40,268 nucleotides of DNA from NCBI GenBank assembly GCA_030608565.1, contig JAUWDY010000014.1:1-40268 (forward strand), written 5' to 3'. Shown here in pieces: positions 1-40,268 of the stretch. Position 1 is the first letter of the stretch. Each line of letters begins with the position of its first letter. Below the pieces are notes generated by a model. That model saw only the letters and a list, made by a program, of their open reading frames with translations. It was not told the origin of the DNA and did not search any database. This DNA comes from Candidatus Bathyarchaeota archaeon. Lineage in GTDB: Archaea; Thermoproteota; Bathyarchaeia; Bathyarchaeales; Bathyarchaeaceae. A program made the position numbers and the translations under genes.

Positions 1-108
1 GTAGGGGGTCTAGAGAGAGACAAACACAATGTAACAAAAAATTAGGGGGGGCTATAGGGGGGTCTAAAAAGAGAGAGACTAGTGCAAAATAACGTAACAA
101 ACACACAC
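1..108 (+). repeat. Promoter-associated repeat, copy 1 (upstream of psmB)
   Basis: This stretch is a near-perfect reverse complement of 3273-3378. It contains two internal versions of one unit: a G-run, TCTA, then a GA-repeat ending in GAC, at 4-21 and 57-79. The left side begins at the window edge, so the element may be longer. It lies about 70 nt before the psmB TATA box and has the same orientation to psmB as copy 2 has to sepF. A shorter third copy is at 14868-14891. No ORF lies in it. Confidence 0.85.
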
Positions 109-175
109 AGAAAACACGTCTATTCTTAACAAGTCAGCTTCTCACAAACCACCACAAAAACAAAAAAATAACGTA

Positions 176-187
176 AAGTTTTTATGC
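176..187 (+). promoter_or_regulatory. Candidate TATA box of psmB-fttA
   Basis: AAGTTTTTATGC resembles an archaeal TATA element. Transcription would start about 25 nt downstream, near 205-210, which places an upstream ATG at 184 inside the promoter and supports the ATG at 268 as the psmB start. Confidence 0.45.
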
Positions 188-267
188 AAACACGCCATGA
201 ATACATCTCTCTCACTTCTCCCGAGAAAATCTCTTGGGAACAAACAATTATCCAGGAGGAACAACAA

Positions 268-912
268 ATGCAACAAAATCCAGATCGTCCAACACTAAAA
301 GGAACAACAACAATAGGAGTAATCTGCAAAGACGGAGTCATCCTAGCCTCAGACACCCGCGTAACAATGGGAACCTTCGTAGCCCACAAAAAAGGAAAAA
401 AAGTATACAGAATCGACAACCACCTAGCAATGACCATCTCGGGAAGCGTCGCCGACGCACAACGAACCGTAGACATCCTCAAAGCAAACGCACAACTATA
501 CAAACTAAACACCAAACGCCCAATACCAATAAACTCAGCAGCCAGACTCATCGCAAACCTTCTGTTCTCAGCACGCCTAGCCCCACTTATAGCCCAAATC
601 CTCATCGGAGGCATCGACGACACAGGACCACACATATTTTCGTTAGACCCCTTCGGCAGCCTCACTGAAGAAAAATGCGTTGCCACAGGTTCAGGCTCTC
701 CCATAGCCTATGGAGTACTGGAAGACAAATACAAAGAAAACATGATAATCAAGGATCTCTTATCTGTAGTCGTGCGCGCCGTTGACTCAGCTATGAAAAG
801 AGACGCTGCAAGCGGAGACAGCTTCGACGTAGCAATCATAGACGAAAAAGGATTCCACGAATTAAACGACGAAGAAAAGAGAAACATTCTAGGAGGCTCT
901 GAGGAGCGATAA
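268..912 (+). CDS. psmB: Proteasome beta subunit (threonine protease)
   Basis: Encodes the catalytic subunit of the archaeal 20S proteasome, an N-terminal-nucleophile peptidase degrading unfolded or tagged proteins in the cytoplasm. With the ATG at 268 the protein has 214 aa: a 12-residue propeptide ending LKG, then the mature N-terminus TTTIGV. Counting from that Thr1, Asp17 (ASDTR) and Lys33 (GKKVYR) are in their canonical positions, so the subunit should be active. The start at 268 has an AGGAGGA ribosome site at 254-260 with 7-nt spacing; an in-frame ATG at 184 lacks this and overlaps the probable TATA box. fttA follows after 6 nt, so the two are probably cotranscribed. Confidence 0.95.
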   Translation: MQQNPDRPTLKGTTTIGVICKDGVILASDTRVTMGTFVAHKKGKKVYRIDNHLAMTISGSVADAQRTVDILKANAQLYKLNTKRPIPINSAARLIANLLFSARLAPLIAQILIGGIDDTGPHIFSLDPFGSLTEEKCVATGSGSPIAYGVLEDKYKENMIIKDLLSVVVRAVDSAMKRDAASGDSFDVAIIDEKGFHELNDEEKRNILGGSEER

Positions 913-918
913 AACAGC

Positions 919-2835
919 GTGCCAGCACCCGACAAAACAAAAGTAGAAATCAGTCAATCCATACTAGAACGCGTTCCTAAAGAGGCAGAAATCACACGAA
1001 TAGAATTTGAAGGCCCAGCTCTAGCCGTTTACACAAAAAAGCCAGAAGTTCTCATCGAACAAAGTTACGTAATCGCAGACATCGTCAACCTAATCAGAAA
1101 ACGAATCGTTGTACGTTCCGACCCCTCGGTAAGACTGCCAGAGAAGGACACAGAAAGAATCATACAGAAAGTCGTTCCTCCAGAAGCACAAATTTCAGAA
1201 ATGAGTTTTGACCCCAGCCTCGGCGAGGTTATTATCGAAGCCGAAAAGCCCGGCTTGGTCATTGGAAAAAACGGAGTTATCCTACAAGAGATCATAAAAC
1301 AGTCACGATGGAGACCCCGCGTTCTAAGGAGCCCTCCAATACCATCTAAAATCATGGCCCACATGCGACATTATCTCCACACCGAAAGCAAGGAACGAGA
1401 AAGAATACTTCGTACAGTGGGCGAAAGGATTTTCAGACCAACAGTTTACGGAGTCGGAGACATTCGGCTCTCTGCGTTAGGTGGCTTTCAACAGGTGGGA
1501 AGATCTGCCATCCTTGTACAAACAAGGGAAAGCCAAGTCCTACTGGATTGTGGCATAAACCCGGGCTCCTCAAATTCGCTCTTAACCTTTCCAAGACTTG
1601 ACGCACCTCAGTTTGATTTGGACACGTTAGACGCTGTTGTAATAAGCCATTCACATCTAGATCACTGCGGCTTCCTTCCGTTTCTTTTCAAATATGGATA
1701 TGATGGTCCGGTTTATTGTTCAGCCCCCACGTCAAATCTGATGACTTTGCTTCAATTAGACTACCTTGACGTAGCGAGTAAACAAGGGGTGATGCCGCCC
1801 TATGATCAAAGAGATGTACGGTCAACCGTGTTACATACCATCCCACTGCGATACGGCGCCGTAACTGACATAGCTCCAGATGTTCGTTTAACCCTTCACA
1901 ACGCTGGACACATTTTGGGTTCATCGATCATTCATTTGCATATTGGAGAAGGTTTGCATAACATCGTCTATACCGGCGATTACAAATATGGGAAAACGAT
2001 GCTTCTTGAACCTGCGGTCGCAGAGTTTCCTAGAGTAGAGACTGTAATAACTGAAAGCACGTATGGAGCTCCACAAGATGTGATGCCATCTAGAGTTGAA
2101 GTTGAAGAAAAACTTACGGCTGTCATAAATAGCACTTTAGACAGGGGAGGCAAAGTTTTAATCCCTGTTCCAGCGGTCGGCAGATCTCAGGAGATTATGT
2201 TGGTCATTGATGGGTATATGCGACGAGGATTGATGAGGGAAGCGCCCGTGTTTATTGAGGGTATGATTTCTGAGGCAACTGCTATCCATACAGCTTATCC
2301 AGAGTATTTGGCAAGGGAAGTGCGAAACAGCATTCTACATGAGGGGGTTAACCCGTTTCAATCGGATTATTTCACGATTGTGGAGCATCCTAGTGCCCGA
2401 GAAGAAATTGTGGATGGAGATCAATGCATTATTATAGCGACTTCGGGCATGCTTGAGGGTGGACCGGTGATAGATTACTTTAAGCGTTTGGCATCAGATG
2501 AACGCAATACGATAATTTTTGTGAGTTATCAAATTGAGGGGACACGAGGGCGCCGGGTGCAAAAGGGTCTGGCAGAAACACCTATAATAAATAATGAAGG
2601 AAGAATTGAAATCATAAAATCAAATATGAAGGCTGAAACTATTAATGGGTTTTCTGGGCATTCCGACAGGAGACAGATTATTAATTATATCCGTCGACTC
2701 ATGCCGAAACCTGAGAGGATAGTTGTGTGTCACGGTGAGAGAACAAAATGTTTGGGTCTAGCGAACTTTTTGCGGAGAAGGCATAACATTGAAACAATAG
2801 CACCTGAGATCTTGGAAACTGTCAAGCTGCGGTAG
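919..2835 (+). CDS. fttA: KH/metallo-beta-lactamase/beta-CASP ribonuclease, transcription termination factor FttA (aCPSF1)
   Basis: A 638-aa aCPSF1 homologue. In characterised archaea this family cleaves nascent RNA and terminates transcription. N-terminal KH-type RNA-binding region about 1-150, with GxxG motif GKNG at 116-119; metallo-beta-lactamase core from about 180 with zinc motif HSHLDH at 244-249; then the beta-CASP domain and a late GFSGHSD motif. Length is normal for the family. The start is GTG at 919, preceded by GAGGAG in the 3' end of psmB. Its last 14 nt overlap the 3' end of convergent sepF. Codon use changes along the gene, from A/C-ending codons early to T/G-ending codons in the second half. 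Confidence 0.95.
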   Translation: MPAPDKTKVEISQSILERVPKEAEITRIEFEGPALAVYTKKPEVLIEQSYVIADIVNLIRKRIVVRSDPSVRLPEKDTERIIQKVVPPEAQISEMSFDPSLGEVIIEAEKPGLVIGKNGVILQEIIKQSRWRPRVLRSPPIPSKIMAHMRHYLHTESKERERILRTVGERIFRPTVYGVGDIRLSALGGFQQVGRSAILVQTRESQVLLDCGINPGSSNSLLTFPRLDAPQFDLDTLDAVVISHSHLDHCGFLPFLFKYGYDGPVYCSAPTSNLMTLLQLDYLDVASKQGVMPPYDQRDVRSTVLHTIPLRYGAVTDIAPDVRLTLHNAGHILGSSIIHLHIGEGLHNIVYTGDYKYGKTMLLEPAVAEFPRVETVITESTYGAPQDVMPSRVEVEEKLTAVINSTLDRGGKVLIPVPAVGRSQEIMLVIDGYMRRGLMREAPVFIEGMISEATAIHTAYPEYLAREVRNSILHEGVNPFQSDYFTIVEHPSAREEIVDGDQCIIIATSGMLEGGPVIDYFKRLASDERNTIIFVSYQIEGTRGRRVQKGLAETPIINNEGRIEIIKSNMKAETINGFSGHSDRRQIINYIRRLMPKPERIVVCHGERTKCLGLANFLRRRHNIETIAPEILETVKLR

Positions 2836-3202
2836 GTGTTTCCTCTTCGGAGACCGTAGTTTTTTCTCGCCATATTCGGACGAAGGAGGGGGTGATGACG
2901 ACGCGTTCTTCGCCTAATCGTGCGATGTCGCCTCCTACTGATTCAGTGAATTTGCATAGCTCGTTTACTGCGTGTTTGATGTCTTCGATGCTTTTTTTTG
3001 CGAGTGGGCTGACTCTTAGGATGAGGATGTTTCCTGATTTGACTTCGCGTTTGACTGTGTCTACGTCGTCAAGGTTGCGTAGAGGTAGAGCTCTTAGGTA
3101 AACTTTGGCGGGAAGACCTGTGGAAGGAGTTTGTTCGGTTGGTTTTTCGGTTCTTTTGATTCTGTCGACGAATTTGTCGATTGCTTTTCCAAAACTTGAC
3201 AA
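2822..3202 (-). CDS. sepF: Archaeal SepF, FtsZ membrane anchor for cell division
   Basis: A 126-aa protein with the SepF (DUF552) core at about 30-115, beginning VYLRALPLRNLDD and ending in a VVITPSFVRIW strand. Archaeal SepF tethers FtsZ to the membrane through an N-terminal amphipathic helix; residues 1-17 here (SSFGKAIDKFVDRIKR) fit such a helix. The start is TTG at 3202 with a GAGGAG ribosome site 8 nt upstream. It converges on fttA with a 14-nt overlap of coding ends. Its promoter region carries copy 2 of the 107-bp repeat. Presence of SepF implies an FtsZ-based divisome in this organism. Confidence 0.9.
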   Translation of the reverse strand: MSSFGKAIDKFVDRIKRTEKPTEQTPSTGLPAKVYLRALPLRNLDDVDTVKREVKSGNILILRVSPLAKKSIEDIKHAVNELCKFTESVGGDIARLGEERVVITPSFVRIWREKTTVSEEETPTAA

Positions 3203-3272
3203 GTTTATTTCTCCTCATCTAGTTTGGTTGTAGCTTGGAGTTTAAATTTTTCCTTTTTTCGGATTTAAGCAC

Positions 3273-3378
3273 GTGTGTTTGTCTCGTTATTTGTGCTAGT
3301 CTCTCTCTTTTATAGACCCCCCTATAGCCCCCCCTAATTTTTTGCTACATTGTGTTTGTCTCTCTCTAGACCCCCTAC
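3273..3378 (-). repeat. Promoter-associated repeat, copy 2 (upstream of sepF)
   Basis: Reverse complement of 1-108 with only scattered mismatches; similarity extends into the ACAAACACAC tail. It lies upstream of sepF, about 70 nt from the start codon at its nearest end. Beyond its outer end the sequence can fold as a hairpin (3369-3394). Confidence 0.85.
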
Positions 3379-3394
3379 CTAGGGGGGAGGGGTC
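3369..3394. repeat. GC-rich inverted repeat at the edge of repeat copy 2
   Basis: GACCCC at 3369-3374 pairs with GGGGTC at 3389-3394; alternatively CCCCCTA pairs with the adjacent TAGGGGG. The rest of the gene-free stretch 3203-3565 holds the sepF promoter region, repeat copy 2 and a weak 6-bp inverted repeat (GTGGAT 3445-3450, ATCCAC 3468-3473). No gene was seen there. Confidence 0.5.
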
Positions 3395-3565
3395 ACGGCT
3401 TACGCCAGGTTTGCTTTTGTGTTTCGGCCCTATCTCCAAGCGTTGTGGATGTTCTGTCTAGGTAGTGATCCACGTGAGATTTGTATGGTGGCGTGGGCTT
3501 TTGCGACGTGAAATACTAGTTTGACGATAACATGTAATGCGCAATCTGAATTGAACTTGTGGAGT

Positions 3566-4021
3566 CTAAGCTTGTTGTTCTCCGAAAACAAACTCGCAGT
3601 GTTCGTCTCCTTTTCCAGCGCATTTTTCCTCGGTTACAATGATTGTTTTTTTCAAGAGTTCTGAGAGAAAACCCGCTATGAAACCTCTGAAAAAGTGGCA
3701 ACTTGGCTGACTTGTTTTACGAGTCATCGCCTCAAATGAGTCGTCTATTATGACTCGTCCGGATCCGTTTTTGAAGTTAACTTCTTGGAAAGACATTTTT
3801 CCCCAGTTCTCTTCCTTTTTCAATGAGGAAAGATAGTTGAGTGCCTCTTCTTTTTTGTTAAATTTTTTTTTCGTTTTTTGGTATAAATGTACGCCGCATT
3901 TTATTGCCGTTGTGTACAGTATCACTGAAGCTGCGGAAGGAGAAAAAATGAGTTCTAGGGCATTTTCCATTTGACCGAACGTTTCGAACTGGAACGTGAA
4001 ACTTCCTTCTCTTGCTTTCAA
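3566..4021 (-). CDS. V4R (4-vinyl reductase) domain protein
   Basis: A 151-aa protein with a C-terminal V4R domain, a small-molecule-binding module found in regulators and in accessory proteins of tetrapyrrole and hydrocarbon metabolism. The hallmark Cys pattern is present near the C-terminus (EEKCAGKGDEHCEFVF, C-x7-C), preceded by the CHFFRGFIAGFLSELL helix. No catalytic domain is attached, so a sensor or binding role is more likely than an enzymatic one. TTG at 4021 is chosen because AGGTGA (4031-4036) precedes it by 9 nt and a stop lies just upstream in frame; ATG 3970 is the alternative. It stands alone between convergent sepF and the divergent S9 peptidase. Confidence 0.75.
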   Translation of the reverse strand: MKAREGSFTFQFETFGQMENALELIFSPSAASVILYTTAIKCGVHLYQKTKKKFNKKEEALNYLSSLKKEENWGKMSFQEVNFKNGSGRVIIDDSFEAMTRKTSQPSCHFFRGFIAGFLSELLKKTIIVTEEKCAGKGDEHCEFVFGEQQA

Positions 4022-4076
4022 ATTACATGTTCACCTTTGCGTTTGCCAATCTGAAATTATGATTAATGCTATGTGA

Positions 4077-4084
4077 GTATATAA
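4077..4084 (-). promoter_or_regulatory. Candidate TATA box of the V4R gene
   Basis: TTATATAC on the minus strand, about 56-63 nt before the TTG start, inside an AT-rich stretch. It would give a leader of about 30 nt containing the AGGTGA ribosome site. Confidence 0.4.
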
Positions 4085-4281
4085 TTTTTGAGAGTAAACA
4101 AGATTGTCTGATTCTGAATTCGATTTTGTCTTATGCGTTCAGGTATTGACGGAATAATTGTAGAATCCTTGTTCTGATCTTTAGTTAAACTGCTGTCCAG
4201 CTTCTGATGATTTTCATCTGATGAATTCTTCTTGAAAGCAAAAATTTTTTAGTTTCTGTTTGGATTAAGCAAGTTGTTGTG

Positions 4282-6096
4282 ATGAAGATGGATCTGTTTG
4301 AGAAGATCAAACTAATAATCGAAACACAGGGTTACATCCCATTTGATATTGGAAACACAAAGAAATTGTTTACTGGGCCTTTTCTAACACCAAATAATGC
4401 TTTTATCTTACATCTAACACCTTTGGAAAATCCTAATGATCATAGTCCTGTTCTCCCAGAAAATGCCTATGCTATTGACGCCGAATTTTCTCCGGATGAC
4501 TCTTGGATTGCGATTCCTGTTGATTACACTGGAAAAGAAGAAAGTGCACTGTATCGGTTATCTGCGTCAAATCCTGAACGACCAATACCTATAGAACGCC
4601 TTAGCAAAATCGCAGGAAGACATTTAGGTTTTGACTGGAGCCCAGATGGGAAAAAAATCGCTTGGGGATTTTCCAAACAGAAGAAAAATCACGTGGTAAT
4701 TCAACCGAATGAAGCTGAAACAGATGAACATTCTTTATGGGAAGGCGATGAGACGGTTCAAGTTTTCCACTGGAGACATCCCAATTTCTTGAAATTCACT
4801 CGAGTAAATGGTAAAACCAATGAATTCGATGAAATAATAATGAACCCAAACTCAGGCGAGATCATTCGAACTATTCCAGTCGTCAGTTCTTTTACCTTTA
4901 ATGGTTCGTGGCATCCCCAGAAACCGACTATTCCATTTCTGAATAAAGGAGATGGCAAATTAACAATATTAAATGTGGATTCCGGTGAAAAAATAGCCTT
5001 ACCACAGCCAGAAGGAGAAATAGAAAAAATTGTTTGGAGCATTGATGGTGAGACTCTTTATTTGTCGGTAACAAAAGATGCAAGGGACAAAATTTATTCA
5101 ATTGATTTAGATTCACAAGAACTGAATCCTCTTCCGTTGCCCCAGGGGATTAACAAAATAGGCAAAATACGAAAAATGGACAACGAAGAAATTCTGTTTT
5201 TTGTTCATGCGGATGCAACTACACGTATGAATTTGTGGAAGTTTGCCTTGGAGTCACGTAATGTTGAGCAACTAACAAGAAAGCGTTCTCCCAAAATTGG
5301 AACCGATGAGTTTCCTTTGGTTAATTCAATTAGTGAACACTGGAACTCGAAAGATGGACTTGGAATCCACGGTTTTGTTATGGTCCCGCAGTCTCCACCG
5401 CCTGTAGAAGGATATCCTGCCATTGTTTTTGTTCATGGTGGGCCTACAGGACAAGATGTAGACTCTTTTGTAGGAACGTATCAAATTTTAGTACAAGAAG
5501 GCTTTGTTGTCTTTCGTCCTAATTTTCGTGGCTCAACAGGATATGGTGCGGCTTTTCAAAGAGCTAACTATAGAGAGATAGGGAAAGCAGATTTAGTGGA
5601 CATAGTCAGTGGAGTTGAAATGCTAATCGAAAAATACAAAGTGAATCCTAAGAAGGTGGCTATAACTGGAGGATCATATGGCGGATACATGACTTTACGA
5701 GCTCTAACTAAATCAGAAATATTTGAGTTTGCCGCAGGTTGGGCAACTGCAGCTATTTCAGATTTTGAATATCTGTGCAATAGCAGTGATGCCTTATTCC
5801 GTGATTTCATTGCTTATCTTTTTGGTCCAATAGAAGAAAGTCGCTCATTCCTAAAAGAAGCCTCCCCTATAACGGACTGGGAAAAAGTTAGAAAGCCTTT
5901 AGGAATAGTCCAGTTTGCTAATGATACCAGAACTCCACTGAAACCAGTATGGGATTTTGCAAATAAGCTTGTTGAAAGAGGCAGCCATGTTGAATTTCAT
6001 GTTGAACCAGCGATGGGACATGCTAACATACCTAAGGGATATTTAGTTCGTTCAGTTGCTCGGCAGATCCAATTCTTTCAAAAAGTAATGAAATGA
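4282..6096 (+). CDS. S9-family serine peptidase (acylaminoacyl-peptidase-like)
   Basis: A ~604-aa prolyl-oligopeptidase-family enzyme. The N-terminal half is a seven-bladed-propeller-type region with TolB/WD-like strands (SPDDSWIAI, FDWSPDGKKIAWG); the C-terminal third is an alpha/beta-hydrolase. Catalytic residues are visible (numbered from GTG 4279): Ser466 in GGSYGGY, Asp549 in ANDTRTP and His581 in MGHANIP, with the oxyanion-type HGGP motif upstream. The family removes acylated N-terminal residues or cleaves short peptides in the cytosol; no signal peptide is seen. GTG 4279, ATG 4282 and ATG 4288 are all possible starts; no clear ribosome site separates them. Monocistronic by context. Confidence 0.9.
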   Translation: MKMDLFEKIKLIIETQGYIPFDIGNTKKLFTGPFLTPNNAFILHLTPLENPNDHSPVLPENAYAIDAEFSPDDSWIAIPVDYTGKEESALYRLSASNPERPIPIERLSKIAGRHLGFDWSPDGKKIAWGFSKQKKNHVVIQPNEAETDEHSLWEGDETVQVFHWRHPNFLKFTRVNGKTNEFDEIIMNPNSGEIIRTIPVVSSFTFNGSWHPQKPTIPFLNKGDGKLTILNVDSGEKIALPQPEGEIEKIVWSIDGETLYLSVTKDARDKIYSIDLDSQELNPLPLPQGINKIGKIRKMDNEEILFFVHADATTRMNLWKFALESRNVEQLTRKRSPKIGTDEFPLVNSISEHWNSKDGLGIHGFVMVPQSPPPVEGYPAIVFVHGGPTGQDVDSFVGTYQILVQEGFVVFRPNFRGSTGYGAAFQRANYREIGKADLVDIVSGVEMLIEKYKVNPKKVAITGGSYGGYMTLRALTKSEIFEFAAGWATAAISDFEYLCNSSDALFRDFIAYLFGPIEESRSFLKEASPITDWEKVRKPLGIVQFANDTRTPLKPVWDFANKLVERGSHVEFHVEPAMGHANIPKGYLVRSVARQIQFFQKVMK

Positions 6097-6140
6097 TTCT
6101 TCTAAAGTTTTGAACTAACCTCTTATCTTTCCATCCAATA

Positions 6141-6168
6141 ATGTGCGCACGCACGCATACATGCATGT
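6141..6168. repeat. 28-nt alternating purine-pyrimidine tract (GCAT-type motif)
   Basis: Every step from 6141 to 6168 alternates purine and pyrimidine, with a CG/CA-rich left half and ATGCATG at the right. It is the longest member of the intergenic motif family and lies 44 nt after the S9 peptidase stop codon. Such tracts favour left-handed DNA, but whether that matters here is unknown. Confidence 0.75.
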
Positions 6169-6243
6169 TTATGTTTGGGTTTGGGATTAAAGCTTAAATT
6201 TCTATAAGCACAATCAAAGGGTGGAAAAAGGAAGGGAAACTGC

Positions 6244-6927
6244 ATGGTTACGGCTGGAAAGGTCTTTAAGCTGACTGAGCCCACGCCGCTGTCTGATCTG
6301 GCGTCTAGGCTTAGTGGCTACAAAAGGGAGGAACCTTACGAAGAAGGGGACTACAAGTTCACGTTAATCACAGAGATTGTTCGTCTCATGCCTCGTGGCA
6401 ACACTCTCACAGGCGTATATTCTTACGACTATGTGACCCAGGCGTTTCATCGGGGGAAAACGATTCCGCTTCCGCGAACCGTTGAGGCATTATTCAGCTT
6501 TGCACAACGTGAAGACCGAGCGTTTTTGACAGTTGTTGAAAAGAAGAAAATAGCCAACTCTATCGCAAACAAACTCAGTGAAACAATTTATGAAAGAGTT
6601 GGACACATATTGGAAGCGCGAATACCTCCGGAGAGCCTTCGAGATTTCCATATGAAGAATCCTGAGGACACGAAGATTACTTTTTTTGACAATGTGGACA
6701 TTCCTAATATAAATAAGCTTTCTTTGTATGGGCCGGACTTGGTGGGCACAACGCTTTTTGAGGATTATGGAAAGCACGGTGACCTATGGTATGTTGTGGC
6801 AAGGTCTAAGGAATATGGATACGTGGTTGGTGTGACACGGGATGCCTCGGTTACGATATTCAACGTCACCGACAAAGACAAGTATCTAGAGTATGTTGCA
6901 AAGGAAATTTACCCACTAGTCATTTAG
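6244..6927 (+). CDS. Conserved-looking protein of unknown function
   Basis: A soluble 227-aa protein that I do not recognise. It has no signal peptide, no transmembrane segment and no Cys/His metal motif. The composition is mixed alpha/beta, with a helical middle (KKKIANSIANKLSETIYERVG, about 100-120) and strand-rich ends. Only codon use and the purine-rich GGAAGGG preceding the ATG support it as a real gene. It sits alone between the S9 peptidase and the convergent racemase-family gene, so context gives no function. Confidence 0.7.
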   Translation: MVTAGKVFKLTEPTPLSDLASRLSGYKREEPYEEGDYKFTLITEIVRLMPRGNTLTGVYSYDYVTQAFHRGKTIPLPRTVEALFSFAQREDRAFLTVVEKKKIANSIANKLSETIYERVGHILEARIPPESLRDFHMKNPEDTKITFFDNVDIPNINKLSLYGPDLVGTTLFEDYGKHGDLWYVVARSKEYGYVVGVTRDASVTIFNVTDKDKYLEYVAKEIYPLVI

Positions 6928-7018
6928 TTTTTCCACTGATATTGCACCTCGCACAAAACCCCCTGCTCGCTAACGCCTGCGCCCTAGAATATCTATGCTC
7001 AAACAATACGCTCCAGAG

Positions 7019-7720
7019 TCATGAATCCGTTGCTCTTCTCAGTGCAGCCATTGCCAGCAACCGCGTAGAATCTAACGTTGGCAGGGGCGAATCTTCTTGA
7101 GATATAAGAAGAGGTATCTCGGTACAGCCGAGAACCACGGCATCACAGCCTCGGTCTTTCAATCGGTCGATAACCTTGGTGAAGTAAGCACGAGATTTTA
7201 TGGTGAACTGACCCTTAACCAGCTGATTGAAAATTATCTCATTAATGCGTCCCCGTTCATTTGCCGTTGGCATCAAGCGTTCAATACTCACAGTGGCAAG
7301 TTTGTTGGGATAAACCGGACCTTCCATCAAACAACGCGTACCCAGCACACCAACACATCTATAGTTTTCACGCGCTGCCTCAGCAGCAACTATTTCAGCA
7401 ATGTGAAGCCAAGGCAACGGTGATTTCTCGATGACTCGGTCAAATGCTTGATGAATTGTGTTATCGGGACATATAATGAAATCTGCTCCTGCCTTCGCCA
7501 CCTTCTCTGCCGACGATAACATCAAATCTGCTACACCGTCCCAATTGCCTGCTTCGATGTATCGCATGTATTCGTTGAGGGGATGAGTATGCATTGTGAC
7601 CTCGGGATGTGAGTGTTTTCCCATCAGTTTCATCCCTTCTATGCAGATTGTGCGATAACAGAGAGCAGCTCCTTCCGCGCTACATGCAACTATGCCAATG
7701 TGTACAATCCCTTTCTTCAT
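7019..7720 (-). CDS. Aspartate/glutamate racemase superfamily protein
   Basis: A 233-aa protein of the cofactor-independent Asp/Glu racemase fold, with two pseudo-symmetric halves. These enzymes use two cysteines as opposing acid/base catalysts. The distal Cys is present in the GCTEIPLL motif near residue 198. The proximal motif, normally with Cys directly before Asn-Thr, reads CPDNTIH at 84-90: the catalytic position is Asp86 and a Cys sits two residues earlier. The protein may be a subgroup with altered chemistry (for example an isomerase or a racemase of another substrate) rather than a standard aspartate racemase. ATG start, no strong ribosome site; an inverted repeat lies just upstream. 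Confidence 0.75.
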   Translation of the reverse strand: MKKGIVHIGIVACSAEGAALCYRTICIEGMKLMGKHSHPEVTMHTHPLNEYMRYIEAGNWDGVADLMLSSAEKVAKAGADFIICPDNTIHQAFDRVIEKSPLPWLHIAEIVAAEAARENYRCVGVLGTRCLMEGPVYPNKLATVSIERLMPTANERGRINEIIFNQLVKGQFTIKSRAYFTKVIDRLKDRGCDAVVLGCTEIPLLISQEDSPLPTLDSTRLLAMAALRRATDS

Positions 7721-7724
7721 TGTG

Positions 7725-7750
7725 CCATGACCCCCACAGTGTTGTCATGG
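7725..7750. promoter_or_regulatory. Inverted repeat just upstream of the racemase-family gene
   Basis: CCATGAC (7725-7731) and GTCATGG (7744-7750) form a 7-bp inverted repeat with a 12-nt loop, ending 5 nt before the start codon at 7720. It could be an operator or a leader hairpin covering the ribosome site. Confidence 0.4.
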
Positions 7751-7882
7751 TTTTGCCTTTTGAAAGCTTTGCTCTTGAACACCCAAAACATGGTTTACTG
7801 AATTGGAAGAAACAGGTGACTGCTACATAGAAAAGATGAGTTTTGGCGTTCAACTATTGGCGAGAAATGAATAGATCAATAA

Positions 7883-7890
7883 TTTATATA
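7883..7890 (+). promoter_or_regulatory. TATA box of the parvulin gene
   Basis: TTTATATA lies 25 nt before the ATG at 7915, the spacing expected if transcription starts at or next to the start codon. The mRNA is therefore probably leaderless, and no ribosome site is seen. Confidence 0.6.
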
Positions 7891-7914
7891 AACGAATTAG
7901 CGTAACCACTCTTT

Positions 7915-8190
7915 ATGCCAAACAAAGTTCGTTGCGCCCATATCCTCGTAAAGACAGAGAAAGAGGCAAACGAGGTTTTGGAACGGTTGAAGAAAGGAGA
8001 AAAGTTCGCAAACATCGCCAAGGAAGTTTCGCTCTGTCCCTCAGGAAAACGTGGCGGAGACCTTGGAACATTCGGCAGAGGGAAGATGGTGAAGGAATTC
8101 GAGAACGCCGCTTTCGCTCTTCAGAAAGGACAAATTTCGCCCACTGTAAAAACGAAGTTTGGATACCACGTGATAAAGAGGCTTGAATAG
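7915..8190 (+). CDS. Parvulin-type peptidyl-prolyl cis-trans isomerase
   Basis: A 91-aa stand-alone parvulin (PpiC/rotamase) domain that isomerises Xaa-Pro bonds. The whole protein is the catalytic domain: N-terminal RCAHILVKT with the active-site His, central [12 protein letters not shown], and C-terminal [10 protein letters not shown] with the second conserved His. It has no signal peptide, so it acts in the cytosol, unlike bacterial PrsA or SurA. Single-domain parvulins of this size are known from ammonia-oxidising archaea and relatives, consistent with the suggested lineage. Confidence 0.93.
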
Positions 8191-8315
8191 CCAAAATTCT
8201 CCTTCAAACAATCGCGACTAAAGACCAAATGCTGGTTGTATAGAGCTAGTTGTGACACGGTGACCGCGCGTTACGCGTTGGATTTACCCCAATTTTCCTT
8301 CGCACTTGCTAAACC

Positions 8316-8323
8316 TTTTTATA
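8316..8323 (+). promoter_or_regulatory. TATA box of the DEAD-box helicase gene
   Basis: TTTTTATA in a clear promoter context. It predicts a start near 8345 and a leader of roughly 90 nt before ATG 8439. The leader contains a tandem GGCTTTTGAAG-like duplication around 8374-8398. A long leader is common for cold- or autoregulated RNA helicase genes, but nothing here proves that. Confidence 0.5.
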
Positions 8324-8438
8324 TGAGGGCTGCTGTTTAGTCGAGTTGTCACATTAACTCATGTTGAATTAAAGAAGCTTTTGAAGGCTTTTGAAAGATT
8401 ACATGCGGAATTTTTGTGACAGGAGAAGTGAAATATAT

Positions 8439-9548
8439 ATGCAGATAGAATACTTCAAAGACTTGCCGTTAAGTTCAGAAGTTATGAGAGGCATTGAAGA
8501 GCTTGGATTCAGTAATCTTTTTCCAATTCAAGCTCAAGCAATAATCCCATTGCTCGAAGGAAAAGATGTTATTGGGCAGGCGAAGACTGGAACAGGAAAG
8601 ACTGCGGCTTTCGGAATTCCGATGATTGAACGACTAGACCCGAAAATCAACCGTGTTCAGGGCCTAGTCTTGGAGCCAACGCGTGAACTTGCCATACAGG
8701 TTGCAGAACACATAAGTCGGCTCAACAAATACGCACCATTCAAAGTCTTGCCAATTTACGGCGGAGAATCTATTCGGAAACAGATATACGCATTGGAAAG
8801 AGGCGTGCACATTGTTGTGGGCACGCCGGGTCGCATGATAGATCATCTGAAGCGAGGAACCCTAAGGCTGGCGTCAGTGAAAATTGTTGTTCTTGATGAG
8901 GCTGATAGAATGCTTGATATGGGGTTCATAGACGATATAGAATACATACTTTCAAAGGTGCCAGCGGACAGGCAGACAAGCCTTTTTTCGGCAACAATAG
9001 ACAAGTCTGTAATGAATATATGTAACAGATACATGAGGAACCCTGAAAAAATACTTGTAAGCAAAGACGAAATAGCCCTTACACAGATAGATCAGTATTA
9101 CATGGTTGTAAACCCTAAGAGCAAATTTAGAATCCTGTGTGACATATTAGACGAAAATCATATAGAACGGGCCATAATATTTTGCAGAACACGCATAGGC
9201 ACAAGCACACTAGCAGATAAATTGAGGGAAAGAGGCTACGACGCAAGACCTTTACATGCGGGCTTCACACAATCGCAAAGAGACTTTGTTCTTAACTCTT
9301 TTAGAAACAAAAAATTGAAACTGCTTGTTGCAACGGATGTTGCTGCAAGAGGCCTAGACATTCAGGAAATAACCCACATAATAAACTATGACATCCCATT
9401 AGATGCGTTAGTGTACTTTCACAGGATTGGGCGAACAGCTAGAGTGGGACGTGAGGGAACCGCGATTACGCTTGTGGGCTACGGGGAAATATCAGAGTTT
9501 GACCGGATAAAAGCTTTGACGAAAACTACTATAGAACAGTTGGAATAG
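8439..9548 (+). CDS. DEAD-box ATP-dependent RNA helicase
   Basis: A minimal two-domain DEAD-box helicase of 369 aa that remodels RNA structure or RNP complexes. Motifs in order: Q motif (YFKDLPLS...FPIQAQAI), I AKTGTGKT (48-55), Ia PTRELA, GG, Ib TPGR, II DEAD, III SAT, IV IIFCRT, V ATDVAARGLD, VI HRIGRTAR. There is no C-terminal RNA-binding extension. ATG 8439 is preferred because AGGAG lies at 8421-8425 and the Q motif begins a few residues later; upstream in-frame TTG 8391 and ATG 8403 would only add an unconserved 12-16 residues. Confidence 0.93.
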   Translation: MQIEYFKDLPLSSEVMRGIEELGFSNLFPIQAQAIIPLLEGKDVIGQAKTGTGKTAAFGIPMIERLDPKINRVQGLVLEPTRELAIQVAEHISRLNKYAPFKVLPIYGGESIRKQIYALERGVHIVVGTPGRMIDHLKRGTLRLASVKIVVLDEADRMLDMGFIDDIEYILSKVPADRQTSLFSATIDKSVMNICNRYMRNPEKILVSKDEIALTQIDQYYMVVNPKSKFRILCDILDENHIERAIIFCRTRIGTSTLADKLRERGYDARPLHAGFTQSQRDFVLNSFRNKKLKLLVATDVAARGLDIQEITHIINYDIPLDALVYFHRIGRTARVGREGTAITLVGYGEISEFDRIKALTKTTIEQLE

Positions 9549-9631
9549 AGCGAACTACAGACAAAATGGAAGAATTTGTGAGGATATATCACCGCTTTGT
9601 TTGCGGAACTAATTGATGCTTGCAGAGAAGG

Positions 9632-9669
9632 TGGTCACTTTTTCCCAGAAAAGATAACCGTAGTGACCA
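9632..9669. repeat. Inverted repeat between helicase and MFS genes
   Basis: TGGTCACT (9632-9639) and AGTGACCA (9662-9669) form a perfect 8-bp stem with a 22-nt loop, 63 nt before the MFS start. It could be a 3'-end hairpin of the helicase transcript or an operator for the transporter. Confidence 0.4.
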
Positions 9670-9732
9670 AGACGATTATTAGGTTAAAATGTAAGTAAGC
9701 CAACAATAGGCATAAACGCAGGAGCAATACGA

Positions 9733-11010
9733 TTGCCAATCATCTCTAGGCTGAAACAAGAATTCTCTTTCATTCAAGGGAACTACGCCATTCTTGTGTT
9801 AAGCTGGATCATCATGGATTTTGCTATGGAACTGCCAGGTACATACTACTCGCTTTACGTTATCGATCCTGCGTTAGGGGGGACAGAGACAATCCTCGGC
9901 GTCATAGGGTTTGTTTCTTTCTTAGCCTTAGCTCTGGTTCAGTTTCCTGGGGGTTACTTGGCTGACAGACATGGAAGAAAATGGTTGATTTCAACAATGA
10001 CTTTCGGAGTAGCACTGTCATACATTTTTTATGCTTTAGCTCCCAGTTGGCACTCGATCTTAGTTGGAGCCATGGTTGGAAGTCTTTGCTTGATTTATCA
10101 GCCGGCTCTTTTGGCTATGGTCGCAGATTCGCTTCCGTCTGAGAAAAGGGGTATGGGTTTCTCGATCATCACCCTTATTACCCGTGTTGCGACGACTCCT
10201 GCTCCTGCAGTAGCCGCTTTTCTGGTAACCTTTTACGAGTTTGTTCCTGGTATGAGAATATGTTATTTTATTCTGGTGGCTCTTTTCTTGATTGCAGCTA
10301 CTTTGAGGTCACGATTGCGAGAAACTGTGGGTGAGGGTGGGAGTATAGATCGTCGAGAGTTCGTGAGCTCTTATCCAAAAGCGATAAAGGAGGGTGTGGC
10401 TGTTTGGAGGAAGGTGCCTCGTTCAATGTACTATCTTTTCTTGTCCAATCTGGTAGGAACACTCGGTTTTGCTATGGGTATGCTTCTTTTCAATGTCTAT
10501 GCGGTGGACACTTATGATGCGTACGGGAACCTCGTGCACGAATCTGTGCTACATATTTCAACTGTTGACTGGGCGATATTGGGGATGTTCCTTTTTGTGA
10601 CAATGATAATATTCGCCATTCCTGTTGGCAAAATTGTTGATAAGGTGGGAAGAAAGATTCCGATACTCCTAGGGCTAGGGCTCCTTGCGCCTTCCAGTTT
10701 GCTCTTTGTCTATGGAGATTTGGCAAAGCTGTATGTCTGTATGCCATTATTTGGTCTAGCACAAATACTACTGATGGTTGGATTTTCAGCTCTGCAAGCT
10801 GATTTGGTTCCTAAAGAGCAGCGAGGAAAAATCATTGGGTCTTCAAACTTCGTTAACTACATCATAATGGCGCTGGGTACGTTAGCTGGTGGTTTCATTT
10901 ATGAACATGTCTCTCCTCAACTTCCGTTTCTTATTCCGGTAGTGTTTGTTGTTCCCGAGATCTTGATAATTCTGTTTCTAGTACATGAACCCGAGAAAAG
11001 AGAAGAATAA
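9733..11010 (+). CDS. Major facilitator superfamily transporter
   Basis: A 425-aa integral membrane protein with about 12 hydrophobic helices in two halves and a charged central loop (about 195-225). The MFS signature between TM2 and TM3 reads GGYLADRHGRKW, and the equivalent second-half loop reads GKIVDKVGRKIP. The family moves drugs, sugars or metabolites by proton-coupled transport; the substrate cannot be read from the sequence. The start is TTG at 9733, supported by AGGAG at 9720-9724 with 8-nt spacing. It converges on the cobalamin adenosyltransferase gene, and no metabolic neighbour suggests a substrate. Confidence 0.9.
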   Translation: MPIISRLKQEFSFIQGNYAILVLSWIIMDFAMELPGTYYSLYVIDPALGGTETILGVIGFVSFLALALVQFPGGYLADRHGRKWLISTMTFGVALSYIFYALAPSWHSILVGAMVGSLCLIYQPALLAMVADSLPSEKRGMGFSIITLITRVATTPAPAVAAFLVTFYEFVPGMRICYFILVALFLIAATLRSRLRETVGEGGSIDRREFVSSYPKAIKEGVAVWRKVPRSMYYLFLSNLVGTLGFAMGMLLFNVYAVDTYDAYGNLVHESVLHISTVDWAILGMFLFVTMIIFAIPVGKIVDKVGRKIPILLGLGLLAPSSLLFVYGDLAKLYVCMPLFGLAQILLMVGFSALQADLVPKEQRGKIIGSSNFVNYIIMALGTLAGGFIYEHVSPQLPFLIPVVFVVPEILIILFLVHEPEKREE

Positions 11011-11071
11011 GACGAGTGCGGGTTAACCGATTTCTTGATGGAAACGTCACTTTTCTTCCAATGATGTTGTT

Positions 11072-11611
11072 CTAGTATTCGATTCCTTTTCTTCCGAGTG
11101 AACCCTGGGCATAAGGATGCTTGACTTCTCTCATCTCAGTGACTAGGTCAGCTGCCTCAATGATTTCAGAAGGCGCGTAACGACCAGTTAGAATCAACTC
11201 TATGTGTTTAGGCTTGTTTTCAATTAGTTCAACCACTTCGTTAGTCTTTATCAATTTTAAGTGTAGAGCTACGTTGATTTCATCCAGAATCACGATGTCG
11301 TATTCGCCGCTGTTGACGATTTTTCTGGCAAACTTCAGGGCTTTTTCGGCTCGTTTGACATCTTCTTCGAGTGGAGGATCTTCCGTAATGTATCTGCCTC
11401 GTCCGAAAGCCCTTGTTTTGAAGTCTGGGAGTTGCTTGATAATGTGGAGTTCACCATGTTTGAAGTCGCCGCCCTTAATGAATTGAATCATGTGAACCTT
11501 GAAACCCCATCCGATGGCGCGTAATGCTAGTCCGAGTGCGGCTGATGTCTTGCCCTTTCCATTTCCTGTATAGATCTGGGTTAGCCCTTTTTCCAATCGT
11601 TGTTTCGTCAT
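11072..11611 (-). CDS. cobO: Cob(I)alamin/corrinoid adenosyltransferase (CobA/CobO/BtuR family)
   Basis: A 179-aa ATP:corrinoid adenosyltransferase, which forms the Co-C bond of adenosylcobalamin. The P-loop GNGKGKTS is at 16-23, with later RGRYITEDP and DEINVALHL motifs typical of the CobA/BtuR type (not PduO or EutT). ATG 11611 has GGAG 8 nt upstream; GTG 11614 is an alternative. It is the last gene of the minus-strand acyl-CoA mutase operon, 15-18 nt after the MeaB-type GTPase gene, and would supply the coenzyme to that mutase. Confidence 0.92.
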   Translation of the reverse strand: MTKQRLEKGLTQIYTGNGKGKTSAALGLALRAIGWGFKVHMIQFIKGGDFKHGELHIIKQLPDFKTRAFGRGRYITEDPPLEEDVKRAEKALKFARKIVNSGEYDIVILDEINVALHLKLIKTNEVVELIENKPKHIELILTGRYAPSEIIEAADLVTEMREVKHPYAQGSLGRKGIEY

Positions 11612-11629
11612 CACGGTTTCTCCATTACC

Positions 11630-12595
11630 TTACCCGTTTGTTCTGAATCTTTTCAGCCTCTCTTTAAGAAGTGCATCTGCAGCTGAATATGGGTCTGTTT
11701 TCTTTGCCAAAATTTCTTGAACGAGTTTTTCCAACTCGCCCTTGCGCCTCAACTCGTCTATGATAGAATCTGTTGTCTTTTGTTTGATTGCTTCAATTAG
11801 TTCTGTTTCAGCTTTTTGTCTTCGCTGTATGTCAAAAACCTCTTTTTTCAGGTATTTCATGTGTTGGTTTATTCGGTTGAGAAGCATTGCGGTTCCTTCG
11901 TCTTTGGTTGCCGTTGTCTTGATGACTGGTGGTCTCCATTTTTCCTTCTCTGAACCCATGTTCAGCATTGTTTCTATGTCAATTACAGCTTCATCTGCGT
12001 TCTCGCGGTCAGCCTTGTTCACCACAAAGATGTCTCCTATTTCCATCATGCCTGCTTTGATGGCTTGTATGTCATCGCCTAATCCTGGAGCCAGCACAAC
12101 AACCACAGTGTGAGCGACTTTTATGATATCAACTTCAGACTGTCCGGCTCCAACGGTTTCAACTATGACTACGTCTTTACCTGAAGCGTCTAACACTTTA
12201 ACTGCGTCTCTTGTAGCCCTAGCTAGTCCGCCTGGACTGTTTCTTGTGGCCATGCTTCGGATGAAAACTTCTTTGTCGGTGCTGAGTTTTTGCATGCGTA
12301 TGCGGTCTCCGAGGAATGCGCCGCCTGTGAAGGGACTGCTTGGGTCTACTGCTATTATGCCTACGCGTTTTCGTTTTTTTCGTAATTCTTTGACTAGTTT
12401 TTCTATTAGTGTGCTTTTTCCTGAGCCTGTGGGTCCGGTTATGCCTATTATGTGTGCTTTGCCCGTGTGTGGGTAGAGTTTGGATACGGCTTTTTGGGCT
12501 TCATGTGGGTTGTTTTCGATGAGGGTGATGGTTTTGGCTATGGATCTACGGTTGCCTTTGAGTACGCCGTTGACGAGTTGTTTGATTTGGTTCAA
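11630..12595 (-). CDS. meaB: MeaB/ArgK-family P-loop GTPase, acyl-CoA mutase chaperone
   Basis: A G3E-family GTPase that gates adenosylcobalamin delivery to and repair of B12-dependent acyl-CoA mutases. Walker A GPTGSGKS is at 54-61, the switch-region ETVGAGQSE at 146-154 and NKAD at 193-196. The frame is open to 12910, but that upstream part overlaps the whole B12-binding subunit gene and has low-complexity Arg/Thr/Asn composition. TTG 12595 gives 321 aa, the usual MeaB length, starting 32 nt after the preceding stop. No ATG or GTG exists near this point. The start is the least certain part of the call. Confidence 0.9.
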   Translation of the reverse strand: MNQIKQLVNGVLKGNRRSIAKTITLIENNPHEAQKAVSKLYPHTGKAHIIGITGPTGSGKSTLIEKLVKELRKKRKRVGIIAVDPSSPFTGGAFLGDRIRMQKLSTDKEVFIRSMATRNSPGGLARATRDAVKVLDASGKDVVIVETVGAGQSEVDIIKVAHTVVVVLAPGLGDDIQAIKAGMMEIGDIFVVNKADRENADEAVIDIETMLNMGSEKEKWRPPVIKTTATKDEGTAMLLNRINQHMKYLKKEVFDIQRRQKAETELIEAIKQKTTDSIIDELRRKGELEKLVQEILAKKTDPYSAADALLKERLKRFRTNG

Positions 12596-12627
12596 TGTGG
12601 GTCCCGTGTTTTTGAGGAGTAGGTGGA

Positions 12628-13035
12628 TTATTTTGTTTTTTGTGTGTTTTCTTTGATGAATTTTATGATTGTGTTTGTGGGGGTGTCTGGTCCGAATACT
12701 TCGGCTATGCCGATTTTCTTTAGTGCTGGGATGTCTTCGTCTGGTATGACTCCTCCTCCGAGTACTAGAATGTCGTTTAGTCCTTTTTGTTTCATTAATT
12801 TGGTTATTTTTGGGAAGAGGGTCATGTGTGCACCTGATAGTATGCTTAGGGCGACTACGTCTACGTCTTCTTGTAGTGCGGTTTCTACGATTTGTTCGGG
12901 TGTTTGCCACAACCCTGTATAGATGACTTCCATGCCGGCGTCTCTAAACGCTCTTGCGATGACTTTGGCTCCTCTGTCGTGGCTGTCAAGTCCTGGTTTT
13001 GCGACTACGATTCTGATTTTTCTTTTTGTGCTCAT
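12628..13035 (-). CDS. B12-binding small subunit of an acyl-CoA mutase
   Basis: A 135-aa cobalamin-binding domain protein, the separate small subunit of split acyl-CoA mutases (as in archaeal MCM small subunit and bacterial IcmB). The DxHxxG motif is DSHDRG at 17-22, with His19 as the lower axial cobalt ligand. The downstream SxL motif (ALSILSGAH) and GGG (VLGGGVIPD) are also present. ATG start with a G-rich GGGGGCG element upstream. Gap of 18 nt from the large subunit gene, so the two are coexpressed. Confidence 0.93.
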
Positions 13036-13053
13036 TTTTTCAGTTCGCCCCCT

Positions 13054-14769
13054 TTAGATTATAATTTGCTCTTTGTATTGTCCGTAGACGTTTCTAAGTA
13101 CGTCGCAGATTTCTCCAATCGTAGCATAAGCTTTTACGGCTTCTATTATTGTGGGCATCAGGTTTTCGTCGTGTTCAGCGGCTTTGTGTAGTTTGTTAAG
13201 CACATCGTTTGCTTTTTTGTTGTTTCGTTTCTTTTTCAGTTTTTGTAGTCCGTCTACTTGTTCTTTTTCTGCTTGCTGCTTTATTCTTAGGAGTTTTATG
13301 GGTACCCAGTCTTTCTCCACTGCGTATTCGTTGACTCCGATTAGAGTTCTTTCTTTGTTTTCTATCTCTTTTTGGTATTTGTAGGCGCTGTCAGCGATTT
13401 CTTTTTGGAAGAATCCTTTTTCTATTCCTGAGATTACGCCGCCCATGGAGTCTATTTTGTCGATGTATTCCATTGCGTGTTCTTCCATTTTGTTTGTTAG
13501 GGTTTCTAGGCAGTATGATCCTGCGAGTGGGTCTATGGTGTCTGTTACTCCGGTTTCGTGGGCGATTATTTGTTGGGTTCTTAGTGCTACTCTGACTGCC
13601 TCTTCGGATGGTAGGGCTAGTGCTTCGTCGAATGAGTTGGTGTGCAGTGATTGTGTGCCTCCTAGTACTGCTGCTAAGGATTGGAATGCGACTCGTATGA
13701 CGTTGTTGATTGGTTGGGTTGCTGTTAGTGTGCATCCTGATGTTTGGATGTGCATTCTCATCCATAGTGATCGTGGTTTTGTGGCTTTGAATCGTTCTTT
13801 CATGATTTTAGCCCACAGTCTTCGTGCTGCTCTGAATTTGGCTATTTCTTCTAGGAAGTTGTTGTGGGCTGCGAAGAAGAAGGAGAGTCTGGGTGCGAAT
13901 TGGTCTACTTTTAGTCCTCGTTCGAGTGCGGATTCTACGTAGGTGATTCCGTCTGCTAGTGTGAATGCGAGTTCTTGTACCGCGTTTGAGCCTGCTTCTC
14001 GGATGTGGTATCCGCTGATGCTGATGGGGTTCCATTTGGGTAAATGTTTGGCACAGTATTCTACGATGTCTGTGACAAGTTTGACTGAGGGTTCTGGTGG
14101 AAATATGCATAGTTTTTGTGCGTGGAATTCTTTTAGGTTGTCGTTTTGGGTTGTGCCTCCAAGCTGTTCTCTGGGCACTCCTTGCATGTCTCCTATCGCG
14201 ATGTACATTGCCAACAGCATGGTTGCTGGTCCGTTGATGGTCATGGAGGTGGTTACTTTGTCTAATGGTATTCCGTTGAATAGAGTTTCTATGTCTTGTA
14301 GAGAAGAAACTGCTACTCCACATTTGCCTACTTCGCCCACTGACAATGGGTGGTCTGAATCTAAGCCCAGTATAGTCGGATAGTCGAATGCGATGCTTAA
14401 TCCCGTCTCGCCTTCTTTGAGTAGGTATTTGAATCGTTTGTTTGTTTGTTGGGCTGTGCCGTATCCTGAGAATTGTCTCATGGTCCATAGGCGTCCTCGG
14501 TACATGGTTGCGTGTAAGCCTCTTGTGAATGGGGGTTCTCCTGGGAAGCCTAGGTCTCGTGTGTAATCTATGTTTTTGATATCTTCTGGCGTGTATAATC
14601 TTTTGATGTGTGTGCTTGATGAAGTGTGAAAACTGTTTTTTCTTTCAGGGTGTCTGCTTATCCATTCTGGAACTGTTTTTTCTTTCCAGTGTTTCTGTTT
14701 TTTCTGGATTTCGCTGAGTTTGTGTTCGTCAAACACTTGTTTTTCTGCCTCCAATGATTTGGTAACCAT
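13054..14769 (-). CDS. Acyl-CoA mutase large subunit, methylmalonyl-CoA mutase family with isobutyryl-CoA mutase active-site signature
   Basis: A 571-aa TIM-barrel subunit of a B12-dependent acyl-CoA mutase. By remembered alignment to Propionibacterium MCM, the conserved substrate contacts Gln197 and His244 match Gln208 and His255 here. The two specificity residues differ: MCM Tyr89 corresponds to Phe100 (WTMRQF) and MCM Arg207 to Gln218 (EFHAQK). Phe and Gln at these sites are the known signature of isobutyryl-CoA mutase (IcmA Phe80/Gln198), which interconverts isobutyryl- and n-butyryl-CoA. Length also fits IcmA. Databases will probably call it methylmalonyl-CoA mutase. ATG 14769 has no clear ribosome site; a TTTTTAG element about 25 nt upstream suggests a leaderless message. 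Confidence 0.93.
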   Translation of the reverse strand: MVTKSLEAEKQVFDEHKLSEIQKKQKHWKEKTVPEWISRHPERKNSFHTSSSTHIKRLYTPEDIKNIDYTRDLGFPGEPPFTRGLHATMYRGRLWTMRQFSGYGTAQQTNKRFKYLLKEGETGLSIAFDYPTILGLDSDHPLSVGEVGKCGVAVSSLQDIETLFNGIPLDKVTTSMTINGPATMLLAMYIAIGDMQGVPREQLGGTTQNDNLKEFHAQKLCIFPPEPSVKLVTDIVEYCAKHLPKWNPISISGYHIREAGSNAVQELAFTLADGITYVESALERGLKVDQFAPRLSFFFAAHNNFLEEIAKFRAARRLWAKIMKERFKATKPRSLWMRMHIQTSGCTLTATQPINNVIRVAFQSLAAVLGGTQSLHTNSFDEALALPSEEAVRVALRTQQIIAHETGVTDTIDPLAGSYCLETLTNKMEEHAMEYIDKIDSMGGVISGIEKGFFQKEIADSAYKYQKEIENKERTLIGVNEYAVEKDWVPIKLLRIKQQAEKEQVDGLQKLKKKRNNKKANDVLNKLHKAAEHDENLMPTIIEAVKAYATIGEICDVLRNVYGQYKEQIII

Positions 14770-14867
14770 ATTATTGTTCGTCCTAAAAAGTTGTTTCTGC
14801 TTATTTCTTCTTGTTTATGAGTGTTCTATTTTGCATTTGTGTTCGGGTTTTTCACATTCTCTCTTAT

Positions 14868-14891
14868 TCTCTCTCTAGACCCCCCTACCTA
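14868..14891 (-). repeat. Promoter-associated repeat, partial copy 3 (upstream of the mutase operon)
   Basis: Read on the minus strand, this 24-bp block shares TAGGTAGGGGG, TCTA and the GA-run with repeat copies 1 and 2, but not their downstream half. It lies about 100 nt before the large-subunit start, in the same orientation to transcription as the other two copies. Confidence 0.7.
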
Positions 14892-14937
14892 TTTTTTTGG
14901 AAAAGCTTGAAGCTTGGAATGGGCTTCTTTTTGTGAA

Positions 14938-14968
14938 CAGCGTTTAAATGCATGCATACAGCGTTTAA
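14938..14968. promoter_or_regulatory. Direct repeats CAGCGTTTAA flanking a GCATGCAT motif
   Basis: CAGCGTTTAA occurs at 14938-14947 and 14959-14968, 21 bp apart (about two helical turns), with ATGCATGCATA between them. It lies about 170 nt upstream of the acyl-CoA mutase operon and looks like a two-site operator. Confidence 0.5.
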
Positions 14969-14976
14969 CATACTTC

Positions 14977-15006
14977 CTTTACGTTTTAACATTAAAAAGC
15001 GTAAAG
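14977..15006. repeat. Inverted repeat CTTTACG/CGTAAAG
   Basis: CTTTACG (14977-14983) and CGTAAAG (15000-15006), with inner TTTT/AAAA pairing. It lies downstream of the small coiled-coil gene (stop at 15050, minus strand) and could be its 3'-end hairpin. Confidence 0.4.
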
Positions 15007-15031
15007 AACCCGTAAAACTCCAAAAATCGGG

Positions 15032-15046
15032 GCGCGCATGCATGCA
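15032..15046. repeat. GCAT-type motif 3 nt after a stop codon
   Basis: GCGCGCATGCATGCA, alternating purine/pyrimidine throughout, begins 3 nt beyond the stop of the minus-strand coiled-coil gene. Confidence 0.7.
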
Positions 15047-15049
15047 ATC

Positions 15050-15292
15050 TTAGGATTCAGGGGTGCTGATAAGCCCCCTAAACACCTCTACCTCTTCCCT
15101 AAGCGCCTCCACTTCCTCTCGTAACTTGCCTACTCTCTCCTTCCCCCTTGCTTTAAGGTCTTCTATCTCCTCGAAAAGGCTCGCTTTCTCCCTTTCCAGC
15201 TTCTCCAGCTCCTTACGCAACTTTCTGAGAGTGTCAGCAAGTCCTCGTTCAATCTTCTTCAAATCGTGTACACTCGCATTTATGCTTATCAT
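15050..15292 (-). CDS. Small coiled-coil protein
   Basis: An 80-aa highly charged protein. Residues about 12-72 form an almost uninterrupted heptad pattern (KKIERGLADTLRKLRKELEK and onward), predicting one long coiled coil. No other domain is visible. It follows the ParB-like coiled-coil gene on the same strand with a 74-nt gap, so the two may be partners, for example through coiled-coil pairing. A GCAT-type motif lies right after the stop codon. Confidence 0.65.
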   Translation of the reverse strand: MISINASVHDLKKIERGLADTLRKLRKELEKLEREKASLFEEIEDLKARGKERVGKLREEVEALREEVEVFRGLISTPES

Positions 15293-15366
15293 GTTGGTTC
15301 CAGTGCTAGAATTGAACTTCAGCTACAGCAATCAGGAAGCCAATGCTGAAGACCTGCATGTCATAA

Positions 15367-16542
15367 CTAGTTCGATCGCTTCAAAGGTAGTGTATCGGGT
15401 GTAGATGGCACAACTGGTTTTTCAGGGACAATGGAAACTGTTGCGCTCCTTTTCACCAAGTAGTGGTCCCCTTTCCTGTATACAACGCATGGATTTCGGC
15501 AGTGTGGGCAGTCAAAGTTCAATGCTTCTAAGAAAAACGCTTTCTCTTTAAGGAAACTAGTCTTATCCTTCTCCAATTTCTTGATCTTTCGCGTTAGGCT
15601 TCTCATTTCTTTTTGGACTTCAGTGATGTTTATCTTCATCTCCTTTTTTGCTTCCTCTTTAATACGACGTCTTTCCTCTTCTTTGAATCGCTGAGCCATT
15701 TTCTTGGCTTCTTCTCTTATCCGGAGTCTTTCAAGTCTCTTCCTCTCCTTCTCCATGAGCTTCTTTTTCTCCAGCTTTTGCTTGTTCATAACCTCTGCAG
15801 CAGCCTTCTCCTTTGGAGTTAGGGCTTTCTCTTGCTTCTTTCTTGCCATCTTCTTCAGTGTTTTAGCTGCTTCTTCAAAGTCTTTTGCAGTTTCAAGTTT
15901 GACAACCTTTGGAGCAACCTTGGTCAAAACCTTCTTGGCTGCATCTATACGCATTTCCTCAACTTTTTCTTTCTGCTTAAGGATAATTTTCTTAGTTTCC
16001 CTCAAGGTTAATTTCCTATTGATAATCTCATTAATGATGATACGGCCTTCTTTGATACTCCTACCTATGACGTTTTCTAGAGCAACCATGTGTGAAACGC
16101 TGATCTTCCCGGTCCACAATGCTTTCTGGATGCTGTCAGGAAACTTGAATATGTTGAGGTGTGCTAAGACCCAATGGAAATCAACGTTGAGCTCTTTGCT
16201 TATCTCCCAAGGTGTCATGCTTTCATCTGTAAGTTTCTTGAAATACTTCGCCTCCTCCTCAACAGTGTAATTCTCTCGGATCTTGTTTAGTTTGTACACC
16301 GAACGTCTGATAATCCCTTGTTTTAGTTGGACAACTCGGACAGGCGCAGCCTTCCAACCGAGTTTTTTGAGGGCTCTCAATCTTCTCTCACCATCAATTA
16401 ATTCGTAAGCTTCGCCTTGTTTGCGGACGACCAGTTCAGTAAGAAGCCCATCTCTTTCTATCTCTTGCTTTAGCTCATTTACATCAAAGATTAACCTCGG
16501 TTGATAGGGACTCGGTTTGATTGAATTTATGTCAACTTTCAT
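15367..16542 (-). CDS. ParB/Srx-fold protein with HTH, long coiled coil and C-terminal zinc-binding motif
   Basis: A 391-aa protein. The N-terminal ParB/sulfiredoxin-like domain (about 1-95) has the CTP-binding GERR motif at 51-54. A ParB-type HTH follows (about 105-160, TPWEISKELNVDFHWVLAHL). Residues about 220-335 are a long Lys/Glu-rich coiled coil. Near the C-terminus is CPHC-x3-C (345-352), a possible partial zinc-binding site. ParB proteins load onto DNA as CTP-dependent clamps; chromosomal ParB normally ends in a dimerisation domain, replaced here by the coiled coil and zinc motif. No parA lies beside it. ATG 16542 has GGGGAA upstream. Confidence 0.8.
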   Translation of the reverse strand: MKVDINSIKPSPYQPRLIFDVNELKQEIERDGLLTELVVRKQGEAYELIDGERRLRALKKLGWKAAPVRVVQLKQGIIRRSVYKLNKIRENYTVEEEAKYFKKLTDESMTPWEISKELNVDFHWVLAHLNIFKFPDSIQKALWTGKISVSHMVALENVIGRSIKEGRIIINEIINRKLTLRETKKIILKQKEKVEEMRIDAAKKVLTKVAPKVVKLETAKDFEEAAKTLKKMARKKQEKALTPKEKAAAEVMNKQKLEKKKLMEKERKRLERLRIREEAKKMAQRFKEEERRRIKEEAKKEMKINITEVQKEMRSLTRKIKKLEKDKTSFLKEKAFFLEALNFDCPHCRNPCVVYRKGDHYLVKRSATVSIVPEKPVVPSTPDTLPLKRSN

Positions 16543-16714
16543 TTACTATTCCCCAATCTTACTGCGAGATTCTAACTTAGATAATAAGAAGCTTACTAAG
16601 AACCAACGATACACCAGGTTAACATCGTTCACTAAAAGACACAACAGAATTGAAATATCGTCTCAAAAAAGTAGTATATCTTGTAACATAGTAGGTTGGG
16701 AATTGCATACATGA

Positions 16715-16737
16715 ATGTTAACATATAATGCATGCAT
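16715..16737. repeat. Palindromes between the ParB-like gene and nfo
   Basis: A perfect 10-bp palindrome ATGTTAACAT (16715-16724) is followed by the GCAT-type motif ATGCATGCAT (16728-16737). The core GTTAACAT also occurs at 16618-16625. Both lie in the shared upstream region of the divergent ParB-like and nfo genes. Confidence 0.5.
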
Positions 16738-16826
16738 TTAGCTTTGGCAAACTTTATGCGCGCGGATCTTCATTGTTTAAGAACAGAAATAGCTGAGTAT
16801 TCAGTTTTTGGGTACGTGGTTTATGG

Positions 16827-17681
16827 ATGCGTGATGGCGTGAAAGTGAAGTTGGGTTTGCATTTGTCAATTGCAGGCACGATTGACAGGGTTGTTGACAG
16901 AGCTGTGGAGCGGGGGTGTGATACATTGCAGATGTTCTCTCGTAATCCTCGTGGTTGGCGCTCCAAGAAGTTGAGTTTCAGGGAGGTTGAAAGCTTCAGA
17001 AAGAAGCTGAAGCAGAGTGGGATATGGCCAGTTGTTATTCATACGTCTTATCTTTTGAATCTTGCTTCTCCGAAGGAGGATGTTTATCGTAAATCGGTTG
17101 AGGCTCTTGGAGATGAGTTACGTAGAGCTGGGGAGCTGGGTGTTCCTTATGTTGTCACACATCTTGGTAGCCATTTGGGTCATGGGAAGAAGGAGGGGTC
17201 CAAAAGAATCATTGCGTCAGTTAACAACTCTTTTTCTGAGGTTGATAACAAGGTGGTTCTTCTTTTGGAGAACACTGCTGGAACGAGGAATAGCACGGGG
17301 TCTTCCTTTGAGGACATCGAGTATATCGCTTCCAGAATCAAGGATAGAGAACGTATTGGCGTGTGCTTGGATACAGCACATGCCTTTGCAGCAGGGTACG
17401 ACTTGGTTTCTCGAGGAGCTGTTGAACATACGTTGCGGAGATTCGATGAGACAATAGGTCTTAAGGAGCTTAAGCTTGTTCATCTCAATGATTCCAAGCA
17501 GGGTCTTGGCTCCAGACTTGATAGACATGAACACATTGGAATGGGAAAGATTGGGGAGAGAGGATTCAGAAATATCTTGAAGAGCCCGTTGGGACGACTA
17601 CCCTTAATCTTGGAAACTCCTGTTGATGAAAGGAGAAGTGATGTTGAAAACCTGAAAGTTGTGAGAGAACTCGCCAAATGA
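16827..17681 (+). CDS. nfo: Endonuclease IV (AP endonuclease)
   Basis: A 284-aa apurinic/apyrimidinic endonuclease of the Nfo family, which incises DNA 5' to abasic sites in base-excision repair and carries a trinuclear zinc centre. Family motifs with metal ligands are visible in order: HLSIAG near the N-terminus, VIHTSYLLNLA, THLGSHLGHG, LLLENTAG, CLDTAHAFAAGYD, VHLNDSK, DRHEHIGMGKIG and LILETP. Length is normal. ATG 16827 has no ribosome site; an ACTTTATG element about 75 nt upstream could be the promoter. The coding strand is unusually rich in T/G-ending codons compared with psmB or the mutase operon. Confidence 0.95.
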   Translation: MRDGVKVKLGLHLSIAGTIDRVVDRAVERGCDTLQMFSRNPRGWRSKKLSFREVESFRKKLKQSGIWPVVIHTSYLLNLASPKEDVYRKSVEALGDELRRAGELGVPYVVTHLGSHLGHGKKEGSKRIIASVNNSFSEVDNKVVLLLENTAGTRNSTGSSFEDIEYIASRIKDRERIGVCLDTAHAFAAGYDLVSRGAVEHTLRRFDETIGLKELKLVHLNDSKQGLGSRLDRHEHIGMGKIGERGFRNILKSPLGRLPLILETPVDERRSDVENLKVVRELAK

Positions 17682-17685
17682 TGCG

Positions 17686-17696
17686 ATGCATGCATA
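17686..17696. repeat. GCAT-type motif 4 nt after the nfo stop
   Basis: ATGCATGCATA. A second copy, ATGCATGCAT, follows at 17731-17740. Confidence 0.7.
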
Positions 17697-17734
17697 TTCA
17701 CAGAGGAAAATTATGTAGTACAGAAGCACAATGC

Positions 17735-17968
17735 ATGCATCTCGCATTAGGTTTTTGCTTAGCCCTCTACTCAGCTCTCACATACTCGCTATTGAATAAA
17801 CGCACCTTCGGAATAGGCACAAGCTCGGTCTTCTTGGCTGTGTTTCTCATCGGTATGTGGTCCAACTCACGTGAAGAAATTAACCTGATTAGACTTATTA
17901 AACCAATTGAAACCAGTAATGTCGCGTTCCTTCATTCACAAATCCCACGGACTCGTATAACCGCCTAG
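17735..17968 (+). CDS. Possible small two-helix membrane protein
   Basis: Open frame of 77 aa from an ATG inside the second GCAT-type motif. Two hydrophobic stretches (LALGFCLALYSALTYSLL and FGIGTSSVFLAVFLIGMW) look like membrane helices. Against it: no ribosome site, the start lies in the repeat motif, and the last 70 nt are antisense to the acetyltransferase 3' end. I give it as a weak candidate. Confidence 0.25.
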   Translation: MHLALGFCLALYSALTYSLLNKRTFGIGTSSVFLAVFLIGMWSNSREEINLIRLIKPIETSNVAFLHSQIPRTRITA

Positions 17969-18833
17969 CCCCATCAGTGGGAGCCGCCCCTAAGATGACA
18001 ACTGCAGATGGCCTATACTTTTCTAGACGCTTAAGGCTCTCACAAATCACGGCTCTTGCCAACCCCAGCTTTCTATGGTTAGGATGTGTTCCAACGGGTT
18101 CAAGTTCTGCAATCTTGCTCAGAGGATCAATTCTGGCTGTGCAAAATGCTGCAAATTTACCATCTGGATCGACGGCAACAATGTCAAGATCTTCTTGGTA
18201 AAAAGAAGCAGTACTGAATAATTGAAGCAGCTCCATAGACATGCTCACAATGTGGGGAAAGACCGTCATCTGAACCTCACGATACTTCAGGAAATCCTTC
18301 TCGATAACGGCATTTCGTATTGTGTACCCTTCAGGTAGACTATATGTTGGAACTGGCAAATCTATGGGTCGTACTTGTTTATCTCCATCAATCTCACCTT
18401 TTTGAAATCCCAAATCTGATAAGAGTAGAATAAGGTCCTCATCATCGTCGTCGACAACGAATTTCATATTCACTTCTTCGACCTTGCCCCCCTTCATCTC
18501 TTTCACTCGATTCCACATCCATAACACTATCTCGCTCGCAACAGACGTATAGTTGGGGTGAACAGAGAGCCAGCAATCTCCGGAGGGCTTTGTGTAAGAT
18601 ACTGCTATAATCCTCAACGTGATTTGTTGAGCTTCATCGAGCGCCTCCCAGATCTTTAGATACTCGTCCTCCTCGTCTCGGTATTCTGTTCCGCCTGGGC
18701 CAAATTTAAGATTCTCTAACTCTGATGGTATCCAATTTGTATAGGCCTTCCTTATGCGGAAAATATCTGCAAGAAATTTTCGGACAGACTCAAAGTCTTT
18801 CTCCCAATGATAATCTCGCATCCTAATTGCCAT
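17898..18833 (-). CDS. GNAT-family N-acetyltransferase with two acetyltransferase-like halves
   Basis: A 311-aa protein. The C-terminal half (about 165-311) is a complete GNAT domain, with the acetyl-CoA pyrophosphate loop at THPNHRKLGLARAVI and the RRLYESVGFVNEG motif near the end. The N-terminal half resembles a second, degenerate GNAT fold (IAVSYTKPSGDCWLSVHPNYT), which may bind substrate rather than acetyl-CoA. Substrate unknown. ATG 18833 has GGGTGA 8 nt upstream. An acidic DDDDED stretch joins the halves. Confidence 0.85.
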   Translation of the reverse strand: MAIRMRDYHWEKDFESVRKFLADIFRIRKAYTNWIPSELENLKFGPGGTEYRDEEDEYLKIWEALDEAQQITLRIIAVSYTKPSGDCWLSVHPNYTSVASEIVLWMWNRVKEMKGGKVEEVNMKFVVDDDDEDLILLLSDLGFQKGEIDGDKQVRPIDLPVPTYSLPEGYTIRNAVIEKDFLKYREVQMTVFPHIVSMSMELLQLFSTASFYQEDLDIVAVDPDGKFAAFCTARIDPLSKIAELEPVGTHPNHRKLGLARAVICESLKRLEKYRPSAVVILGAAPTDGARRLYESVGFVNEGTRHYWFQLV

Positions 18834-18941
18834 AATTCACTTCACCCAAAGATCGAAGTAATGTTCACTTGTAGTGCTCTGTTCTTAGCTTTTCTCTGCG
18901 TATTGCAGTGTTCTTATCCATAGCTCGCACAACACTTATTC

Positions 18942-18955
18942 TACATGTGTGCATG
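18942..18955. repeat. GCAT-type motif downstream of the thioesterase gene
   Basis: TACATGTGTGCATG, alternating purine/pyrimidine, 25 nt beyond the stop of the minus-strand thioesterase gene. Confidence 0.5.
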
Positions 18956-18980
18956 GTGGCTGTGTCGCTTCTTTGCTTCC

Positions 18981-19394
18981 CTAACTTCTCTCTTTCAGCA
19001 AATAGTAGGTCACAAGGCTCTTGGCAACTAGTATGCCCTTATCGTTCTTGACTTCTACGTCGGCGACGAAGATTCTAGAGCCTTCATGTATATTCCGAGC
19101 TTCAGCAATGAGCTTGCCAGATTTGACAGGTTTCAAGAAGTTGATTTTCATCTCAACTGTAACTGGAATACCCTTCAGATTACTTGAACCATAAACTGCC
19201 CACGCTGCTGCCGAATCAGCTAAACTCGCTACCACTCCGCCATGAACAGTCTCCAAAAATTGAACATGTTTCTTGTCGATTTTTACTGACAATCGAGCAT
19301 AGTTCTCTCGTACTTCCACGATTCGCATACCTAGAAGTTGATAAAAAGGGCTCTTCTCGCCGCGTTCTACCAGTCTCTCTAGTGAAGGCTGCAT
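18981..19394 (-). CDS. PaaI-type hotdog-fold thioesterase
   Basis: A 137-aa single hotdog domain of the PaaI/YigI thioesterase group, which hydrolyses acyl- or aryl-CoA thioesters. The family motif VHGGVVASLADSAAAWAV (about 50-67) carries HGG and the downstream acidic residue (Asp60 region) used in catalysis. ATG 19394 has GGTGA 6 nt upstream. Natural substrate unknown. It is not in an operon with the acyl-CoA mutase, though both act on acyl-CoAs. Confidence 0.9.
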   Translation of the reverse strand: MQPSLERLVERGEKSPFYQLLGMRIVEVRENYARLSVKIDKKHVQFLETVHGGVVASLADSAAAWAVYGSSNLKGIPVTVEMKINFLKPVKSGKLIAEARNIHEGSRIFVADVEVKNDKGILVAKSLVTYYLLKERS

Positions 19395-19453
19395 GATTCG
19401 TCACCATGGAGAAGAGTAGGCTCTCGGTCGAATTATCTGTTACTGTACAAATT

Positions 19454-19462
19454 CATGCATAT
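19454..19462. repeat. GCAT-type motif downstream of the PH-like gene
   Basis: CATGCATAT, 35 nt beyond the stop of the minus-strand PH-like membrane protein gene. Confidence 0.5.
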
Positions 19463-19497
19463 CTTGGTTAGGCTTCAAAGTTTGATCAAATGAATTG

Positions 19498-19992
19498 TTA
19501 TGGCCCATTCTTCATCTGATTAATGATGTTGCAGATTTTTTCTGGGTTATTTGAAGAAAAGACGAATGGTCTTCCTTTCTGCAGTACTATTTTCACTGCA
19601 TTGCCGAATGATGTTGTGTAAGCCCAAGAGCTATCAGTGCCGTATCTAATGCCGATGCCACCATATCTTCCGAAAGAGGCTTTGGTTGGCTCACAGGACA
19701 CTATATCCCCTATCAGAATATGTTTGCGATTGAAAAAGCCGTAATAAATTGAAAGTTTGTTAGTGGTCACCTTTATCTGTATGCCTCGATAATTCCAAAA
19801 TACCAACAACACAAACGCTAAAGGAGACGCCAAGACAACAATCAAAAAGGGATGTTGAACAGCGATGCCAACGGCGATGGTTATCAATAGTATGCACAAG
19901 CTAAGTAAAGAAAAAAATCCCACTAGAGCTTTTACCAATGTGCCCGCTGGAACCCATTCCACATACAAAACGTCCTTCATATTAATCCACAT
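19498..19992 (-). CDS. Membrane protein with bacterial-type PH-like domain
   Basis: A 164-aa protein with two adjacent transmembrane helices (about 20-42 and 47-65), followed by a soluble strand-rich domain (about 70-160). The pattern IQIKVTTNKLSIYYGF ... GGIGIRYGTDSSWAYTTS ... AVKIVLQKGRPFVFSSNNP matches the bPH/DUF304-like membrane-associated PH fold as I remember it. Function of these proteins is mostly unknown. Alternative start ATG 19980. No operon partner. Confidence 0.65.
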   Translation of the reverse strand: MWINMKDVLYVEWVPAGTLVKALVGFFSLLSLCILLITIAVGIAVQHPFLIVVLASPLAFVLLVFWNYRGIQIKVTTNKLSIYYGFFNRKHILIGDIVSCEPTKASFGRYGGIGIRYGTDSSWAYTTSFGNAVKIVLQKGRPFVFSSNNPEKICNIINQMKNGP

Positions 19993-20081
19993 CGATACAT
20001 GTAAGAAATGAATTAAACTTTATGATTAATTAATAGAGAGATGCGTTTTTAGAAGAAACGGCTTATTTTTATTCTGGAGAT

Positions 20082-20095
20082 TGCATGCATGCATA
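20082..20095. repeat. GCAT-type motif, TGCATGCATGCATA
   Basis: Three overlapping GCAT units in the gap between the PH-like gene and the nuclease-methyltransferase gene, 92 nt beyond the stop of the latter. Confidence 0.65.
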
Positions 20096-20187
20096 GAATT
20101 GGAAGGCGTTCATTTGCGCCTGATCTCACCACATTTCTCACATTCAGAAACTTCTAATGGCTCATACATTCTAATTGACAGAAGATT

Positions 20188-23076
20188 CTATCCTGCCATG
20201 AGTGTTTTCAGCTTTTCAATTTCATTAGCCAAGGCAGGATACAAATTATCTAGAAGTTGGGTTATTTCATCATCTGAGTAACCCATCATTTGAAGAAACA
20301 TGATATCCAATTCTTTTCTGGGAGAAAACTTTGTCTTCATTTGCTCAAGAATACTTGGAAATGAAACGTTCTTTACGGTTTCGAAGTGCTGCAGCAATCG
20401 ATCTCTTTCATGTTTCTTGAGTTTCTTTGGATCCAACATTTGCATCTCATTCATTGCATATTCATGTAGTTTCATCCATGCCCCTCTAGTCTCTGTTCTA
20501 TGAATGAGCATTGCAAGCAAATTAAGGGTGCTATTGAACCACAGCGATAGAATCTTTGCATCATCATCAGACATCCCTTGGATGCACCACATATCAACAC
20601 CCACCATCGGTATTCCAGAGTAGTATGCAAGAAATCTTGTCCCTGTAGCTGAGATGTCAAAACGCCTTGATATTACAAGGTTAGCTAACCTTGGTTCTAC
20701 ATATTTCCTCCATTTCTTTATGTTTGAAGGGTTCTTCATAACCTGTTCAATCCCACTAAAACCCTTGACAATTATAAGATCAAGCAAATCTGTAACGTCA
20801 ATCTTATCCGTTCTCGAAGGTCTTCTAAGTCCCCTTTCTAAGACTTTTTGAGGAACCCTCAGTGTCTGTTTTGTAAACCTATTCTCTATCGCTATAGTGG
20901 TTTTATTCAAGTTTTTTATAATCCATTCATCAATATTCTTGATTGCCCTGAAGGGTTCAACAATGATTGCCCCATGGAAAGGTGGTGCATAATCAAATCG
21001 GAAAACCTCACCCTTCTCTCTTTTTAGAAGTGTTTCAAAGGGTATCATACTATCGGAACTTTCAACCATAATTTTCTCTAGGAGAGAAGGCAATCCCAAA
21101 TCATATGTTGATATGAAAACATATAGATTGTCTATATGTTTTCTTAACTCTTCCTGAGTGACCTTCATAGCAATCATATCGTCATCTGTATACAATTCAC
21201 CAAGTTCTGACCTTTTGACAAACGTCTCCAGCTTTTGAACGCACACTCTGGCTTCTTCGATGGAAGAGGGCAGCTTTTTGAGAGAAGACACACAACACTG
21301 TGTGCCCATCTTTCTTTTGCCTTTTTTAGCAATTAATAAGATCTCTCTGAACTGTGCCCCCTCAGAAAAAGCAGCTCTTTCCCATGCTGTTATGATATGT
21401 TCAATTGTGTATTTCTGAGTTAGCAATTCTCTGACTCCTCTTGCAGATTTCACTCTCAGAATAGTAGCTGGTAAGACAAATGCAATTCTTCCGTCTTTCT
21501 TAACAAATCGATCTGCAAGAAAAGCAAAAAATCCATACAATCCAAGTTGTCCATGTGTGTATTCTTCGAATTCTTTAAATCGTTTTGCAAGAACTGATTT
21601 GTATTCCTTTGGCAACCTTTCCTGTCTTGTAAAGGGAGGGTTCATTATGACTAAATCTGCTTTCTCTAGAGGTATCTCTTCTCCACCTACTCCTTCAAGA
21701 GTAATTGTACCTTTCTTGATGTAAGCTTCCCTTGGAGTGATAGCTCCTTCCTTAAACATGTCCAATGTTGGTCTTCTATAAGCAGCCTTTAGCTCACTGC
21801 AGATTGCTGGTATGATCATGTCAGGCTTCAGCTCTGTCGAGTCCCATACTGCAATTCTCACTTTCTCAGTTTCATGTAGCAAAGCTTGAAGAGAAAGATG
21901 CATAACTGCAAGGTGAGCTGCAAAAGGCATAATGTCAATACCCGTCAAATCATGTTCCAAAAATCTCTTATGATCTTCTAAGGAAATTCCACCTCTGCCA
22001 GTTCGGAGCAATTCTCTCTTTCTTCGATATGCTGCAACAAGCAGAGTGCCACTACCAACAGCTAAATCTATGACTTTTGCATCAGGCTTGTCTATGGATA
22101 ACTGTGCTAGAATCTCTGCAGCTTCGTTGTTTGTATAGAAAGCTGCAACAGCTTTTCTTATGTTGAATGGAATTAGTTCATGGAAGACTTTGCCCAATAC
22201 ATCTTGTCCTATCTTCTCAGGTGCCAAAGCTTTGATCGTCATTATCACTCTTTTTACAGTCTTTGTTGCAGACTCTGGTAGTCTAGAAGCCACATCAAAG
22301 CCGAAAACCGAAGTGTAGTCTTTCTCTAATACAGGTCTAAAATATCTGAGTAAATCACTAGGTTTTCCAATTTTATCTTCATCTATCTCCTCAAAGGCTA
22401 CATCCATTCTAGAAAGGACATGATAAAAAATTATTTGATTTACAAGTAGATAGGTCGCTGCTTGTCTCATTTCTTCAAGAGGATAGCGACCTTCCTCATA
22501 CTGCAAAATGTTTTCAAAAACGGTTTTTCCACCAAAGATATCTTCAAGTTCTTTTCCTCTCAGTATCTTCACACTAGCAGTAATTGATGCTACAGCTTCA
22601 GTCAACACCTTGATTGCAAAACTGGTGTCAGCTTCAACAACAAGGGGTCTTAGAACCTGAGCAGCCATCCAATCAGCCATTTGAGAAAGATTTCCAGCAA
22701 AACGTTGGCTAGGTCTAAAATCCTTGAAAATAGCAGTAGCAACATATTCCAACTTCGGGTCTTTAGCAATCTTCTCTAATATCTCAATACTCCAAGGTTG
22801 CCTCAACTCTTTAGGAAAAAGAACTGCAAAGGCACCCTTAGTCTGAGTATACTTAGAATAATCATAAAGTCTGACCATAGCATCTAGAAGTTTAGCCTCT
22901 GCACCCAACTTTGTTTCAACTACATATTGTGCACCGTTATACAGAAGCATATCAGGCATTAAACGTCCAATTGGAGTAGTGTAAGATATCTCAGTATTTA
23001 CCTTGACACCTCTTTTCTCCAACTCCTTTAACAAGAAATTTCTAATAGTCATCTCTGTAGGCTTAGGAACGCCCAA
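20188..23076 (-). CDS. Single-chain nuclease-adenine DNA methyltransferase (type IIG-like restriction enzyme)
   Basis: A 962-aa protein combining restriction and modification domains. N-terminal nuclease-like region (about 1-160): MPDMLLYNG then VVETKLG gives the PD-(D/E)xK pattern. A helical segment follows (about 165-330). The gamma-type N6-adenine methyltransferase has the SAM motif DLAVGSGTLL and catalytic NPPF. The C-terminal third is expected to recognise the target. No separate S or R subunit is nearby, consistent with a self-contained enzyme. TTG 23076 (GGTG nearby) and ATG 23052 are possible starts. Recognition sequence unknown. It could be active or a solitary methyltransferase with a decayed nuclease. 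Confidence 0.85.
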   Translation of the reverse strand: MGVPKPTEMTIRNFLLKELEKRGVKVNTEISYTTPIGRLMPDMLLYNGAQYVVETKLGAEAKLLDAMVRLYDYSKYTQTKGAFAVLFPKELRQPWSIEILEKIAKDPKLEYVATAIFKDFRPSQRFAGNLSQMADWMAAQVLRPLVVEADTSFAIKVLTEAVASITASVKILRGKELEDIFGGKTVFENILQYEEGRYPLEEMRQAATYLLVNQIIFYHVLSRMDVAFEEIDEDKIGKPSDLLRYFRPVLEKDYTSVFGFDVASRLPESATKTVKRVIMTIKALAPEKIGQDVLGKVFHELIPFNIRKAVAAFYTNNEAAEILAQLSIDKPDAKVIDLAVGSGTLLVAAYRRKRELLRTGRGGISLEDHKRFLEHDLTGIDIMPFAAHLAVMHLSLQALLHETEKVRIAVWDSTELKPDMIIPAICSELKAAYRRPTLDMFKEGAITPREAYIKKGTITLEGVGGEEIPLEKADLVIMNPPFTRQERLPKEYKSVLAKRFKEFEEYTHGQLGLYGFFAFLADRFVKKDGRIAFVLPATILRVKSARGVRELLTQKYTIEHIITAWERAAFSEGAQFREILLIAKKGKRKMGTQCCVSSLKKLPSSIEEARVCVQKLETFVKRSELGELYTDDDMIAMKVTQEELRKHIDNLYVFISTYDLGLPSLLEKIMVESSDSMIPFETLLKREKGEVFRFDYAPPFHGAIIVEPFRAIKNIDEWIIKNLNKTTIAIENRFTKQTLRVPQKVLERGLRRPSRTDKIDVTDLLDLIIVKGFSGIEQVMKNPSNIKKWRKYVEPRLANLVISRRFDISATGTRFLAYYSGIPMVGVDMWCIQGMSDDDAKILSLWFNSTLNLLAMLIHRTETRGAWMKLHEYAMNEMQMLDPKKLKKHERDRLLQHFETVKNVSFPSILEQMKTKFSPRKELDIMFLQMMGYSDDEITQLLDNLYPALANEIEKLKTLMAG

Positions 23077-23134
23077 GTGGCACCAACCGATATCTAATGT
23101 TCATCCTGAACGTAATATGTTTTGCTTTCGATAA

Positions 23135-23142
23135 GCATGCAT
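23135..23142. repeat. GCAT-type motif GCATGCAT
   Basis: Between the methyltransferase start and the beta-CASP-like gene, 44 nt beyond the stop of the latter. Confidence 0.6.
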
Positions 23143-23186
23143 CTCGTTGTTTTACTCTTTTTCCATTTTGAAGGGTGTTCGTCATT

Positions 23187-24542
23187 CTAGTGTACCATAT
23201 ATTTTTTTCCGTATTTGATTATTTGAATACTGTTTCTTATTTTCTTGAACAATTGCTGGTTTTCTGTGTGTATTGGAAATATTCTCTTCGGTTTGATGTG
23301 GTTGATTAGGTCTGTTAGTTGTTGTTTGTTCATGTGGCCGGAAGCGTGATGTTGATGAAACTGCATCTGGAAGTGGTTTAGCCAGTTGTGCATAACCTTG
23401 TCTTCAATGTCTTCTTCACTGAACGGTTCACTCATACTGTGAATAAAATGGCTCCCCGAATCCGGATTAATGTCAATTAACTCCGCAAACTGGTAGAAAT
23501 TCAAGTCCATAACCAAGTTGCCTTGATTCTTGTGCACAAACTCATGCGTCACCATCTTATCCATAAACTCCCGCTCCCAAACATAATAATCCTTTTCAAC
23601 GAATTCCCCAGACTTCTTCCGCTTATAATAAACCAGAACATCCTCATCCTTCAACGGATCAGGAAGATCAAGATGCTCATCATCCACCAGTCTACTCAGC
23701 AGATGAGCCGTCTTCGGAGAAACAACAATCCTTCTACCATTCTTCTTCGCTACGTTATAGAAAGTTCTAAACCTGTCCATGTCCCGACTGTAACGCGTAA
23801 TAAACACAATCTTACCCGTTGAAGAAACAACCCCGTCACTCAACCGTCTAACCTCTTCCTCAGAATAGTTCTTCCGCTTCTCCTTCTCAACCATCCGAGT
23901 GCCCTCACATATCATGGCCACAGGCTCGGACGCACAAGCTTTTTCAATAAACTCCTCAGTCATATCGCGTCTGGGACCGTGAGCCCTAACATCCCCAGTA
24001 TACACAACCGTACCCTCAGACGTGTGAATCAAAAACCCGTAAGCAGCAGGAATCGAATGATCAACATGAACAGGCTCCACCACCACGTTACCAACCTTAA
24101 TCTTGTCTCCAGTACGAAACATCCGATACGGATGCTCTCGATAATTACAGAAACCACTCGTCTTCTCCATCGCCTCCAAAAACAACTTAGTGCCTACGCC
24201 GAGGTGCACGGGAATCTCTGGATCCAAAAACCGAATATGATCCACGTGGTCGAAGTGAGCATGAGACAAAAACACACCATCAAATCTCGGCTTCACGTAA
24301 GAAACATCCGTAAACCTCAACTGCTCCTCAGCGTACAGGCCTTTCAGCTTAGGCAACAAACCAAACTCAAAAAAATCACCTAACCCGTTGATGCTCCGGG
24401 GAGACAACCAACTCGTAAAAAAATCTCCACCAAAACCGAAAGGCTGACCAAAATCAAAAAAAACTCTAACGTCACCATCCTCCAACAAAACCTTATTACC
24501 ACCAATCTCATTCACGCCACCATAGAACGTTAAACTCACCAT
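23187..24542 (-). CDS. Metallo-beta-lactamase hydrolase of the RNase J/beta-CASP type
   Basis: A 451-aa protein from ATG 24542. N-terminal MBL core with LTFYGGVNEIGGNKVLLE at the start, zinc motif HAHFDHVDH, VVYTGDVRAHG, and the C-terminal ASGHM and FPIHTEN motifs seen in RNase J-like enzymes. RNase J proteins degrade or process RNA 5'-3' in archaea. The region between the MBL halves is shorter and more divergent than classical archaeal RNase J, so a nuclease with another substrate is possible. The frame is open to 24668, but GGTGG 7 nt before ATG 24542 and the conserved MVSLTFYGG start support the shorter form. Confidence 0.8.
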   Translation of the reverse strand: MVSLTFYGGVNEIGGNKVLLEDGDVRVFFDFGQPFGFGGDFFTSWLSPRSINGLGDFFEFGLLPKLKGLYAEEQLRFTDVSYVKPRFDGVFLSHAHFDHVDHIRFLDPEIPVHLGVGTKLFLEAMEKTSGFCNYREHPYRMFRTGDKIKVGNVVVEPVHVDHSIPAAYGFLIHTSEGTVVYTGDVRAHGPRRDMTEEFIEKACASEPVAMICEGTRMVEKEKRKNYSEEEVRRLSDGVVSSTGKIVFITRYSRDMDRFRTFYNVAKKNGRRIVVSPKTAHLLSRLVDDEHLDLPDPLKDEDVLVYYKRKKSGEFVEKDYYVWEREFMDKMVTHEFVHKNQGNLVMDLNFYQFAELIDINPDSGSHFIHSMSEPFSEEDIEDKVMHNWLNHFQMQFHQHHASGHMNKQQLTDLINHIKPKRIFPIHTENQQLFKKIRNSIQIIKYGKKYMVH

Positions 24543-24703
24543 AAACACGCCACCAACAAATCGTACACAACCACATCTATCAGACAATCGACACAAGAGC
24601 TTAACGGTCCCAATGCATACGTTACGAAAGGCACAGTTGTTGTTGTACGCTATTCCTGTGGCGCACAAACAACAACACGCGACCCTACGAGAATCCTAGA
24701 CAA

Positions 24704-24715
24704 ATGTATGCATGT
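24704..24715. repeat. GCAT-type motif, ATGTATGCATGT
   Basis: Alternating tract in the gap upstream of the beta-CASP-like gene and 31 nt beyond the stop of the small membrane protein gene. Confidence 0.55.
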
Positions 24716-24746
24716 CCGTTTTTTTCGTGCGCAAGAAAACAGCAGG

Positions 24747-24932
24747 TTAAGCGCGTGTGCCCTCCAATTTTTCAGACAAAATAATCCCGAGTGCTAAACA
24801 GATGAAAGCAACTACAAATGTTTCGTGATGGATATCTTCCACACTGAACCATGTTTGCCAATAATAAAATTGGTGTAAGGCAACGATGAAAGCTAGAATG
24901 AAAAGAATAGCGACAGCAGTTTTCCTATTCAT
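24747..24932 (-). CDS. Small two-helix membrane protein
   Basis: A 61-aa protein with helices at about 5-19 (AVAILFILAFIVALH) and 38-52 (FVVAFICLALGIILSE), and a short acidic/His loop between them (WFSVEDIHHET). Start ATG 24932 is chosen because GAGG lies 5 nt upstream; the frame extends to 24974 with unconserved residues. Function unknown. A GCAT-type motif lies on both sides of the gene. Confidence 0.6.
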   Translation of the reverse strand: MNRKTAVAILFILAFIVALHQFYYWQTWFSVEDIHHETFVVAFICLALGIILSEKLEGTRA

Positions 24933-24978
24933 GTTGTCCTCTGTTACTACATTGGAACTAAAAAGAGTTTTCAATTAA

Positions 24979-24987
24979 GTGCATGCA
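24979..24987. repeat. GCAT-type motif, GTGCATGCA
   Basis: In the shared upstream region of the divergent small membrane protein and zinc-ribbon genes. Confidence 0.6.
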
Positions 24988-25046
24988 ATTGGCTTTGGGA
25001 CCCAAATCTTTAGTACAACTCTATACTATCAACTAGGTGATGGAAA

Positions 25047-25292
25047 ATGGAGAAAACATATCAATGCCCAGATTGCGGTGGAACAGAAATCGTATGGGAT
25101 AGAGGACTTGGAAAAACTGTGTGTCCAAAGGATAGAACTCCAGTAGATAGCTACAAAATAGCAAGCCTAGAGAGAAGTATGCATACAACGATAAAAAAGA
25201 AAACTGCAGAATCCAAGAAAACAACTCAGAAGAAGACTGAGAAAAGGAAAACCACAACTAAGAAAACAAAAAGAAAGAAGAAATCGAGTTAA
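25047..25292 (+). CDS. TFIIB-like zinc-ribbon protein with lysine-rich tail
   Basis: An 81-aa basic protein. Residues 5-35 resemble the zinc ribbon of archaeal TFB (CPDCG at 7-11, VCPKD at 25-29), but the fourth ligand position is Asp29 instead of Cys. Residues about 49-81 are nearly all Lys, Thr, Ser and Arg, like a histone-H1-type tail, suggesting nucleic-acid binding. It lacks the TFB core cyclin folds, so it cannot be TFB. AGGTGAT lies 5 nt before ATG 25047. The stop codon overlaps the next GCAT-type motif. Possible role: chromatin or transcription accessory protein. Confidence 0.7.
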   Translation: MEKTYQCPDCGGTEIVWDRGLGKTVCPKDRTPVDSYKIASLERSMHTTIKKKTAESKKTTQKKTEKRKTTTKKTKRKKKSS

Positions 25293-25307
25293 TGCATGCA
25301 CATGTGC
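25292..25307. repeat. GCAT-type motif starting in the stop codon
   Basis: ATGCATGCACATGTGC, 16 alternating bases; its first base is the last base of the zinc-ribbon stop codon. Confidence 0.75.
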
Positions 25308-25363
25308 TCGCTTAGTTCACAAAAAAAGGGGAAGGTTGCAGAGACTTTTACCAATTCTTTCTC

Positions 25364-26236
25364 TTATTCTTCGATTGGACAGTACAAGTCCAAAACCAGT
25401 TCTTCCTCTGATGCACTTGGATCATGAGCCTTCTCCAGACACTGATGCTTACCATACTTGTACTTGCTTGATTTAACCCAGTCCACAATCTTCTTCCAAG
25501 ATTCAAGATAGCCTTCTTTCTGGAAGAATTCTGATTCTATCTCTTCTTTCAACTTACAAGTGGTGACCGCGTACAGTCCACCTTCAAACTCCTTAACCTC
25601 GACCTCTCCCTTAGGCTCGATGTCGGGTTCTACACGGATCCAGAACTCGTAACCGTACTCCTTTCGGCCGGGCGAGGGATTTGGGTTGTTGAAGCCAAAT
25701 ACAGGATGTTTCTCAAGGTCTTCAAGCAGACCTTTAGGCTCAGCCCACGTACGCATCTTCTCCCAAGCATCATGCTCAGGTGTCGTGCTGATCACATTGG
25801 CACTAGCCACACGCATCGGTTCAAGCCTCGCAATTTTCACTTCAAACTCTTTCATTTTAGGTTCCTTCTGTTTGGTATGTACCTTCTGGATGTAGTCTGC
25901 ATGTCTTGCTGCCTCAAGTTCTCGTCGCCTTCTGGAACCCGCATAGGCAATGCCGACTGCCTTCACAAACTCTGCGCCATCGATGCTCAGCTCATAGCGA
26001 CCTTTACCGATCCGCTTCAAGATACCTGCCTTCAAGAGTATCCCCAAGTGGTGGGCCAATGCCGTCTTACCAAGACCCGTCACTCTCTGAAGCACACTGA
26101 AAGTCTGTGGCCCCCTGAGCAGCGATGTCAGCAATGCAAACCTTTTGTTGTTTGCTAGGGCTCCTAAGACGAAGGCTATGTCTCCACTGGATTCACTCAG
26201 GGTATTCCAGACTCTATCATCATTCGCGCCACTCAT
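25364..26236 (-). CDS. ArsR-type winged-helix regulator with GyrI/AraC-effector-like domain
   Basis: About 290 aa. Residues about 20-90 form a winged helix of ArsR type (LANNKRFALLTSLLRGPQTF and TALAHHLGILLKAGILKRIGKGRYELS). The C-terminal half (about 135-290) matches the GyrI-like small-molecule-binding fold (GFNNPNPSPGRKEYGYEFWIRV and VKEFEGGLYAVTTCKL). Such fusions sense small ligands and regulate transcription. Start choice: a TAATATA element near 26275-26282 places transcription start near 26254, favouring ATG 26236; GTG 26260 is the alternative. Target genes are unknown; it converges on the zinc-ribbon gene. Confidence 0.85.
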   Translation of the reverse strand: MSGANDDRVWNTLSESSGDIAFVLGALANNKRFALLTSLLRGPQTFSVLQRVTGLGKTALAHHLGILLKAGILKRIGKGRYELSIDGAEFVKAVGIAYAGSRRRRELEAARHADYIQKVHTKQKEPKMKEFEVKIARLEPMRVASANVISTTPEHDAWEKMRTWAEPKGLLEDLEKHPVFGFNNPNPSPGRKEYGYEFWIRVEPDIEPKGEVEVKEFEGGLYAVTTCKLKEEIESEFFQKEGYLESWKKIVDWVKSSKYKYGKHQCLEKAHDPSASEEELVLDLYCPIEE

Positions 26237-26325
26237 GAATAGACTCACATCCAGCGCCACCTAGGTAACATGTCTCTATATTAATCGTTTCGATTTCCAC
26301 TGAATGATAGTACTAATATCACTGA

Positions 26326-26336
26326 ACATGCATGCA
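26326..26336. repeat. GCAT-type motif, ACATGCATGCA
   Basis: Between the Fic stop (36 nt away) and the promoter of the winged-helix regulator. Confidence 0.65.
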
Positions 26337-26372
26337 GGAAAAAATGAAACGTGCCGAAAAGCTGCTTTGATT

Positions 26373-27326
26373 TTACGTTTTTTGATCACCCAAAGGGTTT
26401 GGTTTCTCATGGGATTTTGCCACTGACTTTAGGTATCTGTCTAAATCTCTCCTTGTTATCACCCAATTTCTGCCTCGTTTGAACGCACCCAAAGCTCCTT
26501 TTCTAGCAAGCAAACTAAGGTATTCTTGAGAGTAAGGCGTAATTTTGCTGGCTTCAGCAAGAGTAAGTATCTCGGGTTCCTCTAAAGCATCAAGATACAT
26601 GTCTAAAGCCCTTTCCACACATCGAGCTACAAAATTTACGAAAGCTGAAGCATTTCCCAAATCTGCTTCCATAAGCGTCTTCAAATACTTAGCACGATCT
26701 CGCTTCGGCACAATAGCGATAAAAGGATACCCCGTTTTCAATAGTATCGCATTCATTAACAACCTCGCTGTTCGGCCATTACCTTCTGTGAACGGATGTA
26801 TCCGAACAAAACCATGATGAAAAACTGCAGCTAACTCTATCGACGTATACTCATCAGGGTTTTCTCTCAACCATTTTAGAAGCTCATTCATTCCAAGTCT
26901 AACTTCAGAGCTCGGTGGCGGCGTAAAGACAGCACCAGTTATTCTTACTCCCGTAGTCCGGTAACGCCCAGCATCTTCAGCGATGTTTAACATAATCAAC
27001 CTGTGAATACGAAGCACGGCATCCTCGTCAATTTCACTTCTTGCAGCAACAAGACTCTCAACAAATTTTATCGCTTCTGGATGATTTTTCGCTTCCAAAA
27101 TTTCCGCAATACTCTTACCACCAACTGTAATTCCTTCTTCGATAACAAGCCTTGTTTCCCGCAACGTCAACGTGTTTCCTTCGATAGCATTGGAGTTGTA
27201 CGTATATTCAATCGCCATCTGTTCTTTCAGCCTCATCACAAGTGTAGACGGAAGAGGCCTCAAACTGTCCAGCCTCTTCTTCTTATCAAGCACTCTCAAA
27301 TGGATCCGTTTGTTAATCAACGCCAT
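26373..27326 (-). CDS. Class II Fic protein (AMP-transferase-type) with C-terminal DNA-binding-like domain
   Basis: A 317-aa Fic-domain protein; most family members transfer AMP from ATP to target proteins. Catalytic motif HPFTEGNGR at 177-185 is complete. The inhibitory motif S-x3-E-G lies N-terminal at 45-50 (SNAIEG), which defines class II, where Glu49 would block the active site. The C-terminus (about 250-300, LTLAEASKITPYSQEYLSLLARKG) resembles a MerR/excisionase-type helix-turn-helix. ATG 27326 has AGGAG 7 nt upstream. Four TATCCGATA-type sites overlap its promoter, so autoregulation through the C-terminal domain is plausible. Confidence 0.9.
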   Translation of the reverse strand: MALINKRIHLRVLDKKKRLDSLRPLPSTLVMRLKEQMAIEYTYNSNAIEGNTLTLRETRLVIEEGITVGGKSIAEILEAKNHPEAIKFVESLVAARSEIDEDAVLRIHRLIMLNIAEDAGRYRTTGVRITGAVFTPPPSSEVRLGMNELLKWLRENPDEYTSIELAAVFHHGFVRIHPFTEGNGRTARLLMNAILLKTGYPFIAIVPKRDRAKYLKTLMEADLGNASAFVNFVARCVERALDMYLDALEEPEILTLAEASKITPYSQEYLSLLARKGALGAFKRGRNWVITRRDLDRYLKSVAKSHEKPNPLGDQKT

Positions 27327-27352
27327 TGATTACTCCTACACGCATAGACGAC

Positions 27353-27419
27353 TATCCGATATAAAAACATATCCGATAAGTCTATTTTCGGGCTACCCGA
27401 TACCAATGCATATCCGATA
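27353..27419. promoter_or_regulatory. Four-site operator array TATCCGATA upstream of fic
   Basis: TATCCGATA occurs at 27353-27361, 27370-27378 and 27411-27419, with the variant TACCCGATA at 27394-27402. Start-to-start spacing is 17, 24 and 17 bp, giving two equal pairs. Each site is a TATC/GATA palindrome around a central base. The proposed fic TATA element (GTTTTTATA on the minus strand, about 27361-27369) lies exactly between the first two sites, so binding there should block TBP. Confidence 0.75.
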
Positions 27420-27439
27420 ACACGCACATGCATACATGT
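27420..27439. repeat. GCAT-type motif, 20-nt alternating tract
   Basis: Perfect purine/pyrimidine alternation over 20 bases, containing CACATGCATACATG. It directly abuts the Fic operator array. Confidence 0.7.
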
Positions 27440-27482
27440 CAGCATAGCCAAAAGAACGATAATAATCAAAGAAATAGTGAAA

Positions 27483-27557
27483 ATGTGGTGCCCTCACTGC
27501 GGGGCTCTATGCGACAAAGTCGACGATAAATGCCCGCACTGTAGAGGTATAAGATAG
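27483..27557 (+). CDS. Zinc-ribbon microprotein (24 aa)
   Basis: The frame reads MWCPHCGALCDKVDDKCPHC plus a four-residue tail: two CPHC knuckles 14 residues apart, a complete minimal zinc ribbon. GTG 27477 could add two residues. No ribosome site is evident. The density of the pattern (four well-placed Cys in 24 codons, no stop) argues against chance. Possible remnant of a longer zinc-ribbon protein. Confidence 0.45.
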   Translation: MWCPHCGALCDKVDDKCPHCRGIR

Positions 27558-27583
27558 AAAGCATTCAGGAAATCGCGTGTGCG

Positions 27584-27703
27584 TTACTTCTTGAATGTCT
27601 TTCTATAGCGTTTTCCGTTAGACTTCTGCCAAAGCTCAACTACTAATGTGTGTTTAGCATTTGGGCTTTTCATTTTCCAAGATTTGACAAACTTGTCTTC
27701 CAT
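27584..27703 (-). CDS. Possible basic microprotein (39 aa)
   Basis: Open frame of 39 aa, MEDKFVKSWKMKSPNAKHTL onward, ending KRYRKTFKK. It has a protein-like composition, two Trp and many Lys, and could form a small beta-sheet DNA-binding fold. No clear ribosome site; stop codon just upstream in frame. It converges on the zinc-ribbon microprotein. The rest of 27558-27804 is AT-rich and featureless apart from a 12-nt alternating tract (27767-27778). Confidence 0.35.
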   Translation of the reverse strand: MEDKFVKSWKMKSPNAKHTLVVELWQKSNGKRYRKTFKK

Positions 27704-27804
27704 CGCTGTTCACAGCCCATTGTTTGAATGTATACAGTATTTGTCTTTTATGAATACAAAATATGAATACACACATACCTGCACAAATGGGATAGCAAGT
27801 TTTG

Positions 27805-29100
27805 TTAATCTCCTTTTTTCAGTTTCTTTGCTCTTTCAAGAAGGTCGTCACGTCTGGTTAGAAGTTTGTCAAACTGATCGTCATTGATTTTGCCTTCAAC
27901 AAAATATTTTGTGATTGATTTTGACAAGTTCTCGATTTCTTGATTAAATTTTGACAGGTTATCTGAGTAGTGATCGTACAGATTTATCATGCTTCTGTAG
28001 AGGCGATAGTATGTTTTCTGTCTGCCCCACATCCGTTTTCCATGAAATCCCGCATATATGCCTATAATCGCTGTCCCAAGGGCTACCCAAATCTCAGGTT
28101 CAGTAGCCCAACGAACAGTGTTCTCAATAAGAAACTCTGTGAGATCTTGCACAGGCGGACCACTCGTCACCTGAAATGAATGAGGATACCTGTCACTATC
28201 ACTGAGGCCAAACATAGCAATGTTATCAACGCCAGTAGATATGTTCGAAGGAGAGGTATTCCTTATCTCGGTATCCGATGGCATAGAAATGTTCATGAAT
28301 CGATAAGCATTGTGGACTTCACCCACGTATGGCGGAGAAACCTCAAGTGAAACCGAATACATGTCTTTAGATTGAGACAAAAGAGTAGCTGGCGCTTTGA
28401 AATAGATTCGGTAATGCCTATGATCTGCTGTATAGTCTTCGTACAATTGCAGGGCATCAAAATCACCAATATAGATGGCCGCCAGATCAAAAGCAGCAAA
28501 CAAGGGTTTTGGCAACTTTTCAGCCCCAATCCCTATCTCTGCCGGTCGACTAGCGATTTGCAGAAAATATTCAGGTATGTTAGTGATGCGACATGATATC
28601 TCTATGAAAGCTATGGAAGTATTAGGATCGAATTCAGCTGCCACTCTGGTTGTGTTTGGCGAAATCCCCAGCCAATCTGAGGGCAGGCCCCAGGAGTACA
28701 TCAGCCACCAAGTTTGATCGTTACATAAAAGCGATTTAAAATCATCGAATGTTTCGAAATAAAATCCTTCCGTTTCTAAAGATGCACTTACAACTGGCCA
28801 GTTGAAACTTTCAGAGAAAGTTGCAAAAATGTAATTTCCAGATTTCACGAGAATTTGGCGACTATGAGCGTTATACCACCCTCCATCAGATATCCAAGAA
28901 GGGGGTTCTGGATGAGCACCGTCTTCTAACCATTCAATCTTGTCAAACGTAGGGGTTATAGTGTCACGAATTTCCCAGACTTGGTTATTGACTGACGAAG
29001 AGAATGCCAATGGATACAGTGGTTTTTGAAGATTGCATGCTGAAGTTAAAACCCAAGTTGTTACTATTGAAATGATAAAAATTGAAAGCAATTTTTTCAT
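27805..29100 (-). CDS. Secreted, membrane-anchored protein of unknown function
   Basis: A 431-aa protein with an N-terminal signal peptide (LLSIFIISIVTTWVLTSA, cleavage or lipidation near Cys22), a ~340-residue external strand-rich domain, one transmembrane helix (about 350-370, VALGTAIIGIYAGFHG) and a cytoplasmic C-terminal helix of about 60 residues with coiled-coil character (YDHYSDNLSKFNQEIENLSK). I do not recognise the external domain. GAGGTGG lies just upstream of ATG 29100. The architecture suggests a surface receptor or scaffold. Confidence 0.65.
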   Translation of the reverse strand: MKKLLSIFIISIVTTWVLTSACNLQKPLYPLAFSSSVNNQVWEIRDTITPTFDKIEWLEDGAHPEPPSWISDGGWYNAHSRQILVKSGNYIFATFSESFNWPVVSASLETEGFYFETFDDFKSLLCNDQTWWLMYSWGLPSDWLGISPNTTRVAAEFDPNTSIAFIEISCRITNIPEYFLQIASRPAEIGIGAEKLPKPLFAAFDLAAIYIGDFDALQLYEDYTADHRHYRIYFKAPATLLSQSKDMYSVSLEVSPPYVGEVHNAYRFMNISMPSDTEIRNTSPSNISTGVDNIAMFGLSDSDRYPHSFQVTSGPPVQDLTEFLIENTVRWATEPEIWVALGTAIIGIYAGFHGKRMWGRQKTYYRLYRSMINLYDHYSDNLSKFNQEIENLSKSITKYFVEGKINDDQFDKLLTRRDDLLERAKKLKKGD

Positions 29101-29151
29101 CTATCCACCTCAATAAACCTTTATGCTCATACTATAAAATTGTTTTAGATT

Positions 29152-29163
29152 TGCATACATGCG
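29152..29163. repeat. GCAT-type motif, TGCATACATGCG
   Basis: Intergenic between divergent genes; a second motif, TGCATGCATA, is at 29211-29220. Confidence 0.6.
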
Positions 29164-29256
29164 AAGTCAAAAATCAAAGCTCTTCCAATGTATGAACCAC
29201 TAGAAGTTGCTGCATGCATAGGAAAATAGAATAAAGAAGCTGCAACTACACTTAGT

Positions 29257-29511
29257 ATGGTGTTTGTGGTGGAAGCCTATCTATGCGTCAATTGCGTTGG
29301 TGGAATGACATGGGAGATTGCCGACGAGGCACTTAAGATTGAAGGAGTGAAAATGGCCCACGCTGTCACCGGCCAGTTTGATGTCATTGCCTATATCAAA
29401 TTTGCCAACATGGATAAGCTTAGAGAGATTATAGAGAAGTTTATGTCCTTAAATGGAGTTCAGCGAACCCAGACAGCAGTCGTGATACCGCGTGGATTAG
29501 GACAGCAATAG
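29257..29511 (+). CDS. Stand-alone RAM (AsnC/Lrp ligand-binding) domain protein
   Basis: An 84-aa protein equal to the Lrp/AsnC C-terminal ligand-binding domain without the HTH. The fold pattern is clear: FVVEAYLCVNC, then GVKMAHAVTGQFDVIAYIKF and GVQRTQTAVVIP. Such domains bind amino acids and form dimers or octamers; stand-alone forms are common in archaea and may modulate full-length Lrp proteins. The ATG has no ribosome site and may be leaderless. ATGCGTGCA lies 9 nt after the stop. Confidence 0.88.
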   Translation: MVFVVEAYLCVNCVGGMTWEIADEALKIEGVKMAHAVTGQFDVIAYIKFANMDKLREIIEKFMSLNGVQRTQTAVVIPRGLGQQ

Positions 29512-29533
29512 TCAATCTCTATGCGTGCAACTT

Positions 29534-29899
29534 CTATGAGGTGAGGTAGGCTTTTCCCTTGTAGAGTTCGGCTGGGTATTTCTTTTTGTTTTGTTCTAGT
29601 TTGTCAAGGATAGAGCTGGTAAGGTCTATGTTGAGGATGTTTGCCATGCTGAGACAGTAAATGCCGACATCAGCAAGTTCTTCTTTGATTCGTTGCACCT
29701 CTGACGGCTTGTTTCTGAACTGTTCGCTTTCTTCAGGTTTAGTCCATTGGAAAAGTTGGAGAAGCTCAGCCGCTTCGATGCAAATAGACTCGGCTAAATC
29801 CTTTGGGTTATGATACTTTTTCCAGTCTCTTTCCTCAAGAAATTCTCTAACTTTCGACATGATATAACTAATGTTTGTATTGCCATCAGCACGCTCCAT
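29534..29899 (-). CDS. MazG-like nucleotide pyrophosphohydrolase (RS21-C6/dCTPase type)
   Basis: A 121-aa all-helical NTP pyrophosphohydrolase that hydrolyses (d)NTPs to NMP and PPi, a nucleotide-pool sanitiser. The metal-binding acidic residues appear in two helices: SICIEAAELLQLFQW (about 43-57) and IKEELADVGIYCL (about 78-90). ATG 29899 is supported by GGTG 7 nt upstream; ATG 29860, at the conserved domain edge, is the alternative. It converges on the RAM gene with a 22-nt gap carrying an alternating ATGCGTGCA. Confidence 0.88.
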   Translation of the reverse strand: MERADGNTNISYIMSKVREFLEERDWKKYHNPKDLAESICIEAAELLQLFQWTKPEESEQFRNKPSEVQRIKEELADVGIYCLSMANILNIDLTSSILDKLEQNKKKYPAELYKGKAYLTS

Positions 29900-29960
29900 C
29901 AGAGAACACCTTCAATGCTCAAGTAAAATCAGAGTTGTACTTTTAATGATTGCCCAAGTA

Positions 29961-29980
29961 GTGCATACATGCACACGTGT
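29961..29980. repeat. GCAT-type motif, 20-nt alternating tract
   Basis: Twenty perfectly alternating bases containing GTGCATACATGCAC, upstream of the MazG-like gene. TATGCATGCA at 30067-30076 is a second motif in the same 265-nt gap, which otherwise shows nothing. Confidence 0.7.
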
Positions 29981-30164
29981 TATAGCAGTTTCTTTTTTAA
30001 ATCATTAAGACAAGTTCCAATGATGTGGGTGCATGATGTTAATGGTAAGAACCTACAAAACCAATCTATGCATGCAGGTCTTTGGGAGAAACAAATCACA
30101 ATTAAACTGAATGCTAGCTCCCGTAAAAGTGGAGGAGTGTGTTGGATGCTGCTGTGCTGATTCT

Positions 30165-30860
30165 CTATCTTGCTCTTGATCTGACTCGGGGTTCAAGCAG
30201 TGTCCAAAGCCATTCCACGAATTCTCTTAAGTTCTTTGTTTGTATGTATACATCGCCAGGTCCTTTGATTTCTGTAACCAATCCTTCACCGCCCAGCAGA
30301 GTTGATTTCAATCCTCCGAATTTTTTGACTTTATAACTGCAGGTGTCGCTGAAGGCCACTAGGTGAAAGTTGTCAACAATAAGGGTTTGTCCCGGTTTCA
30401 GTGTATGTTTGTCTATGGCTCCAAAAGTGTTTATGAAGAGTGTGCCGTCGCCTGAAACTTTTACCATGAACAGTCCTTGTCCGAAGAGCCCTTTTGTGAA
30501 GCCTTGCCATTTGACATCCAAGTCTACGTTCTGTGTGGATGCGATGTATGCGGAATTTTGTATTATGTAGCCTTGGTTTGGCTTGACTTCTAGAGTTTCG
30601 ATGTCGCCGACTGGAGCTGAGACGAAGGCGACTTCTCCACTTTCTTGCGTGGTTGTGAAGTCGTTTACCCAGAATGATTGACGCCCAAGTAGTTTCAAAC
30701 CTATAGTTCCCAAGAGGCTTTTTTCACGTTTTCTTGTTTTAACATCTATGTTAGGGTCCATGTAGGTCATAGCCCCAGACTCTGCAGTTATGGTTTCATT
30801 AGGGTCTAAATTGAAAACAAGCATTGAGTAGGAAGGCTTGTACTTTATTTCATATTTCAT
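30165..30860 (-). CDS. AIM24/TIGR00266-family protein
   Basis: A 231-aa protein of the AIM24 family, a trimeric beta-sandwich related to TRAP-like folds. Motifs: ESGAMTYMDPNIDV near residue 30, LKLLGRQSFWVNDFTT, and LFGQGLFMVKVSGDGTLFI. Mitochondrial Aim24 shapes inner-membrane complexes; prokaryotic function is unknown. No signal peptide or membrane helix. GAGGATG lies just upstream of ATG 30860. Confidence 0.9.
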   Translation of the reverse strand: MKYEIKYKPSYSMLVFNLDPNETITAESGAMTYMDPNIDVKTRKREKSLLGTIGLKLLGRQSFWVNDFTTTQESGEVAFVSAPVGDIETLEVKPNQGYIIQNSAYIASTQNVDLDVKWQGFTKGLFGQGLFMVKVSGDGTLFINTFGAIDKHTLKPGQTLIVDNFHLVAFSDTCSYKVKKFGGLKSTLLGGEGLVTEIKGPGDVYIQTKNLREFVEWLWTLLEPRVRSRAR

Positions 30861-30933
30861 GAACTACATCCTCACTAAGAATCATTCATAATTAGATGTC
30901 TTTAAAAGGCTACCTACGCTCTCAAACCCGCCT

Positions 30934-30941
30934 TGCATGCA
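30934..30941. repeat. GCAT-type motif TGCATGCA
   Basis: In the divergent promoter region between the AIM24 and EF-Tu-II-like genes. Confidence 0.6.
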
Positions 30942-30999
30942 AGCAACTAGAAAAACATTAAAGCGAAATCAGACGCTTAAATAATTGGGGAATCAAAAG

Positions 31000-31266
31000 T
31001 TGTCGACTAGTAGAGAATTAAAAGAGATTGGTATTATCACTCACTACTTCGTAAAGATTAATGTAGCTGTTGTGGAGCTGAAGGACACTTTACGTGCAGG
31101 CGATAGGATACTCATTCAAGGAGATACATCAGATTTCGAGCAGACCGTAGAGTCAATGCAGATTGAACATGAGAATATTGAGAGTGCTGGAACTGGGCAG
31201 AGTATAGGCTTGAAAGTCGATCAGAGAGTCAGAGAAGGAGACAAAGTTTACAAGATTCTTTCGTAG
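31000..31266 (+). CDS. Minimal EF-Tu domain II-like protein
   Basis: An 88-aa beta-barrel resembling domain II of translational GTPases (IGIITHYFVKINVAVVEL, LRAGDRILIQGDTSDF, VESMQIEHENIESAGTGQSIGLKV). It lacks the G domain, so it is not an elongation factor; small archaeal homologues are known but uncharacterised. TTG 31000 is favoured: GGGGA lies 8 nt upstream and a GCTTAAATA element near 30974-30982 places the transcription start close to this codon. TTG 30985 is the alternative. Confidence 0.82.
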   Translation: MSTSRELKEIGIITHYFVKINVAVVELKDTLRAGDRILIQGDTSDFEQTVESMQIEHENIESAGTGQSIGLKVDQRVREGDKVYKILS

Positions 31267-31269
31267 AAA

Positions 31270-31279
31270 GCATGCATGC
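31270..31279. repeat. GCAT-type motif 3 nt after a stop codon
   Basis: GCATGCATGC, followed by TGTATACATG at 31282-31291. Confidence 0.7.
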
Positions 31280-31334
31280 TCTGTATACATGGACGAATAC
31301 CGAGCACGACAAAGTAAATACAAATAGGTTGCAT

Positions 31335-31350
31335 CATGCACATACATACA
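31335..31350. repeat. GCAT-type motif 3 nt after a stop codon
   Basis: CATGCACATACATACA, immediately downstream of the minus-strand archaemetzincin-like gene. Confidence 0.65.
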
Positions 31351-31353
31351 ATG

Positions 31354-31929
31354 TCATTGTCGACAATTGCACGCATCCGTTCTATCTTTCGTCAACTTGC
31401 ACAGACAAACTTCACAAAAACCATCCACTTGCAGTGTTGAGGAACTTAACAACTCAGAATACATAAGGTCGATAGGCTCCACGTGATGGCATAAGCCCCT
31501 GTTGTGGCCTAATCCGTGAGCCACCAACCTGCTTGAAGAACCCTCGTTCACCTGAAAAAGAGAGACAACCCCAACCTTTTCATCCACATAATCGTGAACA
31601 AGATAGAGCGCTCTCTTGAAATTCGTTCTATCAAAAAAATGGTACATGGCCACCATAGGATCTGCCGTTATCCCCAACAAGAGACTCGTCAACTTCTTAG
31701 AATCTCTCACTCTTCTAATCTTACTAATCAACTTTTGAAAAAGAAAGGCCCCATAGGATTCTCTGCCTGTTACCACCTTGAAGTCATGCTCAAAGCTGAG
31801 CTTCCCGACATATCCAATATCCTCCCATGTTTGCGTTGGAAAGTAGCCACTCGCAACTTCAACAATCTTGACCATATCTTTGTCGTTTTCCTGTTCTCCG
31901 CTAATCGTTAAAACACTTATGGACTGCAT
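31354..31929 (-). CDS. Archaemetzincin-like protein lacking the catalytic glutamate
   Basis: A 191-aa homologue of archaemetzincin (AmzA, peptidase M54). The zinc ligands of the HExxHxxGxxH motif are kept (His138, His142, His148), but the general-base Glu is replaced by Gly139, giving HGLGHNRGLCH. The downstream Met-turn (LMYSELL) and structural Cys pair (FCEVCLCKL) remain. The fold and metal site therefore look intact, while normal peptidase chemistry looks impossible. It may be a zinc-binding, regulatory or alternative-mechanism form. I have the impression that similar archaeal homologues exist, but cannot confirm it. Confidence 0.82.
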   Translation of the reverse strand: MQSISVLTISGEQENDKDMVKIVEVASGYFPTQTWEDIGYVGKLSFEHDFKVVTGRESYGAFLFQKLISKIRRVRDSKKLTSLLLGITADPMVAMYHFFDRTNFKRALYLVHDYVDEKVGVVSLFQVNEGSSSRLVAHGLGHNRGLCHHVEPIDLMYSELLSSSTLQVDGFCEVCLCKLTKDRTDACNCRQ

Positions 31930-32010
31930 AATTAAGACTTACGAAAGACGAAATATAGTGGTGATTACGGTTCTACAAATATTCCGGAAACGGAAATATT
32001 TCAGACACCG

Positions 32011-32021
32011 ATGCATACATG
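32011..32021. repeat. GCAT-type motif, ATGCATACATG
   Basis: In the divergent upstream region between the archaemetzincin-like and HIT genes. Confidence 0.6.
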
Positions 32022-32135
32022 GATTAGTTTCTCAGGTTCTTACCATCAACATCATGCGCCCACATCATTGGAACTCGTGCTAATGATTTAAGAAAGAAAT
32101 TCTTATAACACGTATGTATACCCGAGGGTTGCTTC

Positions 32136-32543
32136 ATGACTGGACAATGCACGTTTTGTAGACTAGCGAAAAAAGAAGCTCCTGCAAGTTACATCTACGA
32201 AGACAAAGAAGTAATCGCCTTTCTAGATATGAACCCGATAAACGAAGGCCACACACTCGTAATACCAAAGAACCACTACAAGAACATCTATGAAATCCCA
32301 GAAGAAAAAGTTGCACACTTATTCAGGATTGTGAAGAAAGTAACATACGCAGTCAAGAAAGGAGTAAATGCTGAAGGAATCAGCATTATTCAAAACAACG
32401 AAAAAGCTGCTGGTCAAATTGTATTTCATCTTCATGTGCACATCATCCCAAGATATGGTAAACCGAAATCATGTCGACCCCGTGAAAAATGCGAATCGAG
32501 TGAATTAGATACTGTAGCAGCTAAAATAAGACAATTCATTTGA
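32136..32543 (+). CDS. HIT-family nucleotide hydrolase/transferase
   Basis: A 135-aa histidine-triad protein; family members hydrolyse nucleoside phosphoramidates or dinucleoside polyphosphates. The triad motif HLHVHIIPR (about 98-106) is complete. N-terminal CxxC (CTFCRLA) and GHTLVIPKNHYKN also fit the family. TTCTTATAA about 30 nt upstream is a good TATA box, so the leader is very short. The C-terminal Cys-containing stretch (SCRPREKC) is unusual but near the variable end. Confidence 0.93.
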   Translation: MTGQCTFCRLAKKEAPASYIYEDKEVIAFLDMNPINEGHTLVIPKNHYKNIYEIPEEKVAHLFRIVKKVTYAVKKGVNAEGISIIQNNEKAAGQIVFHLHVHIIPRYGKPKSCRPREKCESSELDTVAAKIRQFI

Positions 32544-32546
32544 ATT

Positions 32547-32560
32547 TGCACGCGTGCATG
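32547..32560. repeat. GCAT-type motif 3 nt after the HIT stop
   Basis: TGCACGCGTGCATG, alternating and partly palindromic. Confidence 0.7.
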
Positions 32561-32602
32561 ACCAAAAAAAGAAAGATGATGAAAATGCCTTAACGGCAAT
32601 CC

Positions 32603-32950
32603 TTAATCCCCTTCACTTCGTGTTCTTTCTATATGCTGATTTCTGAACTGTTTCATGTTCATTGTTTGGATGCATGTTCCGTTTGTGACGTATTCTCCTG
32701 CCCTTTGTCTGCTTTGGTTTTGTGTTTGTGTGCAATTGCAGATGCAATCACGATGCTGGGTCCCAAGTCTCTTTTGTTCCTGCATCTGAAGCCTGTCACA
32801 GTCACCGTCTTGAGTTTGCAATCCCTCTCGAGTCTGTGTTTGAAGTACATCGCGGTTTCCGTTCATGTAAGCCTGTATAGGTGCAGCGAATAGAGCGAGG
32901 GCAACGATACCCACTACTAATCCTATTCCCGCCATCATTTTACCATTCAT
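32603..32950 (-). CDS. Small secreted Gln/Thr/Cys-rich protein
   Basis: A 115-aa protein with a clear signal peptide (MAGIGLVVGIVALALFAAPIQA, about residues 6-27). The mature part is rich in Gln, Thr, Arg and Asn, with four Cys including DCICNC (about 67-72), and QTQ repeats. No known domain. GGAGGTG 7 nt before ATG 32950 supports expression. It is divergent from the membrane winged-helix gene and sits at the edge of a metal-handling block, so an extracytoplasmic metal-binding role is possible. Confidence 0.65.
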   Translation of the reverse strand: MNGKMMAGIGLVVGIVALALFAAPIQAYMNGNRDVLQTQTREGLQTQDGDCDRLQMQEQKRLGTQHRDCICNCTQTQNQSRQRAGEYVTNGTCIQTMNMKQFRNQHIERTRSEGD

Positions 32951-33025
32951 ACTTTACCACCTCCATTCTTTTACTCACAAGAAAATCATGGTCACCGTCT
33001 GGTTTAGATGTTCGTTGTAACAAAG

Positions 33026-33044
33026 TGTTTCAAATTTTGAAACA
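33026..33044. promoter_or_regulatory. Perfect palindrome in the divergent promoter
   Basis: TGTTTCAAATTTTGAAACA: 9-bp arms around a single central T. It ends directly before the TATA-like CTTATAAGG (33046-33054) of the membrane winged-helix gene, covering the BRE position. This is the placement expected for a transcription factor acting on TFB/TBP recruitment. Confidence 0.7.
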
Positions 33045-33086
33045 GCTTATAAGGAGTGATTAGTCCTTAGATTTTGTGAGTGAAAC

Positions 33087-33605
33087 ATGCGTTCCAAAGC
33101 TTTGATTTTCTTTCTAGCAATCTCGTTCATTCTCGCCATTCTTGGCTTTTTCCTTTTTGCATTTGAAGGTGGTTTTGGTGGAAGAGGACACGGAATGGGT
33201 GAACAGATTCCACAGTCTTTCTTGCTTCTCTTGTTTATCGGACCTCTTGTTGCCTTATTGAGTGTACTAGGGTATGCTCTGACTTTTCCAGAGCTCGGAG
33301 AAGGCAAACCTAAGGTAGAACCTTCTTCGGTGCCAAAGGTTGCGAAAGGAGAATCTGCTCTTAGCGCAGTTTTGCGAGTTCTAAATGAGGATGAGAGAAA
33401 GGTAATTGAGATTTTGGTTGCTGAAGGTGGGACAATGTTGCAGAAGGATATTCGCTGGAAGACTGGTCTATCACGAGTGAAGACCCACCGAGTACTTTTT
33501 AGGTTAGCCAAGAGAGGAATCGCCTCAGCTGAGAAACACTATAACACAAATAAAATAACGTTGGCAGACTGGCTTACAAACAAGAAAGGGCTGGAAGATG
33601 ACTGA
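33087..33605 (+). CDS. Membrane-anchored winged-helix regulator
   Basis: A 172-aa protein with two N-terminal transmembrane helices (about 4-26 and 43-65) joined by a Gly-rich loop containing GRGHGMG, then a linker and a cytoplasmic winged-helix DNA-binding domain (about 95-160, ALSAVLRVLNEDERKVIEIL and WKTGLSRVKTHRVLFRLAKRG). Such archaeal proteins may couple membrane signals to transcription. It overlaps the VIT1-like gene by 8 nt, so both are translated from one message. The perfect palindrome before its promoter suggests autoregulation. Confidence 0.8.
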   Translation: MRSKALIFFLAISFILAILGFFLFAFEGGFGGRGHGMGEQIPQSFLLLLFIGPLVALLSVLGYALTFPELGEGKPKVEPSSVPKVAKGESALSAVLRVLNEDERKVIEILVAEGGTMLQKDIRWKTGLSRVKTHRVLFRLAKRGIASAEKHYNTNKITLADWLTNKKGLEDD

Positions 33606-34134
33606 AAACCTATCCGAAGAAACCTATCGTTTGGAAGGAATCGCCTTTGGACTTGCAGACGGCTTAATTATGTGTCTAGGTCTTATAATAGGGATTGCTG
33701 AAGTTACCTCTGACACTCGGTTTGTGATAATTACAGGAATAATCGGTGGTTTTGCCAACGCATTTGGAAATTCCATTGGATTCTTCATGTCCCAATCAGC
33801 AGAAAGAGCATTACAAATTCGTGAAACGACGGACCATGGAGTAACAACGAGAATACATTCTAAAAAGGAGATATACACAAACACCTTCTTCGCATTCGCA
33901 TCAACCATCGCCGCTGTGCTAGTTCTACTATTCCCATTCATAGTTCTCCAGATGAACCACGCCGTAATACTTACATTCATAATCGGACCCATAATGGCAT
34001 TCATTCTGGGAAGCTACGTAGGCAAAACAAGCCATGAAAACCCTTACAAAGAAGGACTAAAATACGCGCTACTCGCCATATTAGGAGCAATAATATCTCA
34101 TTTCATAGCAGACTGCATCCAACTCCTAATCTAG
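33598..34134 (+). CDS. VIT1/CCC1-family membrane transporter
   Basis: A 178-aa protein with five hydrophobic helices. The N-terminal FGLADGLIMCLGLIIGI and following GIIGGFANAFGNSIGFFMSQSAE match the VIT1/CCC1 pattern. Family members export Fe(II) or Mn(II) from the cytosol. The cytoplasmic metal-binding domain between TM2 and TM3 is short here (about 40 residues), as in some prokaryotic homologues. Its start codon overlaps the preceding stop. The substrate is an inference from the family. Confidence 0.82.
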   Translation: MTENLSEETYRLEGIAFGLADGLIMCLGLIIGIAEVTSDTRFVIITGIIGGFANAFGNSIGFFMSQSAERALQIRETTDHGVTTRIHSKKEIYTNTFFAFASTIAAVLVLLFPFIVLQMNHAVILTFIIGPIMAFILGSYVGKTSHENPYKEGLKYALLAILGAIISHFIADCIQLLI

Positions 34135-34159
34135 AAAACAATGTTAGAACAATATTTCC

Positions 34160-34549
34160 CTATTTCAGCAGTCCCAATTTTCCTATTCCCTCAATGATTT
34201 CCAAATTGGCAATAGCGTAGAAAACCCATTTTCCTTCTTTCCTTCTCTTAATAATGCCTTCTTTCTCTAGTATCCCTAGGTGGTGAGAGGCTGTTGGTTG
34301 TGTCAGATTTAGAGCAACCATTATTTCACACACGCACATCTCACGTAGCATTAGGAGCCTTAAGATTCTGACTCTGTTTTCATCTGCTAAGGCTTTAAAA
34401 AATCTGCTTTGCTTTTTGGCCGATTCTTTACTTGCCATCCTATTGGCGAGGTCTCTTAGTTCTTTCGCATACTTGGATGCGTCTTCGGTTGGACAGACGC
34501 ACGATCTGACCAGCCTTGCTAATCGTTTATCCGCATCAGTTTTAGACAT
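34160..34549 (-). CDS. arsR: ArsR/SmtB-family metalloid-responsive repressor
   Basis: A 129-aa winged-helix repressor. The alpha-3 thiolate motif reads REMCVCEIM, the classical ArsR As(III) site; the recognition helix is TQPTASHHLGILEKEG. An additional N-terminal CVC (Cys17, Cys19) recalls the extra ligands of CadC, so a three- or four-thiolate site for As(III), Cd or Pb is possible. ATG 34549 is preferred because GGTGA lies 8 nt upstream; GTG 34561 overlaps that site. Divergent from acr3, which supports arsenite as the signal. Confidence 0.92.
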   Translation of the reverse strand: MSKTDADKRLARLVRSCVCPTEDASKYAKELRDLANRMASKESAKKQSRFFKALADENRVRILRLLMLREMCVCEIMVALNLTQPTASHHLGILEKEGIIKRRKEGKWVFYAIANLEIIEGIGKLGLLK

Positions 34550-34583
34550 GTTTATTCTCACCAGTAATTTGTATCAAAATATC

Positions 34584-34628
34584 TAAATATGTATTTGGGC
34601 GACAATAAAACATTATATTTAAATACGT
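34584..34628. promoter_or_regulatory. Candidate ArsR operator, TAAATAYGT repeats
   Basis: TAAATATGT (34584-34592) and TAAATACGT (34620-34628) lie 36 bp apart in the arsR-acr3 divergent promoter region, followed by a related CAATATGT (34629-34636). This AT-rich stretch also holds both probable TATA boxes. Confidence 0.45.
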
Positions 34629-34663
34629 CAATATGTAACTCCCCTTGAAGCGGGTCTCAGAAA

Positions 34664-35701
34664 ATGCCCAACTCCCAAAAAAAGAAGGTTTCCCTCGGGA
34701 TTTTCGAGAAATATCTCACGTTGTGGATTGCTGTTTGTATCCCAGTAGGATTGTTGCTGGGAAGATTCTTTCCTTCATTTGGTCAATTTTTGGATTCCCT
34801 GAAAGCTGGTAACTTGTCTATCCCTATTGGCGTTTGCTTGTTTTTCATGATGTATCCCACAGTGGTAGGAATAAGATTCCGTGATGTTGTCAAGTCCACG
34901 AAAAAGCCTAAACCTTTACTGCTCACCATAATTGCCAACTGGTTAATTGCTCCGCCACTAATGACCCTTTATGCAAATTTGATATTAACCGACCCATTGC
35001 AGAAAGCTGGAGTTATTCTACTTGGACTGTCACCGTGCACAGCTATGGTAATGTGGTGGATAATGTTAGCTAAAGGGGACTTAGCACAGGGGCTCGTAAA
35101 CACCACCATAAACGCTCTTTTAATGATAGCTCTATATGCCCCACAAGCAGCCTTCTACATGGGAATAAGTAACATACCCGTTCCATGGGACCTAATCGCC
35201 TACAGCGTAATCTTCTTCATAGCCCTACCCGTCTTCTTGGGAGCACTATCCAGACAGGTTATTATGAACAAAAAAGGCGAAAAATGGTTCAATGAAATAT
35301 ATCTTGGGTTCGTGCGTAAAATATCCATAATCGCGTTACTGCTCACACTAATCGTCATGTTCTCTCTCAAAGGAGAAGTTATCCTAAACAATCCACCACT
35401 TGTCGCTCTGCTAGCAGCCCCAAACCTGCTTCACTACGTTACAATGATTGCCCTAACATACTCCATATCCTGGCTATCCAACTGGAACTATCAAACTTCA
35501 ATCGTAACCACGCTCATAGGCTCAAGCAGCCACTTTGAAGTAGCAATAGCAGTTGCAACAACAATTTTCGGCATAGGCTCTGGAGCCGCCCTAGCTACAG
35601 TCATCGGCCCGTTGATGGAAGTTCCTCTCATGCTCTCTCTCACCAAACTTGGCTTATGGACCAGCAAATACTTTCCAAGAACCATGCATACAGCAAAGTA
35701 A
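34664..35701 (+). CDS. acr3: Arsenite efflux permease Acr3
   Basis: A 345-aa ACR3-type transporter with ten transmembrane helices, exporting As(OH)3 or Sb(III). The essential Cys motif is LGLSPCTAMVMWW (about 122-134), and the late GSSSHFEVAIAVA motif typical of the family is present. N- and C-termini are short. No arsC lies in the window. Expression is probably controlled by the divergent ArsR. The 5' part uses T/G-ending codons and the 3' part A/C-ending codons. Confidence 0.95.
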   Translation: MPNSQKKKVSLGIFEKYLTLWIAVCIPVGLLLGRFFPSFGQFLDSLKAGNLSIPIGVCLFFMMYPTVVGIRFRDVVKSTKKPKPLLLTIIANWLIAPPLMTLYANLILTDPLQKAGVILLGLSPCTAMVMWWIMLAKGDLAQGLVNTTINALLMIALYAPQAAFYMGISNIPVPWDLIAYSVIFFIALPVFLGALSRQVIMNKKGEKWFNEIYLGFVRKISIIALLLTLIVMFSLKGEVILNNPPLVALLAAPNLLHYVTMIALTYSISWLSNWNYQTSIVTTLIGSSSHFEVAIAVATTIFGIGSGAALATVIGPLMEVPLMLSLTKLGLWTSKYFPRTMHTAK

Positions 35702-35734
35702 AACTATAACCGATAAATAGGAGTCTACTGAAAT

Positions 35735-35770
35735 CATGCACATACATAAACTGAAAGGCGCGCGCGTGTG
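35735..35770. repeat. Two alternating tracts before the ABC transporter
   Basis: CATGCACATACATA (35735-35748) and GCGCGCGCGTGTG (35758-35770), the latter ending 2 nt before the ABC ATPase start codon. Confidence 0.55.
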
Positions 35771-35772
35771 AA

Positions 35773-36996
35773 ATGAGTTCTGCAAAAACTGACACCATTG
35801 AAGTCAGCGGATTGACCAAGGTTTTCAACGGCAAGGTTAGAGCAGTAGATACAATAAGTTTTATTGTGAAGGGAGGCGAAATTCTAGGATTTCTTGGTCC
35901 TAATGGAGCTGGCAAGACGACCACGCTAAATATGCTGTCAACACTGTTGAAACCAACCAGCGGCACTGCTACAGTAAACGGACATGACATTGTTGAAGAA
36001 TCAGACGCAGTCCGCCGAAGTATAGGATATGTATTCCAAGACCCTACGCTGGACATAGAATTAACTGGCCGCGAGAACCTAGACTTCCACGGGCGACTAT
36101 ACAACTTAAATCGAAATCTACGAAAGCAACGAATTAAGGAAATGCTGGAGATAGTTCAACTTACTGACCGAGCTGACAACCTCGTGAAAACTTATAGTGG
36201 CGGCATGAAAAGACGACTGGAAATAGCAAGGGGCCTACTCCACCACCCAAAAGTTCTCTTCTTGGATGAACCAACGCTCGGTCTCGACCCTCAGACGCGT
36301 CATTCCATTTGGGAACACATTCAACGCCTAAATCAAGAGAAGAAAATCACAATCATTCTGACCACACACTACACGGAAGAAGCAGACCATCTCTGTGACC
36401 GCATCCTCATCATTGACTTTGGCAAAATCGTGGCACTTGACACACCGGACAAGCTGAAAGCACAGTTAGAAGGAGACGTTGTGAGCCTAACCTTCAAAGC
36501 CCCTGAGATGATTCCAAAGGTGCATCCCCTCTTTGAGAAAAAGAAATGGATACGCCGCGTTCATCTTCTGTCCGTTGACGACAACCAAGCCACAACAAAC
36601 AGGATGATGAACATGATGCACGGAATGGCTGCAGGTTCAGGGATGACTGGTGGAATAAACCATGGAAGCACTGGTCGTAGCAGGATGCCCAAACACCTTG
36701 AGAAAATGCAACCACACGGCTCAATTAACCAAAATAGTTTCAGCAATCAAGCCCTAGGTTCAAAGCGACTAAACTTGTTGGTGGATGACGGTGGACATCG
36801 AATCCCAAGCATCGTCAAACTAGTAGATGAAGCTGGAGTAGCTCTAGAATCAGTGGAGCTACACAAACCAACACTTGATGATGTCTTCATCTCAGTAACA
36901 GGACGGAACATCAGAGACCAACGCGGAAGCTTTATGGAGATGGTGCGACGTCACCGAATAATGCGGCAAGCTCGAGGGCGACAGACCCATGGCTAA
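35773..36996 (+). CDS. ABC exporter ATPase (DrrA-like) with a Met/His-rich insert
   Basis: A 407-aa nucleotide-binding subunit. Walker A GPNGAGKTT (about 43-51), signature YSGGMKRR, Walker B VLFLDEP and H-loop TTHY are all present. The DrrA-type C-terminal region is split by an unusual insert at about 275-320, with MMNMMHGMAAGSGM and further Met, His, Gly and Asn residues, which looks like a soft-metal-binding or flexible loop. The C-terminus resumes the normal KPTLDDVFISVTG ending. Pairs with the permease gene 30 nt downstream. Substrate unknown; drug, lipid or metal-complex export are possible. Confidence 0.92.
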   Translation: MSSAKTDTIEVSGLTKVFNGKVRAVDTISFIVKGGEILGFLGPNGAGKTTTLNMLSTLLKPTSGTATVNGHDIVEESDAVRRSIGYVFQDPTLDIELTGRENLDFHGRLYNLNRNLRKQRIKEMLEIVQLTDRADNLVKTYSGGMKRRLEIARGLLHHPKVLFLDEPTLGLDPQTRHSIWEHIQRLNQEKKITIILTTHYTEEADHLCDRILIIDFGKIVALDTPDKLKAQLEGDVVSLTFKAPEMIPKVHPLFEKKKWIRRVHLLSVDDNQATTNRMMNMMHGMAAGSGMTGGINHGSTGRSRMPKHLEKMQPHGSINQNSFSNQALGSKRLNLLVDDGGHRIPSIVKLVDEAGVALESVELHKPTLDDVFISVTGRNIRDQRGSFMEMVRRHRIMRQARGRQTHG

Positions 36997-37026
36997 CGCA
37001 TCCATTCAAGAGGAGTCTGAAACATA

Positions 37027-37815
37027 ATGGTTCAACCATTATCTGGCCAAGCAATTTACGTGGTCTTACTCCGAGAACTGAAACGCTACTGGCGAGCGAA
37101 GGCACGTATTATCTCGTCTGTGGCCCAAAGCTTCTTCTTCCTTGCTATATTCGGCTTGGGACTGGGCGGGTTTATTGGTGGTGTCGGCAAAGTTAGCTAC
37201 CTCTCTTATTTGGCACCAGGCATAATTTGCATGGGACTCCTCTTTGGCTCAGTGTTCTCCGGGGTTTCAGTTATTTTCGATCGCCAATTCGGCTTCATGA
37301 AGGAAATGCTAGTCGCACCTGTCAGCCGAACCAGCATTATCCTAGGCAAAATCCTTGGTGGCGCCGTCACCGCGTCGATTCAGGGCATAATATTAATGGC
37401 GGTCGCCGGAATCATGGGTGCCTTTACACCAACTCCAGCTTTGGCTTTTGGAGCACTTGCAGCAATAGGCGTTATGCTACTCATCACGACTGGCTTCGTG
37501 GGTCTGGGCGTGGCGATCGGATCAACCCTCAACGATTTCCACGCATTCCAGCTACTGTCTACCTTCGTGATATGGCCACTATTCATGTTATCAGGTGCGT
37601 TCTTTCCCATAGATGCTGTGCCTTTACCTCTTCAAGTTGCGATGTTATTTGATCCCATGTTTTATGGAGTCGAACTGCTACGGTGGTGTCTGCTAGGAGT
37701 AGGAACGCCGATGCTTGGCCCATTTGGGTGGCTGATCAGCTTAGGAGTGCTCACAGGCTTCAACGCATTGATGATAGGCATCGGTACATACCTCTTCTCC
37801 CGCGCCCAAGTCTGA
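37027..37815 (+). CDS. ABC-2-type permease (DrrB-like)
   Basis: A 262-aa protein with six transmembrane helices, typical of ABC-2 exporters. The conserved EMLVAPVSRTSIILGK loop (about 97-112) and LSGAFFPIDAVP (about 192-203) mark the family. GAGGAG lies 11 nt before the ATG. It forms the membrane part of the transporter with the preceding ATPase. A GCAT-like CGTGCACACATA follows 25 nt after the stop (37841-37852). Confidence 0.92.
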   Translation: MVQPLSGQAIYVVLLRELKRYWRAKARIISSVAQSFFFLAIFGLGLGGFIGGVGKVSYLSYLAPGIICMGLLFGSVFSGVSVIFDRQFGFMKEMLVAPVSRTSIILGKILGGAVTASIQGIILMAVAGIMGAFTPTPALAFGALAAIGVMLLITTGFVGLGVAIGSTLNDFHAFQLLSTFVIWPLFMLSGAFFPIDAVPLPLQVAMLFDPMFYGVELLRWCLLGVGTPMLGPFGWLISLGVLTGFNALMIGIGTYLFSRAQV

Positions 37816-38068
37816 AGGCACCTAGCCGAGAAGAATCCAGCGTGCACACATACTTAGAAAGACTACTCTTTCATGGTCTTACACATTCAGCTTTTGGTCT
37901 ATAGGGTCTTTTTGGCTTAGGTTTGCTATGCTTCGGGCAGCGCTTAACACAAACAAACACGCCTTGGTGAACCTTAAAAGACACAACCGCAAATGTCTGT
38001 CAACGTTTCAGTCAACCCCACATCACGTTCTCAAAATAGCATTATTGAAGTTCATAACCGGTATACAT

Positions 38069-38383
38069 CTATTGCATTCCATGGATTTTTTTCAATTCGC
38101 CTAGGTACTGACCCCTGTCCAATCTATATTTGACACTTAGGATGCCCCCAGATACTACTGAAGCCAATCCAGTTAGCGTAAAAAACAGCCCCAGAAGATG
38201 CCATGGAGCAGGTTCAGTGCAGTATGGAATTATTAGAAACCAATCTGGGCTTTCTGCTGACAGAACTGTTTGGAGAGTTCCCACCGAAAACAAGATAACA
38301 CCTAAAATTATAAGCAAGTGTGCTTGTGTTTGGTTGTGCCTGGATTCCTCAGACTTTTCGCGCAAGTAATCTTGGAGGGACAA
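38069..38383 (-). CDS. Small two-helix membrane protein
   Basis: A 104-aa protein with helices at about 22-42 (HLLIILGVILFSVGTLQTVL) and 62-84, and charged ends. Start TTG 38383 is the first canonical codon, but the frame stays open upstream with protein-like sequence (DIEKENTIDREKD) and no ATG/GTG/TTG, so the true start may be a rarer codon. A TATTTTTAT element around 38446-38460 would be the promoter. Function unknown. GTATACAT abuts the stop codon. Confidence 0.55.
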   Translation of the reverse strand: MSLQDYLREKSEESRHNQTQAHLLIILGVILFSVGTLQTVLSAESPDWFLIIPYCTEPAPWHLLGLFFTLTGLASVVSGGILSVKYRLDRGQYLGELKKIHGMQ

Positions 38384-38529
38384 ATCTTTTTCACGTCTAT
38401 CAATTGTATTTTCTTTTTCTATGTCTATGATTCTGTGTATTTGAAATGATAAAAATATTGTGTACTAGGGATTCAGATTCAGAATTGCACCGCCTTTCCT
38501 CTATCATTTCTCCATTCTTTCTCCATTCT

Positions 38530-38540
38530 TGCATGCATAC
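38530..38540. repeat. GCAT-type motif, TGCATGCATAC
   Basis: In the divergent upstream region before the zinc-ribbon membrane protein gene. Confidence 0.6.
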
Positions 38541-38659
38541 TATCCTGTACGCCAAGCTTCAAAAGGAATGTATATTTTCATATACGCTCGCAAAAAAGTA
38601 AGGTGGTTATGGGATCACTTTTATATGCGAAGTGATGAAAACGAGAGTGGGAATGACTT

Positions 38660-39040
38660 ATGGTTTATTGCACTAAATGTGGTACCAAGAACGAGGAAGA
38701 TGCTAAACACTGCAGAAAGTGCGGGGCAAGCTTGGAGGTCTCACGGGAGAAACGCTTCGAAAAACGTGTAGAGGAATGGGGCGAAGAATTTGGGAGACGT
38801 GCAGAGGAGTGGGGAGAACAGTTTGGAAAGCGTGCGGAAGAGGAATGTTTTGGACTCCCCCATGGCGGCGCAATCTTTGGACTATTCATTGGCATGATAA
38901 TAATACTTGCAGGAATTATTTTTATTCTGCAGGAAGTGGGCGTGGTCGTGAAGGGCTTTAACCTTCTTTGGCCATTCTTTGTAATCATCTTTGGAATACT
39001 ATTCGTCGGTGGCGCTATATACGCCTTAACCCGCAGATAA
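38660..39040 (+). CDS. Zinc-ribbon membrane protein with hendecad repeats
   Basis: A 126-aa protein. N-terminal zinc ribbon MVYCTKCG ... HCRKCG (Cys4, Cys7, Cys18, Cys21). Two near-identical 11-residue units EEWGEEFGRRA and EEWGEQFGKRA follow at about 37-58, predicting an amphipathic helix. Two transmembrane helices end the protein (about 71-91 and 101-122). Zinc-ribbon plus membrane-anchor proteins are common in archaea, with unknown function. A GCAT-type motif lies 6 nt after the stop. Confidence 0.75.
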   Translation: MVYCTKCGTKNEEDAKHCRKCGASLEVSREKRFEKRVEEWGEEFGRRAEEWGEQFGKRAEEECFGLPHGGAIFGLFIGMIIILAGIIFILQEVGVVVKGFNLLWPFFVIIFGILFVGGAIYALTRR

Positions 39041-39046
39041 ACACTC

Positions 39047-39060
39047 TACGCATGCATGTG
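39047..39060. repeat. GCAT-type motif 6 nt after a stop codon
   Basis: TACGCATGCATGTG downstream of the zinc-ribbon membrane protein gene. Confidence 0.7.
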
Positions 39061-39285
39061 GGATCTTTGGGCGTTTCTCGGCGTCTATCAGATTACTCGA
39101 CCATACTGGCCTTTCATCGAGCAAGAACGAGGTAATTATCGCCTGCTGATACGGCACCTCTCCTGAAAGACTTTGTCTAACGCCCATTCTTAGTTTTAGA
39201 GAATTTTTATAAAAAATGATGACGGAATCCTCTATGGAAGATTACTGCACTAGATATTAATAGAGAATTTTCCTAACTCTTAAAA

Positions 39286-39364
39286 TGGTGCGGGCACGGC
39301 TTAGCATAGATTAGCTTCATTATGGACTTTCTCTCCTCTCACTTCATTACCCAAGCCCGCACCA
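39286..39364. other. Long-range perfect stem, possible structured RNA
   Basis: TGGTGCGGGC (39286-39295) pairs perfectly with GCCCGCACCA (39355-39364), enclosing 59 nt. Inside, CTTCATTA occurs twice (about 39314 and 39342). It lies in a 444-nt gene-free stretch (39041-39484) between two plus-strand genes; a TTTTTATA element lies about 80 nt upstream (39204-39211). It does not fit tRNA, C/D or H/ACA patterns. The strand of any RNA is undetermined. The remainder of the stretch holds a GCAT motif, a duplicated TAGAGAATTTT (39197 and 39261) and the next gene's promoter. Confidence 0.5.
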
Positions 39365-39433
39365 GAAGCTGACTATATTACTCTGCATGTATTCTTTAAC
39401 GATTTTGACGAAAGGTTTAAGTATCTCAATTAC

Positions 39434-39459
39434 ATATTACGTGATATGCAATACGTATT
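39434..39459. promoter_or_regulatory. Twin TACGT palindromes before the RHH gene
   Basis: ATATTACGTGATAT (39434-39447, six of seven pairs match) and the perfect AATACGTATT (39450-39459). The TACGT cores are 14 bp apart. The site sits near the transcription start predicted from GTTTAAGTA (39415-39423), as expected for repression by the adjacent ribbon-helix-helix protein. Confidence 0.5.
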
Positions 39460-39484
39460 ACAATAGGTTTGTGAGGTGAAACAA

Positions 39485-39853
39485 ATGGAAAAAGATATTG
39501 ATATAGATGAAGAAAAAGCGGAAAAGAAAATGAAATGCATAGTGAAGATGCATTGCCCTGAGGGCGAGGACGCAGACAAAATCAAAGAAAAAGTCCTAAT
39601 GAGGCTAGGTGAGGAGTTGCCAGGTAGAGCCAACGTAGTAATGACGAGACTAAACGATGAAGACCTAAAGCAAATCGATGCTCTTGTCGAAGTTGAAGTC
39701 TTCAAAAGCAGATCCAAGGCCGCAGCATTCTTCATAAAAGAAGGAATGCAAGCCCGGAAAGACCTTTTTCAGAAAGTCATGCCAACTGTGAACAAGATTA
39801 GAGAACTGAAAGAACAAGCAAAAAAATCGCTAAGCCAAGGCAAAACACAATAA
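39485..39853 (+). CDS. Ribbon-helix-helix-type DNA-binding protein
   Basis: A 122-aa protein. Residues about 54-90 match a CopG/Arc-like ribbon-helix-helix: strand VVMTRLND, helix EDLKQIDALVE, and helix SRSKAAAFFIKEGM. It is flanked by an N-terminal acidic region with KCIVKMHCPEG and a C-terminal Lys-rich helix. RHH proteins bind DNA as dimers. ATG 39485 is favoured: GAGGTGA lies 5 nt upstream, overlapping the alternative GTG 39476. Palindromes before the gene suggest autoregulation. ACGCGTGCAT (39860-39869) follows 6 nt after the stop. Confidence 0.72.
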   Translation: MEKDIDIDEEKAEKKMKCIVKMHCPEGEDADKIKEKVLMRLGEELPGRANVVMTRLNDEDLKQIDALVEVEVFKSRSKAAAFFIKEGMQARKDLFQKVMPTVNKIRELKEQAKKSLSQGKTQ

Positions 39854-39947
39854 GCACAAACGCGTGCATTCCCCTATTTTCTAGTTTTCATGTCGGAGGT
39901 CCCTTTGAGGTCCATTCTGGGACTCGAGCGTTAGGAACGGAATCAGC

Positions 39948-40268
39948 TCATGGAATATATGGTTTTATATCAATTACTGGTGAGCCTTTGAAAGCGTCAA
40001 GCCCCTTCACCGTCAAGGTGCATTCTTCAACCTTCACCAGTTCCACCACGCACAAACATATCGGATTGGGCCTAGACGGGCTTCTGCAAGCGAAAACCCC
40101 GGTTTCCACATTCCTCTTGTGTCTTCCCGGAAAAACCAACAAAACATTTCTCTCCTTTTCGGTGTCCCGCAGATGAGCCCAGTAAAGGACAATCACATGA
40201 GAAAAAGCAGCTATACCTCTAAGTCCACCGCAGTATTCCGGGAAAACCTTAATTCTTCCTTCTTGCTC
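39948..40268 (-). CDS. TrmO/TsaA-family (UPF0066) protein, N-terminus beyond the window
   Basis: C-terminal 106 residues of a TrmO-like protein, the family that N6-methylates threonylcarbamoyladenosine-37 of tRNA-Thr in bacteria. Translation stays open to the window edge and reads KVFPEYCGGLRGIAAFSHVI, then LYWAHLRD, GVFACRSPSRPNPICL and VKGLDAFKGSPVIDIKPYIP, all family motifs. The internal GTG near 40196 is therefore not the start. The start and promoter lie right of the window. Confidence 0.88.
   Translation of the reverse strand, partial: EQEGRIKVFPEYCGGLRGIAAFSHVIVLYWAHLRDTEKERNVLLVFPGRHKRNVETGVFACRSPSRPNPICLCVVELVKVEECTLTVKGLDAFKGSPVIDIKPYIP

Follow-up and report, generated by a model that had tools for sequence, protein, structure and literature searches.

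An orphan ParB-type protein with a linked coiled-coil gene in a Bathyarchaeial archaeon, probably a clamp module common to viruses or other mobile elements

What a ParB-type protein does in a cell when no ParA is encoded beside it is the question raised by a two-gene locus of a Bathyarchaeial archaeon. Orphan ParB-fold proteins are common, and few of them come with a mechanism that can be tested. The window analysed here, 40,268 nucleotides in length, is one entire contig of a 1.76-Mb genome that is 98.5% complete. A sequence-only reading of this DNA had placed two open reading frames on the same strand, and both were found on the minus strand: the ParB-like protein P0001 (391 aa; 15367..16542), in which a ParB_N CTP-fold and a helix-turn-helix (HTH) are followed by a long helix and a CPHC-x3-C tail, and its small coiled-coil partner P0002 (80 aa; 15050..15292), which starts 74 bp past the parB-like stop. 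In the window, the pair is flanked by genes for methylmalonyl-CoA mutase and endonuclease IV; at other host loci the flanking genes, named by inspection, encode a thermosome, a CDC48-like protein and further products. The host copies examined thus lie in housekeeping surroundings, with flanking genes that vary between loci, and no mobile-element genes were seen around them. An insertion at an empty site was sought in the same-genus non-carrier G025, which gave no clean empty site. The endonuclease IV gene (nfo; window 16827-17681) is placed elsewhere in that genome, which is without the pair (G025:C1:1472417-1473250), so the region is rearranged and no clean empty site can be defined.

P0001 matches ParB_N of Pfam (E 6e-14) and scores 71.2 bits against TIGR00180, passing the cut-off of 58.45, and it aligns with Spo0J, Noc and ParB chains of the PDB over residues 3-195, with E-values down to 1e-20. 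An AF2 model of residues 1-215, derived from 41 sequences, reached a pLDDT of 90.5 and a pTM of 0.81, and a PDB structure search with this model returned Noc and ParB first. The full-length AF2 model was poor (pTM 0.26), and all that is said here of the fold is taken from the residue 1-215 model. The GERR box, or P motif (residues 51-54; 16381..16392, minus strand), holds the retained catalytic Glu (E52, equivalent to B. subtilis E78) and is invariant in 14/14 members of the clade to which P0001 belongs. The HTH region, delimited by alignment and model (residues ~94-143; 16114..16263, minus strand), has a recognition helix unlike that of canonical ParB. The ParB identity proposed earlier, with its GERR box and HTH, is borne out by Pfam, TIGR00180, the PDB chains and the AF2 model, all of which agree.

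In the nucleotide pocket, Leu85 (16288..16290, minus strand) takes the place of the second catalytic Glu (E111 of ENLQR in B. subtilis), while N86 and R89 are retained. This replacement extends to the whole clade of 14, where the equivalent residue is Leu in ten members, Val in three and Met in one, and never Glu (0/14); in the alignment of bacterial relatives it is Glu in 86 of 89. The same 14 proteins retain G32, GERR, N86 and R89. The Gln of the C-motif is found in none of them (0/14), as against 79/89 bacterial relatives, and EN-x-x-R is retained by most of the remaining ParB-like proteins in this archaeal order.

Characterised proteins give an indication of what such a pocket might do. 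The E78Q or E111Q substitution in B. subtilis ParB abolishes hydrolysis while clamp closure is still possible, and the E111Q protein is poorly enriched at parS (PMC8494293). Likewise, the E135A variant of C. crescentus ParB binds CTP, does not hydrolyse it, and entraps DNA poorly (PMC8367383), and VirB, in which one of the two hydrolysis residues is present, is a weak CTPase that acts as a sliding-clamp gene regulator (PMC10770331). By analogy, Leu, Val or Met in place of the second catalytic Glu is expected to result in weak hydrolysis and a long-lived closed clamp, and the P0001 clade is predicted to represent slow-hydrolysing clamps. The poor entrapment by E135A and the poor parS enrichment of E111Q imply that the substitution may also weaken loading, unless this is compensated. 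CTP is the most likely nucleotide of P0001; since the nucleotide specificity of the ParB-CTPase fold is not readable from sequence (PMC12704722) and the C-motif Gln has been lost, P0001 might instead bind ATP or nothing.

Comparison with known systems places P0001 outside partition. A canonical ParABS ParB has in common with it the ParB_N domain with GERR and N-x-x-R boxes, including the E78 equivalent, but the E111 equivalent of P0001 is Leu. All six ParA-superfamily (AAA_31) matches of the genome lie on other contigs and none on that of the window, in agreement with the earlier statement that no parA is nearby, and the ParA-binding motif [LFI]G[KR]G[LFI] was not found in P0001. Within the genome, no canonical parS (TGTTTCACGTGAAACA) occurs with 0-1 mismatches, and allowing up to three mismatches yields 17 matches versus 11 in the control. 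No canonical C-terminal dimerisation domain was encountered either: Pfam reports ParB_N only, and a helix/coil and a CPxC tail are present instead. Without the second catalytic Glu, a ParA-binding motif with an adjacent parA, a parS site or this C-terminal domain, P0001 lacks four defining features of a ParABS ParB and is not one. By fold, box and context it is an orphan ParB-type clamp, with clear TIGR00180/PF02195 similarity outside a parAB operon, as is required of an orphan ParB (PMC12704722). Orphan ParB proteins and ParB-CTPase-fold fusions have already been described as a class, and P0001 has in common with them PF02195 followed by an HTH, the lack of an LG[KR]GL motif, mobile-element relatives, and N6_N4_Mtase fusions in phages (PMC12704722). 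In the literature searched, we found no description of an E111-less clade with a CPxC tail and a coil gene, and 'Bathy' is absent from the main text of PMC12704722.

Among individual members of the ParB world, Noc, a ParB paralogue without ParA, is the best structural and HMM neighbour of P0001. Nevertheless, at 101.2 bits P0001 falls below the TIGR04285 cut-off of 315 and is not Noc; it has no N-terminal extension fit for a membrane helix, its recognition helix and C-terminus differ, and the Noc-binding site ATTTCCCGGGAAAT was not found within the window with up to two mismatches. KorB of plasmid RK2, a CTP clamp for gene silencing (PMC11790492), has a structure that is matched by P0001, but the P0001 locus shows no KorA-type partner and the C-terminus is different. 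The pNOB8-type ParB of Sulfolobus (5k5a/5k5d, also matched by P0001) is archaeal and has a ParB-like N-domain, whereas its CenpA-like C-domain, its ParA and its AspA have no counterpart in P0001 (PMC7333895). VirB of Shigella flexneri resembles P0001 as a ParA-less ParB relative with one of the two hydrolysis residues, and it regulates genes as a DNA-sliding clamp (PMC10770331). VirB is related to plasmid ParB/SopB/KorB, uses another binding site, and no close sequence relationship to P0001 has been shown. To our knowledge, it has no linked coiled-coil gene.

The C-terminus of P0001 had been read as a ~110-residue coiled coil ending in a CPHC-x3-C cluster. One long helix is indeed predicted (residues 243-342 in the full-length AF2 model, at low confidence), but strong heptads are confined to residues ~295-343 (15514..15660, minus strand), where heptad scan, helix prediction and alignment delimit a candidate dimerisation segment. 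Residues 240-295 have instead the highly charged character of an ER/K-type helix, and half of the family lacks much of it. A coiled coil would be a workable dimeriser, since the C-terminal domain of the ParB-like protein ParT can be replaced by a leucine zipper (PMC12260392). The CPHC-x3-C cluster (residues 345-352; 15487..15510, minus strand) is present in P0001 as described, but its invariant part is C-P-x-C only (9/9 complete homologues), the third Cys being found in eight of the nine. Each chain has a single CxxC where its coil ends, which suggests a zinc site common to two chains; such a site may form between the CPxC tails of two P0001 molecules. Taken alone, the Cys tail gave nothing significant against Pfam, and within its own genome it matched only two ParB-like proteins, both part of the query alignment, with no other convincing match.

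Close relatives of P0001 occur in 9 of the 163 genomes of the order. The orthologues represent nine genera at 48-97% identity, far above chance, and a profile search across the class (257 genomes) added one further distant protein, in the same order, and nothing else beyond the nine. They form two groups: group 1 comprises the window genome, G024, G021 and one copy of G012 (G012a), at 70-97% identity to P0001, and group 2 comprises G106, G001, G002, the second copy of G012 (G012b), G151 and G032, at 48-60% identity and with a shorter helix. With G032 left out, cut as it is by a contig end, nine loci could be tested for linkage of the two genes. The coil gene, whose product P0002 is a heptad coil over its full length by heptad scan, follows the parB-like gene at a gap of 6-74 bp in six of these nine (G000, which is the window genome, G024, G021, G106, G001 and G002) and is missing in three (G012a, G012b and G151). 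The pair is therefore kept in both groups, between which the ParB proteins are ~52% identical and the flanking genes unrelated; as the flanks differ, the linkage exceeds plain synteny. Linkage of the two genes, the lack of which had been set beforehand as a refutation of the proposal, is thus conserved.

The small proteins also resemble the clamp itself. In 6/6 pairs, the best ungapped match of the small protein to the terminal coil of its own neighbour fell at the same positions. Tested against heptad-preserving shuffles, this likeness gave p <= 0.002 in the three group-2 pairs and was weak in group 1 (p 0.01-0.2). We infer that the small protein is a duplicated dimerisation segment of the clamp, with which it is likely to pair.

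As to where such a clamp might load, the best candidate is a 25-bp dyad, AACGAT-N13-ATCGTT (16605..16629, minus strand), in the promoter region of the parB-like gene, which could serve as operator or loading site. It lies in a conserved block upstream of the group-1 genes (window genome, G024, G021 and G012). The consensus of these four upstream regions matches exactly at a single place in each of their genomes, in every case beside this gene; the exact matches exist by construction, and the informative part is the absence of others, weaker matches being at control level. In shuffles of the window, 0 occurrences of the dyad are expected. The dyad was not found upstream of the group-2 genes, though their HTH is very similar to that of group 1, and hence another factor may bind it.

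Two palindromes had been put forward earlier as loading sites, and neither can be upheld. The first, ATGTTAACAT (16715..16724), reads ATTTTAACAT in the closest relative, G024, and is thus broken there, yet the orthologue of that genome is 97% identical to P0001. The second, GCATGCAT, sits inside one (16729..16736) of 14 TGCATGCA sites in the window, where 0.85 are expected. TGCATGCA is a genome-wide motif with 332 copies in the genome (~13-fold over-represented), nearly all intergenic in the window, so that GCATGCAT is not specific to the locus. Nor does the density of TGCATGCA track the gene across genomes: very uneven within the family (8 to 225 per Mb), it reaches 113-131 per Mb in the non-carriers G015, G017 and G146 and 10-19 per Mb in the carriers G002, G106 and G032, for a base-composition expectation of ~14. 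A weak trend with the gene appears within one family (Mann-Whitney p = 0.03), led by two carriers of the same genus, so some link between TGCATGCA and the gene may exist. Window sites of TGCATGCA include those at 14949, 15039, 16729, 20082, 24980 and 38530. The 25-bp dyad is a better candidate than either palindrome; should it prove to be where the clamp loads, each genome would have one such site.

The closest relatives of P0001 beyond its host family come from viral contigs. A profile scan of such contigs retrieved three proteins, ~35-48% identical over the ParB part, two of which are fused to an N6_N4 DNA methyltransferase (N6_N4_Mtase). One of the three contigs has a strong integrase match, another a weak tail-protein match, and the third weak major-head and terminase matches. 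An alignment-based scan of genome contigs showed a further clade member (46%) on a Dehalococcoidia contig, with two small HTH genes nearby by inspection. In a 91-row tree, the host family and these viral/mobile proteins form one clade (support 100/99). The host proteins, themselves a group with 100/97 support, are nested in a viral/mobile grade, and the clade as a whole is separate both from bacterial ParB and from the remaining ParB-like proteins of the order. As this tree has no root and its bootstrap had not fully settled, transfer from virus to host is the likely, not the proven, direction.

These results favour an orphan, ParA-less ParB-type clamp with an accessory coil and slow release, engaged in local gene or chromatin regulation and not in partition, a reading that we hold to have about an even chance of being correct. 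They support the earlier view of a ParB-type clamp without ParA, with a linked coil gene and a role other than ParABS partition. The two-gene unit is probably a clamp module common to viruses or other mobile elements, with gene or chromatin regulation as its function. Its mode of action can be outlined by analogy with VirB and KorB. Two P0001 chains would be joined at their C-termini, through terminal coils and CPxC tails and maybe with one zinc ion between them, and the HTH would load the protein at a specific site, most likely its own upstream dyad. The N-terminal nucleotide-binding domains, most likely with CTP, would then close as a ring and slide along neighbouring DNA. With Leu for the second catalytic Glu, hydrolysis would be weak and the closed clamp would persist. 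P0002 probably pairs with the terminal coil of P0001 and in this way would either tune dimerisation or bring in a partner. The outcome would be local regulation of genes or chromatin, including autoregulation. The ParB part belongs to a lineage that is also represented in mobile elements, where this clamp can occur as a fusion with a DNA methyltransferase.

The methyltransferase fusions lead to another reading, in which P0001 is a targeting subunit: a DNA-scanning clamp that delivers an enzyme or host factor through its Cys tail or coil, for instance for modification or anti-virus defence. A strain-variable, defence-like locus lies in the same window, where an Eco57I-type methylase gene (20188-23076) has as its counterpart in G024, between the same conserved neighbours, a segment (L039:12555-16992) that encodes a ParB-like protein and a ParB-methyltransferase fusion and contains two more genes besides. 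Such defence-type genes nearby would suit a targeting subunit, as would the patchy distribution of the family and the N-terminal architecture that it has in common with its nearest non-host relatives, which are encoded on viral contigs and include the two N6_N4_Mtase fusions. The host proteins and their partner, however, have no enzyme domain, PADLOC gave no match for P0001, and in the other carriers examined the genes next to the pair included no matched methylase, which leaves this role fairly unlikely.

Lower still is the probability that we attach to the chromosome-organising clamp suggested by the sequence-only reading. Such a clamp would coat DNA around its loading sites and load or position SMC, with the coil partner as a bridging factor. 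An SMC is encoded in the genome, housekeeping genes surround the host copies examined, and B. subtilis ParB EQ mutants retain SMC recruitment (PMC8494293), so low hydrolysis is compatible with such a role. On the other hand, a single candidate site per genome and no canonical parS do not fit this role, and the presence of the gene in so few genomes of the order, with many relatives more than 90% complete lacking it, argues against an essential chromosome-organising function. Least probable, and indeed very unlikely, is a partition protein left over from a plasmid or virus that had integrated, either served by a ParA encoded far away or non-functional by now: the mobile-element relatives, a decayed tail remnant in G118 and the ParA-superfamily ATPases elsewhere in the genome would suit it, but P0001 has no ParA motif, is intact with an invariant GERR across genera, and no mobile-element genes accompany the host copies examined.

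Returning to the slow-release regulatory clamp, a wider and more tentative proposal, to which we give well under an even chance, is that the clade is a separate ParB-fold lineage of archaeal chromosomes and mobile elements that has given up efficient hydrolysis permanently, in which a copy of the coil acting in trans sets the lifetime of the clamp and the C-terminal payload is exchangeable (a methyltransferase in viruses and the CPxC tail in hosts). For VirB, the question has been raised of how a clamp that hydrolyses poorly comes off DNA (PMC10770331). The clade-wide loss of one catalytic Glu, the linked host gene that resembles a regulator made from the coil of the clamp, and the single conserved candidate loading site per group-1 genome bring this question, along with the sharing of ParB clamps by viruses and hosts, within direct reach of experiments on two small proteins and a DNA of 25 bp. 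What is new in the present case is the clade-wide loss of the E111 equivalent, the viral/mobile relatives, some of them methyltransferase fusions, the promoter dyad with its uniqueness, and the resemblance of the partner to the coil of the clamp.

Finally, tails of the same kind were seen in other contexts. A second ParB-like protein of the same genome (G000:C6:9461-10363; L049/L002), phylogenetically distinct from P0001, ends in a similar tail (...YECPHCKRHYVIKCNGKRDWVE) and has a canonical IENLHR box. This lineage, with its CPHC...WVE tail, has an orthologue in G118 (L051:3845-4786). The tail remnant of G118 mentioned above (L048:8883-9038) is without a ParB part and reads YPHC for CPHC, which suggests gene loss in that lineage. 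On one viral contig, the gene at L069:7352-8092, which overlaps the ParB-like gene and has no PHROG match, closes with a CPHC...C..C sequence resembling a zinc ribbon. Next to the second ParB-like gene at G000:C6:9461-10363 are, by inspection, a radical-SAM-like gene and then a three-Cys-motif partner-like gene.
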